Notes under the pieces: generated by a model
What the model was told of the DNA's origin: nothing
Seen by the model: the letters and a program-made list of their open reading frames with translations, nothing else
Database searches by the model: none
Part shown: in pieces, positions 1-64,000 of the stretch
Numbering within the stretch: the stretch's first letter is position 1
Layout: each line of letters starts with the position of its first letter
Assembly (NCBI RefSeq): GCF_015209965.1
Contig: NZ_MU158690.1
Location: 814,088-878,087, forward strand
Origin: Sphingobacterium pedocola
GTDB taxonomy: Bacteria > Bacteroidota > Bacteroidia > Sphingobacteriales > Sphingobacteriaceae
Reading direction: 5' to 3'
DNA: 64,000 nt
Position numbers and translations under genes: made by a program

Positions 1-2
1 TG

Positions 3-959
3 AAATTTTCTGAACGAGCTGCATCTGTCGTCGAATTACCCGAATACAAAGCGGGGGGTATGATAACTTATCGCACGGCTTACTTGCCCGAACTCCACGC
101 TATAGATACGTTGTATGCTGCCGAAGTGCAACTAGCAGCGCCTCCATACTACAGTAGCATAACGAATAAACATGTCGCGGAAAAATCGGGTCTGGTCAGC
201 CAGATTGTCTCACAATCTACCATTAGTCTCCACGAGGGCGTAGATTATTCTACACTCCAATTTCAGAAAGCTGACCGGAACCCTGTTAGTCTTTTTATAT
301 TGGAGGCCGATCTAAACAACGGAAATCTGGGTTTAAGCACTTTGATGCCCAATAACGACACCCAATTTAGCCTTCAGACAGTTTTAGGCATGAGCCAGCA
401 CCGGGAGAATGCCGGGAGCCAGGTGGTGGCTGCCGTCAACGCAGATTTCTTTGATTGGTCCGGTTTGCCTTGGGGTCCCGTAATAATAGACGGCTCTATT
501 GTGAAGGATTATGTCAGGGATGGAGCGGGTTCTACTTATATTGGGACGAGGAAAGATGGCAGCTTATCTATTGGCTATGCTTCTCCTCTGACAGCATTGG
601 ATTATCAACGCTTTCAAAACTTGGTGGGCGGCGGTGCACACATGCTATACAACAACGGTGTTAGGCAGGTCTTTAACGATACCGATCGCCATCCACGCAC
701 CATGGTAGGATTTACCGCCGATAAAAAAGTGTATTTCGTAGTTGTGGATGGACGACAGCCTTCCTATTCCGTTGGGATGACGATCGACGAACTAGCGTCG
801 ATCATCGGTAGTTTGGGTGTTACTTATGCCTTGAATCTCGATGGAGGAGGTTCCAGTACAATGGTTGTAAAACAAGATGGAAGCCTAAAAGTTGTCAATC
901 GGTATTCCGACGCTTCACTAAGAGCCGTTGCAAACGCATTGGCTATTGTACATAAATAG
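3..959 (+). CDS. Phosphodiester glycosidase family protein (NAGPA domain), 5' end outside window
   Basis: The frame is open from base 3, so the gene probably starts before the window; the first internal ATG is at 60. The C-terminal two thirds match the NAGPA/DUF2233 phosphodiester glycosidase family, which removes alpha-linked N-acetylglucosamine or other sugars from phosphodiesters or acts as an exo-glycosidase in Bacteroidota glycan loci. Visible hallmarks are NADFFDWSGLPWGPVI in the middle and the family signature NLDGGGSSTMVV near the C-terminus. The protein is probably periplasmic or surface-exposed, but the signal peptide would lie outside the window. It is followed by other glycan-acting enzymes on the same strand, so it likely belongs to the same utilization locus. 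The family call is firm, the substrate unknown. Confidence 0.85.
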   Translation, partial: KFSERAASVVELPEYKAGGMITYRTAYLPELHAIDTLYAAEVQLAAPPYYSSITNKHVAEKSGLVSQIVSQSTISLHEGVDYSTLQFQKADRNPVSLFILEADLNNGNLGLSTLMPNNDTQFSLQTVLGMSQHRENAGSQVVAAVNADFFDWSGLPWGPVIIDGSIVKDYVRDGAGSTYIGTRKDGSLSIGYASPLTALDYQRFQNLVGGGAHMLYNNGVRQVFNDTDRHPRTMVGFTADKKVYFVVVDGRQPSYSVGMTIDELASIIGSLGVTYALNLDGGGSSTMVVKQDGSLKVVNRYSDASLRAVANALAIVHK

Positions 960-1197
960 CGATGTTGATGCAAAGGAATTTACGTAATTTTCTATTCTGA
1001 AAGTGAAACAATCTTGTTACGACAACAAATGTCTCCGCAGCAGAATCGCTTATTAGATCACTTAAACATTATTTAAATAAAAGACGGGGTTTATACGACC
1101 ACTTCTGCGACAATAACGACAGGATAGCACATGACAGGAGAGCTCGTGAGAGTAGCTATACTTGTCACAGATTATAAATTTATAAGCATACGCCAAT

Positions 1198-2964
1198 ATG
1201 TACCAACTGTTTTTATTAATAAAAAATCCGAAAAGTGTTTTTTATTGTTCGATAATTTTATGTGTCGTCCTTCATTTAGCGAGCCACGCTTTATATTCCC
1301 CCGTACATGCCCAAGTTTTGGCAAGGCAAGAGACCGTTCCAATGTGGAAGCGGATTGATATTCCGTTGACGAGTGACAAAGTTTATGGTAACCCTTTTTT
1401 AGACGTGATGGTCGATGCTATTTTTACCCATGAAAGCGGTCAACAGATAGCTATACCCGGATTTTGGAACGGAGGGAATCAATGGATTGTGCGTTTCTCA
1501 CCCAATCAACTTGGGAAATGGACCTATAGTATTCGTTCGAACGACAGTGCTAACGTCGCATTGGCAAAGGCGGGGGATCTTCTTGCTGTTGCTAATCATG
1601 GTAGTACTGAATTGGATCGTCGGGGCTTTGTACAGCTTTCATCAAATAATCGATATTTCACTTATTCCGACGGTCATCCATTTTTTTGGTTGGGGGATAC
1701 CCACTGGCAGGCTCCGGATTACGAACGTTTAGATGCCAATAACGATCCCAATGCAGTTAATGGTCTTGGTCAGTTCAAAGATCTGGTGGAAAATAGGTTG
1801 CGAAAGGGCTTTAATATCTACCAAACATATCCTGACGCCGCGGAAAATGATGGCGGAGGCAACCCGCGACGCTTCAATTGGTGGGTGGACCGGAAGATGC
1901 TACTTACCGCTCCTGATGCTATTCAGGTAAACCCCGAGGCATTCCGAGAAAATTTTGACGTTATGATGGATTACCTTGCAGATAGGGGGATGACCATTGC
2001 TTTGGGTTTTGGCGTTCATCAGGCTAATGCCAATAAGATGCACCAACAGTCGTTATTGCATTGGGCGAGATACCTGGTTGCACGATATGCCGCTTACCCT
2101 GTGATCTGGATTACGGCTCAAGAAGTAAATGCCTCGCCGAAGGACGGTTCCTATGAAAAGTGGATGAAGGTTGCCCAGCTAATTAGTGAACTGGATGGTT
2201 ATAAAAGACCCTTGTCCATGCATACGGATCGGGATTATCCGGGTAAATATCCTAGTTTTAATGAGATGAAAGATATCTCCTGGCACCAGTTCTGGGCGAT
2301 GCAGGGAGGGCATCTTCATGATAACTCGGCGGAGAATCAATCGCAGGCCTATTACGAAAAATACTGGAATGCGACGCCGAGAAAGCCATTTATAGAAACC
2401 GAAGCCAACTACGAACAATTGCATTGGCCAAAGGCAATATCGGCCGATCAGGTTCGTGAAACGGCTTGGCGTGCGTTACAATCGGGAAGCTATGGGTATA
2501 CCTATGGAGCATCAGGTATTTGGGCCATGAATTGGGAAGCCGGAGATGGGCAGGGATGGGAGACTTGGTCAAAATTGAGTTGGTATGAAGCGAAAGATTT
2601 GCCCGGGTCGTTCCAGATGGGGTATATGAAACAGTTCTATTGTGCGTTAGATTTCCATCTATTGGAGCCTCGCTTCGGAGACAACCAATATGTTAAGGAA
2701 CTGGATCATAATCAGCATTTTCTTTCGTCTATTGGAGATAAAGTTTATGTATTGTATAGTAAAACGGGCAAAATATTGTCTGGTCGTATTGTCAATATGC
2801 GACCTCATGCTGCGTACGCTGCCTTTTGGTTCAATCCTCGAAAAGGTACGTATCATGCCGCTGCCGATTCTGTCGTGCGTCCTGACCGGGAAGGGGGGTA
2901 TACGCTGCCTAATAAGCCCGACGATAAAGACTGGGTGTATGTACTGAGAATAACGAATAAATAG
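1198..2964 (+). CDS. DUF5060/DUF4038 glycoside hydrolase (GH140 apiosidase-like)
   Basis: A 588-residue secreted protein. Residues about 14-38 form a hydrophobic signal segment. Residues about 46-130 resemble the DUF5060 beta-sandwich (GNPFLDV, FWNGGNQW). Residues about 150-480 resemble the DUF4038 TIM-barrel (HPFFWLGDTHWQ, WITAQEVNAS, FIETEANYE), the architecture of GH140 enzymes such as the rhamnogalacturonan-II apiosidase of Bacteroides. The C-terminus (about 495-585) looks like the Put_collagen-bind domain, including YAAFWFNPR. Glu in WITAQEVN and Glu in FIETEANYE are plausible acid/base and nucleophile by analogy with clan GH-A, which is an inference. The next gene follows after 50 bases, in the same glycan locus. 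No clear promoter was seen in the 238-base gap upstream. Confidence 0.85.
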   Translation: MYQLFLLIKNPKSVFYCSIILCVVLHLASHALYSPVHAQVLARQETVPMWKRIDIPLTSDKVYGNPFLDVMVDAIFTHESGQQIAIPGFWNGGNQWIVRFSPNQLGKWTYSIRSNDSANVALAKAGDLLAVANHGSTELDRRGFVQLSSNNRYFTYSDGHPFFWLGDTHWQAPDYERLDANNDPNAVNGLGQFKDLVENRLRKGFNIYQTYPDAAENDGGGNPRRFNWWVDRKMLLTAPDAIQVNPEAFRENFDVMMDYLADRGMTIALGFGVHQANANKMHQQSLLHWARYLVARYAAYPVIWITAQEVNASPKDGSYEKWMKVAQLISELDGYKRPLSMHTDRDYPGKYPSFNEMKDISWHQFWAMQGGHLHDNSAENQSQAYYEKYWNATPRKPFIETEANYEQLHWPKAISADQVRETAWRALQSGSYGYTYGASGIWAMNWEAGDGQGWETWSKLSWYEAKDLPGSFQMGYMKQFYCALDFHLLEPRFGDNQYVKELDHNQHFLSSIGDKVYVLYSKTGKILSGRIVNMRPHAAYAAFWFNPRKGTYHAAADSVVRPDREGGYTLPNKPDDKDWVYVLRITNK

Positions 2965-3014
2965 TTAATACTAAAATAAAAAAGACGCATAAAGCTTTGC
3001 GCCATTAGAAGATT

Positions 3015-4232
3015 ATGAAAAGAGTCAATGTTCTTATACTTGTATTAGTAGTAGTAATTGCTGCTGCCTGTAGCACGACAAAAAAGAAAGACGATGATAA
3101 ATTGATCGTTGCTGCCTATTATTTCCCTAACTATCATTCAGGAGATGCGCGGCATGCCGCTAACCCGGATAAAGGATCAGACTGGACCGAGTGGGAATTG
3201 GTGAAAAAAGCTGTTCCGCGGTTTGACCAACATCATCAGCCCCTAGTGCCTGAATGGGGATATTTAGACGAGAAGGACCCTAAAGTCATGGAGAAAAAAA
3301 TTGATGCTGCGGTTGGACACGGAGTCAACTGCTTTATCTTCGATTGGTATATGTATGAAGATGGACCATTCTTGAACTTAGCCCTGGATAGCGGCTTTTT
3401 AAAGGCGAGGAATGCAACAGATATGGAGTTTGCTTTGATGTGGGCAAATCACGATTGGATGGATATTCACCCTTATAAACTCGGCGATCCACAGCGTATT
3501 CTCTATCCCGGAAAAGTGTCGCCTGAACGCTTTGAAGAAATCGGCGATTTTTTGATCGAAACATATTTCAAGCAGCCAAACTATCTGAAGATTGACGGTA
3601 AGCCGTATTTTTCGTTGTATGATGTGCAACGTTTCGTCGAAGGTTTTGGAAGTCACGAAGCAGCCCGCAAGGCTATGGATCGATTGCGAGAAAAAGCAGT
3701 AGAGGCTGGTTTCGAAGGTATTCATTGGAATATTGTAGCTTGGGGCAGTCCAATACTTCCGGGCGAGAAGGTTCCCGAAGATACACCTAGTTTAATTCGG
3801 GAGTTGGGTTTCAACTCAGCTACGTCTTATGTATGGATACATCACGTTGATCTACCCGAGAAGCAGACAGACTACGAACAAGTGAGACAGCATTATTTCA
3901 CCCATTGGGATAGTGCGGCCAAAGAGTACGGTGTACCCTATTATCCAAATGTTACAATGGGATGGGACTCAACACCTCGCTGCGATATAAATACGCCGTG
4001 GCAAACAGATGAGTATCCCTACATGAATACGATAGGAAATAATACACCGGAAAACTTCGAAAATGCGCTACGATTGACTAAGGAGAAGCTTCTTCAAGAT
4101 CCATCTGGTCCTCGTATGTTAAATATCAATTGCTGGAATGAATGGACTGAAGGAAGCTATCTAGAGCCGGACAAAGTAAACGGAATGGCATATTTGGAGG
4201 CTGTTAAGCGTGTTTTTGTTGATGAAAATTAA
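3015..4232 (+). CDS. GH99/WbsX-like lipoprotein
   Basis: A 405-residue protein that starts with a lipoprotein signal peptide; the lipobox is IAAAC around residue 20, so it is probably anchored in a membrane. The core begins with LIVAAYYFPNYH and contains WTEWELVKKA, GVNCFIFDWYMY and, near the end, NINCWNEWTEGSYLEPD. These are hallmarks of the WbsX family (glycosyltransferase-WbsX domain), related to GH99 endo-mannosidase folds and frequent in Bacteroidota glycan loci. It probably acts as a hydrolase on an oligosaccharide, but activity cannot be fixed from sequence. It lies 50 bases after the DUF4038 gene, probably in one transcript. The FecI-like sigma gene follows after a 236-base gap. Confidence 0.82.
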   Translation: MKRVNVLILVLVVVIAAACSTTKKKDDDKLIVAAYYFPNYHSGDARHAANPDKGSDWTEWELVKKAVPRFDQHHQPLVPEWGYLDEKDPKVMEKKIDAAVGHGVNCFIFDWYMYEDGPFLNLALDSGFLKARNATDMEFALMWANHDWMDIHPYKLGDPQRILYPGKVSPERFEEIGDFLIETYFKQPNYLKIDGKPYFSLYDVQRFVEGFGSHEAARKAMDRLREKAVEAGFEGIHWNIVAWGSPILPGEKVPEDTPSLIRELGFNSATSYVWIHHVDLPEKQTDYEQVRQHYFTHWDSAAKEYGVPYYPNVTMGWDSTPRCDINTPWQTDEYPYMNTIGNNTPENFENALRLTKEKLLQDPSGPRMLNINCWNEWTEGSYLEPDKVNGMAYLEAVKRVFVDEN

Positions 4233-4410
4233 GCTTTAGCATTACTTCCGGTCTATATTATTAAGTAGTTTGACGATTTCATGTGTGGCAACAAGTAGCG
4301 CCGATGCATTATTTATTATTCCTCATTTTTTGAACACCGTATGTATTTACGTTGCCCATTGATGTATTGAATTATAGTCGGATTGATTGATATGAAGAAA
4401 TGCTTTTTGT

Positions 4411-4443
4411 TTTGCCAAATCGTATAAATTATCACTAACTTGG
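4411..4443 (+). promoter_or_regulatory. Possible Bacteroidota promoter for the sigma factor gene
   Basis: TTTG at 4411-4414 and TAACTTGG at 4436-4443 are separated by 21 bases, close to the TTTG/TAnnTTTG consensus with one mismatch in the -7 box. It would start transcription just before the sigma gene. Weak evidence on its own. Confidence 0.35.
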
Positions 4444-4468
4444 ACACTAACGGTTTTCAGTGCAGATC

Positions 4469-5071
4469 ATGGGAAAATTTCGTCCGGTACAGATAGATCA
4501 CTCACTCCTTGATGCTTTACGCATAGGGAGTGAGTCTGCATTAGATACGATCTTGAAAAAGCATGGTCGGAAGCTTCTGTATTTTGCGCAGTCTATCGTC
4601 AAAAAGCCGGAAATCGCTGAGGAAGTAGTGGTAGATAGCATGGTTAAGTTGTGGGAGCACCGCGAGACATTCGAAACTTCTGATAGTGTCAGTGCTTTCC
4701 TTTACGTTGTGATCAAGAACCTTGGCATAAATTATATCAAATCTTCGTATGCGTCCCGGGAATACGATTATGAACTTACGGAGACCCTCGAAAGTCTCGA
4801 TCCAGATGCCTATGCCAAAATTGTTCGGACCGAACTCCTCCAATCCATCTATGATGAAGTAAGCAAGCTTCCCGAAAAGCAAAGGGAAGTATTCAAGTTG
4901 ACATATTTTGAAGAGCTAGGGACAGAAGAGATTTGCGAAAAGCTAAACATGAGTGCTCCTGCAGTATTTACAAACCGCTTCCGCGCCCTAGAGAGTCTAC
5001 GCCTTGTTTTCAAAGAAAAAAACATGTGGCTGGGTCTTGTCGTATTGCAAATGCTGTTGTCCAAGCACTGA
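4469..5071 (+). CDS. RNA polymerase ECF sigma factor, FecI-like
   Basis: A sigma-70 family ECF factor of about 200 residues. Region 2 is visible near the N-terminus (DTILKKHGRKLLYFAQSIVK, VVVDSMVKLWEHR), and region 4 near the C-terminus (LPEKQREVFKLTYFEELG, then MSAPAVFTNRFRALESLR). In Bacteroidota such factors sit next to a FecR anti-sigma protein and a SusC transporter with an STN domain, exactly as here. Binding of glycan by SusC is relayed to FecR, which releases the sigma factor. A GTG at 4460 would add three residues; ATG at 4469 is the more ordinary start. The FecR gene follows after 139 bases, which include a T-run/A-run inverted repeat at about 5130-5151. Confidence 0.93.
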   Translation: MGKFRPVQIDHSLLDALRIGSESALDTILKKHGRKLLYFAQSIVKKPEIAEEVVVDSMVKLWEHRETFETSDSVSAFLYVVIKNLGINYIKSSYASREYDYELTETLESLDPDAYAKIVRTELLQSIYDEVSKLPEKQREVFKLTYFEELGTEEICEKLNMSAPAVFTNRFRALESLRLVFKEKNMWLGLVVLQMLLSKH

Positions 5072-5210
5072 TAGATTTTATCTTATTTTTTCTGATCAGT
5101 CACGCTGGCACACCTTTAATCCCTTCCTGTTTTTTTTTTCAAAAAAAAACAAATGCATGTAAGATATCATTATTTCCCTTGTCATTGTATATAGAGCACC
5201 TTTTATAAAC

Positions 5211-6407
5211 ATGAAAAAAACTGATCGTGTCGTATATTTATTACGTCGTCATATAGAGGCAACATTAACTGAAGAAGAGCAACTGGAGCTGGATGATTGG
5301 GTTAATATATCTCCTGAGTACCGGCATTTGCTGGACACGGTTTCTGATCCGAAATTGCTGTTAAGCGCGTTGGTAGATTTCGAGGAGGTATATGGTGAAA
5401 ATGAAAGCGGGGCGATAAAACGGACAAAGCGACGTATAAAGGAGCGTATCAACAAGGCAAGCTCAACGAAAAAAACGCGCTTGTATCGAATGAGATGGCA
5501 ACAATATGCAGCCGTGATTTTTCTAATCCTGATAGCAGGAGTTGCCGTCTGGGAGGTCAATGGAGTTCGTAAAGTAGAAAGCCAGTCAGCTGTTGTGACG
5601 GATATAGAGCCAGGAGGACGAAAGGCGGTATTGACACTTGCAGATGGCCGGAAGGTTACCTTACGTGAAGACCAGGGATCCATTCTACTAGAAAATGGTT
5701 CTATGCACTACGCAGATGGCAGCACTGTGCTCGCGGATGGCGAAGTGAGTATCGCTGATACCGATTTCGTTTCGGTTTCTGTACCCAAAGGTGGAGTCTA
5801 TCAGGTGGTCCTGTCAGATGGAACTGAAGTTTGGCTTAATTCTTCTTCTCAGTTGCGGTATCCTGCACGATTTGCTGGTTCAACAAGAGCAGTAGAATTG
5901 AAAGGGGAAGGCTATTTTGCCGTCCGTTCTTTGAACAAAGGAGGCCGGAGGTATCCCTTCGTAGTGAAGACCCGTCAACAGGAAATAGAAGTGCTTGGAA
6001 CACAGTTCAATGTTTCGGCATATACCGATCAACGAGAGGTGGTGACCACCTTGGTAGAAGGCAGTGTGTCTATCATGCCAGAATACACCTCAGCAAATGC
6101 GTTTCTTCTGAAATCGGGATACCAATCGGCAGTGAGTATAAATGGCAGATCCATAAGACAGGTGAATACAAGCCAGTACACGGCTTGGAAAGATGACTTG
6201 TTTTATTTCAAAAATACATCCTTTGCGGATATGATGAAGCAGATTTCACGTTGGTACGACGTAGACGTCATATATAAGGGCAAGGTTCCTAAGGATACCT
6301 TTAGTGGCAAAATGAGCCGAAGCCTTTCGCTGATGACTGTCTTAGAACTGTTGAATTTGTCTAGCGTGAATGTACAGATAAAAGGAAAAAGTGTTGTCGT
6401 TAACTAA
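5211..6407 (+). CDS. FecR family anti-sigma factor
   Basis: A 398-residue inner-membrane regulator. The N-terminal ~90 residues are cytoplasmic and carry the sigma-binding region (LLRRHIEATLTEEEQLELDD). One transmembrane helix lies at about 96-115 (YAAVIFLILIAGVAVWEV). The periplasmic FecR domain follows (VSVPKGGVYQVVLSDGTEVW, LNSSSQLRYPARF), and the C-terminus is a DUF4974 domain (residues about 320-398), which contacts the STN domain of the partner transporter. It pairs with the upstream ECF sigma factor and the downstream STN-bearing SusC, forming a cell-surface signalling switch that should control this glycan locus. Confidence 0.94.
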   Translation: MKKTDRVVYLLRRHIEATLTEEEQLELDDWVNISPEYRHLLDTVSDPKLLLSALVDFEEVYGENESGAIKRTKRRIKERINKASSTKKTRLYRMRWQQYAAVIFLILIAGVAVWEVNGVRKVESQSAVVTDIEPGGRKAVLTLADGRKVTLREDQGSILLENGSMHYADGSTVLADGEVSIADTDFVSVSVPKGGVYQVVLSDGTEVWLNSSSQLRYPARFAGSTRAVELKGEGYFAVRSLNKGGRRYPFVVKTRQQEIEVLGTQFNVSAYTDQREVVTTLVEGSVSIMPEYTSANAFLLKSGYQSAVSINGRSIRQVNTSQYTAWKDDLFYFKNTSFADMMKQISRWYDVDVIYKGKVPKDTFSGKMSRSLSLMTVLELLNLSSVNVQIKGKSVVVN

Positions 6408-6437
6408 AAAGTATCTATTAACTAAAAACTAAACAAT

Positions 6438-6514
6438 ATGAAAGAAAGAAAACTTAGCAAAATTTAGGGAATATATCCATATAGGCAAAGGGGAAGCGCT
6501 ACCAACACTTCCCC
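6438..6514 (+). promoter_or_regulatory. Leader with nine-codon mini-ORF and hairpin upstream of susC
   Basis: The 194-209 bases between FecR and SusC contain a short ORF at 6438-6467 (MKERKLSKI then stop) preceded by an A-rich stretch. They also contain an inverted repeat GGGGAAG (6490-6496) / CTTCCCC (6508-6514) with an 11-base loop. The hairpin is not followed by a T-run, so it may be a processing or attenuation element rather than a terminator. Function is an inference. Confidence 0.4.
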
Positions 6515-6616
6515 AATCGTTCAGATAAAGCCTCTTATAAACCAGCGTTACTAATTGATTATAAAATATCCAAACGTACAAACGTAATAATAAATTACGA
6601 ATTGTGTCATTGGAAG

Positions 6617-9600
6617 ATGATAAAAACACACAAAATGTATAACCAGTTGCTACGAATTATGAAACTAACTTCGTTGTTGTTATTGTATTCTAGTTTGCAC
6701 GTAAGTGCGGCTTCGCTTTCGCAAACAATCACGCTTCGCGTCGAGAGCCGTCCTTTGGCGGCAATTTTAGAAGCAATAGAAAAACAATCAGGATACTATA
6801 TTATCTACAATGATCGTTTTGTAGATCCCACTGCCAAAGTGTCTATTCATGCAAAAAATAGGCCTTTGGAAGAAGTCCTTACAACTATATTGAAGCCCTT
6901 ATCACTCTCTTATTTTGTGAAGGACAAGACCATCGCTATCGTGCAGGGCGAGACTCAAAAAAAAGCCATATCCGTCGGCGTTTTAGCTGCGGATATTGAA
7001 GCGCCGAAACAACAGACAATTACAGGCCGGGTCACAGACGAACAGGATAATCCCATGGCCGGCGTCAGTGTAGCGTTGAAGACAGGGACGGGAGGGACGA
7101 CTACGAATGGGAGCGGAAATTACACGCTTTCCGTGCCACCAAATACAGTGTTGGTGTTCACGTCCGTGGGGTACGTTGCTCAGGAAATCAACGTGGGCAC
7201 GCGCACTCAGGTAAATGTACAGCTATCTATATTGGAAGCAGATCTGAACGAAGTCGTCGTGGTCGCGTATGGGCAGCAGAAAAAGATCTCAGTAACCGGA
7301 GCTATTTCCAGTGTAGGAACAAGCGAGTTGCGTAAAACGCCTTCATCTAGTCTAGCTGTTGCATTAGCCGGTAGATTACCGGGCCTCTCGTCTATGCAAC
7401 GAGGCGGAGGACAACCCGGCAGGGATGATGCGACGATGTACCTTCGTGGCGCTGCTACCCTCAATGGCCAAGAACCGTTGATTTTGATAGACGGTGTTCC
7501 GCGTGATAATATCCGAACCTTAGATGCTACGGAGGTCGAATCGGTAACAGTTCTAAAAGATGCATCTGCCACTGCGGTATTTGGTGTCCGTGGTGCCAAT
7601 GGTGTAATCCTTATCACCACCCGTAGAGGACAAGAAGGAAAGATGGAGCTGAACGCAAGTCTTGATCAGAGTTGGACTTCTTTTACGCGCGAACCTGAGC
7701 GTATAACGTCTCTCGAATACATGAATTTGGCTAATGAAGCCGCCCTAAATAGCGGTGCAGCACTGCCCTATAGTGAAGAGACGATAGCCCGCTATGCCGA
7801 TCCGTTAGCTGGATTAGATCCTAATGCACCGAATTATGATGAGCAAGTCCAAATACGGAATTACATGTATCCCAACCATGACTATTACCGGCAGTTGATT
7901 GCTAGAAACACACCGCAAAGTCGCGTCAATGTAAATGCACTAGGGGGGACGGAAAAGCTCAGCTATTTTGTCAACGGCGCTTTTTTACATCAAGGAGGTA
8001 ATTTAAATACGCAGCCTGAATCTGTTTTGGGCTACGACCCTTCATCTCATATGCAACGATATAACTTTCGTTCAAACCTCGACTATAAGGTGAGCAAATA
8101 CGTTAAGTCATTTCTCAACATCGGTAGCTATATTGAACGTGTAAATATGCCGTCGGCGGGCGTGTATGGCGGAGATACAAACTGGATGATACGCGATTTG
8201 ATATCTCAGGCGCATTCTATGCGCCCCATAACGCCGGGTCCTCTTACTATTGATGGATTTGGAGTGGAACCGGGACAAGTCGTTTACCCAGCTTATCTCG
8301 ACCGTTCCCCTTTTGAGGTTATGAATAGAAGAGGCTATCAGCATGAAGTCAGGTCAAATTTAAACGCGTCGTTCGGTGTAGACGTGTCGTTAGCAAGTAT
8401 TGTAAAAGGGTTGAGCGTTAAAGGAATGATATCCTATGATACGCGTGCGACTACCATTATGGAAGCCCGTAAACAGGAAAGATTATATCTTGCGCAGGTA
8501 GACCCGGTTGCCAATACCTTAAACTACGCGGTTAGCCGGGGCGAAGAGACAATGCTCGGTCTATCCAAAAGAACAGATTCCCGTTATAACATCAACATGC
8601 AAGGATCCTTAAATTATAACAGAACATTTGCGGACAAACATGACGTAGGTGCTATGTTTTTAGGACAAAGGGATTATTGGGAGTCCACGCTAGCCGAAAT
8701 ACCATTCAATGTAATTGGTGTTGCCGGACGCTTTACTTATGCATATGATAATCGTTATCTTGCCGAGTTCAATGTGGGATACAACGGTTCCGAACAATTT
8801 GCTCCGAGTAGCCGGTTCGGCTTTTTCCCAGCTGCGTCCGTGGGTTGGGTCGTAACAAATGAGAAGTTCATGCCAACTATTAACTGGTTGGATCAATTAA
8901 AGTTTCGGGCTTCATACGGAAAAGTTGGTAACGACCGTATCGGAAATTATCGCTTTTTATACATGTCCAATACACAGATGGCCACTGGAGGTCCGTTACC
9001 CAGTCTAGGTAGGGGGCAGACCGTAACCCAAGGCCTGCTGGCCAACCCTAATATCAGTTGGGAAGTAGCGTTGAAGCAAAACTACGGGGTCGACTTCGGA
9101 CTGTTCCAAAGCCTGAATGTTGCACTTGATTATTTTGTAGAGAACCGTAGTGATATCCTGATTGGACGTCAATCTGTACCGACTTTACAAGGTGTTCCAT
9201 TAGGGAATATTCCACGAGTGAATATGGGAATCGTTAATAACAAAGGGTTCGAGATTGAATTAAACTACAAGAAAACGATAAGCGAAAAACTCCGGATTAA
9301 CTTGATGGCTAATTATGGACGAAACGAGAACATCGTTGAGTTTATGGATGAGCCTATCCGGGATGAGTCATACATACATCGCTACCGGCAAACAGGATAT
9401 TCTTTAGGGCAATCCTGGGGTTATAAAATAGATTATAGCAATGGAAATGGCATGTTCAACTCGAAAGAAGAGTTGGATAGTTATTTAGCAGAAACAACTT
9501 ATGGCTTTGGTAGCCCACGTTTGGGAGATTTTAAATACATGGATTTTAATAAGGACGGCGTTGTAGATGATAAGGACCAGGTTCCCCTCGGCTTTAGCTC

Positions 9601-10087
9601 CATACCAGGCGAAACGTACGGCTTCGGATTATCGGTAGCTTATGGCGGATTTGATGTATCCGTTTTTTTTCAGGGTGTAGGGCGCTACGCTGCAGCATGG
9701 ACAGCTAACCAAGGGGTCCATGAATATCTGTATGGGGGTACTTATTACGGTTATCATACCTCCGCATGGACACCCGAACGCTACGCAAACGGCGAACAAA
9801 TTACTTACCCAGCCCTCAGTACAGGAAATAGCACAAACCATACGAATAACGATTTTTTTGTCGTGAATAGATCGTATTTGCGATTGCGCAACATTGAATT
9901 AGCGTATACCTTGCCAAAAAAATGGCTCCAATCAATTGGTGTTGAAGCTCTTCGGGCTTATGTCAGCGGATATAATCTAGCGCTTTGGGACAAGCTTCCG
10001 ATGAACCATTTAGATCCCGAGTATATAGATCCCTTAGGTTATCCGGTGCCAAAAACATGGAATATGGGCCTGAATGTTACTTTTTAA
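6617..10087 (+). CDS. SusC/RagA TonB-dependent outer-membrane transporter with STN domain
   Basis: A TonB-linked outer-membrane protein of about 1156 residues. A signal segment (MKLTSLLLLYSSLHVSA) precedes an STN domain (about 45-110), the part that speaks to FecR. Next comes a CarboxypepD-regulatory-like domain (TGRVTDEQDNPMAGVSV), the TonB-box region (LNEVVVVAYGQQKK), the plug with the SusC signature GANGVILITTRRG, and a long beta-barrel ending in WNMGLNVTF. It imports oligosaccharides through the outer membrane together with the SusD lipoprotein encoded immediately downstream. The frame opens with a TTG at 6602; ATG 6617 or 6635 is more likely. Being the only SusC here with an STN domain, it is the likely sensor for the upstream sigma/FecR pair. 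Confidence 0.95.
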   Translation: MIKTHKMYNQLLRIMKLTSLLLLYSSLHVSAASLSQTITLRVESRPLAAILEAIEKQSGYYIIYNDRFVDPTAKVSIHAKNRPLEEVLTTILKPLSLSYFVKDKTIAIVQGETQKKAISVGVLAADIEAPKQQTITGRVTDEQDNPMAGVSVALKTGTGGTTTNGSGNYTLSVPPNTVLVFTSVGYVAQEINVGTRTQVNVQLSILEADLNEVVVVAYGQQKKISVTGAISSVGTSELRKTPSSSLAVALAGRLPGLSSMQRGGGQPGRDDATMYLRGAATLNGQEPLILIDGVPRDNIRTLDATEVESVTVLKDASATAVFGVRGANGVILITTRRGQEGKMELNASLDQSWTSFTREPERITSLEYMNLANEAALNSGAALPYSEETIARYADPLAGLDPNAPNYDEQVQIRNYMYPNHDYYRQLIARNTPQSRVNVNALGGTEKLSYFVNGAFLHQGGNLNTQPESVLGYDPSSHMQRYNFRSNLDYKVSKYVKSFLNIGSYIERVNMPSAGVYGGDTNWMIRDLISQAHSMRPITPGPLTIDGFGVEPGQVVYPAYLDRSPFEVMNRRGYQHEVRSNLNASFGVDVSLASIVKGLSVKGMISYDTRATTIMEARKQERLYLAQVDPVANTLNYAVSRGEETMLGLSKRTDSRYNINMQGSLNYNRTFADKHDVGAMFLGQRDYWESTLAEIPFNVIGVAGRFTYAYDNRYLAEFNVGYNGSEQFAPSSRFGFFPAASVGWVVTNEKFMPTINWLDQLKFRASYGKVGNDRIGNYRFLYMSNTQMATGGPLPSLGRGQTVTQGLLANPNISWEVALKQNYGVDFGLFQSLNVALDYFVENRSDILIGRQSVPTLQGVPLGNIPRVNMGIVNNKGFEIELNYKKTISEKLRINLMANYGRNENIVEFMDEPIRDESYIHRYRQTGYSLGQSWGYKIDYSNGNGMFNSKEELDSYLAETTYGFGSPRLGDFKYMDFNKDGVVDDKDQVPLGFSSIPGETYGFGLSVAYGGFDVSVFFQGVGRYAAAWTANQGVHEYLYGGTYYGYHTSAWTPERYANGEQITYPALSTGNSTNHTNNDFFVVNRSYLRLRNIELAYTLPKKWLQSIGVEALRAYVSGYNLALWDKLPMNHLDPEYIDPLGYPVPKTWNMGLNVTF

Positions 10088-10111
10088 AGAAACCGAGAAA
10101 TGATATTAACA

Positions 10112-12013
10112 ATGAAAAAACATATAACAAAGTTAATCGTGCTCTTAACGTGTTTAGGCATGTTTGCCTCTTGCAACAAAGCATTGGAGATGGCGCCGGA
10201 TGGTCGTCTTTCGCTGGATGATGTTTTTGCCGATAGCGAACAAGTAGCTGCGTTTTTAAACTCATGCTACAGCAACATTCCCGGGAAGGGTTTTGGATAT
10301 TACTTTTTTAGCAGAGGCCCCGTCGTGTGGAGTGACGAAGCTTGGGATACTGACGCGGAGTCCGCGGCCTCTTTCATGGCAGGAAGGCTATATAATGGAA
10401 ATGCTTCGGCAGCGAATCATCCAATAGTAAACGTCAGTGACAGCCGCGGTAACGGGAACTATTGGGATCGCTATTGGGCAGCGATTCGAAACTGTTCGGA
10501 GTTTATCCAACGCATAGACGATGCTGTTGTCAGCAACCCCGCCGATAGGCAGCGTTGGAAAGCCGAAGCGCATTTACTTCGGGCTTATTACTACCATGAA
10601 TTGCTCAAGTGGTATGGTGCTGTATTGCCGATTATGCGGGAACCCTATGCGTTTGACGGCGATTTCAGTCTCATTGAGAAAGCGACGTATAAGGAATTGG
10701 TAGATTTTATAGTGGAAGATTGCGACGTAGCCCTTTCAACACCTGAACTCCCTTGGCGGATTACGATGGCAGCAGAAGCGCATCGTATAACTAAAGCTGC
10801 CGGCGAGGCCATTAAATCCAAAGTCATCCTCTTTGCTGCAAGCCCACAGAACAATGACGGGCAAGATCTGTGGACTGAAGCCTACGAGATCAATAAGCAA
10901 TCCTTGGAAAATCTTCGCCAGAACGGCTACGTCCTATACGATAAAGTGAATTTTCCACAAACCTATTTGTCCGATTTGTCACATATTGGCCCGGTAAAAG
11001 ATGAAAATGCGTCCCGCTATAACGAGTATTTTACACGAGAAATGCAGTTCTCGCAAACCCCTGTAGACAGGGAGACGATTTATCAAAGTTACTTGAGTCA
11101 TGATCAAACGGCTCATTTGGATGGCGTCGGTGCGCAGAATGGTTATAAATCTGGCACATGCCCCTCGCAGGAGCTCGTAGATGCATACGAAACGATAGAC
11201 GGCCAGCCCGTGTTAAATCTTGAGCGTCCTTATTTGGATGAAAAGCATCTTGAACCAAACTATAATACAGAAAATAGTCTATATAATCCGGCTGACCCCT
11301 ATGCAAACCGCGATCCGCGCTTCTATGCCTCGATTTACTATAATGGCTCTAAGCGTTATGCGTTTTGGAATTTTGCGGAAGCGCCCGGATCTGTGGAGAA
11401 TTTCCCTGCTCCGATAGGCGCCAGAACTAGGGTAATAGCAACTTGGATGGGTGAACCTCAAACGGGTATCAATCCGACAAAAAGAAGCGCCACTAGAACA
11501 GGCTACTACCAACGAAAATTCTTGCACCCTACCGCCGGAACGAATCAAATCGTTTGGGGTACACGAACCAAGCTTTTTCGCTTAGGAGAGGTCATACTGA
11601 ATTTTGCCGAAGCAGCGGCGGAAGCAGGTCATTTGGACGAGGCACGAACAGCCGTGAACGAGATCCGTAAACGTGTGGGGATGCCGTCGTTGCCTACAGG
11701 TTTAAGTAAAGAAGAACTTATCCTTCGGGTTAGGAATGAGCGTCGTGTGGAATTGGCTTTAGAAGAAAATAGATATTTTGATGTGCGAAGGTGGACAAAA
11801 CCTAACGAAGATCTGGAAAAAACAGATCGATGGATTACGGCTATGGAAATAAGCAGAGGTCAAGACGGTACTTTTACGTATAAGAGAAGACTGGTGCGAG
11901 AAGGTGGAAGACAAAATTATACCAACAGATTTCTGTGGCTACCAATTCCATTGAATGAAGCCAACAGGCTCAGGGCGATAACAGGAGATAATTGGCAAAA
12001 TCCAGGATGGTAA
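10112..12013 (+). CDS. SusD/RagB family glycan-binding lipoprotein
   Basis: A surface lipoprotein of about 633 residues that caps the preceding SusC barrel and binds the glycan. The lipoprotein signal is MKKHITKLIVLLTCLGMFASC. TPR-like helices of the SusD fold follow (WKAEAHLLRAYYYHELLKWY), and the C-terminal SusD motifs are present (LFRLGEVILNFAEAAAE, VRNERRVELALEENRYFDVR, ending in NWQNPGW). ATG 10112 puts the signal peptide at the right length; an upstream in-frame ATG at 10100 adds four residues. The gene starts 24 bases after susC and 21 bases before the next susC, so all four transporter genes are probably co-transcribed. Confidence 0.95.
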   Translation: MKKHITKLIVLLTCLGMFASCNKALEMAPDGRLSLDDVFADSEQVAAFLNSCYSNIPGKGFGYYFFSRGPVVWSDEAWDTDAESAASFMAGRLYNGNASAANHPIVNVSDSRGNGNYWDRYWAAIRNCSEFIQRIDDAVVSNPADRQRWKAEAHLLRAYYYHELLKWYGAVLPIMREPYAFDGDFSLIEKATYKELVDFIVEDCDVALSTPELPWRITMAAEAHRITKAAGEAIKSKVILFAASPQNNDGQDLWTEAYEINKQSLENLRQNGYVLYDKVNFPQTYLSDLSHIGPVKDENASRYNEYFTREMQFSQTPVDRETIYQSYLSHDQTAHLDGVGAQNGYKSGTCPSQELVDAYETIDGQPVLNLERPYLDEKHLEPNYNTENSLYNPADPYANRDPRFYASIYYNGSKRYAFWNFAEAPGSVENFPAPIGARTRVIATWMGEPQTGINPTKRSATRTGYYQRKFLHPTAGTNQIVWGTRTKLFRLGEVILNFAEAAAEAGHLDEARTAVNEIRKRVGMPSLPTGLSKEELILRVRNERRVELALEENRYFDVRRWTKPNEDLEKTDRWITAMEISRGQDGTFTYKRRLVREGGRQNYTNRFLWLPIPLNEANRLRAITGDNWQNPGW

Positions 12014-12034
12014 AACTAGAAAAAGGTATACAAA

Positions 12035-15000
12035 ATGATAAATTATAAAATTGTATTCAAGACATCCGTTCTCCCGCTGGTTGTCTGTCTCATGACAACC
12101 GTCTCATTCGCGCAAAGCGACGCCGTGACAATCAAGGGAAGGGTAATAAACGAATATCAGCAACCGTTGAATAACGTTGTGATCAACACGGAGCTCGGCA
12201 AAAATGGTACTTCTACTGACCGTGATGGAAATTTTGAATTGTCCATTTCTGATGGTAGTACCAGGATAAGATTTGAAAGCCTGCAGTACCGTACAAAAGA
12301 CACAACTGTTACTGGTATAAGCAATATATTCACATTGGTGATGGTACGCGATATCCACGGTGTGGACAAGCGAATAGATTTAGGATATAGCCATACAAGC
12401 CTCGGGGAGCTAACGGGAAGCGTGTCGACCGTTTCCGGGACGGTGTTGGAACGACATCCTGTTGCTAATCTCGACCAAACGTTGTCTGGACGTTTAGCAG
12501 GGCTAACGTCTCCAGAAATATCATCGGAGCTGTCTCGGGCGAATACCAACTTATTTGTAAGGGGTATCTCAGCGGGAAGACAGTCTGAACCACTTATTGT
12601 TATCGACGGGCTACCAGTTTCTTACAATAGTAGCCAATCGTTAACCCACATCACCCCGAGCGAAATTGAAACTATATCTGTGTTAAAAGATGCTTCTACA
12701 CAAGCTATCTATGGTATACAGGGGGCTAATGGGGTTATTGTAGTTAAAACTAAGCGGGGGAAGAAAGGGGCAATCACAGTAAATGGACGAGTAGATCAGT
12801 CTTTTCAGCAAGTAATTACTAAGCCGATATTCTATTCGTCAGCAAAATATGCCGAACTTAGGAACCTGGCAGGGTTTAACGATGGAATGGGAGAATTTAG
12901 CCAATTTAGCGCAGAACAGCTAGAACACTTTCGAACAGGCGATCTTCCTGATCTGTATCCAAACAACAACTGGTATGATCGATACGTAGAAGATTACGCA
13001 ACTATGCAACGTGCAGGCGTGAATGTAACAGGAGGGAATGACCGTGTATCTTATTACTCCAACGTGAACTTTATGCATCAGGGGGGGCAGTTCAAGACCG
13101 ATCAGGACGAATATAGCACAAACACTAAAAACATATGGGTCAATTATCGATCGAATGTGGATTTGCGCTTTAACGATTATTTACAAGGTTATGTGCGGCT
13201 TAGCGGAAATATCAAAAGAGAAAGGACTCCTGGTAATGTGTCCAGTGCGACCGTTTACAGCAGCATTTTCCAATTACCATCAACGATGTATGGCCCGCTT
13301 ACCCCTGAGGTCATAGATCCGACTAACGGAGAGGTGTCGCACGTCGGAAATGAGGTTATAACGACCGAAAGGGTAGGGGCGCCAACCTATGGGTTGCTCA
13401 ATCGTAGTGGATATACCAACCATACGACTACTAATATTGTTTCGCAATTCGGTCTAGACCTCGATATGGGATTCTTAGCGGAAGGACTTAACCTATCTGG
13501 CCTTTTCGCTTACCAGACGCATTCTATGGGAAGTTTACGTACGCTACAGGATTTTGAACGATATCAACGGAAAGACGACTGGAATGTGCTGGATTTTACT
13601 AAAAAAGGTGGAGAACAAAACACACCGCTACGATATGAAAAGGGACAAACCTATTACTATAATTTAACCTATAAAGGCCAACTTGACTATCAACGTCGAT
13701 TCGGAGCACACAGTATTAATGGGACAGCCTATATGTTGTTCCAAGATCTGAGCAAAAGTAACACCACTTCCCCTGAATTATTGCCATACAAACGGCTGAG
13801 TACAGGTGCGGAAGTCAATTATAACTATAATAACCGATATTTCTTTAAGGCCGTCACGGGATATGCTGGATCAGAACAGTACGCGCGTGCCTACCGCTTT
13901 ATCTTTACACCGGCACTGGGAGCTAGCTGGCTTGCTTCCAATGAACGCTTTTTGGAAGAGCAACGTGCATGGCTTTCCCTCCTCAAACTGCGTGGTTCCT
14001 GGGGGAAAACAGCGAATGATCAAAGCGATTTGTTGCGGTTTGCCTACCTCGACAATATTACAGTAGGCGGGGGGGGAACCTTAGGCTATTTGCAATATGT
14101 TACCAATGAACTCCAGATCGGAAACCCTATGATACAAGCCGAAGTTTCAACGAAAACAAACATAGGTATCGATTTAGGATTGTTTAACGCAATTACCCTT
14201 ACGGCAGATTTCTTTAAGGAGCGTATGGAAAATATGGTGGTAGGTGCCATAGCAGCGATACCGTCTTATCAAGGTGTTCCATTGTCAAATTACCCAAAAG
14301 TTAACGGAGGGATCTTCGAAAATAAAGGGTATGAACTAGGATTGCGCTATGAGAACGTCCTCAATGCCCGTTCTTCTTTCTATATACAAGGATTATATTC
14401 CTACAATAAAAATACAATTGTTCACTCCAATGAGGCGTTTAGGACAGATGATTTTGCTTACAGAAAAAGAGTAGAAGGGTTCTCGCATGGACAGTCGTTC
14501 GGCTATCTCGTCGATAATAGCAATGGCAACGGTTTTTTTAATTCACAAAGTGAAATTGAAGCATCAAACTTAGATTATGGCTTTGGAACACCTCGTGTAG
14601 GCGATCTAAAATACCGCGATCTAAACGGCGACGGCACGATTGATGAACGAGATCAAGCACCCCTGGGATACGGGGCTATCCCACGCATAAACTATTCTTT
14701 TGCAGGAGGTCTATCACACGGAGCGTTTGATGTACACTTTATCTTTCAGGGGTTAGGCAAATATGCTTCAAGCTACACTGGAGCCGGTATATGGGAAACC
14801 GAATTCGATGGGATTTTCGGATCGTTACACGAGAATTCGTGGACTGCGGAACGGTATGAAAGCGGGGAGAAAATTACGTGGCCAGCGTTGTCGTTAGCGA
14901 AGTCTGTTAATCATGAAAATAGTGATTTTGTTCTTTTCAACCGTTCCTATTTAAGGTTGAAAAACGTCGAAATTGGCTATACATTGGGAAAGGAGAAATT

Positions 15001-15160
15001 GAGGATGGGAAGTGTGAATGAGATTCGCTTCACACTAAGTGGTCAAAATCTAATAACCTGGGACAAAATGAAGTCGAAGGATTTCGGGCCTGAGGGCGGC
15101 GGCTTCCTCGCGATCCCAGCCTATCGGGTGTATAGTGTTGGTGTTAATATTGTTATGTAA
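12035..15160 (+). CDS. SusC/RagA TonB-dependent transporter, second copy, no STN domain
   Basis: A 1041-residue SusC paralogue with a standard signal peptide ending VSFAQ. It has a CarboxypepD-regulatory-like domain (IKGRVINEYQQPLNNVVI), a plug with GANGVIVVKTKRGKKG, and a TonB-dependent barrel ending in VYSVGVNIVM. Unlike the first SusC it lacks the STN domain, so it cannot signal to FecR directly and presumably rides on the same regulation. It is paired with the SusD gene 11 bases downstream. A tandem pair of SusC/SusD units usually means that one locus handles several related oligosaccharides or side chains; that reading is an inference. Confidence 0.95.
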   Translation: MINYKIVFKTSVLPLVVCLMTTVSFAQSDAVTIKGRVINEYQQPLNNVVINTELGKNGTSTDRDGNFELSISDGSTRIRFESLQYRTKDTTVTGISNIFTLVMVRDIHGVDKRIDLGYSHTSLGELTGSVSTVSGTVLERHPVANLDQTLSGRLAGLTSPEISSELSRANTNLFVRGISAGRQSEPLIVIDGLPVSYNSSQSLTHITPSEIETISVLKDASTQAIYGIQGANGVIVVKTKRGKKGAITVNGRVDQSFQQVITKPIFYSSAKYAELRNLAGFNDGMGEFSQFSAEQLEHFRTGDLPDLYPNNNWYDRYVEDYATMQRAGVNVTGGNDRVSYYSNVNFMHQGGQFKTDQDEYSTNTKNIWVNYRSNVDLRFNDYLQGYVRLSGNIKRERTPGNVSSATVYSSIFQLPSTMYGPLTPEVIDPTNGEVSHVGNEVITTERVGAPTYGLLNRSGYTNHTTTNIVSQFGLDLDMGFLAEGLNLSGLFAYQTHSMGSLRTLQDFERYQRKDDWNVLDFTKKGGEQNTPLRYEKGQTYYYNLTYKGQLDYQRRFGAHSINGTAYMLFQDLSKSNTTSPELLPYKRLSTGAEVNYNYNNRYFFKAVTGYAGSEQYARAYRFIFTPALGASWLASNERFLEEQRAWLSLLKLRGSWGKTANDQSDLLRFAYLDNITVGGGGTLGYLQYVTNELQIGNPMIQAEVSTKTNIGIDLGLFNAITLTADFFKERMENMVVGAIAAIPSYQGVPLSNYPKVNGGIFENKGYELGLRYENVLNARSSFYIQGLYSYNKNTIVHSNEAFRTDDFAYRKRVEGFSHGQSFGYLVDNSNGNGFFNSQSEIEASNLDYGFGTPRVGDLKYRDLNGDGTIDERDQAPLGYGAIPRINYSFAGGLSHGAFDVHFIFQGLGKYASSYTGAGIWETEFDGIFGSLHENSWTAERYESGEKITWPALSLAKSVNHENSDFVLFNRSYLRLKNVEIGYTLGKEKLRMGSVNEIRFTLSGQNLITWDKMKSKDFGPEGGGFLAIPAYRVYSVGVNIVM

Positions 15161-15171
15161 GAAACTGTAAG

Positions 15172-16950
15172 ATGAAAGCAAACGTAAAATTAAAAATTGT
15201 TATTTGCCATGCGATGTTAAGCCTCCTGCTTTTCTTCGGCTGTCAGAAACAACTCGACTTGCCGTCGGATGGACGTATCACCCTAGACGAGATATTCAAC
15301 GACTATAACCATACGCGAGGGTATCTTAATTCGTGTTATGGTTATGCACCAAGACCGTATATGGATCGGTCGTCTTTTACCGACGAGTCACAAGACGCAG
15401 ATGATATTACACCAGGCTCTAAATACAACCTTTGGTACCGAGGTGCTACGACCGTTTCCTCATTTCCAGACCATTCGGCAGATGGTAGCCCTTGGGCACA
15501 ATTATATGAGGGGATACGTAAATGCAATGTTTTCTTAGAAAATATTAAGGGTGGATCAGTATACGTTTCTGAAGAGGAAAAAAGCGGGTGGATTGCGCAG
15601 GCGCATACCTTGCGGGCACTCTATTACCTGCAGCTCATTAAAAGATATGGTGCGGTTCCTTTTTTTGACAGGCCGTTGCCAGTCGGGTACGATTTCTCGC
15701 AAGACAAGAAGTCTTCTTTCTCCGATATTGTTCGTTTCATCCTACAGGATTGCGATGAAGCATTGAAAATTCCAGATACGCGAGACGGCTTCTCCTGGGC
15801 AATTTATGATAACCAGGCTGGAAAGATGACTCGAGCGGTAGCCTATGCAATCAAATCTCAGGCTGTCACCTATGCAGTAAGCCCGTTGTGGTCAGACGGT
15901 TCATTTACCTGGGAAGACGCCACGCAGATCAATGCAGAAGCTTTGTCGCAGTGCTTGGCAAACGACTATCGGCTGTTCAATGTAGAGCCCGCTTCCGGCG
16001 GGGCGCCAAATCCCTATGGGCTTTATTTTGTTACTTCTTCAAACGATCAACGATCAGTCGACAAAGAAACAATCTACCAGCTTGGCATCCAAATGCAGGT
16101 TTGGCGTTATGCCGGTCTGCCAACTATTGCGGGGATGGAGCGCGCAGGACCCAATCCCACGCAAGGTTTGGTAGATAGCTACGAAATGGCAAATGGCGAG
16201 CCCCCGATTATAGGATACGAAGACAGCCAGCGAATGGTTCCAATCATTAACGCAGCTTCAGGCTATGATCCGAATAACCCTTATGCGGGAAGGGATCCCC
16301 GATTTTATGCTTCTATTTACTACAATGGTGCTCCCCGATATTTTAACGCTGCCAATGAGTTTGTTGAAACTTACGTAGGCGGCGATGAAGGGATCTCCAC
16401 CACAAACAGAAGACATACGCGGACAGGTTATTATCTTCGCAAATTTAGCAATCCCGGCTCCGGGCAGAATAATAATGCAGACGGTGCCACCCGCCTTTTT
16501 CGCCTGGCGGAACTGTACTTAAATTTTGCGGAGTCTGCGTATCAATCTGCCGGGCCTGATGTTGTTATCCAAGCATCCAATATTGGTATCAGTGCCCGAG
16601 ATGCGGTTAATGCCGTTCGTGCGCGCGCCAAAATGCCCCCTTTACCTGGAGGATTATCTGCCGAACAATTTGAGATACGGTATAGGAATGAACGTAAGAT
16701 AGAGATGGCTTTCGAGGAGCATCGCTATTTTGACGTACGCCGATGGAAAATCCTTGCCGACACCGATCAATTTGTTACCGGTATGCGGATCGAAATCGAA
16801 AATGGGGAACTTGTTTATAATCGGTTTAAATTTGCCGACAGGAATTCCTCCAGCGATAAATATTTATTATACCCTATTGATCAAGCCGAGGTGAACAAAA
16901 TGTTTCAGTTGACCGGGCAAAACTGGCAAAACCCCGGGTGGTTAGAGTAA
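15172..16950 (+). CDS. SusD/RagB family lipoprotein, second copy
   Basis: A 592-residue SusD-family lipoprotein; the lipobox is FFGC around residue 24. SusD fold markers are present: WIAQAHTLRALYYLQLIKRY near residue 145, ATRLFRLAELYLNFAESAYQ in the C-terminal third, the FEEHRYFDVRRW motif, and the terminal NWQNPGW. It should form the lid of the second SusC transporter encoded immediately upstream. It ends a run of four co-oriented transporter genes with gaps of 11-24 bases; the next gene begins 109 bases later after a perfect dyad. Confidence 0.95.
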   Translation: MKANVKLKIVICHAMLSLLLFFGCQKQLDLPSDGRITLDEIFNDYNHTRGYLNSCYGYAPRPYMDRSSFTDESQDADDITPGSKYNLWYRGATTVSSFPDHSADGSPWAQLYEGIRKCNVFLENIKGGSVYVSEEEKSGWIAQAHTLRALYYLQLIKRYGAVPFFDRPLPVGYDFSQDKKSSFSDIVRFILQDCDEALKIPDTRDGFSWAIYDNQAGKMTRAVAYAIKSQAVTYAVSPLWSDGSFTWEDATQINAEALSQCLANDYRLFNVEPASGGAPNPYGLYFVTSSNDQRSVDKETIYQLGIQMQVWRYAGLPTIAGMERAGPNPTQGLVDSYEMANGEPPIIGYEDSQRMVPIINAASGYDPNNPYAGRDPRFYASIYYNGAPRYFNAANEFVETYVGGDEGISTTNRRHTRTGYYLRKFSNPGSGQNNNADGATRLFRLAELYLNFAESAYQSAGPDVVIQASNIGISARDAVNAVRARAKMPPLPGGLSAEQFEIRYRNERKIEMAFEEHRYFDVRRWKILADTDQFVTGMRIEIENGELVYNRFKFADRNSSSDKYLLYPIDQAEVNKMFQLTGQNWQNPGWLE

Positions 16951-17013
16951 TCCATAATTTTCCAGAACGTGCGATCACACGAAAAAAGATCCAAGGCGGA
17001 AAAATTGTTTTTG

Positions 17014-17030
17014 AGTTACCTTTGGTAACT
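17014..17030 (+). promoter_or_regulatory. Perfect dyad between susD and the DUF4886 gene
   Basis: AGTTACC (17014-17020) and GGTAACT (17024-17030) form a perfect 7-base inverted repeat with a TTT spacer, 30 bases before the DUF4886 start. It could be an operator or a short attenuator stem; there is no downstream T-run. Confidence 0.35.
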
Positions 17031-17059
17031 ATAGCTTTAATGAATAAATAAGTGTTCTT

Positions 17060-18031
17060 ATGAAAATACAAATTAACAGCTTGTTACAGTATCGTTCTTA
17101 TGCAATCCTGATACTGGGTTTAATGTTCGGGAATTTTATAAACGCTCATGGGACGGGCGGAGCAAGTAAAAAACATATTGTGGATCTGGTTGAAACAGAG
17201 CCCGCAGGAAAGAAAAAAAAGGTAATACATATTCTCGCTATAGGGAACAGTTTTTCTGCCGACGCGCTGGAAACACATTTTTTTGGTATTGCGCAAGCAG
17301 CCGGGGTACGTGTTATTATTGGTAATCTAGCAGCGCCAGGTGCACCTCTTGATTTTCACGTCAAAAATTTTGAAACGTCTGCTAACCCATATCTCTATAC
17401 GAAGATTGTATTGGACGGAACGAAGACGGTTACTAGGAATGCATCATTTGGAATGGCATTGAAAGACGAGAAGTGGGATTACATTACCTTTCAACAAGTC
17501 AGTCACTATGCCGGTAAATATGAAACCTTTGGCGAGAATCTACCAAAACTCGTTAACTATGTTCGCGACAGCATAAAGTATGACGGCGTGAAATTTGCTC
17601 TTCATCAAACGTGGGCGTATGCCGAAACCTCAAACCATCCAGGTTTTCCAAACTACAATAATGATCAGTTGACCATGTATAAAGCGATTGTTAAGGCGGT
17701 CAATCAAGCAGCAAAATTGGTAAAGATTAAGACTATTATCCCGGCAGGCACGGCAATACAGAATGCACGAACATCGGTAATGGGAAGCGATTTAACCACC
17801 GACGGATTTCATTTATCTCCCTCAACAGGGCGCTACATTGCTGCCGCGGTGTGGTTTGAAAAACTTACCGGACAGGATGTTATAGGAAATCCATATAGTC
17901 CGGCAGGAATCGGTTCGGAAGAGCTAGCCATCATGCAAAGGGCAGCACACGCCGCTGTAAAAAAACCGGATACCATAACCGTTATTCAGCCTGTTAGCAA
18001 GACATCTAAAAAATTAAACATCGCTAATTAG
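17060..18031 (+). CDS. DUF4886 domain protein (SGNH-like hydrolase)
   Basis: A 323-residue secreted protein with an N-terminal hydrophobic segment (residues about 12-30). The DUF4886 domain starts at KKVIHILAIGNSFSADALE, where GNSFS provides the nucleophilic serine of the SGNH-hydrolase block I. Late in the protein, DGFHLSPSTGRYIAAAVWF supplies the Asp and His of the catalytic triad. Family members are esterase-like enzymes common in Bacteroidota glycan loci, where they probably remove acetyl or similar esters from the polymer. It is followed after 3 bases by the rhamnosidase, so the two are co-translated. Family call is firm, esterase activity inferred. Confidence 0.85.
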   Translation: MKIQINSLLQYRSYAILILGLMFGNFINAHGTGGASKKHIVDLVETEPAGKKKKVIHILAIGNSFSADALETHFFGIAQAAGVRVIIGNLAAPGAPLDFHVKNFETSANPYLYTKIVLDGTKTVTRNASFGMALKDEKWDYITFQQVSHYAGKYETFGENLPKLVNYVRDSIKYDGVKFALHQTWAYAETSNHPGFPNYNNDQLTMYKAIVKAVNQAAKLVKIKTIIPAGTAIQNARTSVMGSDLTTDGFHLSPSTGRYIAAAVWFEKLTGQDVIGNPYSPAGIGSEELAIMQRAAHAAVKKPDTITVIQPVSKTSKKLNIAN

Positions 18032-18034
18032 ACA

Positions 18035-20887
18035 ATGAGATACATCATTTTGTTTTGTTTGCTGCATACAGCAGGGCTAAGTTTCGCGTCGGATTTAAAG
18101 CCGGTGAATCTTCGAGTAGAATACAAGGATCGCCCGTTTGTGGATGAAAGAGTGCCTCGCCTCAGTTGGGAGCTAACCGCTAAAAAGCACAATCAGTTTC
18201 AATCTGCATATCAGGTTATCGTAGCGTCATCATTAAAGAAACTGAAAAGAAACGAAGGAGATTTATGGGATAGCGGCAAGCAAACGTCTCAGGCCACCAA
18301 CCAGATCGTCTATGATGGAGTTGCACTGTCTTCCAGACAAAGAGTGTGGTGGAAAGTCAAGGTGTGGGACGCGAACAATCGGCAGGGTAAATGGAGCGAG
18401 GTTAATCACTGGGAGATGGGGTTGCTTAATCAGTCCGATTGGCACGCAAAGTGGATTGGTTATGATTTAAACCACCTTGCAAAAGGCGGAACGTATCATT
18501 TGCCGCCGTCACCCTACCTGCGCAAAGAAGTTCGCGTTCAAAAAGAAGTCCGGGTCGCGCGTCTATATATCAGTTCTTTAGGTCTTCACGAGTTCTATAT
18601 CAATGGCGATAAAGTAGGTAGGGACTATTTCGGATCGGGCTGGACAGATTACGATATGCGGGTGTACTATCAGGTTTATGACGTTACAAAACACCTGCAA
18701 CAGGGGGGCAACACGTTTGGCGCCGTACTTTCTAACGGTTGGTATGCCGGTTATCTCGGGTACGCGCTATTTGTAGGAAGTCCACAAGTCCGTGCATTCT
18801 ATGGAGATTTTCCGTTGTTGAAAGCACAGGTTGAGATCCAGTATTCCGATGGAAGTAGCGATATTATTTCGACCGATGAGCAATGGAAGGCATCTGCTGG
18901 TGCGCTGATGGAGTCAGATTTTCTCCAAGGCGAAACATATGACGCTACCAAAGAAATGGCGGGATGGGATCGGCCCAGATTTGATGATACAGATTGGAGG
19001 CCGGCTCAGGTGATGGAAGATAACAGCACAAGGAAAATACAACTTTATCCTGGAGAGCCGGTAAGGGTCGTCGAGGAACTGCCTATAAAGTCGATAAGGC
19101 GTTTGGATAATGGTAAATATATAGTGGACTTTGGTCAGAATTTTGCGGGTATTATACGCGCACGTATGCTCGGTCAAGCCCATGACACCCTGGTATTCCG
19201 TTATGGAGAGATGCTGCACCTTGATGGTACCTTGGTGACCGAAAACCTGCGCAGTGCGCGGGCGACAGACACCTACATCTTAAAAGGGAATCCGGAGGGC
19301 GAAGTATGGAGTCCGCGATTCACCTACCACGGATTCCAATACGTAGAAATTACAGGATTAAAAGAGGCCCCGGCTGCAGATTTTTTAGTGGGACTAGCAC
19401 TTAGTTCGGATCTCGAAACAGCAGGTTATTTTGAATCAGATAATGAGCTGTTGAATAAGCTCTATCGTAATATCGTCTGGACTCAACGGGCAAATTATTT
19501 GGATATTCCTACCGATTGCCCACAGCGTGATGAGCGTTTGGCATGGACCGGGGATGCGCAGGTATATATTCGTTCTGCAGTTTACAATAACAACATTGCT
19601 GCTTTCCACACCAAATGGATACAAGATTTAAATGATGCGCAATGGCCTAATGGGGCGTTTCCTATTTATGCCCCAATGCCTGTTAACAAAGCGGGGATAC
19701 CCGCCATACGAAGTTCAGATACCTATTCTCCAGGTTGGTCGGAGGCAGGTGTCATTTGCACCTATGAAATATTCCGCGCGTATAACGACCTTCGAATGGT
19801 AAAGCGTTCATTGCCCTACATGGTGAAGTTCATGGATTTTTTAGCTACTAAAGCGAACAATCTGGGTGTTTTGCCGGAGGGGATCTTCGAAGAGATTGAA
19901 CCCAATGGAGGCTTTGGTGACTGGCTGTCGATCGGTAAAAAAACAAGCCCGGATTTGTTGGCCACACTCTACTATTTCTATTGTGCGAAGCTCATGAAAG
20001 AAATGTGTGAAGCGATCCAAGAAGACGAACTTACGCAACGTTACGGTAAAACTGCGGAAATCATTCACAGTGGATTCCTAGCTCACTATACAGATGCCGG
20101 TAAATTTAAGACAGACTCCGCTCGATACGGTGACGGAGCAGGATACGTCGAAGGGCAAAACGGGTTTTCAGGACATACGCAAACGGCCTATGCAAACGCT
20201 ATTTACATGCTTATATTAGAAGAGGAAGATCTGGAATATGCTGGTAGACTTTTGCGACAGCTAGTGGAAGAAAACGATGATAAACTGACTACGGGCTTTT
20301 TAGGTTTTAAGCCTTTATTGCCAGCGTTGTCGCGTACCAACTCATCAGATAAAGCGTACAAACTCCTGCTCAGTACCGAATACCCGTCGTTGGGATATGA
20401 GGTTGTGAATGGAGCTACTTCTATTTGGGAGCGCTGGGATAGCTATACAAAAGATCAAGGCTTTGTACATAACGCAGCGATGAACTCCTTCAGCCATTAT
20501 GCTTTTGGTGCGATCAACGAATGGATCTTTGAGTATATGATAGGTATCAAACCTATTGATCGTGGTTTTCGCTCTTTTACGATCAAACCCGAATTACCGC
20601 CGAAAAATATCCCATTAAAAAGTGTAAAAGGTACATACCACTCTATTGCAGGTCGCATTCAGGCCGCATGGCGATATGAGGATAATGTTCGGATCCATGA
20701 GCTGGAGATACCGGTAAATACCACTGCTTACTTCTATATCGAGGCTCGTTCTTTGGAGGATATATATATCAATGGAAAAGTACTCGGGCTAAGTGAATGG
20801 GCATCTTCAGTTGAACAAGTAGGTGTACAATATAAATTACAGCTTGGATCCGGAAAGTACACGTTTAAGATTAACCAACATCCATAA
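18035..20887 (+). CDS. Alpha-L-rhamnosidase, GH78
   Basis: A 950-residue secreted GH78 enzyme that releases terminal alpha-L-rhamnose. It opens with a short signal peptide (FCLLHTAGLSFAS) and a fibronectin-like N-terminal module (LKPVNLRVEYKDRPFVDERV). Bac_rhamnosid_N is next (YISSLGLHEFYINGDKVG), then a concanavalin-like domain and the (alpha/alpha)6 catalytic barrel. The barrel contains the family signature TDCPQRDERLAWTGDAQVY at about residues 492-510, GGFGDWLSIG at about 624, and ATSIWERWDSY at about 793. Length and domain order match full-length family members. Together with the GH140-like enzyme it suggests the locus attacks a rhamnose-containing plant polysaccharide or glycoside; substrate is an inference. 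Confidence 0.95.
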   Translation: MRYIILFCLLHTAGLSFASDLKPVNLRVEYKDRPFVDERVPRLSWELTAKKHNQFQSAYQVIVASSLKKLKRNEGDLWDSGKQTSQATNQIVYDGVALSSRQRVWWKVKVWDANNRQGKWSEVNHWEMGLLNQSDWHAKWIGYDLNHLAKGGTYHLPPSPYLRKEVRVQKEVRVARLYISSLGLHEFYINGDKVGRDYFGSGWTDYDMRVYYQVYDVTKHLQQGGNTFGAVLSNGWYAGYLGYALFVGSPQVRAFYGDFPLLKAQVEIQYSDGSSDIISTDEQWKASAGALMESDFLQGETYDATKEMAGWDRPRFDDTDWRPAQVMEDNSTRKIQLYPGEPVRVVEELPIKSIRRLDNGKYIVDFGQNFAGIIRARMLGQAHDTLVFRYGEMLHLDGTLVTENLRSARATDTYILKGNPEGEVWSPRFTYHGFQYVEITGLKEAPAADFLVGLALSSDLETAGYFESDNELLNKLYRNIVWTQRANYLDIPTDCPQRDERLAWTGDAQVYIRSAVYNNNIAAFHTKWIQDLNDAQWPNGAFPIYAPMPVNKAGIPAIRSSDTYSPGWSEAGVICTYEIFRAYNDLRMVKRSLPYMVKFMDFLATKANNLGVLPEGIFEEIEPNGGFGDWLSIGKKTSPDLLATLYYFYCAKLMKEMCEAIQEDELTQRYGKTAEIIHSGFLAHYTDAGKFKTDSARYGDGAGYVEGQNGFSGHTQTAYANAIYMLILEEEDLEYAGRLLRQLVEENDDKLTTGFLGFKPLLPALSRTNSSDKAYKLLLSTEYPSLGYEVVNGATSIWERWDSYTKDQGFVHNAAMNSFSHYAFGAINEWIFEYMIGIKPIDRGFRSFTIKPELPPKNIPLKSVKGTYHSIAGRIQAAWRYEDNVRIHELEIPVNTTAYFYIEARSLEDIYINGKVLGLSEWASSVEQVGVQYKLQLGSGKYTFKINQHP

Positions 20888-20945
20888 TGAAAGGAGTCGT
20901 AACCAAAATGATTAGTTCCTTAACACTTTAAACGGCATAACCCGT

Positions 20946-22235
20946 ATGATAATTGACAACGAAAGTTCAACACCCGCAAAGTTCAAAAAGAAACCTAAAT
21001 TTTATCAACTGCTTTATGTCCAAGTCTTATTTGCAATAGTGGTCGGTGTGTCACTGGGGCATTTTTATCCAGCTTTGGGAGAACAAATGAAGCCGCTTGG
21101 TGATGGTTTTATACAATTGATTAAAATGATTATTGCTCCGGTTATCTTTATCACTGTCTCAACAGGTATTGCATCGATGAGTGATATGAAAAAAATAGGT
21201 CGTGTCGCGGGCAAATCTTTTATTTACTTTATCACGTTTTCTACATTGGCACTGATACTGGGACTAATTGTAAGCAACCTAGTGCAGCCCGGTAAGGGAT
21301 TGAATATAGATCCCGCTACATTAGACTTCAACAGTGTTTCGGATTATGTGACCAATGCAAGAGACTCGAGTCTGCTGAATTTTGTGTTAAATATAATTCC
21401 GCAAACACTCATAAGCCCCTTAACTGGTACCAATATATTGCAGGTATTGTTTACCGCGATCTTATTTGGTGTAGGCATTTCGTTAACATTAGATAAAAGC
21501 AAACCTGTTCTCGATTTTTTACATGCGCTTGCGTATCCAATATTTAAAGTTGTTAGTATTTTAATGAAGTTGGCTCCAATTGGTGCGTTCGGCGCAATGG
21601 CCTTTACCATCGGCAAATATGGGTTAAGTTCTATGAGTAATCTGGTGATGTTGGTCGCTACATTTTATATGACCTCGGCCTTCTTTATAGCTTTTGTATT
21701 AGGGGCCGTAGCGCGGTACAACGGATTTTCAATTTTTAAACTATTAAGATACCTCAAAGACGAGCTATTGTTAGTTTTGGCGACTAGCTCTTCAGAATCG
21801 GCCCTTCCGTCACTCATGCAGAAAATGGAAAAAGCGGGCTGTGCGAAGCCCGTTGTAGGGCTGGTCGTTCCTACAGGCTACTCCTTTAATCTGGATGGAA
21901 CGAACATCTATATGACGCTTGCCGCATTGTTTATTGCACAGGCATGTAATATTGATCTCAGCCTCGAACAACAGATCCTGTTGTTGTTAGTTGCGATGCT
22001 GAGTTCCAAAGGAGCCGCAGGAGTATCTGGAGCAGGCTTTATCACGCTGGCGGCTACATTAGCTGTAGTGCCTGAAGTCCCCATAGCCGGTATGACGCTG
22101 ATATTAGGTATAGATAAGTTTATGTCCGAATGTCGGGCACTTACTAATTTAGTCGGTAACGCAGTGGCGACTGTTGTCGTTGCGAAATGGGAGAATCAAT
22201 TAGACGTGGAACAACTTGACGCGGCCTTGAAATAA
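20946..22235 (+). CDS. Dicarboxylate/amino acid:cation symporter (DAACS family)
   Basis: A 429-residue inner-membrane symporter with the hairpin/transmembrane pattern of the DctA/GltP family. It imports C4-dicarboxylates or acidic amino acids with sodium or protons. Family motifs are present: the serine-rich re-entrant loop ([20 protein letters not shown]), the NxDGT element in TM7 ([14 protein letters not shown]), and the second re-entrant loop ([20 protein letters not shown]). Substrate cannot be separated between succinate/fumarate/malate and glutamate/aspartate by eye. It starts 58 bases after the rhamnosidase, so it may be the last gene of the locus transcript. The 236 bases downstream contain no recognisable signal. 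Confidence 0.92.
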
Positions 22236-22471
22236 GCAAGTTTGTTAGCAACAAAAAGGCTGGTGTTTTTCCCCTAATAAAACATAGCATAGAGCAGTTT
22301 GTAAATTCGAAGCGTTTATTTAGGTTTGTGGTGAAAAAATACCCGCTTGAAGTCTCTTCTCACTCAATTTTAAGCATGGAGTAGTAATACAATTAATCGG
22401 ATATTGTAAACAAATCGGACGATAAGCTGTTAAATAAATTCGGGTGTAATCCACAAAATGTAGCATAGTTT

Positions 22472-25400
22472 ATGATCTCTTCACAACAAAAAACAGGGGC
22501 TTCAGATCAGCCGAATGGATTTTTACTTTTTTTACGAGGCAGTGGAGAATGTGCACGTCACCTAACAAGCCTTGACTGGGAGCGTACCGAGCTTGGTGCC
22601 ATAGCTAACTGGCCACCCGCATTAAAGCAAGCAACGGCTACGATGCTAAGCAGCAACGTTCCAACCCTTCTGTGTTGGGGCAGTTCCTTGATACAATTGT
22701 ACAATGCACACTTTGAGTTTATATTAGATCACTACTTTCTACAGGCGCCTATTTTAGGCATTCCGGCCGAGCAGACGTTTCGTTCCGATTGGCATGCCTT
22801 CAGTCCTCTTTTTACGAAGGCTTTGCAGGGCGAGGCCAGCGAATGGAATCAGTACAAAGTAAAGAAAGGCAAACACGACGCGCTAGCCGACTGCTATTTT
22901 GATATATCTTTTACCCCTATAAGAGACGAGCTTGGTAAAGTACAGGGTGTAGGTGTTACATTTGCCGATCGCACGCCGGCGGTACAGGAACTCAAGACAC
23001 TGCGGTCCTATAAGCAGAATGTTGACTTAATGATTCACCAGGCTCCCGTAGGTATCTGTATTGTTATTGGGACACCTTTACGCACGATCGAGGTGAACGA
23101 CGCATTCGTGGAAATCACCGGCAAGCAACGTGAAGATTTCTTTCGCCTTCCGTATTGGGACGTCAATGCTGAAATCAGGGACGTGTACGAACCTATCTCG
23201 CTTCGCGTAATTCAGACGGGTCAAAGCTATCAGGCCAAAGAGCACCGGGTTACCCTCATTCGTAACGGCATACCCGAAACTGTTTACGTTGATTTCGTGT
23301 ATGAGCCGCTTCGTGACACAGGAGGACAAATTATCGGTCTTATGATTGTTGCTATCGATGTAACCGCAAAATCCACTGCACAACAAGTGTTGGAACAGAC
23401 GAACGAGGAAATGGCGGCCATCAACGAAGAAATAGCTTCCGCTAACGAAGAACTAATCACTACCAATGAAGACTTGGAATTTACCCAACGTAAGTTACAT
23501 ATATCGTTAGAAAGGCTCACGGAAAGCGAACATCAGATGCGCGAAATGGTAGAACGGGCTCCTTTTCCAATCGGCGTATATATTGGCAAGGAAATGCGTA
23601 TAACCCACGCGAACCAGGCAATCAAAGATGTCTGGGGAAAAGGTGACGAGGTTGTAGGGAAAATGTACGCAGAAGTGTTGCCCGAACTGGCAGACCAAGA
23701 AATCTATCCGCAGCTTGATAGCGTCTATTCAACTGGTATTCCATTTCATACACGCAATCAGCTCGTCGTCCTGCATATCGAGGGCAGACCTCAGGATTTC
23801 TATTTTAATTATAGTTTTACGCCGCTACGCAATCATGAAGGCCAGATATACGGAGTCATGAATACGGCAGCCGATGTGACTGACCTTTATCAGGCCAAAC
23901 AAAAGGTCGAACAGAGCGAACGGAATTTTTACAATATGATACAACAAGCTCCAGTCGCCATGTGTTTACTTCTGGGACCCGAGCATACCGTTGCACTGGT
24001 CAATGATGCCATGATCGATATATGGGGCAAAGCCAGAACCGAGGTGTTGCACCGCCCGCTTTTCGAAGCATTGCCCGATGCGCGGAAGCAGGGGTTGGAA
24101 GAAGTTATGGCGCAGGTGTATAATACGGGTATACCTTATCAGGCTATAGAGCAGCCAGTGTCTCTTATCCGTCACGGGGTACCTGATGTTGTATATCAAA
24201 GCTTTGTATACCAGCCTTATTATAATGCAGATGGATCTATTCTTGGCGTATTGGCTATTTCGGTTAACGTCACCGAGCAGGTTACAGCTCGCTTAGAACT
24301 CGAGCGGGTCTACGAGCAGTCGCGTCTAGCCAAGGAAGCTGCTTCCTTGGGTACCTTCGATTTTAATGTTTTAACCGGTATACTCGAGTGGGATAGGAGA
24401 TGTAGGGAGCTTTTTGGGGTGACTCACGATCGTCCTGTAACCTTAGAAAAAGATTTTAAAGAAGCGCTACATCCCGACGATGTGGATCGTGTTTTCTGGG
24501 CAATATCGAGGGCAATGGATGAAGAGCGCTCCGGTGGCATATATTCCACAGTGTACCGTACCATTACGGGTGCTAATCGGCAAGAACGTTGGATAAAGGC
24601 CCAAGGCAAAGCCTACTTCGACAAAGATGCTAAGCCGCTACGGTTGATTGGTTCTGTGCTGGATATCACCGACCAAAAACTCCATGAAATCCGGATAGAA
24701 GAGAATGCGGAAAAACATGGCCGACTAGCGGCAATCATAGATTCTACCGACGACATTATCATTGGCCAAACACTGGGGGGATATATTACTAGCTGGAATC
24801 GAGCCGCCGAGCGCCACTTAGGCTATTCGACGGAAGAGGCTGTCGGGAAGCACATATCCCTTATCCATCCCTCATCACGCTTTGAAGAAGCGACCTATCT
24901 GGCTTCCCTGGTCAGCGAAGGTCAGCAGGTTGTTAACTTTGAGACAGTTCGCTTGGATAAAGAAGGGAATGAGAAGCAGCTCTCGATTACGGTATCGCCT
25001 GTTTTAGACGGGAAAGGTCAGGTCATAGGTTCCTCCAAGATTGCCCGGGATATCAGCGTGCAGAAGGCAGCGGAGAAGGCAGCTCGTCGTTATACCATGC
25101 GATTGGAGGTGCTCAACAAGATGATTCAAACGGTTGCTGAGGAATTGGATCTGGATCGTATCCTGCAAAAAGTGATCGCTGCCACCTGCGAACTTACTGG
25201 CGCAGCATTTGGAAGCTTCTTTTATGCCAAAAAAGATATAGATGGGAAGGTGGATCTTGTGTATGCTACTTCTTCCGTGGGCACTGTTTCATTCACCCCT
25301 TCTGATATTGCGGCAAGCCAAGCTTTCTTCTCCGGGGTATTTACCGATTTGCAAGTGAATCGCGTGGCAAACACCGACGAGGACCCCCGTTATCAGTTGC

Positions 25401-26296
25401 ACAAATATCTTTTCGGCATGCCATCCGTAGATTTTCACGTTTCCAGTTATCTTGCGGTCCCCGTTGTATCCCGATCGGGGGAAGTTATCGGCGGATTGTT
25501 TTTTGGACACCCTGATCCAGAACGCTTTAGTTCAGACCATGAAAGTCTCGTTATTTCCATTGCAGCACATGCTGCGGTCGGATTAGATAATGCACAACTC
25601 TATGAAAAAGTGAAAAGTCTGAACGATAAGAAAGATGAATTTATCGGCTTGGCTAGTCACGAACTGAAGACCCCGCTTACTAGTATAAATGGCTACCTTC
25701 AGATTTTAGAGCGATCTAACCAAAATGAACAACATCATTTGTTTTTAAAGCGAGCTACTTTGCAGGTTAAAAAGCTAGCCATGTTAGTCGACGACCTACT
25801 CGATGTTTCGAAGATTGAAGCCGGAAAACTAAAATTAACCTTAGTTGATTTCGATCTACTCAATACGATTAAGGAAGCTATAGATTTGGTCGCTCTAAAT
25901 AGCAACAAGCATCATATCACGTTCAAAACAGTGGCTGAGTCGTGTGTGGTTAAGGCCGATAGCCACCGTATTGAGCAGGTTATGCTCAATCTATTGACTA
26001 ATGCCATCAAATATGCCCCCGGAAAGACGGAGATCGAGGTGTCGCTCCTTATCAGCGACAGTGAAGTCTTAGTCGGTGTGAAAGACTTCGGTATCGGCAT
26101 TCCCATTGACAAGCAGGATACGATCTTCTCCCGCTTTTACCGTATAGAAGAAAACACCCAGAATATTTCCGGACTGGGGATGGGATTATTTTTATCCCAC
26201 GAAATTATAACCCGACATCAGGGTAGAATTTGGGTCGATAGCGTACTCGGTCGTGGCAGTACATTCTGGTTTAGCTTGCCTTTAAATAGCGAATAA
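22472..26296 (+). CDS. Multi-PAS/GAF sensor histidine kinase
   Basis: A 1274-residue soluble hybrid sensor; no convincing membrane segment was seen. From the N-terminus: a PAS-like module (~1-165), a PAS domain (~175-300, IHQAPVGICIVIG), a coiled coil (~300-350, TNEEMAAINEEIASANEEL), three or four more PAS modules (~355-475, ~485-615, ~620-745 and ~755-870), a GAF domain (~885-1040), HisKA with the phospho-acceptor His in FIGLASHELKTPLTSINGY (~1063), and HATPase_c (NLLTNAIKYAP, GVKDFGIGIP, SGLGMGLFLSHEI). Repeated PAS modules of this kind sense small ligands or redox state in Bacteroidota. No response regulator gene is adjacent, so its partner is elsewhere. The cognate signal is unknown. Confidence 0.93.
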   Translation: MISSQQKTGASDQPNGFLLFLRGSGECARHLTSLDWERTELGAIANWPPALKQATATMLSSNVPTLLCWGSSLIQLYNAHFEFILDHYFLQAPILGIPAEQTFRSDWHAFSPLFTKALQGEASEWNQYKVKKGKHDALADCYFDISFTPIRDELGKVQGVGVTFADRTPAVQELKTLRSYKQNVDLMIHQAPVGICIVIGTPLRTIEVNDAFVEITGKQREDFFRLPYWDVNAEIRDVYEPISLRVIQTGQSYQAKEHRVTLIRNGIPETVYVDFVYEPLRDTGGQIIGLMIVAIDVTAKSTAQQVLEQTNEEMAAINEEIASANEELITTNEDLEFTQRKLHISLERLTESEHQMREMVERAPFPIGVYIGKEMRITHANQAIKDVWGKGDEVVGKMYAEVLPELADQEIYPQLDSVYSTGIPFHTRNQLVVLHIEGRPQDFYFNYSFTPLRNHEGQIYGVMNTAADVTDLYQAKQKVEQSERNFYNMIQQAPVAMCLLLGPEHTVALVNDAMIDIWGKARTEVLHRPLFEALPDARKQGLEEVMAQVYNTGIPYQAIEQPVSLIRHGVPDVVYQSFVYQPYYNADGSILGVLAISVNVTEQVTARLELERVYEQSRLAKEAASLGTFDFNVLTGILEWDRRCRELFGVTHDRPVTLEKDFKEALHPDDVDRVFWAISRAMDEERSGGIYSTVYRTITGANRQERWIKAQGKAYFDKDAKPLRLIGSVLDITDQKLHEIRIEENAEKHGRLAAIIDSTDDIIIGQTLGGYITSWNRAAERHLGYSTEEAVGKHISLIHPSSRFEEATYLASLVSEGQQVVNFETVRLDKEGNEKQLSITVSPVLDGKGQVIGSSKIARDISVQKAAEKAARRYTMRLEVLNKMIQTVAEELDLDRILQKVIAATCELTGAAFGSFFYAKKDIDGKVDLVYATSSVGTVSFTPSDIAASQAFFSGVFTDLQVNRVANTDEDPRYQLHKYLFGMPSVDFHVSSYLAVPVVSRSGEVIGGLFFGHPDPERFSSDHESLVISIAAHAAVGLDNAQLYEKVKSLNDKKDEFIGLASHELKTPLTSINGYLQILERSNQNEQHHLFLKRATLQVKKLAMLVDDLLDVSKIEAGKLKLTLVDFDLLNTIKEAIDLVALNSNKHHITFKTVAESCVVKADSHRIEQVMLNLLTNAIKYAPGKTEIEVSLLISDSEVLVGVKDFGIGIPIDKQDTIFSRFYRIEENTQNISGLGMGLFLSHEIITRHQGRIWVDSVLGRGSTFWFSLPLNSE

Positions 26297-26325
26297 GAAC
26301 CGTAAACCGCTGAGTTTCTTATTCG
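26290..26325 (+). terminator. Inverted repeat at the end of the kinase gene
   Basis: CGAATAAGAA (26290-26299) and TTCTTATTCG (26316-26325) form a perfect 10-base stem. It overlaps the stop codon of the histidine kinase gene. It has no long T-run, so it may act as an mRNA end stabiliser or weak terminator. Confidence 0.45.
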
Positions 26326-26443
26326 GTCCCCATTCCATTTTGCTATTGCACAAATGTAAATTAAACTTGTCTAAGTTTTCATCTACTCCAGTTTAAACCA
26401 ATATATCAAAAATCTGGATCAGTCAATAGCAGATCACGCTCGC

Positions 26444-26451
26444 TAAGTTTG
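26444..26451 (+). promoter_or_regulatory. Exact TAnnTTTG -7 box upstream of thioredoxin-like gene
   Basis: TAAGTTTG matches the Bacteroidota -7 consensus exactly, 39 bases before the ATG at 26490. A clear TTG -33 box at the expected distance is missing, so confidence is limited. Confidence 0.4.
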
Positions 26452-26489
26452 TATTGACAATAGGGTCAGCAAACGTAATCAATTCAACA

Positions 26490-26723
26490 ATGGAAAAATC
26501 AATTTTTTATCACGCAGGATGTCCTGTTTGTGTGAGCGCAGAACAAGATATTGTTCGTTTAATCGGTGAATCTAATGTGGAAGTAGTTCACCTGGGCGAA
26601 GATAAAAATCGTATCAACGATGCTGAAAATTCAGGAGTAAAATCTGTTCCTGCTTTGGTAACGCCCAACGGAAATGTATTGCACATTAACTTCGGAGCCT
26701 CTTTATCAGACGTAAAAGGATAG
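26490..26723 (+). CDS. Small thioredoxin-like protein with CPVC motif
   Basis: A 77-residue protein consisting of a single thioredoxin-like half. It has an N-terminal strand, the redox motif CPVC at residues 10-13 (FYHAGCPVCVSAEQDI), and a SVPALV segment resembling the cis-proline loop. A TTG at 26454 would extend the frame by 12 residues, but the ATG at 26490 gives the normal start of the fold. It is likely cytoplasmic and involved in thiol exchange. The truncated DUF2024 gene lies 66 bases downstream on the same strand, an association that may be operonic. The partner is unknown. Confidence 0.75.
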   Translation: MEKSIFYHAGCPVCVSAEQDIVRLIGESNVEVVHLGEDKNRINDAENSGVKSVPALVTPNGNVLHINFGASLSDVKG

Positions 26724-26789
26724 TATTATTAAATTTAACGAACCGGGGATAGGCGCAACCGAGGTCTGTCCTCTTCAATCAAAAACGAA

Positions 26790-26936
26790 ATGAAAGTAGC
26801 AGTCTGGGATACATATGTAACTAAAAGAGACGGACAGATTATGCATTTTGATATCCTTGTAGAAGATCATGTCGTGGAGTCTGTCGTCTACCGAGTGGGG
26901 GCACGTTACCTGGCTTCAAAGGGGCAGCAGGATTAA
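26790..26936 (+). pseudogene. DUF2024 family protein, 3'-truncated
   Basis: A 48-codon ORF begins MKVAVWDTYVTKRDGQIMHF, the recognisable start of the small DUF2024 family. Those proteins run on to about 85-90 residues and carry a Cys/His-containing C-terminal half after the KGQ segment. Here the frame stops right after SKGQQD, so the second half is missing. Only 10 bases separate this stop from the stop of the oppositely oriented, also shortened GntR-like gene. A single deletion that removed the tails of both convergent genes is the simplest explanation (inference). Residual function is unlikely but not excluded. Confidence 0.65.
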
Positions 26937-26946
26937 ACAATCACAT

Positions 26947-27204
26947 CTAATGAATGTAAACTTTGTCATATAGAAACAGCTTAGAGTCCAACCATCCTTC
27001 CGCCAGTAGTATATCTAGCGCATCAATAATCGTATTGCGGTTTACTTTTAATTTGGCAGCTAATTGCCTGCTGCCGGGTAAAGCATCTCCACTACTAAGC
27101 TTTCCGTTCTTTATAGCATGAATAATTGCATCAGCAATCTGAATATACACCGCTCTATAGCAATTTGTGTTTATGATGATTTGAAGATCCCAAGGTCTAA
27201 GCAT
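26947..27204 (-). pseudogene. GntR-family winged-helix fragment (MocR/PdxR-like N-terminus)
   Basis: About 85 residues from ATG 27204 encode a GntR-type winged helix: YIQIADAIIHAIKNGKLSSG, ALPGSRQLAAKLKVNRNTI, LDILLAEGWLDSK. The spacing and the LPGSR/LAAKL.VNRNT pattern match the N-terminal DNA-binding domain of MocR-type regulators. Those continue into a ~350-residue aminotransferase-like domain that is absent here. The frame ends after a short unrelated tail. It is convergent with the truncated DUF2024 gene. A stand-alone short GntR protein (YtrA-like) is the alternative reading. Confidence 0.6.
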
Positions 27205-27271
27205 CTGGACTATCTGTAGGTGTAAAATTTGACGTTGACGAATATTCGTAAGTAGCTCATATCTTGGAACA

Positions 27272-28465
27272 TTAATACAAAAACCCGAACAGCCATAACG
27301 GCACCTTTGTACCGAAGCCTGTCTCAATATCGTCGGCGGCTATGAGATAAGTGTCTGTATTCCGTACCTGTTTTGAAGTCTTGTTTTTACCGCCCACTTC
27401 AACATTAATATCATTAACGAGAAAATCACCCGTCTCCGGTTCGGATACCTGCAATTCGGCATTGATTAACTGATTCAGCATAAAAGTTTCCCGTATATTT
27501 CCTGGGTCAGGCTGTGTATGTATAGCGTAAGAGAGATTGGTGTTTTCGAGGAATATTTTATCCGGTTTCTGCAACCTTGATACACCTTTTCCTTGTACGG
27601 AAAGTACATTCAATAAACGGGCGTCAGAAAGCTGATATACGTACTCTAAAATTCGATCTCTGGAAATATCAAGTTTTCCCGCTAGGGCAGAGATGTTAGG
27701 TTTGAAAGGAGCCGATTCAGCTATGACGCCCAACAGCTTTTTTACCTTCGCTGCTGTTCCCGAATTGTAAGATGCAATATAAGCTAAGTCTGTATCCACC
27801 ACCGCATTTATTACTTGTTCCAGCTTTGGTAAATATTCACTTTCCCCTTCTGTGAAAATAGGGAGGTATCCTATCTGGAGATACTTGGCAAAAAGAGGAA
27901 GGGGTCTCATTTTCGAGGTAATGTCCAGTGTGATTTCACGGTGATGATTTTTTATATCTTGAAGCGATATGGCCGGAAAATTAGCAGTACCGGTAAACAT
28001 CAGATACTCTCTCAAAGAAAGGCCTGCGAGTGTGTAGCTAATTACCCGGCGGCTAAGATCTGCCTGCCCGCGATAAATATCCAGTGCCGAAGAAGCGGAG
28101 AATATAACCTTCAACTGAGGGATGCCATCATAAATGTTTTTTAGTTCTCTCGACCAGTTTGGGTATTTATGTACTTCATCGATCAGGAGTACCAGCCCTC
28201 CCTGTTGATACCACTCCATTGCCGTATCAAGCAATGTGTGGTTATAAAACCAAGTATGATCCGCCGTAATATACAAAGCATTTTCTTTGATAGGGCCTAG
28301 TCCGTATTTGAGATGCTGCAATAACAGCGTTGTCTTACCCGCCCCCCTAGGACCCTTAATGCCAATCATATGCTGGTTCCAGTTGATTTTATCATGGAGG
28401 TATCGTCTGAACTCGTTAGTTACACTTCGTAATAAAATATCTTGGAAATGGAGTAATGTTTGCAT
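27272..28465 (-). CDS. AAA_14/DUF4143 family ATP-binding protein
   Basis: A 397-residue P-loop ATPase. The Walker A motif is GIKGPRGAGKTTLLLQHL near the N-terminus and the Walker B is LVLLIDEVHKYPNW. Sensor region residues FSASSA and an arginine-rich RRVISYTLAGLSLREYL follow, as in AAA_14 proteins. The C-terminal DUF4143 nuclease-like/winged domain starts around residue 200. The frame opens at a TTG, but the ATG at 28465 is the better start. Proteins of this family are mobile, often self-regulated and of unsettled function. The upstream region carries repeated ACTGCAA words and an 11-base inverted repeat. A second, wrecked member of the family lies at 50.5-50.9 kb. Confidence 0.88.
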   Translation of the reverse strand: MQTLLHFQDILLRSVTNEFRRYLHDKINWNQHMIGIKGPRGAGKTTLLLQHLKYGLGPIKENALYITADHTWFYNHTLLDTAMEWYQQGGLVLLIDEVHKYPNWSRELKNIYDGIPQLKVIFSASSALDIYRGQADLSRRVISYTLAGLSLREYLMFTGTANFPAISLQDIKNHHREITLDITSKMRPLPLFAKYLQIGYLPIFTEGESEYLPKLEQVINAVVDTDLAYIASYNSGTAAKVKKLLGVIAESAPFKPNISALAGKLDISRDRILEYVYQLSDARLLNVLSVQGKGVSRLQKPDKIFLENTNLSYAIHTQPDPGNIRETFMLNQLINAELQVSEPETGDFLVNDINVEVGGKNKTSKQVRNTDTYLIAADDIETGFGTKVPLWLFGFLY

Positions 28466-28486
28466 ATTGTTGTTTGTATACTGCAA

Positions 28487-28854
28487 ATATATGTAAAAAT
28501 TGCCGTTTCAATACTGCAATTTTTACTCCATTTTAGGGTTTATAAACTGCAAAATAAGCATCAGCGCCTTTTGATGCTCATCCATACAATTGTAGATAAT
28601 TCTGGAGTAGATTCTTGGATTTACCAAACTATTCCGGAGGCAGAAGATACTTATGAATCCGTGACTTCGCAACTGATGGAATGCTGGGGCGAATAAATAG
28701 TGTTTCAATTTGAAGATCGCTTGGATACGCTTCCGTCTGCATTAGGGAGAAGATTAAATAAGCGTTCTAATTTACATGCAATATGACGCTGTCCTAAAAA
28801 TAACAATTAAAAAGAATTTCAATACGCCCGCGGATAAATATAAATGGAGCTTCA
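28487..28854. promoter_or_regulatory. Operator-like repeats upstream of the ATPase; remainder unassigned
   Basis: A perfect 11-base inverted repeat GTAAAAATTGC (28493-28503) / GCAATTTTTAC (28516-28526) lies just upstream of the ATPase start. The word ACTGCAA occurs three times between about 28480 and 28560. Such iterated dyads suggest autoregulation. The rest (28560-28854) contains short open frames without recognisable similarity and looks like gene debris; I see no supported gene there. Confidence 0.45.
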
Positions 28855-29220
28855 TTATAAAACTAACGTAAAATGTTTGTCGGTATATAATATTACTACA
28901 GCGGCGATACACCCGAACAATGAACTGTAATAATATTGGTAATCATGATGTGCAAAGTGAACCATTAAGGCTCCCACAGCAAAAAGGAATAACCATATTA
29001 CAGCAGCATTTTTTAATTCATGATGAAATATGCCAATGATTAAAGCTACCACACCTAAAAGTTCGGCATAGCCAATAAGTAAAGTCCAACTTTCATTGAA
29101 CCCTAAATCTTTCATCCCATCCATCATGCTTTGTTTCTTAAAAACTTTGAAAAGACTTGCGTAACCGAATAGGTATACATAATAAGTAAATGCGGTCCAG
29201 TGAATAATTTGTATAATCAT
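28855..29220 (-). CDS. DoxX-like membrane protein
   Basis: A 121-residue integral membrane protein with four predicted helices (YYVYLFGYASLFKVF; LLIGYAELLGVVALIIGIF; AAVIWLFLFAVGALMVHFA; SLFGCIAAVVILY). The size and the KQSMMDGMKDLGF loop fit the DoxX-like family (DoxX/DUF4870-type quinone or redox-associated membrane proteins). It is divergent from an HxlR-type regulator with an 84-base shared control region containing a clear dyad. This is a common arrangement in which the regulator controls a redox or electrophile response gene. The DoxX call is good, the substrate unknown. Confidence 0.82.
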   Translation of the reverse strand: MIIQIIHWTAFTYYVYLFGYASLFKVFKKQSMMDGMKDLGFNESWTLLIGYAELLGVVALIIGIFHHELKNAAVIWLFLFAVGALMVHFAHHDYQYYYSSLFGCIAAVVILYTDKHFTLVL

Positions 29221-29263
29221 AATCTTTTTTTTGCTAAAGTATTGTGTACTTTTATAATAGACA

Positions 29264-29288
29264 AGTACCTACCAAATAATCAGGTACT
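29264..29288. promoter_or_regulatory. HxlR-type operator in the doxX/hxlR divergent region
   Basis: AGTACCT (29264-29270) and AGGTACT (29282-29288) form a perfect dyad with an 11-base spacer, 17 bases before the HxlR start. Spaced GTAC-containing palindromes are typical HxlR/YodB-type operators. Binding of this regulator is inferred. Confidence 0.65.
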
Positions 29289-29304
29289 AACAAAAAAGTT
29301 AGAA

Positions 29305-29667
29305 ATGCGAAAACAAACCTCCAGCAATACGATTAACAAAAACAATTTAGAAACTAATTGCGGTATGGCTTATGCCATTTCGGTATTGTCGGGAAGATGG
29401 AAGCAAAGTATTTGGGGGTTTTTGCTAGATAACGGTAAACTAAGATACGGTGAACTGAAAAGAAAGCTGATTGGGATATCTGAAAAGATGTTAATTAATC
29501 AGCTAAAGGAACTTGAGAAGGATGGCCTGATCAACCGGATTGCGCATCCTGAGGTTCCACCACGAGTGGAGTATGAACTGTCGGATAAGGGAAAGACTTT
29601 AGAGAATATACTCGTTCTGATGTCGAGTTGGGGAACGAAAAATGCCGACAATCGCATAAAAACCTGA
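29305..29667 (+). CDS. HxlR family winged-helix transcriptional regulator
   Basis: A 120-residue protein when started at ATG 29305. The open frame extends upstream to 29200, but that part runs through the operator and into the divergent gene, so it is rejected as coding. HxlR hallmarks are CGMAYAISVLSGRWKQSIWG, LRYGELKRKLIGISEKMLINQ, LKELEKDGLINRIAHPEVPP and VEYELSDKGKTL. The Cys in NCGMAYAI is the position used for thiol sensing in this family (as in HypR, YodB). It probably represses the divergent DoxX-like gene through the dyad at 29264-29288 and responds to electrophiles or redox stress (inference). Confidence 0.9.
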   Translation: MRKQTSSNTINKNNLETNCGMAYAISVLSGRWKQSIWGFLLDNGKLRYGELKRKLIGISEKMLINQLKELEKDGLINRIAHPEVPPRVEYELSDKGKTLENILVLMSSWGTKNADNRIKT

Positions 29668-29685
29668 CAGTTTAAAAATCTAAAG

Positions 29686-29751
29686 GCTAGCGCTGGAATG
29701 TTTCCAGTGCTTTATGTTTCTTCCCTCATTTCCAGCTGCCTCTTACTTTTA
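29686..29751 (+). repeat. REP-like palindrome, copy 1 (left flank of transposase remnant)
   Basis: A 66-base element: GCGCTGGAA (29691-29699 area) faces TTCCAGTGC to make a hairpin, and the copy ends in TTCCAGCTGC plus CTCTTACTTTTA. The same unit recurs at 31046 and 32039. It sits directly at the point where the transposase gene loses its N-terminus. Confidence 0.7.
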
Positions 29752-29758
29752 ATGGTGT

Positions 29759-30083
29759 GTGATGCCAAGCCATGTACATTTGATATTTAGGTCAAGGAGC
29801 AATGAACCTCAGAAGCTATTGCAGGATTTTAAGCGTTTTACAGCTAAGCGTCTATTGTCAGCCATTCGGGAAAATACACAAGAGAGCAGAAAACAATGGA
29901 TTCTTTGCATGATGGGTCGATTGGGTAGGAAAATCGGACAGGACTATCAATTTTGGCAGCAGCACAACAAGCCGATTGAGCTTTGGAGTGTTGATGTAAT
30001 CGATCAAACCATATTATTGGAAGTATAGTAGCGCCCTTGACTATAGTGGAGGAAAAGGTTTTTTGGAACTGGCAGATCTTTAA
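29759..30083 (+). pseudogene. REP-associated tyrosine transposase (RAYT, IS200-like), deleted
   Basis: The remnant begins VMPSHVHLIFRSRSNEP, containing the HVHL version of the catalytic HuH motif of Y1 transposases. It continues through QESRKQWILCMM and FWQQHNKPIELWSVDVIDQT, and then changes frame. In the next frame, YWKYSSALDYSGGKGFLEL followed by DL and a stop matches the normal C-terminus of Bacteroidota RAYTs. The segment that normally links them (YIHNNPV-type) is missing, so an out-of-frame deletion of some 20 codons lies near 30013. The N-terminal ~50 residues are also missing and replaced by the REP-like palindrome. The remnant is flanked by inverted palindromes, the expected RAYT layout. 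Confidence 0.8.
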
Positions 30084-30097
30084 GAACGAGAAGCTAT

Positions 30098-30120
30098 GGC
30101 ACTGGTTACAAACCAGCGCC
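30098..30120 (-). repeat. REP-like palindrome on the right side of the transposase remnant
   Basis: GGCACTGGTT and AACCAGCGCC form a stem around ACA. Read on the minus strand it is GGCGCTGGTT..AACCAGTGCC, the same GCGCTGG/CCAGTGC design as the left palindrome but in inverted orientation. Confidence 0.6.
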
Positions 30121-30169
30121 AGCAATGGGTCTATAGTATTTTTGTGAACCGACTTGAGATATAAGCTGT

Positions 30170-30778
30170 TTATTCAGTTAAAAGGATAAGGTCAAAATAT
30201 AATAATCTTGTATTCAGGTTGTTATCTAGAGGTAGGCCAGTGAATTCCTTTTCTTGTTGTTCAGAACTAAACAGTTCTATAAACTCATTTCTTTTATAAT
30301 ATTTAAGAGGTGCAATGGAATTGTAAGAATCCACAACTATAAATCTACAGCCTGTTTTATTGGCCTTATCGACGAACCATGATTTTATAAAGTCCATCAG
30401 TTGGTCTCCAATGGATTTTTCTTCTGTGTCAATTTTTCTGAAATTTATATTTACGCCTAACCTACCTATCAAAACAGCAGGATAACTTCGCATCTGCTTA
30501 GGTCTTGGAATATCAGCAATTACTTTTTTCTTTCTAGCATTTGGTAAAGTATATGTTTTTATGCTGTCATTAGAAATTGTAAACGCAGCAACTATCTGAG
30601 AGTCATCCTCATCGAAAGTGAAACAATAACTTTTTCCTAATAATTGTGAGGTGTAATTCAGGACATCTTTTGCGAAAAATTCATTTAAATCGGCATTTCC
30701 GCAATCAAAGGGTTTACAATCACGAAGAATATTTTCATCGTATGCCCTTAATGTGCATTTGTCGTATAGAAATCCCAA
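30170..30778 (-). CDS. GNAT-family N-acetyltransferase, toxin-like
   Basis: A 202-residue GNAT protein. The start LRAYDENILRDCKPFDCGNADLNEFF resembles TacT/AtaT-type and related stand-alone GNATs. The acetyl-CoA binding strand and loop appear as YPAVLIGRLGVNINFRK, then GDQLMDFIKSWF, and the C-terminal half has TGCRFIVVDSYNSIAPLKYYKRNEF, the usual end of the fold. A 51-codon gene lies 11 bases upstream on the same strand behind a very good promoter, the standard arrangement of a two-gene toxin-antitoxin operon. In known systems GNAT toxins acetylate aminoacyl-tRNA; that activity is inferred only. It is surrounded by mobile-element debris, consistent with horizontal mobility. Confidence 0.75.
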   Translation of the reverse strand: MGFLYDKCTLRAYDENILRDCKPFDCGNADLNEFFAKDVLNYTSQLLGKSYCFTFDEDDSQIVAAFTISNDSIKTYTLPNARKKKVIADIPRPKQMRSYPAVLIGRLGVNINFRKIDTEEKSIGDQLMDFIKSWFVDKANKTGCRFIVVDSYNSIAPLKYYKRNEFIELFSSEQQEKEFTGLPLDNNLNTRLLYFDLILLTE

Positions 30779-30789
30779 TGTAGAGATTG

Positions 30790-30945
30790 TTAGATTTTAG
30801 CTTTTGCTAAAATTTTGGCAGAGACAGCTAATTGTTTTGTAAATTTAACGGATGCTTTTTTTGCAATAGCAGCCTTTGCATTGCTGTCGAATGTAATAGC
30901 AGCATCTTCTTTGAGCACAGGAATGTTCTTTATTGCAATAGCCAT
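30790..30945 (-). CDS. Small Ala/Lys-rich protein, putative antitoxin of the GNAT gene
   Basis: A 51-residue ORF (start MAIAIKNIPVLKEDAAITFD, end KILAKAKI) missed by length cut-offs. It is rich in Ala and Lys and predicted largely helical, with no recognisable ribbon-helix-helix or HTH motif. It is first in a two-gene minus-strand operon and ends 11 bases before the GNAT gene. An excellent promoter (TTG, 20 bases, TACCTTTG) lies just upstream. Size, charge and position suggest an antitoxin that neutralises the acetyltransferase by direct contact; that role is an inference. Confidence 0.65.
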   Translation of the reverse strand: MAIAIKNIPVLKEDAAITFDSNAKAAIAKKASVKFTKQLAVSAKILAKAKI

Positions 30946-30973
30946 AATAAATTGTCGTTTACAATGTTAGACG

Positions 30974-31004
30974 CAAAGGTAAGCAATTTGTTTAATGCAA
31001 GCAA
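30974..31004 (-). promoter_or_regulatory. Bacteroidota promoter of the GNAT operon
   Basis: On the minus strand TTG (31004-31002), a 20-base spacer and TACCTTTG (30981-30974) match the consensus exactly. The antitoxin ATG follows 29 bases after the -7 box. Confidence 0.7.
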
Positions 31005-31045
31005 GATTAAACTTCTATTCCCACTACCGGCCGCTCCCCGTCCCC

Positions 31046-31132
31046 CAGCTAGCGCTGGAATGTTTCCAGTGCTTTATGTGCTGCTTACAAATTAGCCTCA
31101 GAGCAAATGTTTCCGGTGTCATTTCCAGCTGC
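31046..31132 (+). repeat. REP-like palindrome, copy 2
   Basis: The copy opens with CAGCTAGCGCTGGAATG and closes with TCATTTCCAGCTGC, with a longer internal segment than copy 3. It abuts the point where the Rpn-like nuclease gene loses its N-terminal half. Confidence 0.7.
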
Positions 31133-31972
31133 GAGATGGAAGTGAGCAGTTTGTACTAGTGCATGTCGAAGTGCAATCGAGTAAAGGAAACGGTGACCTT
31201 GCCCAGCGTATGTTTGAGTACTTCTATCGGATTTCTGATAAATATAAAGTCCCCGTCACGGCACTAGCAATCCTTGCAGATGGCAGCAAGAACTATCGGC
31301 CCGGCATCTATGTTCAGGAATTTATGGGTACAAGTTTAACCTATAGATTCAACAGCTATAAGATCTTGGATCAGGATGAGATTGTGCTCCGTGGAGATAG
31401 CAATCCGTTTGCGGTCGTTGTGCTTACGGCTTTGCTGGCGATATTGCATCGTAATATTACAGATGAACAGCTGAAAGATATCAAGCACGATCTATACGAA
31501 GAGATGATTAAGCGTGAGATGGATAAGGACACACGACAGGGGATATACGACTTTCTGGCACGGTATGTGAGTTTTAAAAGACCAGAAATGTTTATTAAGT
31601 TTCATCGAAGAGTTAATTTTTCATAGGCCGATGAGAGAACGTTAAAAATTGTTTTGTTACACAATTTTTAACTAAGTTTGAGAAAGAAGTAGAAATCAAA
31701 CCCCCGAAGGGGCTCTTGATGGCCATATAGGGCAAACACATTCAGAAAAACTAGGGAGGAACACTACAATGGGAACACGTGAATATTTACTGGAGAAGGC
31801 AAAGAAACAAGGTCTTGAACAAGGGAAGCTTGAAGAACGCACGAAAGCTGAGGCAGAGAAATTAGCCGAGAAACGAGCGATGGCATTGGAGTTCAAAAAA
31901 ATGGGGATACCTGTAGCTGACATAGCCAAGGGAACAGGTCTTTCCGTCGAAGAAATTAATAATTTAGTATAA
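31133..31972 (+). pseudogene. Rpn-family PD-(D/E)XK nuclease / transposase-like protein, broken
   Basis: The first piece (31141-31626) begins at the PD-(D/E)XK core HVEVQSSKGNGDLAQRMFEY and runs through ITDEQLKDIKHDLYE to ARYVSFKRPEMFIK, the usual second half of Rpn/PDDEXK_2 proteins. The active-site Asp and the first ~80 residues are missing, with a REP-like palindrome at the boundary. The natural C-terminus resumes out of frame: KFEKEVEI at about 31674-31699 and MGTREYLLEKAKKQGLEQGK at 31769, ending VEEINNLV at 31972. A 77-base insertion flanked by TAAGTTT repeats separates the pieces, and a second insertion (about 31704-31755) with a CCCC/GGGG hairpin separates the last two. Clearly non-functional. 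Confidence 0.78.
31596..31679. mobile_element. Small hairpin insertion with 7-base target duplication (MITE-like)
   Basis: TAAGTTT occurs at 31596-31602 and 31673-31679, bracketing 70 bases. Those bases include a perfect 11-base inverted repeat, GTTAAAAATTG / CAATTTTTAAC. Removing one repeat plus the insert restores the host reading frame MFIKFEKEVEI. This identifies it as a real insertion rather than divergence. No coding capacity. Confidence 0.6.
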
Positions 31973-32038
31973 AGCTTCATGCTTATAATAGATAGCAAGT
32001 GTTCCAGATTGGAGCGCTTTTTTTGTGCTTATTTCGCC

Positions 32039-32114
32039 CAGCTAGCGCTGGAATGTTTCCAGTGCTTTATGTGCAAATGTTTCCGGTGTCATTTCCAGCT
32101 GCCTCTTACTTTTA
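32039..32114 (+). repeat. REP-like palindrome, copy 3
   Basis: Begins CAGCTAGCGCTGG and ends TTCCAGCTGCCTCTTACTTTTA. It shares the last 12 bases with copy 1 but not with copy 2. Its minus strand supplies the last codons and the stop of the truncated toxin-like gene at 32089-32466. Confidence 0.7.
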
Positions 32115-32466
32115 CATCTTTATTACGGGGAAAATCTTTTCCAGCAGTGTGCAAATCAGCTTTAAGCAAATCAAAATATATAGGAAGAAGGTCGATAAAT
32201 TGTGAGTCTGTAAAGTCAAGGCAGTATTCGAGTTGGTATATTACCCCTACTACAGATGGGTTTTCAAGGGTACCTCGAGCTTTTTTGTCTTTCGCCCATT
32301 GAAGTGCTCTGCTGTAATTGTTTTCCCAAATATAGAATCCATTGCCCAACCAATCGAATTTCTCTTCGCTTTTCTTTATTTTATTAGGTGAGTTGACCAG
32401 TTTATTTCTGACGGTTTCATCACAGCCATGAAATCCAATCGTCAGGTTTGGTCTTTTACTGTAAAT
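32089..32466 (-). pseudogene. Toxin-like protein with HGCDE/LGNGFYIWEN motifs, truncated
   Basis: The frame reads RPNLTIGFHGCDETVRNKLV, then FDWLGNGFYIWENNY, ALQWAKDKKARGTL, PSVVGVIYQLEYCLDF and ADLHTAGKDFPRNKDVK. It is a widespread bacterial family that I recall only as hypothetical; the GxHGCD and GxGxYxWEN pattern recalls small ADP-ribosyltransferase-like (DUF3990-type) folds. Known relatives continue some 30-40 residues (LLRxLDCAVIEYLH-type tail), which are lost here. The last five codons come from the REP-like repeat. No ATG exists: the codon overlapping the upstream stop is ATT where a TAATG overlap would be expected. So both ends are damaged. Confidence 0.65.
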
Positions 32467-32639
32467 TATTTAACAGTGGAGACAATCCTCTTAAGATTAT
32501 TATAGTTTCCCGTCAGATTCCCCTCTTTTGTTAAGATTTTAGCATTTTGAAGAGAAACAATTACAGTAGATTTATCTTTCTTTTCGGCTTTTATCTTTTT
32601 GGCCAAGCTTGATAATAGTTTAACTTGATTTGTTTCCAT
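32466..32639 (-). CDS. 57-residue Lys-rich protein, putative antitoxin
   Basis: Starts METNQVKLLSSLAKKIKAEK and ends NNLKRIVSTVK. It is strongly basic and helical in the first half. No DNA-binding domain was recognised. It immediately precedes and overlaps the toxin-like frame, the layout of a type II toxin-antitoxin operon. TAATTTTG upstream (minus strand, around 32680) matches the -7 consensus. If the toxin is dead, as its two ends suggest, this would be an orphan antitoxin; both roles are inferred from arrangement. Confidence 0.55.
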   Translation of the reverse strand: METNQVKLLSSLAKKIKAEKKDKSTVIVSLQNAKILTKEGNLTGNYNNLKRIVSTVK

Positions 32640-32925
32640 AATACCCTATATTTGTTTGTCTTTAAATACACTACAAAATTATGGAAATATAAAGAAACTA
32701 TTGTCAGGATACGTTAACCTTTTTTCTGGTCGAGTTTCTCTTGTAGCTTGACAATTAGTATCCTTTTTCTTTGACAGGATACTATTCCGTGTTTATAAAC
32801 TGCCGAGTTCTGTGATCCTTGCTTAGTCTTTATTGTTCTTTATCACTCAACTGCAAAGTTTTCTTGCTTAAAGTTGTTTATATGCGATTTAATGGGAAAA
32901 CGATAGCTTAGCACATCATACATAA
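32640..32925. promoter_or_regulatory. Intergenic region with repeated CAGGATAC words
   Basis: Holds the probable promoter of the small minus-strand gene. CAGGATAC occurs twice (about 32705 and 32777), and AGTATCC/GGATACT face each other at about 32758-32786. Otherwise AT-rich without a supported gene. Confidence 0.3.
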
Positions 32926-33492
32926 TTATAAGAAGTATACATCTACTTCGCGAGTTCCAAATTTACCATTTTTTAGTTTAATAGGCTTCTTAGTAGATTT
33001 TAGTTTGTTGGTTCTAACAGCATATTGAAGTGCTTTGGTCAATTGATCCTCAATAAATTCTCTATTTAGTTCTGCCTTGCAGTATTGTTTAATTTCTTTT
33101 AGATATTTATAGCCATCAGCAAAACAGTCGGATTTGGTCAGGATTTCTGTGACAAATGTGTTAGCACTTCTGTCAGATTTCGAACTTAAGAAATATTCTG
33201 GATTATGTTTATGATCAGCCTTGAATTTTATCAACATATCTGATTTAGAAATGGAAGAAGGGATGCGTGTATTAAGGTTGAATATTTTAGTTCCATCAAA
33301 ATTTAGCTTTTCTCCAATTTCTGTTGCAAATACTTCACTAAGAGGTCTAGTGTGATTTAAAATGCCATAAATATGAGAAGTAGATTTTTTGAAAAATTCA
33401 GCGAATCCAGCAATATCTAAATCCGTGATATTCATAATAGTTATTATTCTATTTGCTATTGCAATTAGATATTCTCTGTTTTTGGGTTCCAT
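32926..33492 (-). CDS. Hypothetical protein with N-terminal HTH-like region
   Basis: A 188-residue protein. Residues about 20-75 (DIAGFAEFFKKSTSHIYGIL, RPLSEVFATEIGEKLNFDG) look like an XRE-type helix-turn-helix. The rest (residues 90-188) is charged and unrecognised, with many Lys/Asn codons, in keeping with the AT-rich surroundings. No signal peptide or membrane segment. It is monocistronic and divergent from the structured region that follows at 33.6 kb. A regulatory role is plausible; I do not recognise the family. Confidence 0.55.
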   Translation of the reverse strand: MEPKNREYLIAIANRIITIMNITDLDIAGFAEFFKKSTSHIYGILNHTRPLSEVFATEIGEKLNFDGTKIFNLNTRIPSSISKSDMLIKFKADHKHNPEYFLSSKSDRSANTFVTEILTKSDCFADGYKYLKEIKQYCKAELNREFIEDQLTKALQYAVRTNKLKSTKKPIKLKNGKFGTREVDVYFL

Positions 33493-33594
33493 TCAACAAA
33501 GGGATAGATAAGTTTACGCTAATAATTATCACACATTTACTTTTGTAAAAATTTTTATGTACATTTGTTTTGTAATTGATTAGGTGTTTAAAAA

Positions 33595-34105
33595 GAGTCT
33601 TGCGGCTACAATTTCTCAGGCCGTAACGCAGGGCAGTAGTTTAAATACCCACGTCTATGCTTATTATGTTATATTTGCATGTATAAGGTAGATGTGGGGC
33701 TACTGTAAATCCGTGTTACGTAAGGCCTGAGAACTGAAAAGTAGCCACGGTTTGTAGCCCCACATGTATCAAAGTTACTGACCATCAAGACTCGTTAACT
33801 ATAACGAGTATGAGCCATAAAAAACAACTTTTAAAGAACAAAATATCGGCCCCCGAGTAATCTCGGCAGGGCGTGTCCGTGGTTGCGGACATTTCTAAGA
33901 TCGGTGAATGCCTAGAAGAAAACCGTTAAACCTTATTATGCACAGCGTTCGGCATCCGGTTCTAAATCAATTTATTTATAGGTGGCCTGAGCCTTAGGCT
34001 TAGGTAGAAATTAATAGCGCTATAAAGTCTAGCGACGCAACAGGAACAGGTCACCTCCTAAAACCTTAAAACCGAGTGAAACGAGCTCTTTCATTCCATT
34101 AAGGT
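33595..34105 (+). ncRNA. Candidate structured RNA / leader with interleaved stems
   Basis: The 633 bases before the TlpA-like gene contain no ORF but unusually dense complementary segments. Outer pair: GAGTCTTG 33595-33602 with CAAGACTC 33786-33793. Pair A: TCTCAGGCC 33614-33622 with GGCCTGAGA 33724-33732, extended by GTAAC/GTTAC. Pair B: ATGTGGGGCTAC 33692-33703 with GTAGCCCCACAT 33754-33765. A and B interleave, so they would make a pseudoknot. Further stems: CCGAG/CTCGG and GTCCG/CGGAC around 33855-33891, AGGTGGCCTG 33980-33989 with CAGGTCACCT 34047-34056, and ACCTTAA 34063-34069 with TTAAGGT 34099-34105. No known RNA family recognised. It could be a long 5' leader, an independent RNA or a remnant of a mobile RNA. 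Confidence 0.45.
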
Positions 34106-34125
34106 TCAATTAAAACCATGAAAAA

Positions 34126-35607
34126 ATGAAGAATTTTTACAAGGGTGGGAGAGGACTGTGCTATTTGAAGCGGCTATCCCATCTTTTCAAATCCAAAAAT
34201 AACCGAAGCCGAACACTGTTTATCTTCGTATTAAGTCTTATATGTGTGTTGTTTAGTGATGCCCAGGCGCAGTCGGGTCGTACCCTCGGAGGAGTGGTGC
34301 GCTCGACTGCCGACGGGCAAGAAGGAATTGAAGCCCTTCAAATAGGGGATTTGATGTATGACATCCAACTGGATAAGACAATAAATCCGCATACCGGCCA
34401 ATCCACTGCGCGGCTATCCGAATTTAGTGGCAAGGTAATCATACTGGATTTTTGGGCCACCTGGTGTGCGCCATGTATAGCGATGCTGCCCAAGATGGAC
34501 AGCCTTCAGTGTACATATAGCGATAAACTACAGTTCCTGTCGGTTACTTCCGAAACAGAAACAGTGGTTCGTTCCTTTCTGGACCGGATGCAGGCTGTAC
34601 ACAGCAAAAAATCCAGTCTGACCTACGTCGTAGAAGACAGACTACTGAAACGGATGTTTCCGCATGCTTCCATTCCGCATTATGTCTGGATAGACGGCCG
34701 GGGCAAAGTTATTGCGATAACCGGCATGGAAGAAATCAACGGTGAAAATATCCAAAAGGCCATAACTGAACAGGTGCTTAGCCTGCCAACGAGAAACTCT
34801 GCTACCGCGACATACGATAAAACCAGGCCGTTTCTTTTTAATACCGCGAATATTCATGGCGCAGAACTTCTAGCCAGCAGTGCACTGGTCGGATATATTG
34901 AAGGTGTAGGCAGTGGATATATACAGACTGTGAGTATCATCAACGACGAGGATCCCTTGGTAAACGGAAATGTATACCGACGCATATCGGCACGAAATCT
35001 CAGTATAGCCCAGCTGTATCAATTGGCTTTTACGGATGGAAACAGACACTTTGGTTGGGAGAATACCATTTTGGACGTCAAAAATCCCGACGAACTTCAG
35101 CGCTTCGTCAGCGGAGGCGAACTGATCAAGTGGTGGGAAACGGGAAATGCATTCTGTTATGAATTACTGCTGCCAAAGGACAGGGCGGATGAGGCATGGG
35201 AGGTGATGAAGGCCGACCTGATACGTCATTTTCCGAAATATTCGGCGATGGTCGAAAAAAGAGATCTACCGTCCCTATGTCTTGTCACGACAAAGCCACT
35301 TGAAAAAATGAAATACCTAGGCGATGAGCGCTTACTGGACATTGGCCCTTATGGCGGAACGATCAAAGGTTATACCATACCGTACCTTTTACGTGAACTA
35401 AACGACAAGGGGCTTAAACGGTATAAGAAACCGCTGATAGATCTGACGGGTTATTCATCTCTGATAAATATGGAAATCAAAGCTGATCTAGGCGACCTAA
35501 AAAGTGTCAACACGGCGTTAAGTGTTTACGGCCTACAAATCGTAGAGCAAGTTTACGAAAGGGAAGTATTGGTAATCCGTGATGCCAAACAGAATGGAAA
35601 TCTTTAA
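34126..35607 (+). CDS. TlpA-type thioredoxin protein with DUF3738-like C-terminus
   Basis: A 493-residue secreted protein. The N-terminus (residues 1-48, ending DAQAQ) is a long signal peptide. The next stretch, SGRTLGGVVRSTADGQ, looks like the first strand of a SusC-type CarboxypepD-regulatory domain. Residues ~95-220 form a TlpA/thioredoxin domain with the redox motif WATWCAPCIAMLPKMD. The C-terminal ~200 residues resemble the DUF3738 domain (KKPLIDLTGYSSLINMEI, GLQIVEQVYEREVLVIRD). Such proteins precede SusC/SusD pairs in Sphingobacteriaceae and probably keep thiols reduced or assist maturation in the periplasm (inference). It is 12 bases upstream of susC, the head of a three-gene operon. 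Confidence 0.8.
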   Translation: MKNFYKGGRGLCYLKRLSHLFKSKNNRSRTLFIFVLSLICVLFSDAQAQSGRTLGGVVRSTADGQEGIEALQIGDLMYDIQLDKTINPHTGQSTARLSEFSGKVIILDFWATWCAPCIAMLPKMDSLQCTYSDKLQFLSVTSETETVVRSFLDRMQAVHSKKSSLTYVVEDRLLKRMFPHASIPHYVWIDGRGKVIAITGMEEINGENIQKAITEQVLSLPTRNSATATYDKTRPFLFNTANIHGAELLASSALVGYIEGVGSGYIQTVSIINDEDPLVNGNVYRRISARNLSIAQLYQLAFTDGNRHFGWENTILDVKNPDELQRFVSGGELIKWWETGNAFCYELLLPKDRADEAWEVMKADLIRHFPKYSAMVEKRDLPSLCLVTTKPLEKMKYLGDERLLDIGPYGGTIKGYTIPYLLRELNDKGLKRYKKPLIDLTGYSSLINMEIKADLGDLKSVNTALSVYGLQIVEQVYEREVLVIRDAKQNGNL

Positions 35608-35619
35608 GACGAGAATACG

Positions 35620-38600
35620 ATGAGAAATTTTTTACTGTTGGCCTGCTGTTGGTTTTTCCTTACTACGAATGCACAGCCAACCCAACAAGCGATGGTACTG
35701 ACTGTTCTTACAAATGCGGGAGATCCAATCGGAAATGCGAGTGTCGCTGTTGCTGCGATGAACTGGTCGGCTAAGACGGATACCATGGGGCGATGTACGA
35801 TTCCCAGCAGCGTACGATTGCCCGGTGCCAAATTGACTATCGCTTATATCGGCTTCAGAACACAGTCAGTTTCGATAGACGATATTACGGATCAATACAC
35901 AATTAGGCTGGCTCCATTAACGGAGAACATAGAGGAGGTGCTCGTCTCAACTGGCTATCAGGTCGTTCCGAAAGAAAGAACTACCGGATCCTATGCTACA
36001 GTAGATCGTGAGCGTTTGGACAAGGTGGTAGCAACTGATATTATAAGTAAGATCGATGGTCTTGTGCCGGGCATGTTATTTAATCGTAACAGCACGCGGG
36101 CAATTACACTACGTGGTCAAAGTACCTTGTTCTCGGATTCGAACCCACTTATTGTACTCGATAACTTTCCGTACGAAGGGGATATTATGGACATCAATCC
36201 AAACGATGTGGAAAATATCACAGTGCTCAGGGACGCGGCAGCGGCAAGTATCTGGGGAGCACAGGCAGCCAATGGGGTTATCGTCATTACCACTATAAAA
36301 GGAAAACGAAACCAGGCGCTACAGATAGACTTGAGAAGTAATATCGGCATCGCCGAATCACCCAACCTATTCTACCAGCCGAAGATGTCTACTGCTAGTT
36401 TCGTGGAATTGGAACAGATGCTTTTTGCAAACGGTTTTTATACGGCCACCGAAAACTCCATTCAAAAGAGTCCTTATACGCCTATTGTAGATCTGTTAAT
36501 CCGTAAAAGGGATGATCCGGAGCAGGCGGTGACTATAGATCGGGAAATTGAACGGCTCACCAGCATAGATGTGCGCGATGATCTTTCGCGGTATTTCTAT
36601 CGCCCGGCCGTTAATCAACAGCACGCGCTGAATATACAGGGCGGAGGCGAGCGAAACAGTTTCTACCTGTCGCTCGGATATGATCGTAACCGGGAAGAAC
36701 TCATAGGTAATAGCCTGCAGCGAGTAAGTATAAACGCGAGAAATACCCTATACTTCCTGAAGGACCGGATAAGGGCATCGCTCGGACTGGATCTAAGCAA
36801 CCGGCGTATTACCAATCCCAATATAGGTGTACATAGTTTGACCATGAGCGGCCAGTCCAAGGTTTATCCTTATGCGCGCCTTGTAAATGATGATGGCGGA
36901 CATGCAAGACTAGTCACCAACCATCCGTTCTCTTTTATTGATCAGGCCCAGCAGCAGGGACTGCTCGACTGGAGCTACCGCCCTTTAGACGAGATAGCGT
37001 ATACCAAAAGAGGCACGCACAATACCCTATACAGGGTAAACGCAGATGTAAAGGTCAAGCTGCTCGACGGGCTTGAAGCCGACGTCCTGTTTCAATATGG
37101 CAACAACCTGAGCCGTCATCGAAACCACCGTCCACAGGAAACCTATTATACACGGAATATGATCAATAACCTCACCACTGTGAATCCCGATGGTACGTTC
37201 AACAGACCGATACCCTTGGGCGGCATATTGGGCACGACGACCGGAGAAGTATGGAACTACGCCTTCCGATCACAGTTGAACTACAATCGCGTGCTTGCCG
37301 ACGAACATAGCATCTCGGCATTGGCAGGTTTTGAAGTACGGGATAATCAGAGCAACTCATATTCCAATCTCCTTTACGGCTATGACAACAACTTGGGGAT
37401 TGGCTCCAACGTGGACATGATGAATACCTATCCCCGTTACGTGGATGCAAGATTGAGGGAACGGATTGCCAACAATGAACAGATGCTGGGACTCATCGAT
37501 AGGCACCGCTCCTTCTATGGTAATTCTTCTTATAGTTTTCGGAACAGGTATATAGCATACGGTAGTGTGCGCCTTGATCAGTCAAATCTTTTCGGCGTCC
37601 GTACAAATCAAAAGGGGGTACCGTTATGGTCTGTCGGTGGTGCATACGTTCTGTCCGAAGAGAGTTTTTACCGTTCAACAGTTCTGCCTTACCTCAAGTT
37701 GAAAGCTTCTTATGGCTATAACGGCAATATTAACAAATCAATTTCGGCATTCACCACCGTCCGTTATCAGGGCACAGCAATCTCTACTGGATTGCCATAT
37801 GCACGTATTGTTAATCCGCCCAACCCGGAGCTCCGTTGGGAGCGGGTGAAAGTCTACAATGCCGGGCTTGAATTCAGATCACGCAACAACTGGATCAATG
37901 GTAACATAGAGCTATATCGGAAACAGGGGCTGGATCTGATCGGAGAAATCCCGTACGCCCCTTCTTCGGGAGTGGGAACATTTACAGAGAATTACGCAAA
38001 TACCAAGACGCATGGCCTTGATGTACAACTGAGCGGAAAGACCATCGGTCGCGTGGTGCAGTGGAATAGCGACTTCATGCTTTCGCTGGTAAGAGACGAG
38101 GTTACGCACTATTTGGGTGGCACGAATAATTTTATAACCATGTCCACGCCTATCGTGGGTCGTCCACAGTACGCGGTATTTTCTTATCCGCATGCTGGGC
38201 TGGATCCGCAAAGCGGCAATCCGGTTGGGTTTGTTGCGGAAGAACCAAGTCAGGATTATGCCGCGATATTGCAGGATATAAATGAAAATAACATCATCTA
38301 TCACGGAAGCGAACGTGCGACTACCTTTGGTAGTTTTCGCAATACTATACAGTGGAAAGGACTGGTATTAACTGCCAATATCGTCTACCGTACCGGTTAT
38401 TTCTACAGGCGTAATACCGTTAGTTTTGCATCCGTCCTTAGAGCATCCGACCAGCACGGAGATTACGAAATGCGGTGGCAGCAACCAGGCGACGAAGCTT
38501 TTACCGCCATTCCGTCAATGCCTGCCGTGATCGATGCCAACCGCGACAACTTCTATGCAAATACTGACGTATTCGTAGAGCCCGGTGATCATATACGGTT

Positions 38601-38799
38601 GAAGGATATCAACCTGGCTTACAATTTCCCATCCGATTGGACAGGCCTTGCACGCATTCGATCAGCGAGTTTGTACCTGTATGTGAATAATGTCGGCGTC
38701 CTCTGGAAAAAAAGCAGTGTGAATCTCGATCCCGACTATCCGTACGCGGATTACGCACCTCCGCGAATATTTACCCTTGGAATCAACATCAAATTATGA
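35620..38799 (+). CDS. SusC/RagA TonB-dependent transporter, third copy
   Basis: A 1059-residue outer-membrane transporter. Signal peptide MRNFLLLACCWFFLTTNAQ, a CarboxypepD-regulatory-like domain (residues ~25-105), the TonB-box/plug transition ENIEEVLVSTGYQVVPKERT, plug motif AQAANGVIVITTIKGK, and a beta-barrel ending IFTLGINIKL. It has no STN domain, and no sigma/FecR genes are adjacent, so regulation differs from the first locus. It is co-transcribed with the TlpA-like gene upstream, and its stop codon overlaps the SusD-like gene by four bases (ATGA). No glycosidase gene accompanies this pair. The substrate may be non-carbohydrate, such as peptides, as proposed for RagAB; inference. Confidence 0.94.
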   Translation: MRNFLLLACCWFFLTTNAQPTQQAMVLTVLTNAGDPIGNASVAVAAMNWSAKTDTMGRCTIPSSVRLPGAKLTIAYIGFRTQSVSIDDITDQYTIRLAPLTENIEEVLVSTGYQVVPKERTTGSYATVDRERLDKVVATDIISKIDGLVPGMLFNRNSTRAITLRGQSTLFSDSNPLIVLDNFPYEGDIMDINPNDVENITVLRDAAAASIWGAQAANGVIVITTIKGKRNQALQIDLRSNIGIAESPNLFYQPKMSTASFVELEQMLFANGFYTATENSIQKSPYTPIVDLLIRKRDDPEQAVTIDREIERLTSIDVRDDLSRYFYRPAVNQQHALNIQGGGERNSFYLSLGYDRNREELIGNSLQRVSINARNTLYFLKDRIRASLGLDLSNRRITNPNIGVHSLTMSGQSKVYPYARLVNDDGGHARLVTNHPFSFIDQAQQQGLLDWSYRPLDEIAYTKRGTHNTLYRVNADVKVKLLDGLEADVLFQYGNNLSRHRNHRPQETYYTRNMINNLTTVNPDGTFNRPIPLGGILGTTTGEVWNYAFRSQLNYNRVLADEHSISALAGFEVRDNQSNSYSNLLYGYDNNLGIGSNVDMMNTYPRYVDARLRERIANNEQMLGLIDRHRSFYGNSSYSFRNRYIAYGSVRLDQSNLFGVRTNQKGVPLWSVGGAYVLSEESFYRSTVLPYLKLKASYGYNGNINKSISAFTTVRYQGTAISTGLPYARIVNPPNPELRWERVKVYNAGLEFRSRNNWINGNIELYRKQGLDLIGEIPYAPSSGVGTFTENYANTKTHGLDVQLSGKTIGRVVQWNSDFMLSLVRDEVTHYLGGTNNFITMSTPIVGRPQYAVFSYPHAGLDPQSGNPVGFVAEEPSQDYAAILQDINENNIIYHGSERATTFGSFRNTIQWKGLVLTANIVYRTGYFYRRNTVSFASVLRASDQHGDYEMRWQQPGDEAFTAIPSMPAVIDANRDNFYANTDVFVEPGDHIRLKDINLAYNFPSDWTGLARIRSASLYLYVNNVGVLWKKSSVNLDPDYPYADYAPPRIFTLGINIKL

Positions 38800-40151
38800 T
38801 AGCTATGAGAAATACCTTAATGATAATGCTGTGTATACTAGTAGCAAGTTGCAGCGACGCTTTTTTGGATGCAAAGCCGGATAAGGCACTGGCTATTCCA
38901 CACACATTGGATGATCTACAGGCGCTGTTGGATGACGTCAACCAACAGATCAATCAGACTCCGGGCTTTCCAGAACTGTTTGCACCTGAAATAGTAGTGG
39001 CTGAGAATGGTTTAGGTCGGGAAAATATGGATGTAACGAATACCTATCTATGGCAGCGCGGAAATCTATATGCAACCATATCAAACTACGACTGGGATTG
39101 GATTTACGAACAGGTACTGCGTGTCAACGTCGTATTGGAAGAACTTAAAAAATTAGACGGCCAAAATATTGATGTAAAAAGATACGAACAGATAAGGGCT
39201 TCTGCAAGTTTTTTTAGGGCATGGCACCTGTTCCATCTGCTAATCACTTTCAGCCCCCCGTACAATCCGGTAACCGCAGAAGTAGAACCGGGAATAGTAC
39301 TTAAACTGGAAGCTGATATTAATGAAAAACTAGGGAGATCTTCTATCTCGGAATGTTATCGCCAGATTATTGCTGATCTCGAATTCTCTACCACTGCATT
39401 GCCGAAAACGGTACCGGTACCCTCAAGACCAAATCTAGCTGCTGCATACGCGCTGTTAGCTCGCGTCTATATGAGCATGTACGATTATCAGAATGTAGAA
39501 CGGTACGCCGAGCTTTCATTAGCGGAAAATAACGCACTTATGGATTATAATGCGTTGACGGGCCGGTTTCCGGATCCATTACAAAATAACAACAAAGAAG
39601 TTTTGTTTTATGCGATTCCAATATTACATGCTGCAACACTTACCCGAAACGCGATGATCGACAGGAGTCATATTGGCCTGTACACAAGTGGTGATCTACG
39701 GCGCGAACTTTATTATTCCGTATCCAACTCGGATATATATAAGATGAAGTCTACCTATCGCGGCACAACGTTAACATCCTTTTCAGGATTAACCAGTAGC
39801 GAAATGTACCTGGTTTGTGCAGAGGCGAAAATTCGTTTAGGTAAAGTTGAAGACGCGCTGCTATTGATAAATAGGCTTCGAATATCTCGCTGGCGTACAG
39901 AGGTGCCCTATGAGCCATTAGATGAATTGTCCGTCGATAATTTATTGGAGGCTGTACTGTTGGAAAGAAAGCGAGAGTTGCCGTTTCGGGGATTGGCCTG
40001 GTTTGATTTAAGAAGATTACGAAATGATCCACAATTTTCTGAAACTATTACCCGGGAATATAACGGTGAAGTATTTACTTTTGGACCGCTTAGCGACTTC
40101 TATCATTTTCCTGTTCCGCCCTCGGAGATCATGTATAATCCGGATATTTAA
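38796..40151 (+). CDS. SusD/RagB family lipoprotein, third copy
   Basis: A 451-residue lipoprotein with lipobox LVASC at about residue 20; a second in-frame ATG at 38805 is an equally good start. It follows the shorter RagB-like SusD pattern: DAFLDAKPDKALAIPHTLDD, SASFFRAWHLFHLLITFSPP, MYLVCAEAKIRLGKVEDALL, ERKRELPFRGLAWFDLRRL. It overlaps the preceding susC by four bases, so the two are translationally coupled. It forms the surface-exposed lid of that transporter. The operon ends at the strong hairpin at 40167. Confidence 0.93.
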   Translation: MIAMRNTLMIMLCILVASCSDAFLDAKPDKALAIPHTLDDLQALLDDVNQQINQTPGFPELFAPEIVVAENGLGRENMDVTNTYLWQRGNLYATISNYDWDWIYEQVLRVNVVLEELKKLDGQNIDVKRYEQIRASASFFRAWHLFHLLITFSPPYNPVTAEVEPGIVLKLEADINEKLGRSSISECYRQIIADLEFSTTALPKTVPVPSRPNLAAAYALLARVYMSMYDYQNVERYAELSLAENNALMDYNALTGRFPDPLQNNNKEVLFYAIPILHAATLTRNAMIDRSHIGLYTSGDLRRELYYSVSNSDIYKMKSTYRGTTLTSFSGLTSSEMYLVCAEAKIRLGKVEDALLLINRLRISRWRTEVPYEPLDELSVDNLLEAVLLERKRELPFRGLAWFDLRRLRNDPQFSETITREYNGEVFTFGPLSDFYHFPVPPSEIMYNPDI

Positions 40152-40166
40152 GAATGTTGAAAAGAC

Positions 40167-40187
40167 TAGAGGGGAAAATCCCCTCTA
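40167..40187. terminator. Bidirectional terminator between susD and the DUF6520 gene
   Basis: TAGAGGGG (40167-40174) and CCCCTCTA (40180-40187) form a perfect 8-base stem. It lies between the convergent susD and DUF6520 genes, 16 bases from each stop codon. Confidence 0.75.
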
Positions 40188-40203
40188 ATCTAAAACATCT
40201 GGC

Positions 40204-40512
40204 CTATGGTAAATCAATATGGCCATTGTTTTGCTCGATCCGCACAAAGCCTGGTTCGCTAGCGCTACCATTGGTTGGCGTAAATCCTGTAAGATACACA
40301 GCCTTGCAAATATTTGGATCAGGGTTACAGTCCGCTTGTTGCTCTTCGGGCGTTTGAAGTTCCACCCAGTTTCCGTCCTGTGTTCTTCCCCACATTGTTT
40401 CATCCTGTGCCAACGTTGCTTTTGCACTCGCCCATGAACTAGCACCTACTGCTAAACCTAATAGTGCTACTCCCAGCACCAATGTTTTTGTTGTTTTTTT
40501 GATTAAAGTCAT
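40204..40512 (-). CDS. DUF6520-like small secreted protein
   Basis: A 102-residue protein with a signal peptide (TLVLGVALLGLAVGASSWASA). The mature part contains LAQDETMWGRTQDGNWVELQ, PEEQQADCNPDPNICKAVYL, and a charged tail ending in GHIDLP. The pattern (signal, short W/E-rich stretch, two cysteines in CNPDPNIC, then tail) fits the DUF6520 family of small exported Bacteroidota proteins. Function is unknown. It is encoded 10 bases after the MauE-like membrane protein gene in the same operon. Since MauE/DoxX proteins of this type have been linked to thiol-disulfide chemistry, its two cysteines could be the target; this is an inference. Confidence 0.7.
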   Translation of the reverse strand: MTLIKKTTKTLVLGVALLGLAVGASSWASAKATLAQDETMWGRTQDGNWVELQTPEEQQADCNPDPNICKAVYLTGFTPTNGSASEPGFVRIEQNNGHIDLP

Positions 40513-40522
40513 TTTTGTAAAC

Positions 40523-41026
40523 TTAAATTGTATAATTTTTTAGTCGTTTGATAGCCCAAATACCTAGCCCAACCCAAACTGCATTGAATCCCAGATGTGT
40601 ATGCCATCCCATTGTTTCGATCACGCCACCGCAATGGCAAAGCCGCTTCTCAGCAAAGAGCAGCATCAGGGCAATATAGAGTGTAAAGACGCCCATGAGT
40701 AGCGTAGATGTCCACAGCGCCCATCGCTGCATCTTTCGCCAGGGGGAAACCAACACGATCGCCAGTAGGATTTCTAGAAGGGGGATACCCCAGCCGATAA
40801 ACTCGGCATATTGTCCTAACACCGGGATGCGTTTGTTACCCTTTACGAAGGTCTCCATATTCACTAATTTGTTATGCCCCGTAAACATGTACAGAAAGGC
40901 GTAGCCGTAGACAACTACCCAATGGCGCTGTTGAAATAGCCAGCGGGCTTTACGTATAATCCACTGGCAGACCTGTTCTGTCCCTGCTTTGATACGGCTT
41001 TTTACTGTTGTGAGGTGCTTTTCCAT
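40523..41026 (-). CDS. MauE/DoxX-type redox-associated membrane protein
   Basis: A protein of about 168 residues from ATG 41026; the frame is open further upstream but that part is unlike the family. Four helices: VVVYGYAFLYMFTGHNKLVN, FIGWGIPLLEILLAIVLVSP, WTSTLLMGVFTLYIALMLLF, FNAVWVGLGIWAIKRL. The LCHCGG segment between helices 3 and 4 supplies the paired cysteines seen in MauE-like proteins, suggesting a role in disulfide exchange across the membrane. It precedes the DUF6520 gene by 10 bases. In Sphingobacteriaceae this MauE-DUF6520 pair recurs, but no function has been assigned that I know of. Confidence 0.75.
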   Translation of the reverse strand: MEKHLTTVKSRIKAGTEQVCQWIIRKARWLFQQRHWVVVYGYAFLYMFTGHNKLVNMETFVKGNKRIPVLGQYAEFIGWGIPLLEILLAIVLVSPWRKMQRWALWTSTLLMGVFTLYIALMLLFAEKRLCHCGGVIETMGWHTHLGFNAVWVGLGIWAIKRLKNYTI

Positions 41027-41245
41027 TAATTGCGTTGTATTATGATCTTTGTTGTTAATGCGATCCCTTGACTGCTGCAGCCGCCGAATCATTGTTGCTT
41101 TTCGTAACGGGCCCGCCCGGGAACAATGCAAATTTTCGTTTGATGTTTTTGAGTTTCATGATTTGTCGTTATTTTCAATGAATTAATCGTTTTCTCTTTT
41201 GATTCCTGTCCATGGTGTTTGTGTTAATTTTGTTTTATATAACTT

Positions 41246-41488
41246 CTATTCAGTACTGAACGTATCCAAATCGTAGAGTGCGTTTTCAAACCATCTATTT
41301 TGCTCGGTGGTACTGCTGTCGTTTCGGCACTTTCCCCGCACGGTGAATACCTTTGTCGTGTCATTAGCGTCGATAAATTGAATAACGCAACCATAGGTTT
41401 CTGTTCGCAGGATTAAATAGAATAAGCCGGCTACTATTAGGATGCCTCCGCCTAATAAGCCTATTGTATTTAATTGTTTTCTTTTCAT
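41246..41488 (-). CDS. Hypothetical small single-span membrane protein
   Basis: An 80-residue protein. One transmembrane helix near the N-terminus (NTIGLLGGGILIVAGLFYLI) is followed by a short extracytoplasmic part with two cysteines (YGCVIQFID and GKCRNDSSTTEQNRWFENAL). No family was recognised. It lies 220 bases upstream of the MauE gene on the same strand and downstream of the AraC gene, and its size fits an accessory or precursor peptide of the same cluster. The coding call rests on a sensible N-terminus, composition and conserved orientation. Confidence 0.55.
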   Translation of the reverse strand: MKRKQLNTIGLLGGGILIVAGLFYLILRTETYGCVIQFIDANDTTKVFTVRGKCRNDSSTTEQNRWFENALYDLDTFSTE

Positions 41489-41601
41489 CGTGCTCGTCTA
41501 TTATCTCAAAGTTTACACTACAAAGAAAAGGCAGAAAAAGCACGAAAGTGTTGCCGTTTTGCGGAATCGGTGTTGCCCTTTTTGCTGAAATCATGCCTTA
41601 G

Positions 41602-42633
41602 CTATCGGCCGCTTCCGAATACCATCGACTTTGTATAAGCCATTGGCGTCATTCCCGTTTCCCGTTTAAAAAACCGGTGAAACGCTGTGCGGTCATCAAA
41701 GCCGCAGGCGGTGGCAATATCCCATGTATGGCCCAAGCCCCCTGTAGTGAGGAGGTTCCTGAGTAGTTTCTTTGCTTTCTCGATCACGCAATGTTTCTTG
41801 TACGCGTTGATCGTAATACCACATTCTACTTTGAATACGTCACCAAGCTGGCTCAGGCTGATGTTCAGCCTTTCGGCTACAGCTTTCAGTTCCAGCTTAA
41901 TGCCATAGTCCGCTACCTCTATTTCAATAATCTTTTTGGCAGAGATAGCAAGATGCTGTTTGTGATTGTCGCCGCCCTGCCCACGGAGCACGCTGTCTCG
42001 CGATAGGTGGTGCATCGTCCGCAGCTGCTCGCTGATTAGGATACTATTGTCCATACTTCCTTTCCGGAGGTTGCGGCATATATGCTCGATGTAGGCTGCG
42101 GTGACAGGGTCTACGGCAAAGTCTATGCTGCATACCGGATAGGGGCGATTTTCTAGATGCGCCCGCAAAGGAGGCTGCATGAACGCGAACTCCTCGTCTG
42201 CGCCATACCGGAATATCCCCGTGTCAAAATAAAAGCTGAATAGGCGATGCTTTCCCGCAGATAGCCGAAGTTCGTAACTGCCGGGTGTTAAGTATACATA
42301 CACCGCGCGCTGTCCCTCCAGTTGCCATACCAACTGTTTCTTGTCATCCCATAATGCTACTGTTCCACGTTTTTGCATCAGGTAGAATACATGCACATCT
42401 TTTTGCGTGACGTTAATGGGGATACATACAGGTTCGTCGAGCACCATATCGTAATGCTGCAGGTAGCCGTACCAGCCCTTAAACCGTTGCTTAGTACAGC
42501 TGTGGTTTTCTTTTTTTCGGAATTCGATCTCCCCATCGCTGAAACGTAATGAAGGACCGGGCATGTTGGATTGACGCGGATCGATTGGCCGGCCAAAGAT
42601 GCCGTCCAGTTCGGGAAAGAAGGTTTTTTTCAT
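41602..42633 (-). CDS. AraC family transcriptional regulator
   Basis: A 343-residue regulator. The C-terminal ~100 residues form the double-HTH AraC domain: ELKAVAERLNISLSQLGDVF, then TWDIATACGFDDRTAFHRFF and KRETGMTPMAY. The N-terminal ~220 residues have the look of a cupin-type ligand-binding domain but no named family was recognised. It is transcribed toward the MauE/DUF6520 genes and away from the HTTM operon, suggesting local control of the small-protein cluster. Binding sites were not identified. The first residue block KKTFFPELDGIFGRPIDP contains no signal peptide, so the protein is cytoplasmic. Confidence 0.9.
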   Translation of the reverse strand: MKKTFFPELDGIFGRPIDPRQSNMPGPSLRFSDGEIEFRKKENHSCTKQRFKGWYGYLQHYDMVLDEPVCIPINVTQKDVHVFYLMQKRGTVALWDDKKQLVWQLEGQRAVYVYLTPGSYELRLSAGKHRLFSFYFDTGIFRYGADEEFAFMQPPLRAHLENRPYPVCSIDFAVDPVTAAYIEHICRNLRKGSMDNSILISEQLRTMHHLSRDSVLRGQGGDNHKQHLAISAKKIIEIEVADYGIKLELKAVAERLNISLSQLGDVFKVECGITINAYKKHCVIEKAKKLLRNLLTTGGLGHTWDIATACGFDDRTAFHRFFKRETGMTPMAYTKSMVFGSGR

Positions 42634-42759
42634 TTAGATTTTTGGTTATCTATTGATTTATAAATTCATTAGTTGACCCGTTGTGGTTTAGATCCTTCCT
42701 TTCGTCAGGATGACAAAGAAAGCGCATAATGCACAAGGGGTTAGTTGGTGTTTTTTGGG

Positions 42760-43704
42760 TTATTTTTTCACCCCCTTTCCTTGTATTGAGGGTGGCGGTG
42801 ATCCGTTTGTACTTGCTATTGCAGAACCGTCACGTTCAAGGGGTAGGTTAATAGACTTGGTCAATTTCGTATAGGGAATGTACCAGGCACAGCAGTTGTA
42901 CCAGATCATAATCATGGCAAAATGATAGAGCCCCATCGTAAGGGCGATACCAGCATGTAAACCGCTTATCGCGATCCAGATGCCGTGGCGTGTACGCCTA
43001 CCGAACCAGGCGAGTGGATAGGCGAGCTCGACCAGCATTGCAGCCCAACCCGTCGCTATCCAGATGAACGGCCAGCTGCCCCATGATACGGATATGGGTA
43101 CAGCACTGCCCAGGTAAGCTTGCTGTACGGCTTTCCACAAGGCTTCACCATTCTGCCAGCTGCCGCCCATGAGCTTGCTCCAGCCACCAAACAGGTACAC
43201 CACGGTAAGCTGTGCCTGTAAGGCGAACAGCCCGATCGTTGCCCAATACGTCTGCGTACCGGATGCCGTACGCCCGGGGTAAAAGCAACAGGAAAAAAAT
43301 AGTCCGGTTAGCGCCAGGTAATCCACACCGTACGCCCAATTGGGGTCGGCAATAAAAAGGGTGTGATGCAAAAAGAGTAACAGCAGGCTACTTAGCCTAA
43401 CCTGCAGATTGAGTACCAGTGCAACGCACAGGCCAATATAGAGAACCGCCAAAAGATGGACGGTTGGTAAGGTCAATGTTTGTAAATGGGGGATAGCATC
43501 TGTTAAGTCGTAAATGCTCCAGCCAATAGCGCGCTGCCGTAACTGCAGCAGTGCCGGGTCTATCAGTCCGCTGGGTCCGTACAATAAAGGCAGATCGACC
43601 CAGAGCTGAATCATCTCGATCGCCAATAGCAAGCCGAGGCCGCGCGGGAAGATGCGCAAAGCGTCTGCAGCCTGTGAGCTGGCGTTAAGGTTCGCTAGGT
43701 TCAT
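42760..43704 (-). CDS. HTTM-domain membrane protein, SdpB-like
   Basis: A 314-residue polytopic membrane protein of the HTTM family (horizontally transferred transmembrane, related to vitamin-K gamma-carboxylase). Motifs: GLGLLLAIEMIQLWVDLPLL, LLLLFLHHTLFIADPNWAYG, LQAQLTVVYLFGGWSKLMGG, AAMLVELAYPLAWFGRR, GLYHFAMIMIWY. Length (314) and topology match SdpB of Bacillus (323), which with SdpA matures the SDP toxin peptide. It overlaps by 20 bases the preceding gene, whose product resembles SdpA. Enzymatic carboxylase activity is not implied. The SdpB-type role is inferred from the neighbour and length. Confidence 0.78.
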   Translation of the reverse strand: MNLANLNASSQAADALRIFPRGLGLLLAIEMIQLWVDLPLLYGPSGLIDPALLQLRQRAIGWSIYDLTDAIPHLQTLTLPTVHLLAVLYIGLCVALVLNLQVRLSSLLLLFLHHTLFIADPNWAYGVDYLALTGLFFSCCFYPGRTASGTQTYWATIGLFALQAQLTVVYLFGGWSKLMGGSWQNGEALWKAVQQAYLGSAVPISVSWGSWPFIWIATGWAAMLVELAYPLAWFGRRTRHGIWIAISGLHAGIALTMGLYHFAMIMIWYNCCAWYIPYTKLTKSINLPLERDGSAIASTNGSPPPSIQGKGVKK

Positions 43705-44263
43705 GGCAACAGTGTTGGTTAAATAGTTGGATATAGTGTAGCTGTAACGATCCGGTTTCGCGGATACTGGACAGGCTTGGAGGTGATTTCGCTAGAATAC
43801 TGACATGCACGGTGGATGCGCCGTATCTTTCGGCCGAACGCTTACATAGCGATCGCTTGATGGTTTTGGCTAGATTAAGCTCGGATGTGGACTTCCGCCT
43901 GTCCGAGTCGATAAAGACTTCATTGATGTCTAAAAAGCTGCTGTAACGCAGCTTGCCTGCACGGCTCCGTAGTCCAGGATCGGACAGCGTGTGGATTTCT
44001 TCAGAATCGCTGAAGGAAAGTTGGATACGGGTATGGAAGGTACTGCCCACCGAAGGACCAAAAAATCCGTAGCCTCCATGTATCCCCGTAAACTGGGCGT
44101 AATGTGAAAGAAGGGGCAGCTGCATCAGCCGGGCAAGGCCATTGGTATCTTGTGAATCTGCCGTCTGCGACGTTGCAGCATACAGCTGTTGTACATTGTT
44201 TAATACGCTGATGGCCAAATGTAGAAAGACCAACGTGAGTACAAAAAGATGCTGCCCCCTCAT
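43685..44263 (-). CDS. SdpA/DUF5819-like protein partnered with HTTM protein
   Basis: A protein of about 192 residues from ATG 44263 (a GTG at 44266 also opens the frame). It has one N-terminal membrane helix (LFVLTLVFLHLAISVLNNVQ) and then HYAQFTGIHGGYGFFGPSVG, which corresponds to the QnWxxFxpnP block of SdpA/DUF5819 partners of HTTM proteins, followed by a beta-rich tail (TFHTRIQLSFSDSEEIHTLS). It overlaps the HTTM gene by 20 bases and follows the 75-residue peptide gene after 8 bases, so the three genes are a single operon. I recognise the family pattern rather than strong identity; the SdpA analogy rests on motif, size and context. Confidence 0.6.
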   Translation of the reverse strand: MRGQHLFVLTLVFLHLAISVLNNVQQLYAATSQTADSQDTNGLARLMQLPLLSHYAQFTGIHGGYGFFGPSVGSTFHTRIQLSFSDSEEIHTLSDPGLRSRAGKLRYSSFLDINEVFIDSDRRKSTSELNLAKTIKRSLCKRSAERYGASTVHVSILAKSPPSLSSIRETGSLQLHYIQLFNQHCCHEPSEP

Positions 44264-44271
44264 CACAGCTG

Positions 44272-44499
44272 CTAGTTCTCGTAATTGGCCAAGAACTCCT
44301 CAATCGACAATGTCTGTACATCGTCGGTTGTCTTTGTAATCAAATTTTTCTTGATGCCGATCAGATCTAAGTCAACCTCGGATGCCGGGATCACGATTGC
44401 TTTTTCGGTGTAGAGGTCTGCCCCGTGCTGAGATTTGTTACTTACGAGCAGGGTCAGCGTAACGGCCAAACCTGCCAAAATTGGTTGCATAATTTTCAT
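44272..44499 (-). CDS. 75-residue exported peptide, candidate substrate of the SdpAB-like pair
   Basis: Begins MKIMQPILAGLAVTLTLLVS, a signal or membrane segment without a lipobox Cys. It continues with KSQHGADLYTEKAIVIPASE and ends TLSIEEFLANYEN, acidic. No cysteine and no known family. It is the first gene of the operon that encodes the SdpA-like and SdpB-like proteins, and lies divergent to a LytTR/LytS-type two-component system. That is the position a secreted signal or toxin precursor would occupy. In Bacillus the precursor SdpC is larger (about 200 residues), so this is at best a functional analogue. Confidence 0.6.
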   Translation of the reverse strand: MKIMQPILAGLAVTLTLLVSNKSQHGADLYTEKAIVIPASEVDLDLIGIKKNLITKTTDDVQTLSIEEFLANYEN

Positions 44500-44718
44500 A
44501 ATACCTGTTTTTAAAACGTTACACGAAGCTCCAAAAACAGGTTTGTAACCTTGGTTACCTTTACGAATTCTGTAAGAAAAATCATTTATTCTGGTACTTT
44601 TCGTAATAATTCTTGGTTATTTTTTAAAAAAATATCGCTAAAAATGATTTTCGTTCTCTTGTTTAAAATCATTTTGGGTAATTTAAACGCTTATTCACCT
44701 TATTGAAAAACATATTTT
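44500..44718. promoter_or_regulatory. Divergent control region between peptide operon and LytTR regulator
   Basis: Contains a dyad GTAACC (44545-44550) / GGTTAC (44553-44558). It also holds an 11-base inverted repeat AAAATGATTTT / AAAATCATTTT at about 44641-44676, 45 bases before the LytTR gene. Both are reasonable operators; binding by the encoded LytTR protein is inferred. Confidence 0.45.
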
Positions 44719-45495
44719 ATGGAAAAAGTTAAAGTTGTTTTAATCGATGACGAGCTGTCAACGATGGGTAGCCTGCAAGATGAACTTGCTACCTTGCCGG
44801 TATTTGAAGTACTGGGCTGTTACGAATCTGTAGGTCAGGCAACCGCTGGCATCACGTTGATGACCGATATACCGGATGTGATCTTTTGTGATATCCAGAT
44901 GCCGGATGTGCTGGGCATCGACGCGCTGCCCGATCTGCGTCAGCTCGCCCGAATGGTGGTATTTTGCACTGCCCACAGCGATTACGCTGCAGAAAGTTTT
45001 AAACTGAACGTGCCCGACTATATTGTAAAACCTGCCAGCCGCAGTGATCTGCTGCGTGTATTGACAAAGGTCGCAAATATGCGCGCGGGCAATACTTCTG
45101 ACAAATCCGTGCGTTATTTTCTCATTAAGAAACCCAACCGCATGGAGTGGGAACCAACACCGATACAGGACATCTGTTTATTTGCAATGGAAAGCCCGGT
45201 GGTTAATATTTACGGATTAAAGGAGGGTAAATTGCAACTGCTAGACAGTGTATCCATGACCATGCGTGAAGTGTACGAACGGGTAAAGGATACAGAACTT
45301 TTTCTATATGCGAATCAGTCTGAAATTGTCGCAGTCGATTACATTCAGAAAGTGCGGACGGATGCGAAAAAAAAAGGGGTTTTGTTAACCGGAAGAAAAG
45401 AGTGGATTTCTATTAAAGCACTGGGCGAACCCCATTTTAAAGAATACCTCCGTAGATACAACCTGAAAGGAGGCGGTGATGTTGGATCAACATAA
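44719..45495 (+). CDS. LytTR-type response regulator
   Basis: A 258-residue response regulator. The receiver domain (1-125) starts VKVVLIDDELSTMGSL, carries the phospho-acceptor Asp in DVIFCDIQMPDVLGIDALPD, and the conserved Lys in PDYIVKPASRSDLLRVL. The C-terminal LytTR DNA-binding domain (about 150-258) is divergent but shows PIQDICLFAMESPVVNIYGL, then YANQSEIVAVDYIQKV and LLTGRKEWISIKALGEPHF. Regulators of this class usually control secreted peptides, bacteriocins or surface proteins. Its gene overlaps the kinase gene by 17 bases and is divergent from the peptide/SdpAB-like operon. Confidence 0.88.
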   Translation: MEKVKVVLIDDELSTMGSLQDELATLPVFEVLGCYESVGQATAGITLMTDIPDVIFCDIQMPDVLGIDALPDLRQLARMVVFCTAHSDYAAESFKLNVPDYIVKPASRSDLLRVLTKVANMRAGNTSDKSVRYFLIKKPNRMEWEPTPIQDICLFAMESPVVNIYGLKEGKLQLLDSVSMTMREVYERVKDTELFLYANQSEIVAVDYIQKVRTDAKKKGVLLTGRKEWISIKALGEPHFKEYLRRYNLKGGGDVGST

Positions 45496-46591
45496 AGCTG
45501 CTTACATCCGGCAGAAGATCATTACTGCTGCCTGCATGGTCATGTTACTTTACTACTACATGGCTTTCTTAGTACCCGATTCCTTCATCGGCTCTGCCGA
45601 TTTTCTAGTGCTATTCGGCGCACAACTCCTCATCTTTCTAACGGTATGCAAATCGTTGGGCCCGTGGATCTACCACCACGAACGCTGGATCACCATCCGG
45701 ATCATAACGGCTGGCGCATTCCTGACAATCACACCTTTAATGCTGATCCTGATCATCAGCTTATGTGCCGGTAGGGCCGAGTGGGATGGCGGCTTTGGCA
45801 GCATCGAACTCGGCAACTTAGCAGAGACTGTGTTTCCCCTCCTGTTGACCTATGTGCTCGGGATTTCTTTTTATGGCTGGAAAGGGCAGCTGCCTATACT
45901 TGAGGAAAGGGAAGAGGCCCTTACAGCGAAAGAGGAAGCCGACGAAGCTAGAAAGGATGCCATGCGTAAATTTGAGCGGTTAGAAGAGAAATTCCGAACG
46001 CTACAGTTGAATTACGAAGGACAGGAAATGCCACCCCATTTTTTGGGAAATTCACTGGCTACCGTGAAGACACTTGCCCTGCACGATCCCCAAAAGGCGG
46101 TCGAAGCGATGTCCATCCTTATCGATATCAATAAAACATACCTATTGCACCGAAAGCAATCTAATATACCCCTTTGGGAAGAAATCAGCCAGATAACACG
46201 CCTGATTTTGCTCTATCAGATACGAAAGGGCAGGCCGATTTTTTTTCATATTGACATCACGGAGGATGATCTGGAGGATGTCTTGATTCCCATGATGCTC
46301 CTGTTAAACGCGGTGGAAAACTGCTGCCAATACGGCATTTTGACCGACCCACTGAGACCGGCGAATCTCCGCGTCAGTAGACTTGCGGATGGTGCTGTAT
46401 ATATTCTTGTGGAAAACGAATACGATGGCGAGGTGCTGCCCGAAGTGACACGCTCGGGCAAGGGGCTCACCCAGTTACGGGAGCGACTACACCTGCTTAA
46501 TCCCGAAGGCAATACGGTCGAAATACAAGATAATGGCAACCGGTTTCGGATACGTATCACTATGCGTACACCGATCTCGCTGGTAGGGTAA
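45479..46591 (+). CDS. LytS-like sensor histidine kinase
   Basis: A 370-residue membrane kinase. Five hydrophobic segments lie in the first ~145 residues (IITAACMVMLLYYYMAFLV, FLVLFGAQLLIFLTVCKSL, RIITAGAFLTITPLMLILII, LAETVFPLLLTYVLGISFYG). A coiled coil follows (EEREEALTAKEEADEARKDA), then the His_kinase dimerisation box EMPPHFLGNSLATVKTL, where His is the phospho-acceptor (family consensus NPHFLFN). The C-terminal ATPase part has LLLNAVENCCQYG and SGKGLTQLRERL. The substitution of NPHFLFN by PPHFLGN is noteworthy. A GTG at 45476 also opens the frame. It is co-transcribed with the LytTR response regulator. Confidence 0.85.
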   Translation: MLDQHKAAYIRQKIITAACMVMLLYYYMAFLVPDSFIGSADFLVLFGAQLLIFLTVCKSLGPWIYHHERWITIRIITAGAFLTITPLMLILIISLCAGRAEWDGGFGSIELGNLAETVFPLLLTYVLGISFYGWKGQLPILEEREEALTAKEEADEARKDAMRKFERLEEKFRTLQLNYEGQEMPPHFLGNSLATVKTLALHDPQKAVEAMSILIDINKTYLLHRKQSNIPLWEEISQITRLILLYQIRKGRPIFFHIDITEDDLEDVLIPMMLLLNAVENCCQYGILTDPLRPANLRVSRLADGAVYILVENEYDGEVLPEVTRSGKGLTQLRERLHLLNPEGNTVEIQDNGNRFRIRITMRTPISLVG

Positions 46592-46620
46592 TGTATATTT
46601 TTAATATTTTTTACTATCTT

Positions 46621-46659
46621 AAGTCCGGTTTCGCCGTGCACAGCACCGAATCCGGATTT
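46621..46659 (+). terminator. Terminator after the kinase gene
   Basis: AAGTCCGG at 46621 faces TCCGGATTT at about 46651-46659, with further inner pairing (GTGC/GCAC), giving a long near-perfect hairpin. It lies 30 bases after the stop codon of the histidine kinase gene. No long T-run. Confidence 0.6.
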
Positions 46660-46814
46660 AAACTTTTATAAACTACACCATCTGCTGATGGGCTTTCTTT
46701 CCAAAAAAATGTATGGACTTGGTCAAATCCGCTTCACGTGGAATGTTTATGCTGGAAGCGGAGGGAAGGTAACTCCTGTGCTTGTACACTGGCTGGTCTT
46801 AACACGTCAAGACC

Positions 46815-47108
46815 ATGACAAATTTTGAAAAAGAACTGTTAGAAAAATTAGAAGAATGCCTATCTACATCGCGCGAAATCCGCGAAATGCTCCGTGAAAA
46901 GAAAGCGGAGGCCATTATTTACCGCGATGCCGCCTATGCCATTGAACGGGTGGGTATCAGCAAGAGTACCCTTCTCCGCGAGCAGAACAAAGGAAATATT
47001 GCCGTTGCTAAGGAAGGTCGCGGGGGCAAAAAATATTATACCGACGCGGCCGTCGAGCGCCTCCGAAATCTCTACTGGGGGCTGGCGACAGAAAACCCCG
47101 GTTTGTAG
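46815..47108 (+). CDS. Excisionase/MerR-type DNA-binding protein
   Basis: A 97-residue protein. The N-terminal half is a charged coiled coil (FEKELLEKLEECLSTSREIR, EMLREKKAEAIIY). The C-terminal half has the winged-helix excisionase pattern YAIERVGISKSTLLREQNKG, AVAKEGRGGKKYYTDAAVER. It is transcribed ahead of the heptamer array and the DUF6266/DUF5675 genes. Similar small HTH_17-type genes accompany those families in Sphingobacteriaceae, perhaps as remnants of an integrative element. No integrase is present in the window. Confidence 0.7.
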   Translation: MTNFEKELLEKLEECLSTSREIREMLREKKAEAIIYRDAAYAIERVGISKSTLLREQNKGNIAVAKEGRGGKKYYTDAAVERLRNLYWGLATENPGL

Positions 47109-47302
47109 GGGCTTTCTTCTCCCTTTCTTCGGACGTTCTTCGCCCGTTTTTCGGCCAGTGCGTTACTGCTGCCTTACCCATATCTTAGGGCTGCCTTACC
47201 TTTTCGTGGATAGCCCTAAGATAATACTAAGATACGACTAAGGCAAACCTAATATCTCGGCCGAAGATGCCCGCCTATTGGTCAGAAGAAGGTTAGGGAT
47301 TG
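47109..47302. repeat. Nested inverted repeat downstream of the excisionase-like gene
   Basis: ATCTTAGGGCT (about 47180-47190) and AGCCCTAAGAT (about 47211-47221) are perfect complements, nested between TGCCTTA and TAAGGCA copies spanning 47169-47244. TTCTTC words recur just before it. It could be a terminator or a recombination site. No gene in this stretch. Confidence 0.5.
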
Positions 47303-47512
47303 GTGACTAGTGACTAGGGGTTAGGAGTCAGGGATCAGGTAGCCGGAATCAGAAACCGGGTAGCCGGAATCGGATTTCTGATTCCCGATTCCAGTTCTCA
47401 AATCTCATATCTAACATCTCACATCTCAATACTCACTACTCCATACTCCATACTCCATACTCACTACTTAATACTCACTACTCACTACTCACTACTCCAT
47501 ACTCCATACTAA
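47303..47512. repeat. Heptamer array H1, 30 units in perfect register
   Basis: The segment divides without a single indel into 30 seven-base units. It starts GTGACTA GTGACTA GGGGTTA GGAGTCA, passes through GGAATCA/GGAATCG and GATTTCT/GATTCCC, and ends CTACTCC ATACTCC ATACTAA. The G-rich left half and the C-rich middle are partly complementary (GGAATCAGAAA versus TTTCTGATTCC), so a hairpin can form. Similar shorter arrays follow at 48952, 49058, 49194, 49660 and 53372. Confidence 0.75.
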
Positions 47513-47583
47513 AAGGTCTCTTCAACTGCGCTTCAATTTACTGGGAAACCCGCTTCAATGCCGCTTCAACCGTGTTCAAACCC

Positions 47584-47614
47584 TTGTTTTCGCTTGTATA
47601 CACCCCTATGTTTG
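47584..47614 (+). promoter_or_regulatory. Bacteroidota promoter of the first DUF6266 gene
   Basis: TTG (47584-47586), 20 bases, TATGTTTG (47607-47614) is an exact consensus match. It lies 72 bases before the DUF6266 ATG. Just upstream, TTCAA recurs five times within about 60 bases (47520-47580), a possible activator site array. Confidence 0.7.
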
Positions 47615-47686
47615 TCTTCGTAAAGCAACATATACCGGTATGAAAAAGTGCTTCACATTATGGTTTAACAAGTTAAAAAAAACAAA

Positions 47687-48328
47687 ATGGGAACAATTAG
47701 AAATGGAATCAACGGCGGCTTCAAAGGTAAAGCCGGCAGTGTAATCGGCAGCAGCTGGAAAAGTATTGAATACATCAAGGGGCTGTACAAAAAGCGTACT
47801 AAGCCGGCCACTGAAGAGCAGCTGATGCAGCAGGCGAAATTCACGACGGTCATGCGCTTTCTACTGCCTGCCACACCATTGGTTCGTATTGGATTTGGGC
47901 AAAAAAAGGCGGATAAGGCCACGGCGGGAAATATGGCCCTACAGGCAAACCTGCAACTTGCGTTGACCGGCGACTATCCGGATTATGCCCTGGATTACGC
48001 CAAGGTACGCATCAGCGATGGCTTTTTTCTGGCAGGTGGAGCACCCACCGCGTTAGTTGATGCGGGCAACCTTGAGGTAACCTGGGACCCGACACTGAGC
48101 TCACTGTATGATACGCGGGAAGACGATAAGGTTTATATCCTCGTTTATCAACCCACGATCGACGAATTCTTGACCGCGCCCGAACCTCCATCTCGGGGCG
48201 ACGGTTCGGTCAGCATTGCGCTCCCCAACCACTTCTTAGGTGCTGCGGCACATGTGTGGATATTTTTTGCAGACCGCAAAAATGTGAAGGTATCCAAGAG
48301 TTCATACCTAGGCGAGTTGGCACTCTAG
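47687..48328 (+). CDS. DUF6266 family protein
   Basis: A 213-residue protein beginning MGTIRNGINGGFKGKAGSVI, the signature opening of DUF6266. WKSIEYIKGLYKKRTKPATE and the FFADRKNVKVSKSSYLGELA end are also typical. No signal peptide. Function unknown; these proteins occur in multiple copies in Sphingobacteriaceae, often near DUF5675 and small membrane proteins, a set reminiscent of phage or toxin-delivery cargo (inference). It has its own promoter and is followed by a strong terminator at 48343-48388. Confidence 0.88.
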   Translation: MGTIRNGINGGFKGKAGSVIGSSWKSIEYIKGLYKKRTKPATEEQLMQQAKFTTVMRFLLPATPLVRIGFGQKKADKATAGNMALQANLQLALTGDYPDYALDYAKVRISDGFFLAGGAPTALVDAGNLEVTWDPTLSSLYDTREDDKVYILVYQPTIDEFLTAPEPPSRGDGSVSIALPNHFLGAAAHVWIFFADRKNVKVSKSSYLGELAL

Positions 48329-48342
48329 GCGAGGTTTAATCA

Positions 48343-48388
48343 GAGGGGCTGCCGCAGATCAGCTAGCGGATTTCGGTAGCCCCTTTTT
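48343..48388 (+). terminator. Intrinsic terminator after the first DUF6266 gene
   Basis: GGGGCTGCCG at 48345 pairs with CGGTAGCCCC ending at 48383, followed directly by TTTTT. Classic intrinsic terminator. Confidence 0.85.
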
Positions 48389-48400
48389 AATACAGAAGCG

Positions 48401-48952
48401 ATGGAATGTATATCAAACTTTGCAAAAAAGAAGACAGGTGATGGCACAGATGGTCGCCTGGAAGTGTGGCTGCGGTTTAAGGTGGCCCGACAGTTTTTGA
48501 CGCCCTTGACGCGGCTCATCAACATGGGTTTCGCGACGAAGAAGCGTGGGAAAACTCCGCTGGGAAGAGCAATGTCCTATACCCTAAAGGGCTGTATGGA
48601 GGGGACGTATCCGGATATCCGGGTCAATCCTGAACTGGTGCAGCTTAGCAATGGAAGTGCAGTCATACCGCTTGACGCTGTAGCGCTGCGACAGGACGGT
48701 GTAATCCAGATCAGCTGGCGTCCTGATTCCGACGGCATCGCGTGCTTTCACGACGATGGTGTCATTGTTTGCGCTTATCATGTCGAAAGTGCCGTGGCCG
48801 GTATCAATGAAACGACAGCCATAAGAAGCGATGGAAGAACGGAACTGGTGTTGCCTGTACAACTGGTCGATAAGCCTGTGCATGTGTACGCTATGGCCCA
48901 CTGCCGCCACAAGAAAAATTTTTCACGAACTGTGTATCTGGGGGAGCATTAG
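48401..48952 (+). CDS. DUF6266-related protein, divergent second copy
   Basis: A 183-residue relative of the preceding protein. It lacks the MGTIRNGINGG opening and instead starts MECISNFAKKKTGDGTDGRL, then aligns in the core (RFKVARQFLTPLTRLINMGF versus RFLLPATPLVRIGFG; ISWRPDSDGIACFHDDG versus VTWDPTLSSLYDTRED) and at the end (ARCH-type tail HKKNFSRTVYLGEH versus RKNVKVSKSSYLGEL). The missing N-terminus may indicate a truncated duplicate still expressed, because it sits just after a terminator without an obvious promoter. Its stop codon is the first base pair of a heptamer array. Confidence 0.7.
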   Translation: MECISNFAKKKTGDGTDGRLEVWLRFKVARQFLTPLTRLINMGFATKKRGKTPLGRAMSYTLKGCMEGTYPDIRVNPELVQLSNGSAVIPLDAVALRQDGVIQISWRPDSDGIACFHDDGVIVCAYHVESAVAGINETTAIRSDGRTELVLPVQLVDKPVHVYAMAHCRHKKNFSRTVYLGEH

Positions 48953-49250
48953 TGACTAGGGGCTCGTGATTAGTGACTGGTGACTAGGGGTTAGAAACCA
49001 GGGGGCAGAACTGTTGTTCTCGTCTTTGCGAGGAGCATAGCGACGCGGCAATCTTAGAAGGCTAGGAGTTAGAGACTAGTGACTATGAGTGTATTTGTCG
49101 TCACTGCGAGGAGGCACGACGCGGCAGTCTTTTTAAGTACTAAGATCGCCACACCTTCGTACCTCAGGTTCGCGATGACGTTGTAACGGTCATACATCTA
49201 ACATCTAAAGTCTCACATCTACGATCTCAATACTTAATACTTAATACTAA
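48952..49250. repeat. Heptamer arrays H2/H3 with embedded GCGACG-type repeats
   Basis: Units begin at the last base of the upstream stop codon: GTGACTA GGGGCTC GTGATTA GTGACTG GTGACTA GGGGTTA GAAACCA (48952-49000). They resume at 49058-49085 and again, C-rich, at 49194-49249 (ACATCTA ACATCTA ... AATACTT AATACTT AATACTA), ending five bases before the next ATG. Two GC-rich elements are embedded, about 49018-49055 and 49099-49182. Both contain TGCGAGGAG and GACGCGGCA words. The second is a long imperfect hairpin (CGTCACTGCGAG / TCGCGATGACG) of the widespread Bacteroidota intergenic repeat type. Confidence 0.7.
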
Positions 49251-49254
49251 CAAA

Positions 49255-49667
49255 ATGACAACAACGATAACCCTCCATCTCCGGCGGAAATACGGGGAGC
49301 GGGGCACTAACGTAACGGCACGATCTATTTTCTAGGAGAACCGATCTGCCACACGATAGAACTGCCCTGGCAGGACAATACGCCAAACAAAAGCTGTATT
49401 CCCGAAGGACGCTACAAGCTCGAAAAAAGGGTTTATCCCAAAAATGGGGAGCAGGTTGGAATTCCATCTGTACAGGGACGCGAAGCGATCCTGATCCATG
49501 CCGCAAACAACGCTGCGACGGAAATAAGAGGCTGCATTGCCCCGGTTACGACGCTGACAGGTGAAGGTACAGGCGACGAAAGCGCAAAAGCCCTCAAAGA
49601 GCTGAAATCCCTCGTTTACGGGCTGTGGGATATGGGAGCAGAAGTTTACTTGGAGATCAGGGGTTAG
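49255..49667 (+). pseudogene. DUF5675 family protein, frameshifted by a 5-base duplication
   Basis: ATG 49255 opens TITLHLRRKYGERGTN and hits a stop after 26 codons. In the -1 frame the protein continues GTIYFLGEPICHTIELPWQD, SCIPEGRYKLEKR, ILIHAANNA, RGCIAPVTTLTG and ends at 49667, which is the DUF5675 family. TAACG is tandemly duplicated at 49308-49317; removing one copy restores an uninterrupted frame of about 135 codons. The rest of the sequence is intact, so the lesion is recent, a sequencing error, or a phase-variable switch. Function of the family is unknown; a peptidase/hydrolase-like role has been guessed for phage and effector-associated members. Confidence 0.8.
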
Positions 49668-49806
49668 GAGCTAGGTGATCGGGGAGCGGGAATCGGGTAG
49701 CCGAGAACGGGAATCGGATTTCTGATTCCCGATTCCGGTTCTCACATCTAATATCTAAAATCTAATGTATAACATCTTAATACTCAATACTTAATACTTA
49801 ATACTA
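49660..49806. repeat. Heptamer array H4, 21 units from stop codon to start codon
   Basis: Tiles as 21 heptamers: GGGGTTA GGAGCTA GGTGATC GGGGAGC GGGAATC ... CGATTCC GGTTCTC ACATCTA ATATCTA ... AATACTC AATACTT AATACTT AATACTA. The first unit contains the stop codon of the DUF5675 gene, and the last ends two bases before the ATG at 49809. Same polarity and order as array H1. Confidence 0.75.
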
Positions 49807-49808
49807 TT

Positions 49809-50165
49809 ATGCGTAACATTATAAACAAAATCAGCAAAGCGGTACAGGTGGTACTACTTGCTCCAATCAAGTTGCCGGGGAAGGCATTGAATATTCTAAA
49901 ATACGTAGCTGTCGGTTTAGGCATCATCGAATCCGTTCTGGATAATGGGAAGCCGGAATCGGAAACCCGAGACCAGAAAGGGAAACAGGAACATAGCGGC
50001 GAAGAGAGCAGAGACGATGGCGCTTCAACCGGCATTGCCCATCCGCCTGCGGAAGTGAACCTTGATGATGACGCAAGTGTAGAAACTGAGCAGGCGGCTT
50101 ACTCTGCACAATCGGATATCGTGCGGCCGAACACGGCTGCAGAAAAGGAGGTAAGTGATGAATAG
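49809..50165 (+). CDS. Hypothetical protein with amphipathic N-terminus and acidic tail
   Basis: A 118-residue protein. The first ~45 residues (IINKISKAVQVVLLAPIKLP, NILKYVAVGLGIIESVL) form an amphipathic or membrane-associated helix, the rest is a low-complexity acidic tail (QKGKQEHSGEESRDDGAST, NLDDDASVETEQAA). No family was recognised. It overlaps by eight bases the following 54-codon membrane protein gene, so the two are coupled. With the DUF5675 gene upstream this resembles the small, poorly characterised trios in Bacteroidota that combine a DUF5675 protein with holin-like small proteins (inference). Confidence 0.6.
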   Translation: MRNIINKISKAVQVVLLAPIKLPGKALNILKYVAVGLGIIESVLDNGKPESETRDQKGKQEHSGEESRDDGASTGIAHPPAEVNLDDDASVETEQAAYSAQSDIVRPNTAAEKEVSDE

Positions 50166-50322
50166 TCATGGTGGTGGTTGGTTTCCCGTGCTGGGCGGAA
50201 GCTGTTGCAGCATCATGGGTTTAATTCCTTGGCACAACCTCCTGCAGACGGTGGTATTAGCTATCGTAGGCACATTGGTGAGTTACCTACTGACGCGGCT
50301 ATTGCAGGGTAGAAAGAAGTAA
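50158..50322 (+). CDS. 54-residue small membrane protein (holin-like?)
   Basis: Overlaps the upstream gene by eight bases with a good Shine-Dalgarno-like GGAGG at 50147-50151. The product starts MNSHGGGWFPVLGGSCCSIM and has one hydrophobic helix (LLQTVVLAIVGTLVSYLLTR) followed by a positive tail (LLQGRKK). The size and topology fit a holin-like or anchor protein. Below common ORF length limits, but coupling, RBS, and the terminator 34 bases after the stop support it. Confidence 0.6.
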   Translation: MNSHGGGWFPVLGGSCCSIMGLIPWHNLLQTVVLAIVGTLVSYLLTRLLQGRKK

Positions 50323-50355
50323 GACAAATAACATAGGTATTAGCCACAATTAGAA

Positions 50356-50381
50356 CGCATCGCGAAAAGTGGTGCGTTTTT
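50356..50381 (+). terminator. Terminator after the small membrane protein gene
   Basis: CGCATC (50356-50361) pairs with GGTGCG (50371-50376) and is followed by TTTTTAAT. Compact intrinsic terminator. Confidence 0.7.
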
Positions 50382-50404
50382 AATCTCATATTTAATTTTT
50401 ATAG

Positions 50405-50512
50405 AGTTGTAAGTATGATTACAACTTTAAGTATATTTAATATGTTTAAATCTTAATTATAATGTCTACATCCGTAAAATGGAGACGACTTATTATGGTC
50501 GTCTCGTTTTTT
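50405..50512. terminator. Dyad plus strong intrinsic terminator
   Basis: A perfect dyad AGTTGTAA (50405-50412) / TTACAACT (50419-50426) is followed at 50482-50505 by GAGACGAC / GTCGTCTC with a T-rich tail (GTTTTTTATT). The latter is a textbook terminator for the plus strand. It separates the DUF6266 region from the ATPase remnant. Confidence 0.7.
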
Positions 50513-50535
50513 ATTAAAGTACAATGTTATAGCAC

Positions 50536-50921
50536 CTAAGTTGTGAGCAGCCATTTCCACGCTGGAATGACCAATATCTTTACACCGTCAATTTCGAATT
50601 CTTCTTCTTCTTCGGCGGTAATAATCCAAGCTTGTGGTGCGTGGCAATATGCTGCAGCTTTTAGGAGCCCTTTTAATTCCCTGCTCCGGGTATCAGCGTT
50701 GGCAATTGTCCAGCTTACCTGCACGGGTAGTGGCTCCTGGCCGTCGCCATAAATGAGGAAGTCACATTCACCAGATTCATTAAAATAATAAATATTGGTA
50801 TCGTAAATATTTCCAAACAGCCGATATAATTTCGCGGGGTGTAAGAGGTTTTTTAAGTAATTCGAGCTTGTTTACAGATAATATTTCCTTGAGATAATAT
50901 TTCCTTGAGAGTTTCTTTCAT
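50536..50921 (-). pseudogene. AAA_14/DUF4143 ATPase remnant with internal deletion
   Basis: The C-terminal part, read from about 50870 to 50536, is recognisable: IYYFNESGECDFLIYGDG, VQVSWTIANADTRSRELKGL, WIITAEEEEEFEIDGVKI and VIPAWKWLL match the end of DUF4143 ATPases. The start, MKETLKEILS at 50921, is the usual beginning of such proteins, but a 16-base tandem duplication (CAAGGAAATATTATCT, about 50876-50907) shifts the frame, and the whole P-loop domain between is missing. So only the two tips of the gene survive. An intact relative is present at 27272-28465. Confidence 0.7.
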
Positions 50922-51105
50922 AGGAAGCTAAATTTATAAAAAGTTTCACTGAGTGAGATACAAAATATATAAAAAGTTTCGTTTTGTGAGCGAAATATTT
51001 GCAGTAAAATATCCATAAGTCCTCCGATGATTCTGTTTAGGCAGTTCCATTTTGATAAACTGAAGGCTGTGATATTGGACAGCCGTAATATTTAATTTGG
51101 AGGTC
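50922..51105. promoter_or_regulatory. Operator-like direct repeats upstream of the ATPase remnant
   Basis: TATAAAAAGTTTC occurs at 50935-50947 and 50968-50980. Each copy is followed by an imperfect palindrome (GTTTCACT..AGTGAGATAC and GTTTCG..GCGAAAT). This matches the idea of autoregulated ATPase genes of this family. The stretch 50981-51105 holds nothing else I can identify. Confidence 0.4.
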
Positions 51106-51136
51106 TTGTTTTTTTAAATAAAACCGAGTACTTTTG
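51106..51136 (+). promoter_or_regulatory. Bacteroidota promoter for the winged-helix gene at 51158
   Basis: TTG (51106-51108), 20 bases, TACTTTTG (51129-51136) is an exact consensus. It overlaps the TTG at 51134 that opens the long frame, which argues for the ATG at 51158 as the start codon. Confidence 0.7.
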
Positions 51137-51157
51137 TTGCTCAATGCTACTGATGCT

Positions 51158-51673
51158 ATGTTAGAAACCCTGATTACGTCCAAGACGCGACTAAAGCTTT
51201 TGATTAAGTTTTTTGTCTATGCTACCAACAAGGGTTACTTGCGAGGCTTGGCGGAAGAATTTCATGAATCGACCAATGCGATCCGTAAAGAACTTAATCA
51301 GTTGACAGATGCGGGCTACCTAACCCGCGAGCAGCAAGACAATAAGGTGATATACCAAGCGAACAACCAACACCCACTTTTCAATTCTCTTCAGCGACTG
51401 ATCCGGGATTACCTGGGAATGGATGAGCTGATTGATAATATATTTGCAAAGGCGGGCGACATTGAACAGATCAGTTTGATGGGTGATTACGCAAGAGGCA
51501 TCGATTCTGGAACATTAGAAGTATGTATATTAGGAAATGATCTCGATACGGATTACTTATCGCGGTTAGCAAATAAGTCATCGGAGCTTTTAAAAAAATC
51601 CGTGAAACTTTATTTTGAAAAGTCGCCCGTAGCCGTACATCAGATCATACTGTTTAAAAAAATAGGCGGATAG
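51158..51673 (+). CDS. Winged-helix regulator with nucleotidyltransferase-like C-terminus
   Basis: A 171-residue protein that starts MLETLITSKTRLKLLIKFFV. It has a winged HTH (RGLAEEFHESTNAIRKELNQ, DAGYLTREQQDNKVIY) and a C-terminal domain resembling an inactive MNT-type fold (GDIEQISLMGDYARGIDSGT, LEVCILGNDL). Genes of this kind commonly sit at the head of surface-polysaccharide loci in Sphingobacteriaceae and may regulate them. The strong promoter lies in front. The stop codon is inside the first unit of an octamer array. Confidence 0.75.
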   Translation: MLETLITSKTRLKLLIKFFVYATNKGYLRGLAEEFHESTNAIRKELNQLTDAGYLTREQQDNKVIYQANNQHPLFNSLQRLIRDYLGMDELIDNIFAKAGDIEQISLMGDYARGIDSGTLEVCILGNDLDTDYLSRLANKSSELLKKSVKLYFEKSPVAVHQIILFKKIGG

Positions 51674-51729
51674 GCGGATACGCAGATAGGCAAATTCGCG
51701 AATACGCAAATACGCAAATACGCAAAAAG
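51666..51729. repeat. Octamer array O1
   Basis: Eight units: GCGGATAG GCGGATAC GCAGATAG GCAAATTC GCGAATAC GCAAATAC GCAAATAC GCAAAAAG. The first contains the upstream stop codon; the last ends five bases before the ATG at 51735. Consensus GCRAATAC. Confidence 0.75.
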
Positions 51730-51734
51730 AAAAA

Positions 51735-52247
51735 ATGATAGAAACTAACCGCATAGAACACAAAGAAAGGTTAACTGACCATCTCGAAAAGGAGGTTGTT
51801 GCGTTCTTGAATTATCTTGGCGGTGGGATGATTTATCTTGGTATTGCTAAAGACGGTATGCGGATCTTTCGGGATATGGAATTGGTAGAACAGTTGGGAT
51901 CTGCTGTGCCGAGAATTTTACGCGCCTATGCAAAAGAGTGTTTTCAGTTTTCGACCAATTTTATCAGAATGAGTTTTCCAATTAATCCCAGCATAGAGCC
52001 TGTCGGTGTAAATGAGGGATTAAATGTCGGTGTAAATGTCGGTGTAAATGTCGGTTTAAATGAATTGTTGGAGATCATTCGGAATAGCCCCGGAATAAAT
52101 GCAAAAAAAATAGCTCAGTATTTTGATGTAGCCGACCGTACTTTGGAGCGTTGGCTAAAACAATTGAGAGACGAAGATAAAATCATATTTAAAGGAGCGC
52201 CCAAGACAGGGGGATACTTTATAAAGGAGAAGCAAATACGCGAATAG
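51735..52247 (+). pseudogene. AlbA_2-type ATP-binding protein with large in-frame internal deletion
   Basis: A 170-residue ORF. Its start (EYK-type: MIETNRIEHKERLTDHLEKE, VAFLNYLGGGMIYLGIAKDG) is that of the AlbA_2/Schlafen-like ATP-binding proteins. It then jumps directly to their late part (MRIFRDMELVEQLGSAVPRI, YAKECFQFSTNFIRMSFPI). Full-length relatives are about 450-500 residues and carry ~280 residues between these two points, including the HATPase-like region. The deletion kept the frame. The C-terminus has a short GVN/GLN repeat (NVGVNVGVNVGLNE) and a winged helix (INAKKIAQYFDVADRTLERW). Possibly still expressed, but unlikely to retain the original activity. Confidence 0.7.
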
Positions 52248-52279
52248 GCTAATTCGCAGATTCGCGACTACGCAAATAA
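52232..52279. repeat. Octamer array O2
   Basis: Six units GCAAATAC GCGAATAG GCTAATTC GCAGATTC GCGACTAC GCAAATAA. The first two units encode the last codons and stop of the upstream gene. The array ends just before the A-rich RBS region of the gene at 52286. Confidence 0.7.
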
Positions 52280-52285
52280 AAAAAG

Positions 52286-52643
52286 ATGAGAATATTCTAT
52301 TTCGAAAAATTGGAGGTGTGGCAAGAATCTAGAGCTTTGGTGAAAGAACTATATTTGGAGACCAAAAGTTTTCCGGTGGAAGAAAAGTTTGGCTTAATAT
52401 CACAAATAAGACGAGCTGCCCTAAGTATTTCCGCTAATATTGCGGAAGGTATGTCGAGAGGGACAGAAAAGGATAAAGCACGTTATCAATCAAGCTTTTG
52501 GTTCAGCTATTGAGGTAGTCAATTTTTTAGTGTTGGCAAACGATTTAGAATTTTTGACAGATGAAGTGTATATAAAATTACGAGAAAAAACAGAAAAGAT
52601 TACGAATCAGTTGAATAGTTTGTATAATAAGTTTAATAAATAG
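52286..52643 (+). pseudogene. Four-helix-bundle protein (23S rRNA IVP-like), frameshifted
   Basis: The first frame encodes MRIFYFEKLEVWQESRALVK, ISQIRRAALSISANIAEGMS and RGTEKDKARY, the usual first two helices of the S23/four-helix-bundle family. After about 52484 the other half continues in a shifted frame: INQAFGSAIEVVNFLVLAND, LREKTEKITNQLNSLYNKFN. Family members read KxRF-xxQAxGSxxE at this junction, so about two bases are missing near 52484. Together the two parts make a complete ~118-residue protein. The function of the family is unknown; it was first noted in 23S rRNA intervening sequences. Confidence 0.8.
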
Positions 52644-52889
52644 GCGAGTACGCGAATATGCGAATCTGCAAATAGGCAAACGTGCAATTAAACAAGAAAT
52701 ACGGCATAGAAATTGTTGTTAGCAGGCAAGTCATCGGAATGTTACAAAAATCCGTTAACTTTATTTTGAGAAACAACCGTATTAGTACATTTATTATTTT
52801 AAGCAGATCCGCAGATTCGCAGATATGCAGTTAAGCAAATCCGCAGTTAAGCAAATAAGCAAATATGCAGTTAGGCAAATAAGCAGTTT
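52644..52889. repeat. Octamer arrays O3 and O4 around a short unique stretch
   Basis: O3 (52644-52691) follows the stop codon directly: GCGAGTAC GCGAATAT GCGAATCT GCAAATAG GCAAACGT GCAATTAA. A stretch of ~110 bases with no recognisable gene follows; it includes a short block similar to the C-terminal coding end of the gene at 51158 (KSVKLYFE-type). O4 (52803-52890) is eleven units alternating GCAGTTAA-like and GCAAATAA-like, and its last base is the A of the ATG at 52890. Confidence 0.7.
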
Positions 52890-53372
52890 ATGAAATCGGA
52901 AACTAGTAAAAACTTGGACACAAACATTAAAAGCGATAGACATAGTATGCGCGTTGGTATTACCTTTTCGGCGTTCGACCTGTTACATGCAGGACATATC
53001 AAGATGCTCGAAGAGGCCAAACGCCAATGCGATTACCTCATTTGTGGTTTGCAGGTAGATCCTACCTTAGATCGTCCAGAAAAAAATAAACCCAGCCAGA
53101 CCGTTGTAGAACGCTATATCCAACTGTCGGGTTGTAAGCATGTCGATGAGATCGTACCTTATTTAACCGAGCAGGATTTGGAAGATGTTTTGCGTTCATT
53201 TCAAATCGATGTGCGTATATTAGGTGATGAATATAAAGATAGAGACTTTACGGGCAGAGCATATTGTGAAGAAAAAGGAATAGAGCTTTATTTCAATACA
53301 CGCGATCACCGTTTTTCGAGTTCTGGATTAAGAAAGGTGGTTGCAGAGAAGGAGAATGGAAAAAAGGGTTAG
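52890..53372 (+). CDS. Cytidylyltransferase-like protein (TagD/RfaE C-terminal type)
   Basis: A 160-residue nucleotidyltransferase. The HxGH motif is in VGITFSAFDLLHAGHIKMLE (about residue 33). DYLICGLQVDPTLDRP follows, and the C-terminus carries FSSSGLRK, the counterpart of the ISTTxIR motif of glycerol-3-phosphate cytidylyltransferases. It activates a small phosphate (glycerol, heptose or similar) for incorporation in a surface polymer; the exact substrate is not evident. The first 19 residues are not part of the fold, and ATG 52947 could be the functional start, but the octamer array abuts the ATG at 52890. It precedes the dehydrogenase gene, first of the sugar operon. Confidence 0.78.
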   Translation: MKSETSKNLDTNIKSDRHSMRVGITFSAFDLLHAGHIKMLEEAKRQCDYLICGLQVDPTLDRPEKNKPSQTVVERYIQLSGCKHVDEIVPYLTEQDLEDVLRSFQIDVRILGDEYKDRDFTGRAYCEEKGIELYFNTRDHRFSSSGLRKVVAEKENGKKG

Positions 53373-53406
53373 TGACTAGGAGTTAGAGATTAGGGGTTAG
53401 AAATAA
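53372..53406. repeat. Heptamer array H5
   Basis: GTGACTA GGAGTTA GAGATTA GGGGTTA GAAATAA starts at the last base of the upstream TAG stop, exactly as H2 does. It fills the gap before the dehydrogenase ATG (53417). Confidence 0.7.
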
Positions 53407-53416
53407 ATAAAATAAT

Positions 53417-54781
53417 ATGCAAACCGAGCGAAGCGAGTTCATGGATGCGATAAAGAATAAACAAAACTCCGTAGTAGGCGAATTCGCGAATACGCAAATT
53501 AAAAAAATTGCCATTATCGGGCAAGGATATGTAGGTCTTCCGTTGGCCATTGAATTTGCATCACATTTTCCAGTGGTGGGATTTGATATTAATGCAGATC
53601 GTGTTGCGGAATTGAATGAAGCCAAAGATAGTACACGTGAAGCAGATTTAGACAAGCTGGAGACGGTTATCAAAACAGCGAGAGATACCAATTTTGTAAA
53701 GGGCTATCGTGCTTCTTCTTCATTAGATGACATTCGGGAAGCACATATTTTTATTGTGACTGTACCCACGCCTATTGATCGTTACAACTCGCCGGATTTA
53801 CAACCGTTACTGAAAGCGACTACCATGTTAGGCGAAGTGATTAAATGTGGAGATATCGTGATTTACGAATCCACGGTCTATCCGGGTTGCACCGAAGAAG
53901 AGTGTGTTCCGCTATTGGAACAGATCTCCGGATTAACCTTTAACACCGATTTTTTTGTTGGTTATTCACCCGAGCGGATCAATCCGGGCGACAAGGTAAA
54001 TACGCTGACAACCATAAAAAAGGTGACTTCGGGTTCCACACCCGCAATTGCCGAGGAAATAGATCAATTATATCAAAAAATTATATTGGCTGGCACGCAT
54101 AAGGCACCTTCAATTAAAGTAGCGGAGGCGTCAAAAGCAATCGAAAATGCCCAACGCGACGTCAATATCTCGTTCGTTAACGAGCTGGCATTGATATTTG
54201 ACCGTGTTGGTATTGATACCAATGATGTGTTGGAGGCAGCAGGTACCAAATTCAACTTTTTGAAATATAGACCCGGTTTGGTTGGTGGACATTGTATATC
54301 CGTTGATCCGTATTATCTAGCGCATAAAGCGGAGCAACTGGGTTATCATCCAGATGTGATTCTATCCGGTCGTCGGGTAAATGATTCTATGGCCCGCTTT
54401 GTCGCTTCCAAAGTGGTTAAATTAATGATCGGCAAGGGTATCAACGTCAAGGATTCAAAAGCATTGATATTAGGTATTACGTTTAAAGAGAATTGTCCCG
54501 ATGTACGGAATACCAAAGTAATAGATATCCGTAAAGAATTGATTGAATATGGTGTTGAGGTCGATATTTACGATCCGTGGGCGGATCGCGAAGAAGTTTC
54601 TCACGAATACGGCATCAAGTTGCTAAGCGAATCACCAGTCACCAAGTATGAAGCGGTGATATTGGCTGTAGCGCATCATGAATTTTTAACATATAATATT
54701 AAATCATTAACAAGAGATACGAGTGTCGTATTTGATATCAAAGGTTGTTTAGACCGAAATAACGTAGACGCAAGATTGTAA
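53417..54781 (+). CDS. tviB: UDP-N-acetyl-sugar 6-dehydrogenase (TviB/WbpO type) with repeat-derived N-terminus
   Basis: A 454-residue NAD-dependent nucleotide-sugar dehydrogenase. It oxidises the C6 of UDP-GlcNAc/GalNAc to the uronic acid. The Rossmann motif is [20 protein letters not shown], the catalytic Cys region is [15 protein letters not shown], and [15 protein letters not shown] is typical of the TviB/WbpO branch. The first ~30 residues (VGEFANTQI) are encoded by three octamer-repeat units (53478-53501) and are absent from the family. The normal start would be the codon before KKIAIIG, which is ATT here instead of ATG. Another in-frame ATG is at 53441. Product uronic acids feed surface polysaccharides. 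Confidence 0.88.
53478..53501. repeat. Octamer array O5, inside a coding region
   Basis: GCGAATTC GCGAATAC GCAAATTA, three units in phase. They are translated as part of the N-terminal extension of the dehydrogenase. The following ATTAAAAAAATTGCC would be the usual ATG AAA AAA ATT GCC start of the family. Confidence 0.65.
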
Positions 54782-54794
54782 AAAGAATATATTT

Positions 54795-55910
54795 ATGAGC
54801 AAAAACCTTATTGTCTTTGGTACAAGGCCAGAAGCTATTAAAATGGCTCCCTTAGTAAAAGAATTCAAAAAGCATCCCGAGTTAGATACCAAAGTTTGCG
54901 TAACGGCACAGCACCGCGAAATGTTGGATCAGGTGCTGGAATTTTTTGATATCACGCCCGATTACGATATGGATTTGATGAAGCCAAATCAGAACCTCTA
55001 CTCCCTCACTGCAGATATCCTCACCGGACTTAAGCCAATCTTGGAGGAGTACCAACCTGATTATGTTTATGTGCATGGCGATACAAGCACCACGATGGCG
55101 GCAAGTATTGCCGCTTTTTATTCCGGTGCCCAAGTCTGTCATGTGGAAGCAGGCCTGCGTACTCATAATAAGCGGTCACCATTTCCCGAAGAAATTAATA
55201 GGCAGGTTACCGGTCGAATTGCGGATTTTCATTTTTCGCCTACTATGGCTTCGGAACAAAATCTTCTTCAGGAGAATGTGAATAAAGACACGATATTAGT
55301 TACGGGCAATACGGTTATCGATGCTTTATTTGATAGCTCCGAACGGGTTAAAGATTTGGATAATGTAGAAATCAATAAATTAAAAGAACTCGTAGATGCA
55401 TCTAAAAAAATAATCTTAGTAACAGGTCATCGCCGCGAAAATCATGGACAGGGTTTTATCAATATATGTGAAGCGTTAAAAGAGATCGCGCTTAATAATT
55501 CGGATGTTCAAATTATTTACCCCGTGCATTTAAACCCGAATGTCAAGGGGCCGGTTTACGCCATATTATCAGGTATCGATAATATTCAACTTATCGATCC
55601 GCTGGCGTATCCAGCATTTGTCTGGTTAATGAACCGATCGTATCTAATCATTACCGACTCTGGCGGGGTGCAAGAAGAAGCGCCTAGTCTAGGAAAGCCG
55701 GTACTAGTAATGCGAGATACGACCGAACGTCCAGAAGCCGTTGACGCCGGAACAGTTATTTTAGTAGGAACTGATAAAAATTTGATTGTGAGTGAATGCC
55801 GTTCACTGTTAATTGATGAGGAACGTTATAACAGTATGTCTGCTTTACACAACCCGTATGGAGATGGTAGAGCTTGTGAGAGAATAGCTAATTTTATTAT
55901 AAATAGATAA
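54795..55910 (+). CDS. wecB: UDP-N-acetylglucosamine 2-epimerase, non-hydrolysing
   Basis: A 371-residue epimerase interconverting UDP-GlcNAc and UDP-ManNAc. Motifs: [20 protein letters not shown] at the start, [40 protein letters not shown] (active-site region), [12 protein letters not shown], and [20 protein letters not shown]. Length matches WecB. It starts 13 bases after the dehydrogenase and 8 bases before wecC, so it is part of one operon. With WecC it makes UDP-ManNAcA, a component of surface polysaccharides. Confidence 0.94.
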
Positions 55911-55918
55911 GATAAAAT

Positions 55919-57130
55919 ATGAATACAAAAGTTGTTACCATAGGACTGGGATATATCGGTTTGCCAACGTCCGCTTTAATTGCAAACAATCAAATCCATG
56001 TACACGGTGTAGATATTTCACAGCATGTTGTGGATACTATCAACGCTGGCAAGATTCATATTGTAGAGCCGGATCTGGATAAGGCTGTTGCAGAAGCTGT
56101 TCAGGAAGGCTATCTAAAGGCGGACACGAAACCGGTAGAGGCGGACACCTACTTGGTCGTTGTACCTACACCATTCAAAGGAGACCATCAACCAGACATT
56201 TCATATGTTAAGGCTGCTACTACGGGAATTTTACCTTTATTGAAAGAGGGGGATCTTTATATTATCGAGTCTACATCACCTGTGGGAACTACCGAAAAAA
56301 TGATGGATTATATCTTTGCAGAGCGACCAGAACTACAAGGTAAGATTTATCTCGCATATTGCCCGGAACGCGTATTGCCCGGTAATGTCATGTACGAGTT
56401 AGTGCATAATGATCGGGTGATAGGTGGCGTAAATGAAGATTCAACACAAAAGGCTTTATCATTTTACCGCCGGTTTGTAAAAGGCGAGCTACATCCGACA
56501 AATGCGCGGACTGCGGAAATGTGTAAATTAACTGAAAATGCGTCGCGGGATTCGCAAATTGCGTTTGCGAATGAGTTGTCCTTAATCTGTGACAAAGCGA
56601 ACATCAATGTGTGGGATCTAATTCGTTTAGCGAACAAACATCCCCGCGTGAACATCCTGCAACCAGGTTGCGGTGTTGGTGGTCATTGCATTGCGGTAGA
56701 TCCATACTTCTTAACAGCGGATTTCCCAATGGAATCTCGTATGATTGCCCAAGCACGTGAAACAAATAATTATAAATCTTTTTGGTGTGCGGAGAAAGTA
56801 AAATCAGCAAGACTAGAATTCGAATTAAAACAAGGTCGTGAGCCATCTATTGCTATTATGGGATTGGCATTCAAACCCAATATTGATGATTTAAGAGAAT
56901 CGCCTGCCATTCATATTGCAGAACGCGTATTACAGGATTCAGGTGATGCAGATATGTATATTGTTGAGCCTAACGTTCGAGAGCATAAAGTGTTTAAATT
57001 AACAAATTATAAAGATGCTGTTGAGAAGGCAGATATTGTTGTTTTTTTGGTCGCGCATAATGAGTTTAAGACATTAGAATTTAATAACAGTCAGGTCATT
57101 CTTGACTTTTGCGGCGTAACAAATAAATGA
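55919..57130 (+). CDS. wecC: UDP-N-acetyl-D-mannosamine dehydrogenase
   Basis: A 403-residue NAD-dependent dehydrogenase that oxidises UDP-ManNAc to UDP-ManNAcA. Rossmann start VVTIGLGYIGLPTSALIANN, VVPTPFKGDHQPDISYVKAA, ESTSPVGTTEKMMDYIF, YCPERVLPGNVMYELVHNDR (WecC-type), catalytic Cys in GVGGHCIAVDPYFLTADFP, and MGLAFKPNIDDLRESPAI. These signature segments separate it from the TviB-type enzyme upstream. It is adjacent to wecB, and overlap-free with legB (one base between stop and ATG). Confidence 0.93.
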   Translation: MNTKVVTIGLGYIGLPTSALIANNQIHVHGVDISQHVVDTINAGKIHIVEPDLDKAVAEAVQEGYLKADTKPVEADTYLVVVPTPFKGDHQPDISYVKAATTGILPLLKEGDLYIIESTSPVGTTEKMMDYIFAERPELQGKIYLAYCPERVLPGNVMYELVHNDRVIGGVNEDSTQKALSFYRRFVKGELHPTNARTAEMCKLTENASRDSQIAFANELSLICDKANINVWDLIRLANKHPRVNILQPGCGVGGHCIAVDPYFLTADFPMESRMIAQARETNNYKSFWCAEKVKSARLEFELKQGREPSIAIMGLAFKPNIDDLRESPAIHIAERVLQDSGDADMYIVEPNVREHKVFKLTNYKDAVEKADIVVFLVAHNEFKTLEFNNSQVILDFCGVTNK

Positions 57131-57131
57131 T

Positions 57132-58319
57132 ATGAATATATTAAATTTAATTGGTCGTGAACAGGAGCTTTTTGCACAAGATATTGAAAGTAGTGAAAAA
57201 GAATTAAACCAAATTGTTTCCACATCACGATTTTTAGTAATTGGTGGCGCGGGTTCAATTGGACAAGCCACAACAAAGGAGATTTTTAAAAGAAATCCGA
57301 AGAAATTACATGTGGTTGATATAAGTGAAAACAATATGGTCGAACTGGTGCGCGATATTCGGAGTTCTTTCGGTTATATAGATGGGGATTTTCAGACGTT
57401 TGCATTAGATATTGGTTCAATCGAATACGATGCATTTTTTGAGGCAGATGGCGAATATGATTATGTATTAAATCTGTCTGCGCTGAAACATGTACGTAGT
57501 GAAAAAGATCCGTACACGTTAATGCGTATGATTGATGTGAACATTTTCAACACGGATAAAACAATCCAACAATCCATTACAAAAGGTGTAAAAAAATATT
57601 TCTGTGTTTCCACGGATAAAGCTGCAAATCCCGTTAATATGATGGGTGCATCTAAGCGTATAATGGAAATGTTTTTGATGCGCAGAAGTACAGATATTAA
57701 AATTTCGACTGCACGGTTTGCCAATGTAGCATTTTCAGATGGATCATTGTTGCATGGATTTAATCAACGTATTCAGAAATTGCAGCCCATCGTAGCACCT
57801 AATGATATTAAACGTTATTTTGTTATACCAAAGGAATCCGGTGAGCTTTGTTTGATGTCGTGCATATTTGGTGAAAATAGAGATGTATTTTTTCCGAAAT
57901 TAAGTGAGAGTTTACATTTGATCACGTTTGCCGAAATTGCAGAAAAATATTTACGGAAACTAGGATATGAACCTCATCTATGTGAGACTGAAGATGAAGC
58001 ACGTGATTTAGTTCGCAGTTTACCTCAAGAAGGGAAATGGCCATGTCTGTTTACAAGCAGTGATACTACAGGTGAAAAAGATTTTGAAGAATTTTTTACA
58101 GATAAAGAGACCTTGGATATGCAACGATTTGAAAATTTAGGAATTATTAAAAATGATCTGAATATTGAATCTGCTAAGTTAGAACTTTTTGAAGAGACTA
58201 TTGCAGGTCTTAAAATCAATAAAAAATGGGATAAACAAGAAATAGTTGATTTGTTTTTTCAAATGATACCTGATTTTGGACATAAAGAAACAGGTAAGTA
58301 TTTAGATGCAAAAATGTAA
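57132..58319 (+). CDS. legB: Nucleotide-sugar 4,6-dehydratase/epimerase of the LegB type
   Basis: A 395-residue short-chain dehydrogenase of the Polysacc_synt_2 (extended SDR) family. The NAD motif is FLVIGGAGSIGQATTKEIFK. The catalytic area is YDYVLNLSALKHVRSEKDPY, then KKYFCVSTDKAANPVNMMGA with a MGASK-type motif where family members have YGxTK. Dehydratases with this architecture open legionaminic and pseudaminic acid biosynthesis, and the following genes are all of the legionaminic pathway, so LegB is the best assignment. The ~70-residue C-terminal extension beyond the SDR fold is longer than in PseB. Confidence 0.8.
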   Translation: MNILNLIGREQELFAQDIESSEKELNQIVSTSRFLVIGGAGSIGQATTKEIFKRNPKKLHVVDISENNMVELVRDIRSSFGYIDGDFQTFALDIGSIEYDAFFEADGEYDYVLNLSALKHVRSEKDPYTLMRMIDVNIFNTDKTIQQSITKGVKKYFCVSTDKAANPVNMMGASKRIMEMFLMRRSTDIKISTARFANVAFSDGSLLHGFNQRIQKLQPIVAPNDIKRYFVIPKESGELCLMSCIFGENRDVFFPKLSESLHLITFAEIAEKYLRKLGYEPHLCETEDEARDLVRSLPQEGKWPCLFTSSDTTGEKDFEEFFTDKETLDMQRFENLGIIKNDLNIESAKLELFEETIAGLKINKKWDKQEIVDLFFQMIPDFGHKETGKYLDAKM

Positions 58320-58323
58320 AAAA

Positions 58324-59466
58324 ATGGAGAACATTAATCAGATCGTATCATTTGTTCAGGAACAGTTTCAAACCAAAGAGTTTATACCTTTGCATGAGCC
58401 TCGTTTCCGAGGTAATGAAAAAGAATATCTATTAGATACAATTGATTCTACATTTGTTTCGTCTGTAGGAGCTTACGTAGATCGGTTCGAATTGGATATG
58501 CAGGCAATAACCAGTGCAGAAAAGGCAATTGCAGTTGTTAATGGGACGGCCGGATTGCAAGTTGCTTTACGTCTTGCTGGAGTGGTGGCCGGTGATGAGG
58601 TTATAACACAAGCACTTACATTCATAGCTACCGCCAATGCCATTGCATATAACCAAGCTACTCCGATTTTTGTTGATGTGGATCTGGATACTATGGGATT
58701 ATCGCCAAGTGCTATGGATAATTTCTTAGAAGAGTTTGGCGAGATTCGACAAGAAGGTTGTTTTAATAAGTCAACAGGAAAGCGAATCGCTGCATGTATG
58801 CCTATGCATACTTTTGGCTTTCCTGTTCACATTGATGAACTTATCGCGGTATGTGAGAAGTGGCATATTCCTTTAGTAGAGGATTCTGCAGAATCCTTGG
58901 GGTCTTATTATAAAGGAAAGCACACCGGCACCTTCGGCTTATTAGGTGCATTTTCATTTAATGGCAATAAAACGGTCACCTGCGGAGGTGGAGGAGCTAT
59001 AGTGACGAATGATCTGACTTTAGGAGCTAAGGCTAAATATTTGACAACTACAGCGAAAAAGCCACATCCGTATGAGTTTTTTCATGATGAAATTGGTTAC
59101 AATTTTAGAATGCCTAATCTCAATGCAGCATTAGCTTGTGCGCAACTGGAAATGTTGGATGAGTTCGTTGACAATAAACGAGAACTAGCATCTCTTTACG
59201 CAAAGTTCTTTAATAGTATTGGTGTCAATTTTAGACAAGAACTACCAGATACCAAAGCCAATTATTGGTTAATGTGTGTAGAATTAAATAACAAAGAAGA
59301 ACGCGATTTATTTCTAAAGGAAACGAATGTACAAAAAGTAATGACGAGACCAATTTGGCAATTGATGTACCGTTTACCTATGTTTGAACATTGTCAACGC
59401 GATGCGCAAAGCAATGCCATATTTTTGGAAGAAAGAATTGTAAATATACCAAGTAGTGTTAGATAA
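58324..59466 (+). CDS. legC: PLP-dependent aminotransferase, LegC family
   Basis: A DegT/DnrJ/EryC1 family aminotransferase of about 380 residues. The PLP lysine is in FSFNGNKTVTCGGGGAIVTN, and the N-terminal segment FIPLHEPRFRGNEKEYLLDT, then TFVSSVGAYVDRFE, is the LegC signature. It converts the 4-keto sugar made by LegB into the 4-amino sugar. ATG 58324 is preferred over the ATG at 58306, which lies inside the LegB stop region. Its end overlaps the acetyltransferase gene by 11 bases. Confidence 0.9.
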   Translation: MENINQIVSFVQEQFQTKEFIPLHEPRFRGNEKEYLLDTIDSTFVSSVGAYVDRFELDMQAITSAEKAIAVVNGTAGLQVALRLAGVVAGDEVITQALTFIATANAIAYNQATPIFVDVDLDTMGLSPSAMDNFLEEFGEIRQEGCFNKSTGKRIAACMPMHTFGFPVHIDELIAVCEKWHIPLVEDSAESLGSYYKGKHTGTFGLLGAFSFNGNKTVTCGGGGAIVTNDLTLGAKAKYLTTTAKKPHPYEFFHDEIGYNFRMPNLNAALACAQLEMLDEFVDNKRELASLYAKFFNSIGVNFRQELPDTKANYWLMCVELNNKEERDLFLKETNVQKVMTRPIWQLMYRLPMFEHCQRDAQSNAIFLEERIVNIPSSVR

Positions 59467-60085
59467 TAGGATTGTAATAATAGGTTATTCAGGGCACGCA
59501 TTGGTTGTGTTAGATGCAGCTATTGCTATGGGATTGGAAATCCATGGCTATTGTGAACCTACTGCAGTTGTATTTAATCCGCATGCCTTAAAATATTTTG
59601 GAAATGAGAGTGATGGAGCTTTTTCGTGGAATAATGATGTCGATTTTATACTCGGGATAGGTGATAACGCTACGCGATATAAGAGCGCACAACGAATTAA
59701 CAAACACAACGGAAGGGTATTAAACGTTATTCATCCGGCGAGCAACATAGGCAGTTCTGTTAAAATAGGAAATGGAAATTTTGTTAACGTCAATGCGTGC
59801 GTTAATGCTTTTGCGACTATCGGAGATTATTGCATATTAAATACAGGTTGCATTGTAGAACACGAGTGCCAATTAGGCAACGCGGTACATGTTGCTCCCG
59901 GCGCTGTACTTGCGGGGAATGTAACAGTGGGGAATTTTAGTTTTGTCGGTGCAAATTCCGTGATTAAGCAGGGTGTTAGAATAGGTGAAAATGTAATTAT
60001 AGGAGCAGGGAGTGTAGTACTGAAAGATGTGGAAGACAATCAGATCGTAGTAGGAAACCCAGCAAAAAAAATACGTACACAATGA
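59456..60085 (+). CDS. legH: NeuD/PglD-type sugar O- or N-acetyltransferase (LegH)
   Basis: A 209-residue left-handed beta-helix acetyltransferase. The N-terminal nucleotide-sugar-binding part begins VIIGYSGHALVVLDAAIAMG, and the hexapeptide repeats appear in IGNGNFVNVNACVNAFATIG, HVAPGAVLAGNVTVG and VIIGAGSVVLKDVEDNQIVV. It acetylates the amino group produced by LegC. The frame opens with GTG at 59456 inside the legC end. The stop overlaps the next gene (ATGA). Assigned LegH from its place between LegC and LegI. Confidence 0.85.
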   Translation: MLDNRIVIIGYSGHALVVLDAAIAMGLEIHGYCEPTAVVFNPHALKYFGNESDGAFSWNNDVDFILGIGDNATRYKSAQRINKHNGRVLNVIHPASNIGSSVKIGNGNFVNVNACVNAFATIGDYCILNTGCIVEHECQLGNAVHVAPGAVLAGNVTVGNFSFVGANSVIKQGVRIGENVIIGAGSVVLKDVEDNQIVVGNPAKKIRTQ

Positions 60086-61092
60086 AAAAAGTTTTAATTA
60101 TTGCAGAAGCAGGTGTAAACCACAATGGCTCAATAGAAAACGCATTTAAATTAATTGATGCTGCGGTTGATGCTGGTGTCGATTATATAAAATTTCAAAC
60201 ATTTAAAGCGGATAAGTTAGTTGCCAAATCGGCAAAAAAGGCTGAATATCAAATTACAAATACAAAGAATGCAAATGATTCGCAGTTTGAAATGCTAAAA
60301 AAGCTCGAGATCTCTCATGAGGATCATGAGCGTCTTATCGACTACTGTAATTCAAAAAAAATTAGTTTTTTTTCTACCGCGTTTGATTTAGATTCACTAC
60401 AGTATTTGAAAGATATCGGTCTAGATTTAGTGAAAATACCCTCCGGAGAAATAACGAATCTTCCTTACTTGAGAAAGGCAGCAGGATTATTCGATAGAGT
60501 AATCCTATCGACAGGAATGTGTACATTGGAAGATATTCGATTGGCAGTCGATGTGTTTGTTAAAGAAGGAATCGATATTAAGAATATTACGATATTACAC
60601 TGCAATACAGAATATCCTACGCCTATGATGGATGTAAATTTGAAAGCAATGAATACGATAAAGGATACTTTCGCAACAGAAATCGGATATTCTGACCATA
60701 CGTTAGGGATTGAAGTTCCTATTGCAGCAGTTGCTTTGGGTGCTTCGGTAATTGAAAAACATTTTACTTTAGACAATACGATGGAAGGGCCTGATCACGC
60801 AGCATCATTGGAGCCTAGGGAATTGAAGGCAATGGTTGCTGCAATTCGAAATATCGAACTGGCAACTGCAGGCTCCGGTTTAAAGGAACCTAGTCCTTCT
60901 GAATTAAAGAATATGGTAATTGCCCGGAAAAGTATCGTGGCAAAAGAACAAATAGTAAAGGGAGAGGTTCTTACTGAAGAAAATTTGACAGTCAAGCGCC
61001 CTGGTTCGGGTATTTCTCCTATGCAATGGGATGAAATAATTGGACAGATTGCCAGTAAAAACTTTGATGTAGATGATTTAATTAGTCTATAA
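60082..61092 (+). CDS. legI: N,N'-diacetyllegionaminate (nonulosonate) synthase
   Basis: A 336-residue NeuB-family synthase that condenses the 2,4-diacetamido-trideoxy-hexose with phosphoenolpyruvate. Motifs: LIIAEAGVNHNGSIENAFKL, YIKFQTFKADKLVAKSAKKA, SGEITNLPYLRK, ILHCNTEYPTPMMDVNLKAM, EIGYSDHTLGIEVPIAAV, and a C-terminal SAF domain (VLTEENLTVKRPGSGISPM). It overlaps the preceding acetyltransferase by four bases and the epimerase gene by the TAATG junction. In Bacteroidota this set builds CMP-legionaminic acid. Confidence 0.93.
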   Translation: MKKVLIIAEAGVNHNGSIENAFKLIDAAVDAGVDYIKFQTFKADKLVAKSAKKAEYQITNTKNANDSQFEMLKKLEISHEDHERLIDYCNSKKISFFSTAFDLDSLQYLKDIGLDLVKIPSGEITNLPYLRKAAGLFDRVILSTGMCTLEDIRLAVDVFVKEGIDIKNITILHCNTEYPTPMMDVNLKAMNTIKDTFATEIGYSDHTLGIEVPIAAVALGASVIEKHFTLDNTMEGPDHAASLEPRELKAMVAAIRNIELATAGSGLKEPSPSELKNMVIARKSIVAKEQIVKGEVLTEENLTVKRPGSGISPMQWDEIIGQIASKNFDVDDLISL

Positions 61093-62255
61093 TGAAGAAA
61101 ATTTGTATTGTTACAGCAACAAGGGCGGAATATGGTTTATTAAAACCTTTGATGACGCTAATCGAAAAAAGCGATCAGTTTACATTGCAGGTTTTGGCGA
61201 CAGGAGCTCACCTTTCTCCGGAATTTGGATTAACCTACAAGTTTATTGAGCAAGATGGTTTTATCATTAACGAAAAAGTAGAGATGCTTGTGTCGTCTGA
61301 TACATCAAATGCAATAGTTAAATCAATGGGTTTAGGGATGATTGGCTACGCGGACGCTTTTTCAAGATTGAATCCCGATGCTGTTATTATTCTCGGTGAT
61401 CGATATGAAATGCTCTCTGTTGCTTCTGTCGCGTCAATTTTTACCATACCAATATTTCATTTACATGGTGGCGAGATTACAGAAGGTGCGTATGATGATG
61501 CCATCCGGCACGCTATTTCAAAACTTAGTCACTTACATTTTACATCTACAGAAGAATATCGACAAAGGGTCATTCAGATGGGTGAACAACCTGATCGCGT
61601 TTTCAATGTTGGGGCTATTGGACTAGACAATATTTATAATGTTCCTCTTTTGACAAAAGAGGACCTTGAGCAGAGTCTTGGCATTAGATTCAAGAAATAT
61701 AATTATCAAGTGACTTTCCACCCAGAGACATTAGGTGGGAAATCAGCCAAAGAGCAGTTTGAAATATTATTACGGGCGATTTCACAGCAAAAGGATAGCT
61801 ATTTCGTCTTTACTAAAGCTAATGCGGACACGGACGGTAGAATTATAAACCAGCTAATTGATGATTTCGTCAGTAAAAATCCAGAAACATCCGCTGCATA
61901 CAGTTCTTTGGGAAGTATTCGTTTTCTTTCTCTTGTGAAAATCTGTAATGCCATTGTAGGTAATAGCTCTAGCGGAATTATCGAAGCTCCATCATTGAAT
62001 ACAGCTACGATCAATATTGGCGACCGACAGAAAGGTAGGACGCAAGCTGGGAGCGTCATCAACTGTGCCGTTGAAGAGGAGATGATTATTGATAGTTTTC
62101 AGCGCGCGAAGGAATCACTGTTTCAAGATACTGTAGCTAAGATCGAAAATCCCTACGGAACTGGTGGTACGGCTGCTCGAATAATGCATGCGTTGTCTTC
62201 ACTAGACTTTAATCAGTTAAAAACAAAGAAATTTTACAATATAAAACATAGATAA
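61092..62255 (+). CDS. legG: Hydrolysing UDP-GlcNAc/GlcNAc4-type 2-epimerase, NeuC/LegG
   Basis: A 387-residue hydrolysing 2-epimerase. It starts KKICIVTATRAEYGLLKPLM, which is the NeuC/LegG form of this family rather than WecB, and has VILGDRYEMLSVASVASIFT, PIFHLHGGEITEGAYDDAIR, VGAIGLDNI and NSSSGIIEAPSLNTATINIG. It releases UDP (or GDP) and makes the 2-epimer sugar used by LegI. Start and stop both form TAATG overlaps with the flanking genes, so the genes are translationally coupled. Confidence 0.9.
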   Translation: MKKICIVTATRAEYGLLKPLMTLIEKSDQFTLQVLATGAHLSPEFGLTYKFIEQDGFIINEKVEMLVSSDTSNAIVKSMGLGMIGYADAFSRLNPDAVIILGDRYEMLSVASVASIFTIPIFHLHGGEITEGAYDDAIRHAISKLSHLHFTSTEEYRQRVIQMGEQPDRVFNVGAIGLDNIYNVPLLTKEDLEQSLGIRFKKYNYQVTFHPETLGGKSAKEQFEILLRAISQQKDSYFVFTKANADTDGRIINQLIDDFVSKNPETSAAYSSLGSIRFLSLVKICNAIVGNSSSGIIEAPSLNTATINIGDRQKGRTQAGSVINCAVEEEMIIDSFQRAKESLFQDTVAKIENPYGTGGTAARIMHALSSLDFNQLKTKKFYNIKHR

Positions 62256-63304
62256 TGAATATTGTTGAAAGACACACGATTCTGCGGTCGGAATCAGTTC
62301 GGGAAGCCTTAATTAAATTAGATTTAATTGCACCATCATCTATTCTATTTATAGTGGGAGAAGATAATGTTTTACTGGGTTCTCTAACTGATGGGGACTT
62401 GCGAAGGGGTTTCATAAAAGGATTAGACTTTGATAATGATTTGTTAGATTTTACACAAACTAATCCTGTATTTATCACAGAAAATAAATATGACTTAGAT
62501 CAATTAGATCAGTTTAGAAAAAATTTAATAAAAATTGTGCCCATTGTTGATGCAGAGCATCGAATCATCGACATTTTAGATTTTAAATTTAAGACAACTC
62601 TTATCCCTGCAGATGCAGTTTTGATGGCAGGGGGGGAAGGAAAACGTTTGAGACCACTTACGGAGACCACGCCAAAACCTCTTTTAAAAGTAGGCGGAAA
62701 GCCTATAATCGAATATAATATGGATAGGTTGCAACAGGTAGGTGTCAAGAATGTGAATTTAAGTATTAATTATCTCGGCGAACAGTTGGTCGATTATTTT
62801 GGAGATGGGCAAAGCAGAAACTTAAATATTCAATACGTTCGAGAAAGTAAACCTCTGGGCACTATTGGATCAATTCTTTTAGTTGAAAATTTTGAACATG
62901 ACGACATTATTGTGATGAATTCAGACCTGTTAACCAATATTGATTTTGCTGATTTTTATCGTACTTTTAAGGAGACTAATGCCGATATGGCTGTAGCGGC
63001 AACTTCCTATCATGTAGATGTTCCTTATGCTGTTTTAGAAATTAATGAGCAGAATACCGTTAAATCATTAAAGGAGAAGCCGAGGTATACCTATTATTCT
63101 AATGCGGGTATCTATTTTATAAAGAAAGACTTATTAAAAATGATACCTGAGGATCAGTTTTTTGATATTACAGATTTAATGGATCGGATCCTCGAAATGA
63201 ATCTAAAGCTAATCACATATCCGATTAATGGGTATTGGTTGGATATCGGGAAGCATGAAGATTTTAAGAAAGCTCAGGAAGATATTAAACACATAAAATT
63301 GTAG
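62255..63304 (+). CDS. ptmE: Nucleotidyltransferase with CBS domains (PtmE-like)
   Basis: A 349-residue protein. The first ~120 residues form a CBS-pair regulatory module (LIAPSSILFIVGEDNVLLGS, LTDGDLRRGFIK, KIVPIVDAEHRIIDILDF). The rest is an NTP-transferase domain (AVLMAGGEGKRLRPLTETTP, KPLLKVGGKPIIEYN, GYWLDIGKHEDFKKAQ). The same architecture is found in Campylobacter PtmE, which makes GDP-glucosamine for legionaminic acid, so a GDP-sugar entry into the pathway is likely (inference). It is coupled to legG by TAATG and followed six bases later by neuA. Confidence 0.82.
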   Translation: MNIVERHTILRSESVREALIKLDLIAPSSILFIVGEDNVLLGSLTDGDLRRGFIKGLDFDNDLLDFTQTNPVFITENKYDLDQLDQFRKNLIKIVPIVDAEHRIIDILDFKFKTTLIPADAVLMAGGEGKRLRPLTETTPKPLLKVGGKPIIEYNMDRLQQVGVKNVNLSINYLGEQLVDYFGDGQSRNLNIQYVRESKPLGTIGSILLVENFEHDDIIVMNSDLLTNIDFADFYRTFKETNADMAVAATSYHVDVPYAVLEINEQNTVKSLKEKPRYTYYSNAGIYFIKKDLLKMIPEDQFFDITDLMDRILEMNLKLITYPINGYWLDIGKHEDFKKAQEDIKHIKL

Positions 63305-63309
63305 ACGCT

Positions 63310-64000
63310 ATGAATATCTTAATTACATTATGTGCAAGGGGAGGTTCTAAGGGCATTCCGCGAAAAAATATAAAAGAATTAAATGGCCGACCATTAATTG
63401 ACTATAGTATTCAATTTGCAAAAGAAATAAAAGCGCATTATACTAACGTAATTATTGAATTATCTACAGACGATCAAGAAATAAGAGATGTTGCAGATCA
63501 GTTGGGACTGTCTACTCAGTACATTAGGCCAGCACATTTGGCCTCTGATACCGCAGGTAAAGTCGATGTAATTCGTGATGTGGTAAAATATGCAGAAAAT
63601 ATCTATAAAGTAAAATTTGACTATATACTAGATCTCGATGTGAGTTCCCCGTTGCGAACGGTTAGCGACGTAATTGAAGCTTTTAAAATAATGACAAATG
63701 ACAGTGAGGCTTTAACATTGTTTTCGGTAAATAAGGCAAATAAAAATCCTTATTTTAATATGGTGGAAGTAAATGAGGATGGATATTATTCCCTTTCAAA
63801 AATTAGAGATACCACAACATTATCGCGTCAAGCAGCTCCAGAGGTCTTTGAACTGAATGCTTCATTTTATATTTACAGTCGTGCTTATTTTGATTCATCT
63901 TGGAAGGGTGTTGTAACCGATAAGTCAATAGTGTACAATATGTTTCATATATGCTTTGATCTTGACCATCCGATAGATTTTGAGTTTATGGATTTCTTGT
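63310..64000 (+). CDS. legF: CMP-nonulosonate cytidylyltransferase (NeuA/LegF), cut by the window edge
   Basis: A 230-codon 5' part of a CMP-sialic-acid-synthetase family gene whose 3' end lies beyond the window. It begins MNILITLCARGGSKGIPRKN, the canonical CTP-binding signature, and contains IIELSTDDQEIRDVADQLGL, ILDLDVSSPLRTVSDVIEAF, and LNASFYIYSRAYFDSSWKG. It activates the nonulosonic acid with CTP for transfer onto a surface structure. It follows ptmE by five bases and completes the legionaminic acid set, though transferase and flippase genes must lie outside. Confidence 0.9.
   Translation, partial: MNILITLCARGGSKGIPRKNIKELNGRPLIDYSIQFAKEIKAHYTNVIIELSTDDQEIRDVADQLGLSTQYIRPAHLASDTAGKVDVIRDVVKYAENIYKVKFDYILDLDVSSPLRTVSDVIEAFKIMTNDSEALTLFSVNKANKNPYFNMVEVNEDGYYSLSKIRDTTTLSRQAAPEVFELNASFYIYSRAYFDSSWKGVVTDKSIVYNMFHICFDLDHPIDFEFMDFL

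What the first reader, a model, noticed from the sequence alone, without database searches (positions are those of the whole stretch)
51666..52890. A different octamer repeat family fills the next set of gaps
From 51.67 to 52.89 kb every gap is built of GCRAATAC-type octamers (O1 to O4, up to 11 units), again starting at a stop codon and ending at or just before an ATG. The same polarity and stop-to-start placement as the heptamer arrays, but a different unit length, points to a shared mechanism acting with different repeat words in neighbouring regions.
Basis: seen in the sequence. Interest (0 to 1): 0.65.

Follow-up and report, generated by a model that had tools for sequence, protein, structure and literature searches.

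The report
Octamer arrays framing an IVP gene
The octamer arrays are real; two of them are the mirror-image flanks of a small "intervening-sequence protein" gene, and such genes across bacteria and archaea turn out to sit between mirrored arrays of degenerate 7- or 8-letter words, which looks like a widespread, undescribed foldback-type DNA element.

Summary
Four arrays of a degenerate octamer (GCRRATNN) lie at 51666-51729, 52232-52279, 52644-52683 and 52803-52889, with a short fifth inside the next ORF. Chance does not explain them: the whole genome has 108 hits, the reversed pattern 0. They are not a strict stop-to-start feature; about 35 sites genome-wide include convergent and divergent gaps. 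The unit is constrained: GC in 54 of 54 units, AT in over 90%, variation confined to the other four positions.

Arrays 2 and 3 flank a frameshifted IVP/S23-family gene (PF05635) and are complementary in register. This generalises: in two sets of IVP loci (53 and 76, several phyla), upstream and downstream flanks match as inverted repeats in 38 and 53 loci, against 7/103 and 10/226 mismatched pairs. Most words are 7-mers, some 8-mers. The word follows the genomic site, not the protein.

Best reading: foldback-like arms, as in 23S rRNA intervening sequences (IVP ORF between terminal inverted repeats), but built of degenerate tandem words between protein genes. No RNA-level selection was seen. 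Mobility and function are inferred, not shown.

The parts
51134..51673 (+). Winged-helix regulator-like gene (weak DUF7342 match) at the head of a surface-polysaccharide locus; its stop codon now lies inside octamer array 1
   Evidence: ORF; Pfam; orthologues in 41 of 48 same-genus genomes at a polysaccharide locus
51666..51729 (+). Octamer array 1, 7 units plus a degenerate eighth, ends 5 bp before the next ATG
   Evidence: same gap has about 2, 6 and 20 units in G024, G003 and G043
51735..52247 (+). Schlafen/AlbA_2-type gene, about 0.8 kb shorter inside than its G024 counterpart; stop TAG lies in array 2
   Evidence: Pfam; blastn gap against G024
52232..52279 (+). Octamer array 2, 6 units, upstream (left) arm of the IVP gene
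   Evidence: pairs in register with array 3
52286..52643 (+). [quoted passage not shown]
   Evidence: Pfam (two halves in two frames); intact in G043
52644..52683 (+). Octamer array 3, 5 units, downstream (right) arm of the IVP gene
   Evidence: fold of arm2+loop+arm3 z -5.1
52718..52773 (+). Degraded duplicate of the 3' end of the winged-helix gene (51565-51621)
   Evidence: 83% over 58 columns, E 9e-11
52803..52889 (+). Octamer array 4, 10 units plus a partial, ends directly at the ATG of the cytidylyltransferase gene (52890)
   Evidence: G003 has only about 3 units before the same ATG
53478..53501 (+). Three-unit octamer remnant inside the N-terminal extension of the UDP-sugar dehydrogenase ORF 53417-54781
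49669..49808 (+). Heptamer gap used for comparison: G-rich forward words, central inverted repeat, C-rich reverse words; octamers fill the same gap in three paralogous operons

Best explanation
The octamer arrays are arms, and leftover or duplicated arms, of a foldback-like element. SHOWN: a short DNA word, degenerate at fixed positions, is tandemly repeated on both sides of an IVP (S23/Avd-like four-helix-bundle) gene, and the two sides are inverted repeats of each other in register. This architecture recurs around IVP genes in many phyla, mostly with 7-bp words and in a minority with 8-bp words, and each site has its own word. At this locus arrays 2 and 3 are the two arms; array 4 follows a duplicated 3' end of the upstream gene, as array 1 follows the original. 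Array length differs between related species at the same gap (about 2 to 20 units), and the IVP gene is present or absent at the same place. INFERRED: the arms are what the IVP protein, or the process that inserts its gene, recognises or creates at DNA level. Because the word belongs to the site rather than to the protein, arms would be made or remade from local sequence after arrival, grow and shrink by unit duplication and deletion, and be kept as inverted copies. INFERRED: gaps just after stop codons are where insertion is tolerated, and arrays without an IVP gene are empty or decayed elements that then serve as recombination patches for gene gain and loss.
For: IVP association: 20 of 30 loci have a 7/8-mer array within 150 bp versus 1 of 30 ParE loci and 56 of 891 genes of the contig. 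Inverted flanks: 38 of 53 versus 7 of 103 cross-locus pairs, 1 of 30 ParE, 1 of 28 winged-helix loci; independent multi-phylum set 53 of 76 versus 10 of 226. In-register copies: mean z 3.0, 39 of 47 above 1.65, window 2.8. Window arms 2+3 fold with z -5.1. Same locus in G043 has array-IVP-array. IVP gene absent in G003, G024, G048 at the same place. Homology between two IVP copies of G020 at different sites is confined to the gene. Words follow site: 21 of 28 syntenic versus 1 of 24 non-syntenic pairs. Constrained unit.
Against: Most octamer and heptamer arrays in this genome have no IVP gene. No recent insertion with a clean empty site and no target duplication was caught; IVP copies within a genome are mostly only 56-87% alike. 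About 30% of IVP loci show no inverted arms by my threshold. The IVP gene here is frameshifted. Nothing shows that the IVP protein touches the arms.
Confidence: 0.5

Rival explanations
1. The arrays are RNA-level devices: long imperfect hairpins in operon transcripts that are cut by RNase III, stabilise or end mRNA, or insulate translation, as with 23S rRNA IVS stems; the IVP gene is merely carried in the loop.
For: Arms 2+3 fold well (z -5.1), arrays 1 and 2 alone z about -3. IVS stems in rRNA are cut by RNase III (PMC4990558). Many single octamer sites are short palindromes just after stop codons, like terminators.
Against: Mismatches between arms show no excess of G-U-compatible changes (74 vs 73). 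Arrays 3, 4 and 5 alone fold no better than shuffles and a heptamer gap gives z -0.07. Arrays also lie in divergent gaps.
Confidence: 0.25
2. Plain replication slippage: a chance short repeat after a stop codon expands and decays; no function and no element.
For: Unit number differs between related species, and the G043 array contains exact 24-bp (three-unit) duplications.
Against: Variation is concentrated at four of eight positions (p 4e-16). Slippage does not explain in-register inverted copies on the two sides of IVP genes or their strong link with one gene family across phyla.
Confidence: 0.08
3. Translation or transcription control: the arrays are binding sites for a regulator next to start codons, as proposed for TAACTGA repeats in Beggiatoaceae.
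For: Arrays 1, 2 and 4 end 0-6 bp before an ATG, as in MacGregor 2015 (PMC4679880).
Against: Octamer arrays also occur in convergent gaps, which have no start codon; words differ from site to site and even between paralogous operons.
Confidence: 0.12

Closest known systems
23S rRNA intervening sequences (IVS) with an S23p/IVP ORF, e.g. Coxiella burnetii (PMC4990558)
   Same: IVP-family ORF placed between complementary terminal sequences that can form a long stem; described as a selfish element.
   Different: Here the element lies between protein genes, not in rRNA; the arms are tandem arrays of a degenerate 7- or 8-bp word rather than a unique 28-bp stem; many arrays have no IVP gene.
TAACTGA heptamer direct repeats of Beggiatoaceae, Cyanobacteria and some Bacteroidetes (MacGregor 2015, PMC4679880)
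   Same: Intergenic short-word tandem arrays, often just upstream of start codons, also in Bacteroidetes with mixed other heptamers and array-free relatives.
   Different: One exact word there; here degenerate 8-mers with fixed and free positions, words differing by site, and inverted pairing around IVP genes, which that paper does not mention.
Eukaryotic foldback (FB-type) transposable elements (own knowledge)
   Same: Long inverted ends built of short tandem repeats, with or without a coding centre.
   Different: No transposase is known here; word is site-specific and not carried with the gene; no recent movement shown.
Avd accessory protein of diversity-generating retroelements (PMC10053308)
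   Same: Same protein superfamily: Avd (4DWL) and PF05635 (2GSC) are reported as homologous; the G043 IVP matches 2GSC at 2e-21.
   Different: No reverse transcriptase or template repeat was searched for at this locus and none is among the annotated neighbours.
REP/BIME and other short palindromic extragenic repeats (own knowledge)
   Same: Intergenic, often after stop codons, partly palindromic.
   Different: Units of 7-8 bp in tandem rather than 20-40 bp palindromes; words change from site to site.

Membership tests
IVS-type element (IVP ORF between terminal inverted repeats) | ORF of the IVP/S23 family | tested here: met
   PF05635 at 52286-52643, frameshifted here, intact in G043
IVS-type element (IVP ORF between terminal inverted repeats) | Complementary flanking sequences around the ORF | tested here: met
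   In-register inverted arms, window z 2.8 and fold z -5.1; 38 of 53 and 53 of 76 loci in general
IVS-type element (IVP ORF between terminal inverted repeats) | Location inside a 23S (or 16S) rRNA gene | tested here: not met
   Window locus lies between protein genes of a polysaccharide locus
IVS-type element (IVP ORF between terminal inverted repeats) | Excision from the transcript by RNase III | not testable with these tools
   Needs RNA data
TAACTGA-type heptamer repeats | Exact TAACTGA unit, period 7 | tested here: not met
   Unit is GCRRATNN, period 8
TAACTGA-type heptamer repeats | Mostly forward and just upstream of start codons | tested here: inconclusive
   True for window arrays 1, 2 and 4; 8 of 26 intergenic sites are divergent or convergent
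Foldback-type transposable element | Inverted ends made of short tandem repeats | tested here: met
Foldback-type transposable element | Mobility with its own ends (same ends at new sites, target duplication) | tested here: not met
   Words follow site, not gene; no target duplication seen; gene itself occurs at unrelated sites
Diversity-generating retroelement | Reverse transcriptase plus template and variable repeats near the Avd-like gene | not tested
   No dedicated search; none among the few neighbouring ORFs annotated

The most novel reading that the evidence does not exclude
PF05635 IVP proteins belong to a previously undescribed class of bacterial and archaeal foldback-like elements. 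At each new site the element builds inverted arms of a site-derived 7- or 8-bp word, degenerate at fixed positions, without carrying its arms from the old site; the many unexplained heptamer and octamer arrays in bacterial intergenic gaps would be filled, empty or decayed copies.
Probability: 0.25. Interest if true: 0.93.

Novelty: new variant of a known kind. Interest (0 to 1): 0.76.

Why it matters
Short-word arrays in bacterial gaps have been noted for years (for example TAACTGA heptamers in Beggiatoaceae, cyanobacteria and Bacteroidetes) without an accepted origin, and PF05635 is a family of unknown role, known mainly from rRNA intervening sequences and as a relative of the retroelement protein Avd. 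Tying the two together gives both a testable hypothesis: IVP proteins act on, or with, inverted arrays of 7- or 8-bp words. The arrays also mark gaps where genes were gained and lost in a surface-polysaccharide locus.

Tried and rejected
(2) rRNA context for three near-identical octamer sites: no Rfam hit; they are paralogous DUF5675-type operons. (3) RNA-level selection through G-U bias: absent (74 vs 73). (4) Arms travelling with the IVP gene: rejected, since words track site, not protein; the first, unsplit analysis looked like word-protein coupling, but that was synteny. (5) 'The dispersed words of a genome equal the words of its IVP sites': clear for the AGTATTR heptamers, not for the octamers. 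(6) Neutral slippage alone: rejected by position-specific variation. (7) Recent transposition bursts: not found, related IVP copies within a genome are mostly 56-87% alike; two identical copies in G010 lie in a longer identical stretch of at least 2.7 kb. (8) First IVP alignment too divergent to scan with; a four-sequence alignment worked. (9) Literature: no paper found in the held open-access library linking IVP genes with heptamer or octamer arrays. (10) Integron attC hairpins considered from memory and set aside because the arms here are tandem arrays; not tested.

Full report
What is there. The window is G000:C2:814088-878087 of a 5.23 Mb genome. Between 51.66 and 52.89 kb there are four arrays of a degenerate octamer with consensus GCRRATNN, at 51666-51729, 52232-52279, 52644-52683 and 52803-52889, and a three-unit remnant at 53478-53501 inside the next ORF. 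Chance is excluded: 108 three-unit hits genome-wide against 0 for the reversed pattern. A de novo scan of 1.2 Mb finds intergenic tandem arrays chiefly of periods 7 and 8, with none of these periods in a local shuffle.

Correction to the finding. Arrays 1 and 2 fit the stop-to-start description, with the stop codon in use lying inside the array. Array 3 starts at a stop but runs into about 110 bp that contain a degraded duplicate of the upstream gene's 3' end, and array 4 follows that duplicate. Across the genome about 35 octamer sites are mostly intergenic and often within a few tens of bases after a stop, but they include 5 divergent and 3 convergent gaps. The stop-to-start rule is therefore not general.

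The unit. In 54 units from the window arrays and from the syntenic G043 gaps, GC is invariant (units were phased on GC), A5 and T6 are 91% and 96% conserved, positions 3 and 4 are almost always purines, and positions 7 and 8 vary. Variation is far from uniform (p 4e-16), so the arrays are not just decaying duplicates. Among IVP-flanking arrays of other words, 17 of 40 show non-uniform variation at p<0.05. GC and AT are self-complementary dinucleotides and GCRRATYY is its own reverse complement rotated by four, so a one-way octamer array can still pair with another one.

The gene in the middle. [quoted passage not shown] In G043, another species of the genus, the same locus reads: winged-helix gene, about 20 octamers, intact IVP gene, about 7 octamers, cytidylyltransferase. 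G003, G024 and G048 have no IVP gene there and have shorter arrays; G024 and G048 have a different palindromic cassette in its place. All three IVP genes of this genome lie beside arrays, each with a different word.

It is general. Among 30 best-scoring IVP loci of 50 relatives, 20 have a 7/8-mer array within 150 bp, against 1 of 30 ParE toxin loci and 56 of 891 genes of the contig. Comparing the upstream flank with the reverse complement of the downstream flank, 38 of 53 IVP loci score 16 or more against 7 of 103 mismatched pairs. In an independent set of GTDB loci 53 of 76 do, against 10 of 226, including Thiohalocapsa, Planctomycetaceae, Patescibacteria-type, ANME-1 and Fibrobacter records. 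Shuffling units within one arm lowers the match in most loci (mean z 3.0; 39 of 47 above 1.65; window 2.8), so the arms are inverted copies in register and not merely arrays of the same word. The window's arms 2 and 3 fold together with z -5.1.

Site, not protein. Related IVP copies within a genome are mostly 56-87% alike, and two that are 81% alike sit between unrelated genes, with homology confined to the gene, so IVP genes have moved over evolutionary time. Among IVP pairs of at least 55% identity, 21 of 28 syntenic pairs but only 1 of 24 non-syntenic pairs share their arm words. Arms are therefore not simply carried along; they belong to the site. Numbers are small for the closest non-syntenic pairs, and faster evolution of the arms after a move cannot be excluded.

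Heptamers and octamers. The operon next door gives a natural experiment. The gap between its DUF5675-like gene and the next ORF is a two-part heptamer array in the window (49669-49808) but a pure octamer array in three paralogous copies in the same genome. In other species the corresponding gap has other 7/8-mers, or none.

Mechanism. I think the arrays are foldback-like arms associated, now or formerly, with IVP genes, comparable to rRNA intervening sequences, where an IVP ORF lies between terminal inverted repeats (PMC4990558). That the arms act at DNA rather than RNA level is inferred from the lack of a wobble signature. That the IVP protein makes or recognises them is inferred from the association alone. 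IVP proteins are relatives of the accessory protein Avd of diversity-generating retroelements (PMC10053308) and match the solved structure 2GSC, which makes a nucleic-acid role plausible but does not show it.

Limits. Gene calls are from my own simple caller. Only one unrelated gene family and one core gene served as controls. IVP loci were chosen by best score. No insertion event was caught. The held literature is open-access only, so the absence of an earlier report is not proof of novelty. The name DUF5675 for the gene before the heptamer gap is from memory and was not tested with a family search.

Noticed in passing
window 52286-52643: The IVP gene is frameshifted near 52495 (two halves match PF05635 in two frames), while G043 has an intact copy: pseudogene or sequencing error.
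   Followed up: partly
window 51735-52247: The Schlafen/AlbA_2-type gene lacks about 0.8 kb in its middle compared with G024 and contains a 12-bp in-frame tandem repeat (TGTCGGTGTAAA).
   Followed up: partly
window 47687-50322 and C1:2007656, C1:2242814, C5:7236, C1:225696, C2:715388, C2:685, C3:1398 of G000: An operon with DUF6266-type genes exists in about 8 diverged copies in this genome and several in relatives; several copies lie near contig ends, so they probably break assemblies.
   Followed up: partly
gaps upstream of the small ORF of these operons (e.g. C1:225696, C2:715388; G048 and G024 copies): Heptamer gaps contain nested copies of another repeat, CTCGTCTTTGCGAGGAGCATAGCGACGCGGCAATCTT, and a CTTTTGCAAAATAAGATCGCGTCACCC stretch.
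   Followed up: no
G024 C23 about 524.7-525.1 kb (L241), G048 C22 (L243), window 53417-53470: A palindromic cassette ACCGAGCGTAGCGAGCTCATGGATTCCAT...ATCATCCATAATA sits in gaps where G000 has octamers or the IVP gene.
   Followed up: no
window about 49257-49668: The gene before the heptamer gap looks frameshifted compared with its paralogues at C1:2007847 and C5:7427.
   Followed up: no
C2:476688-476737 and C2:1006095-1006142 of G000: Two divergent gene gaps carry a 10-bp tandem array (ACGGACTTNA), possibly binding sites of a regulator.
   Followed up: no
G057:C2:43900-50200 (L317) and G020 (13 PF05635 matches): Some genomes carry many IVP genes, three within 4 kb in G057, each with its own flanking word: good material for tracing how arms arise.
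   Followed up: partly
G049 (class relative, many contigs): A distant relative has about 50 octamer hits of a related but different word family (GCAGATKA).
   Followed up: no
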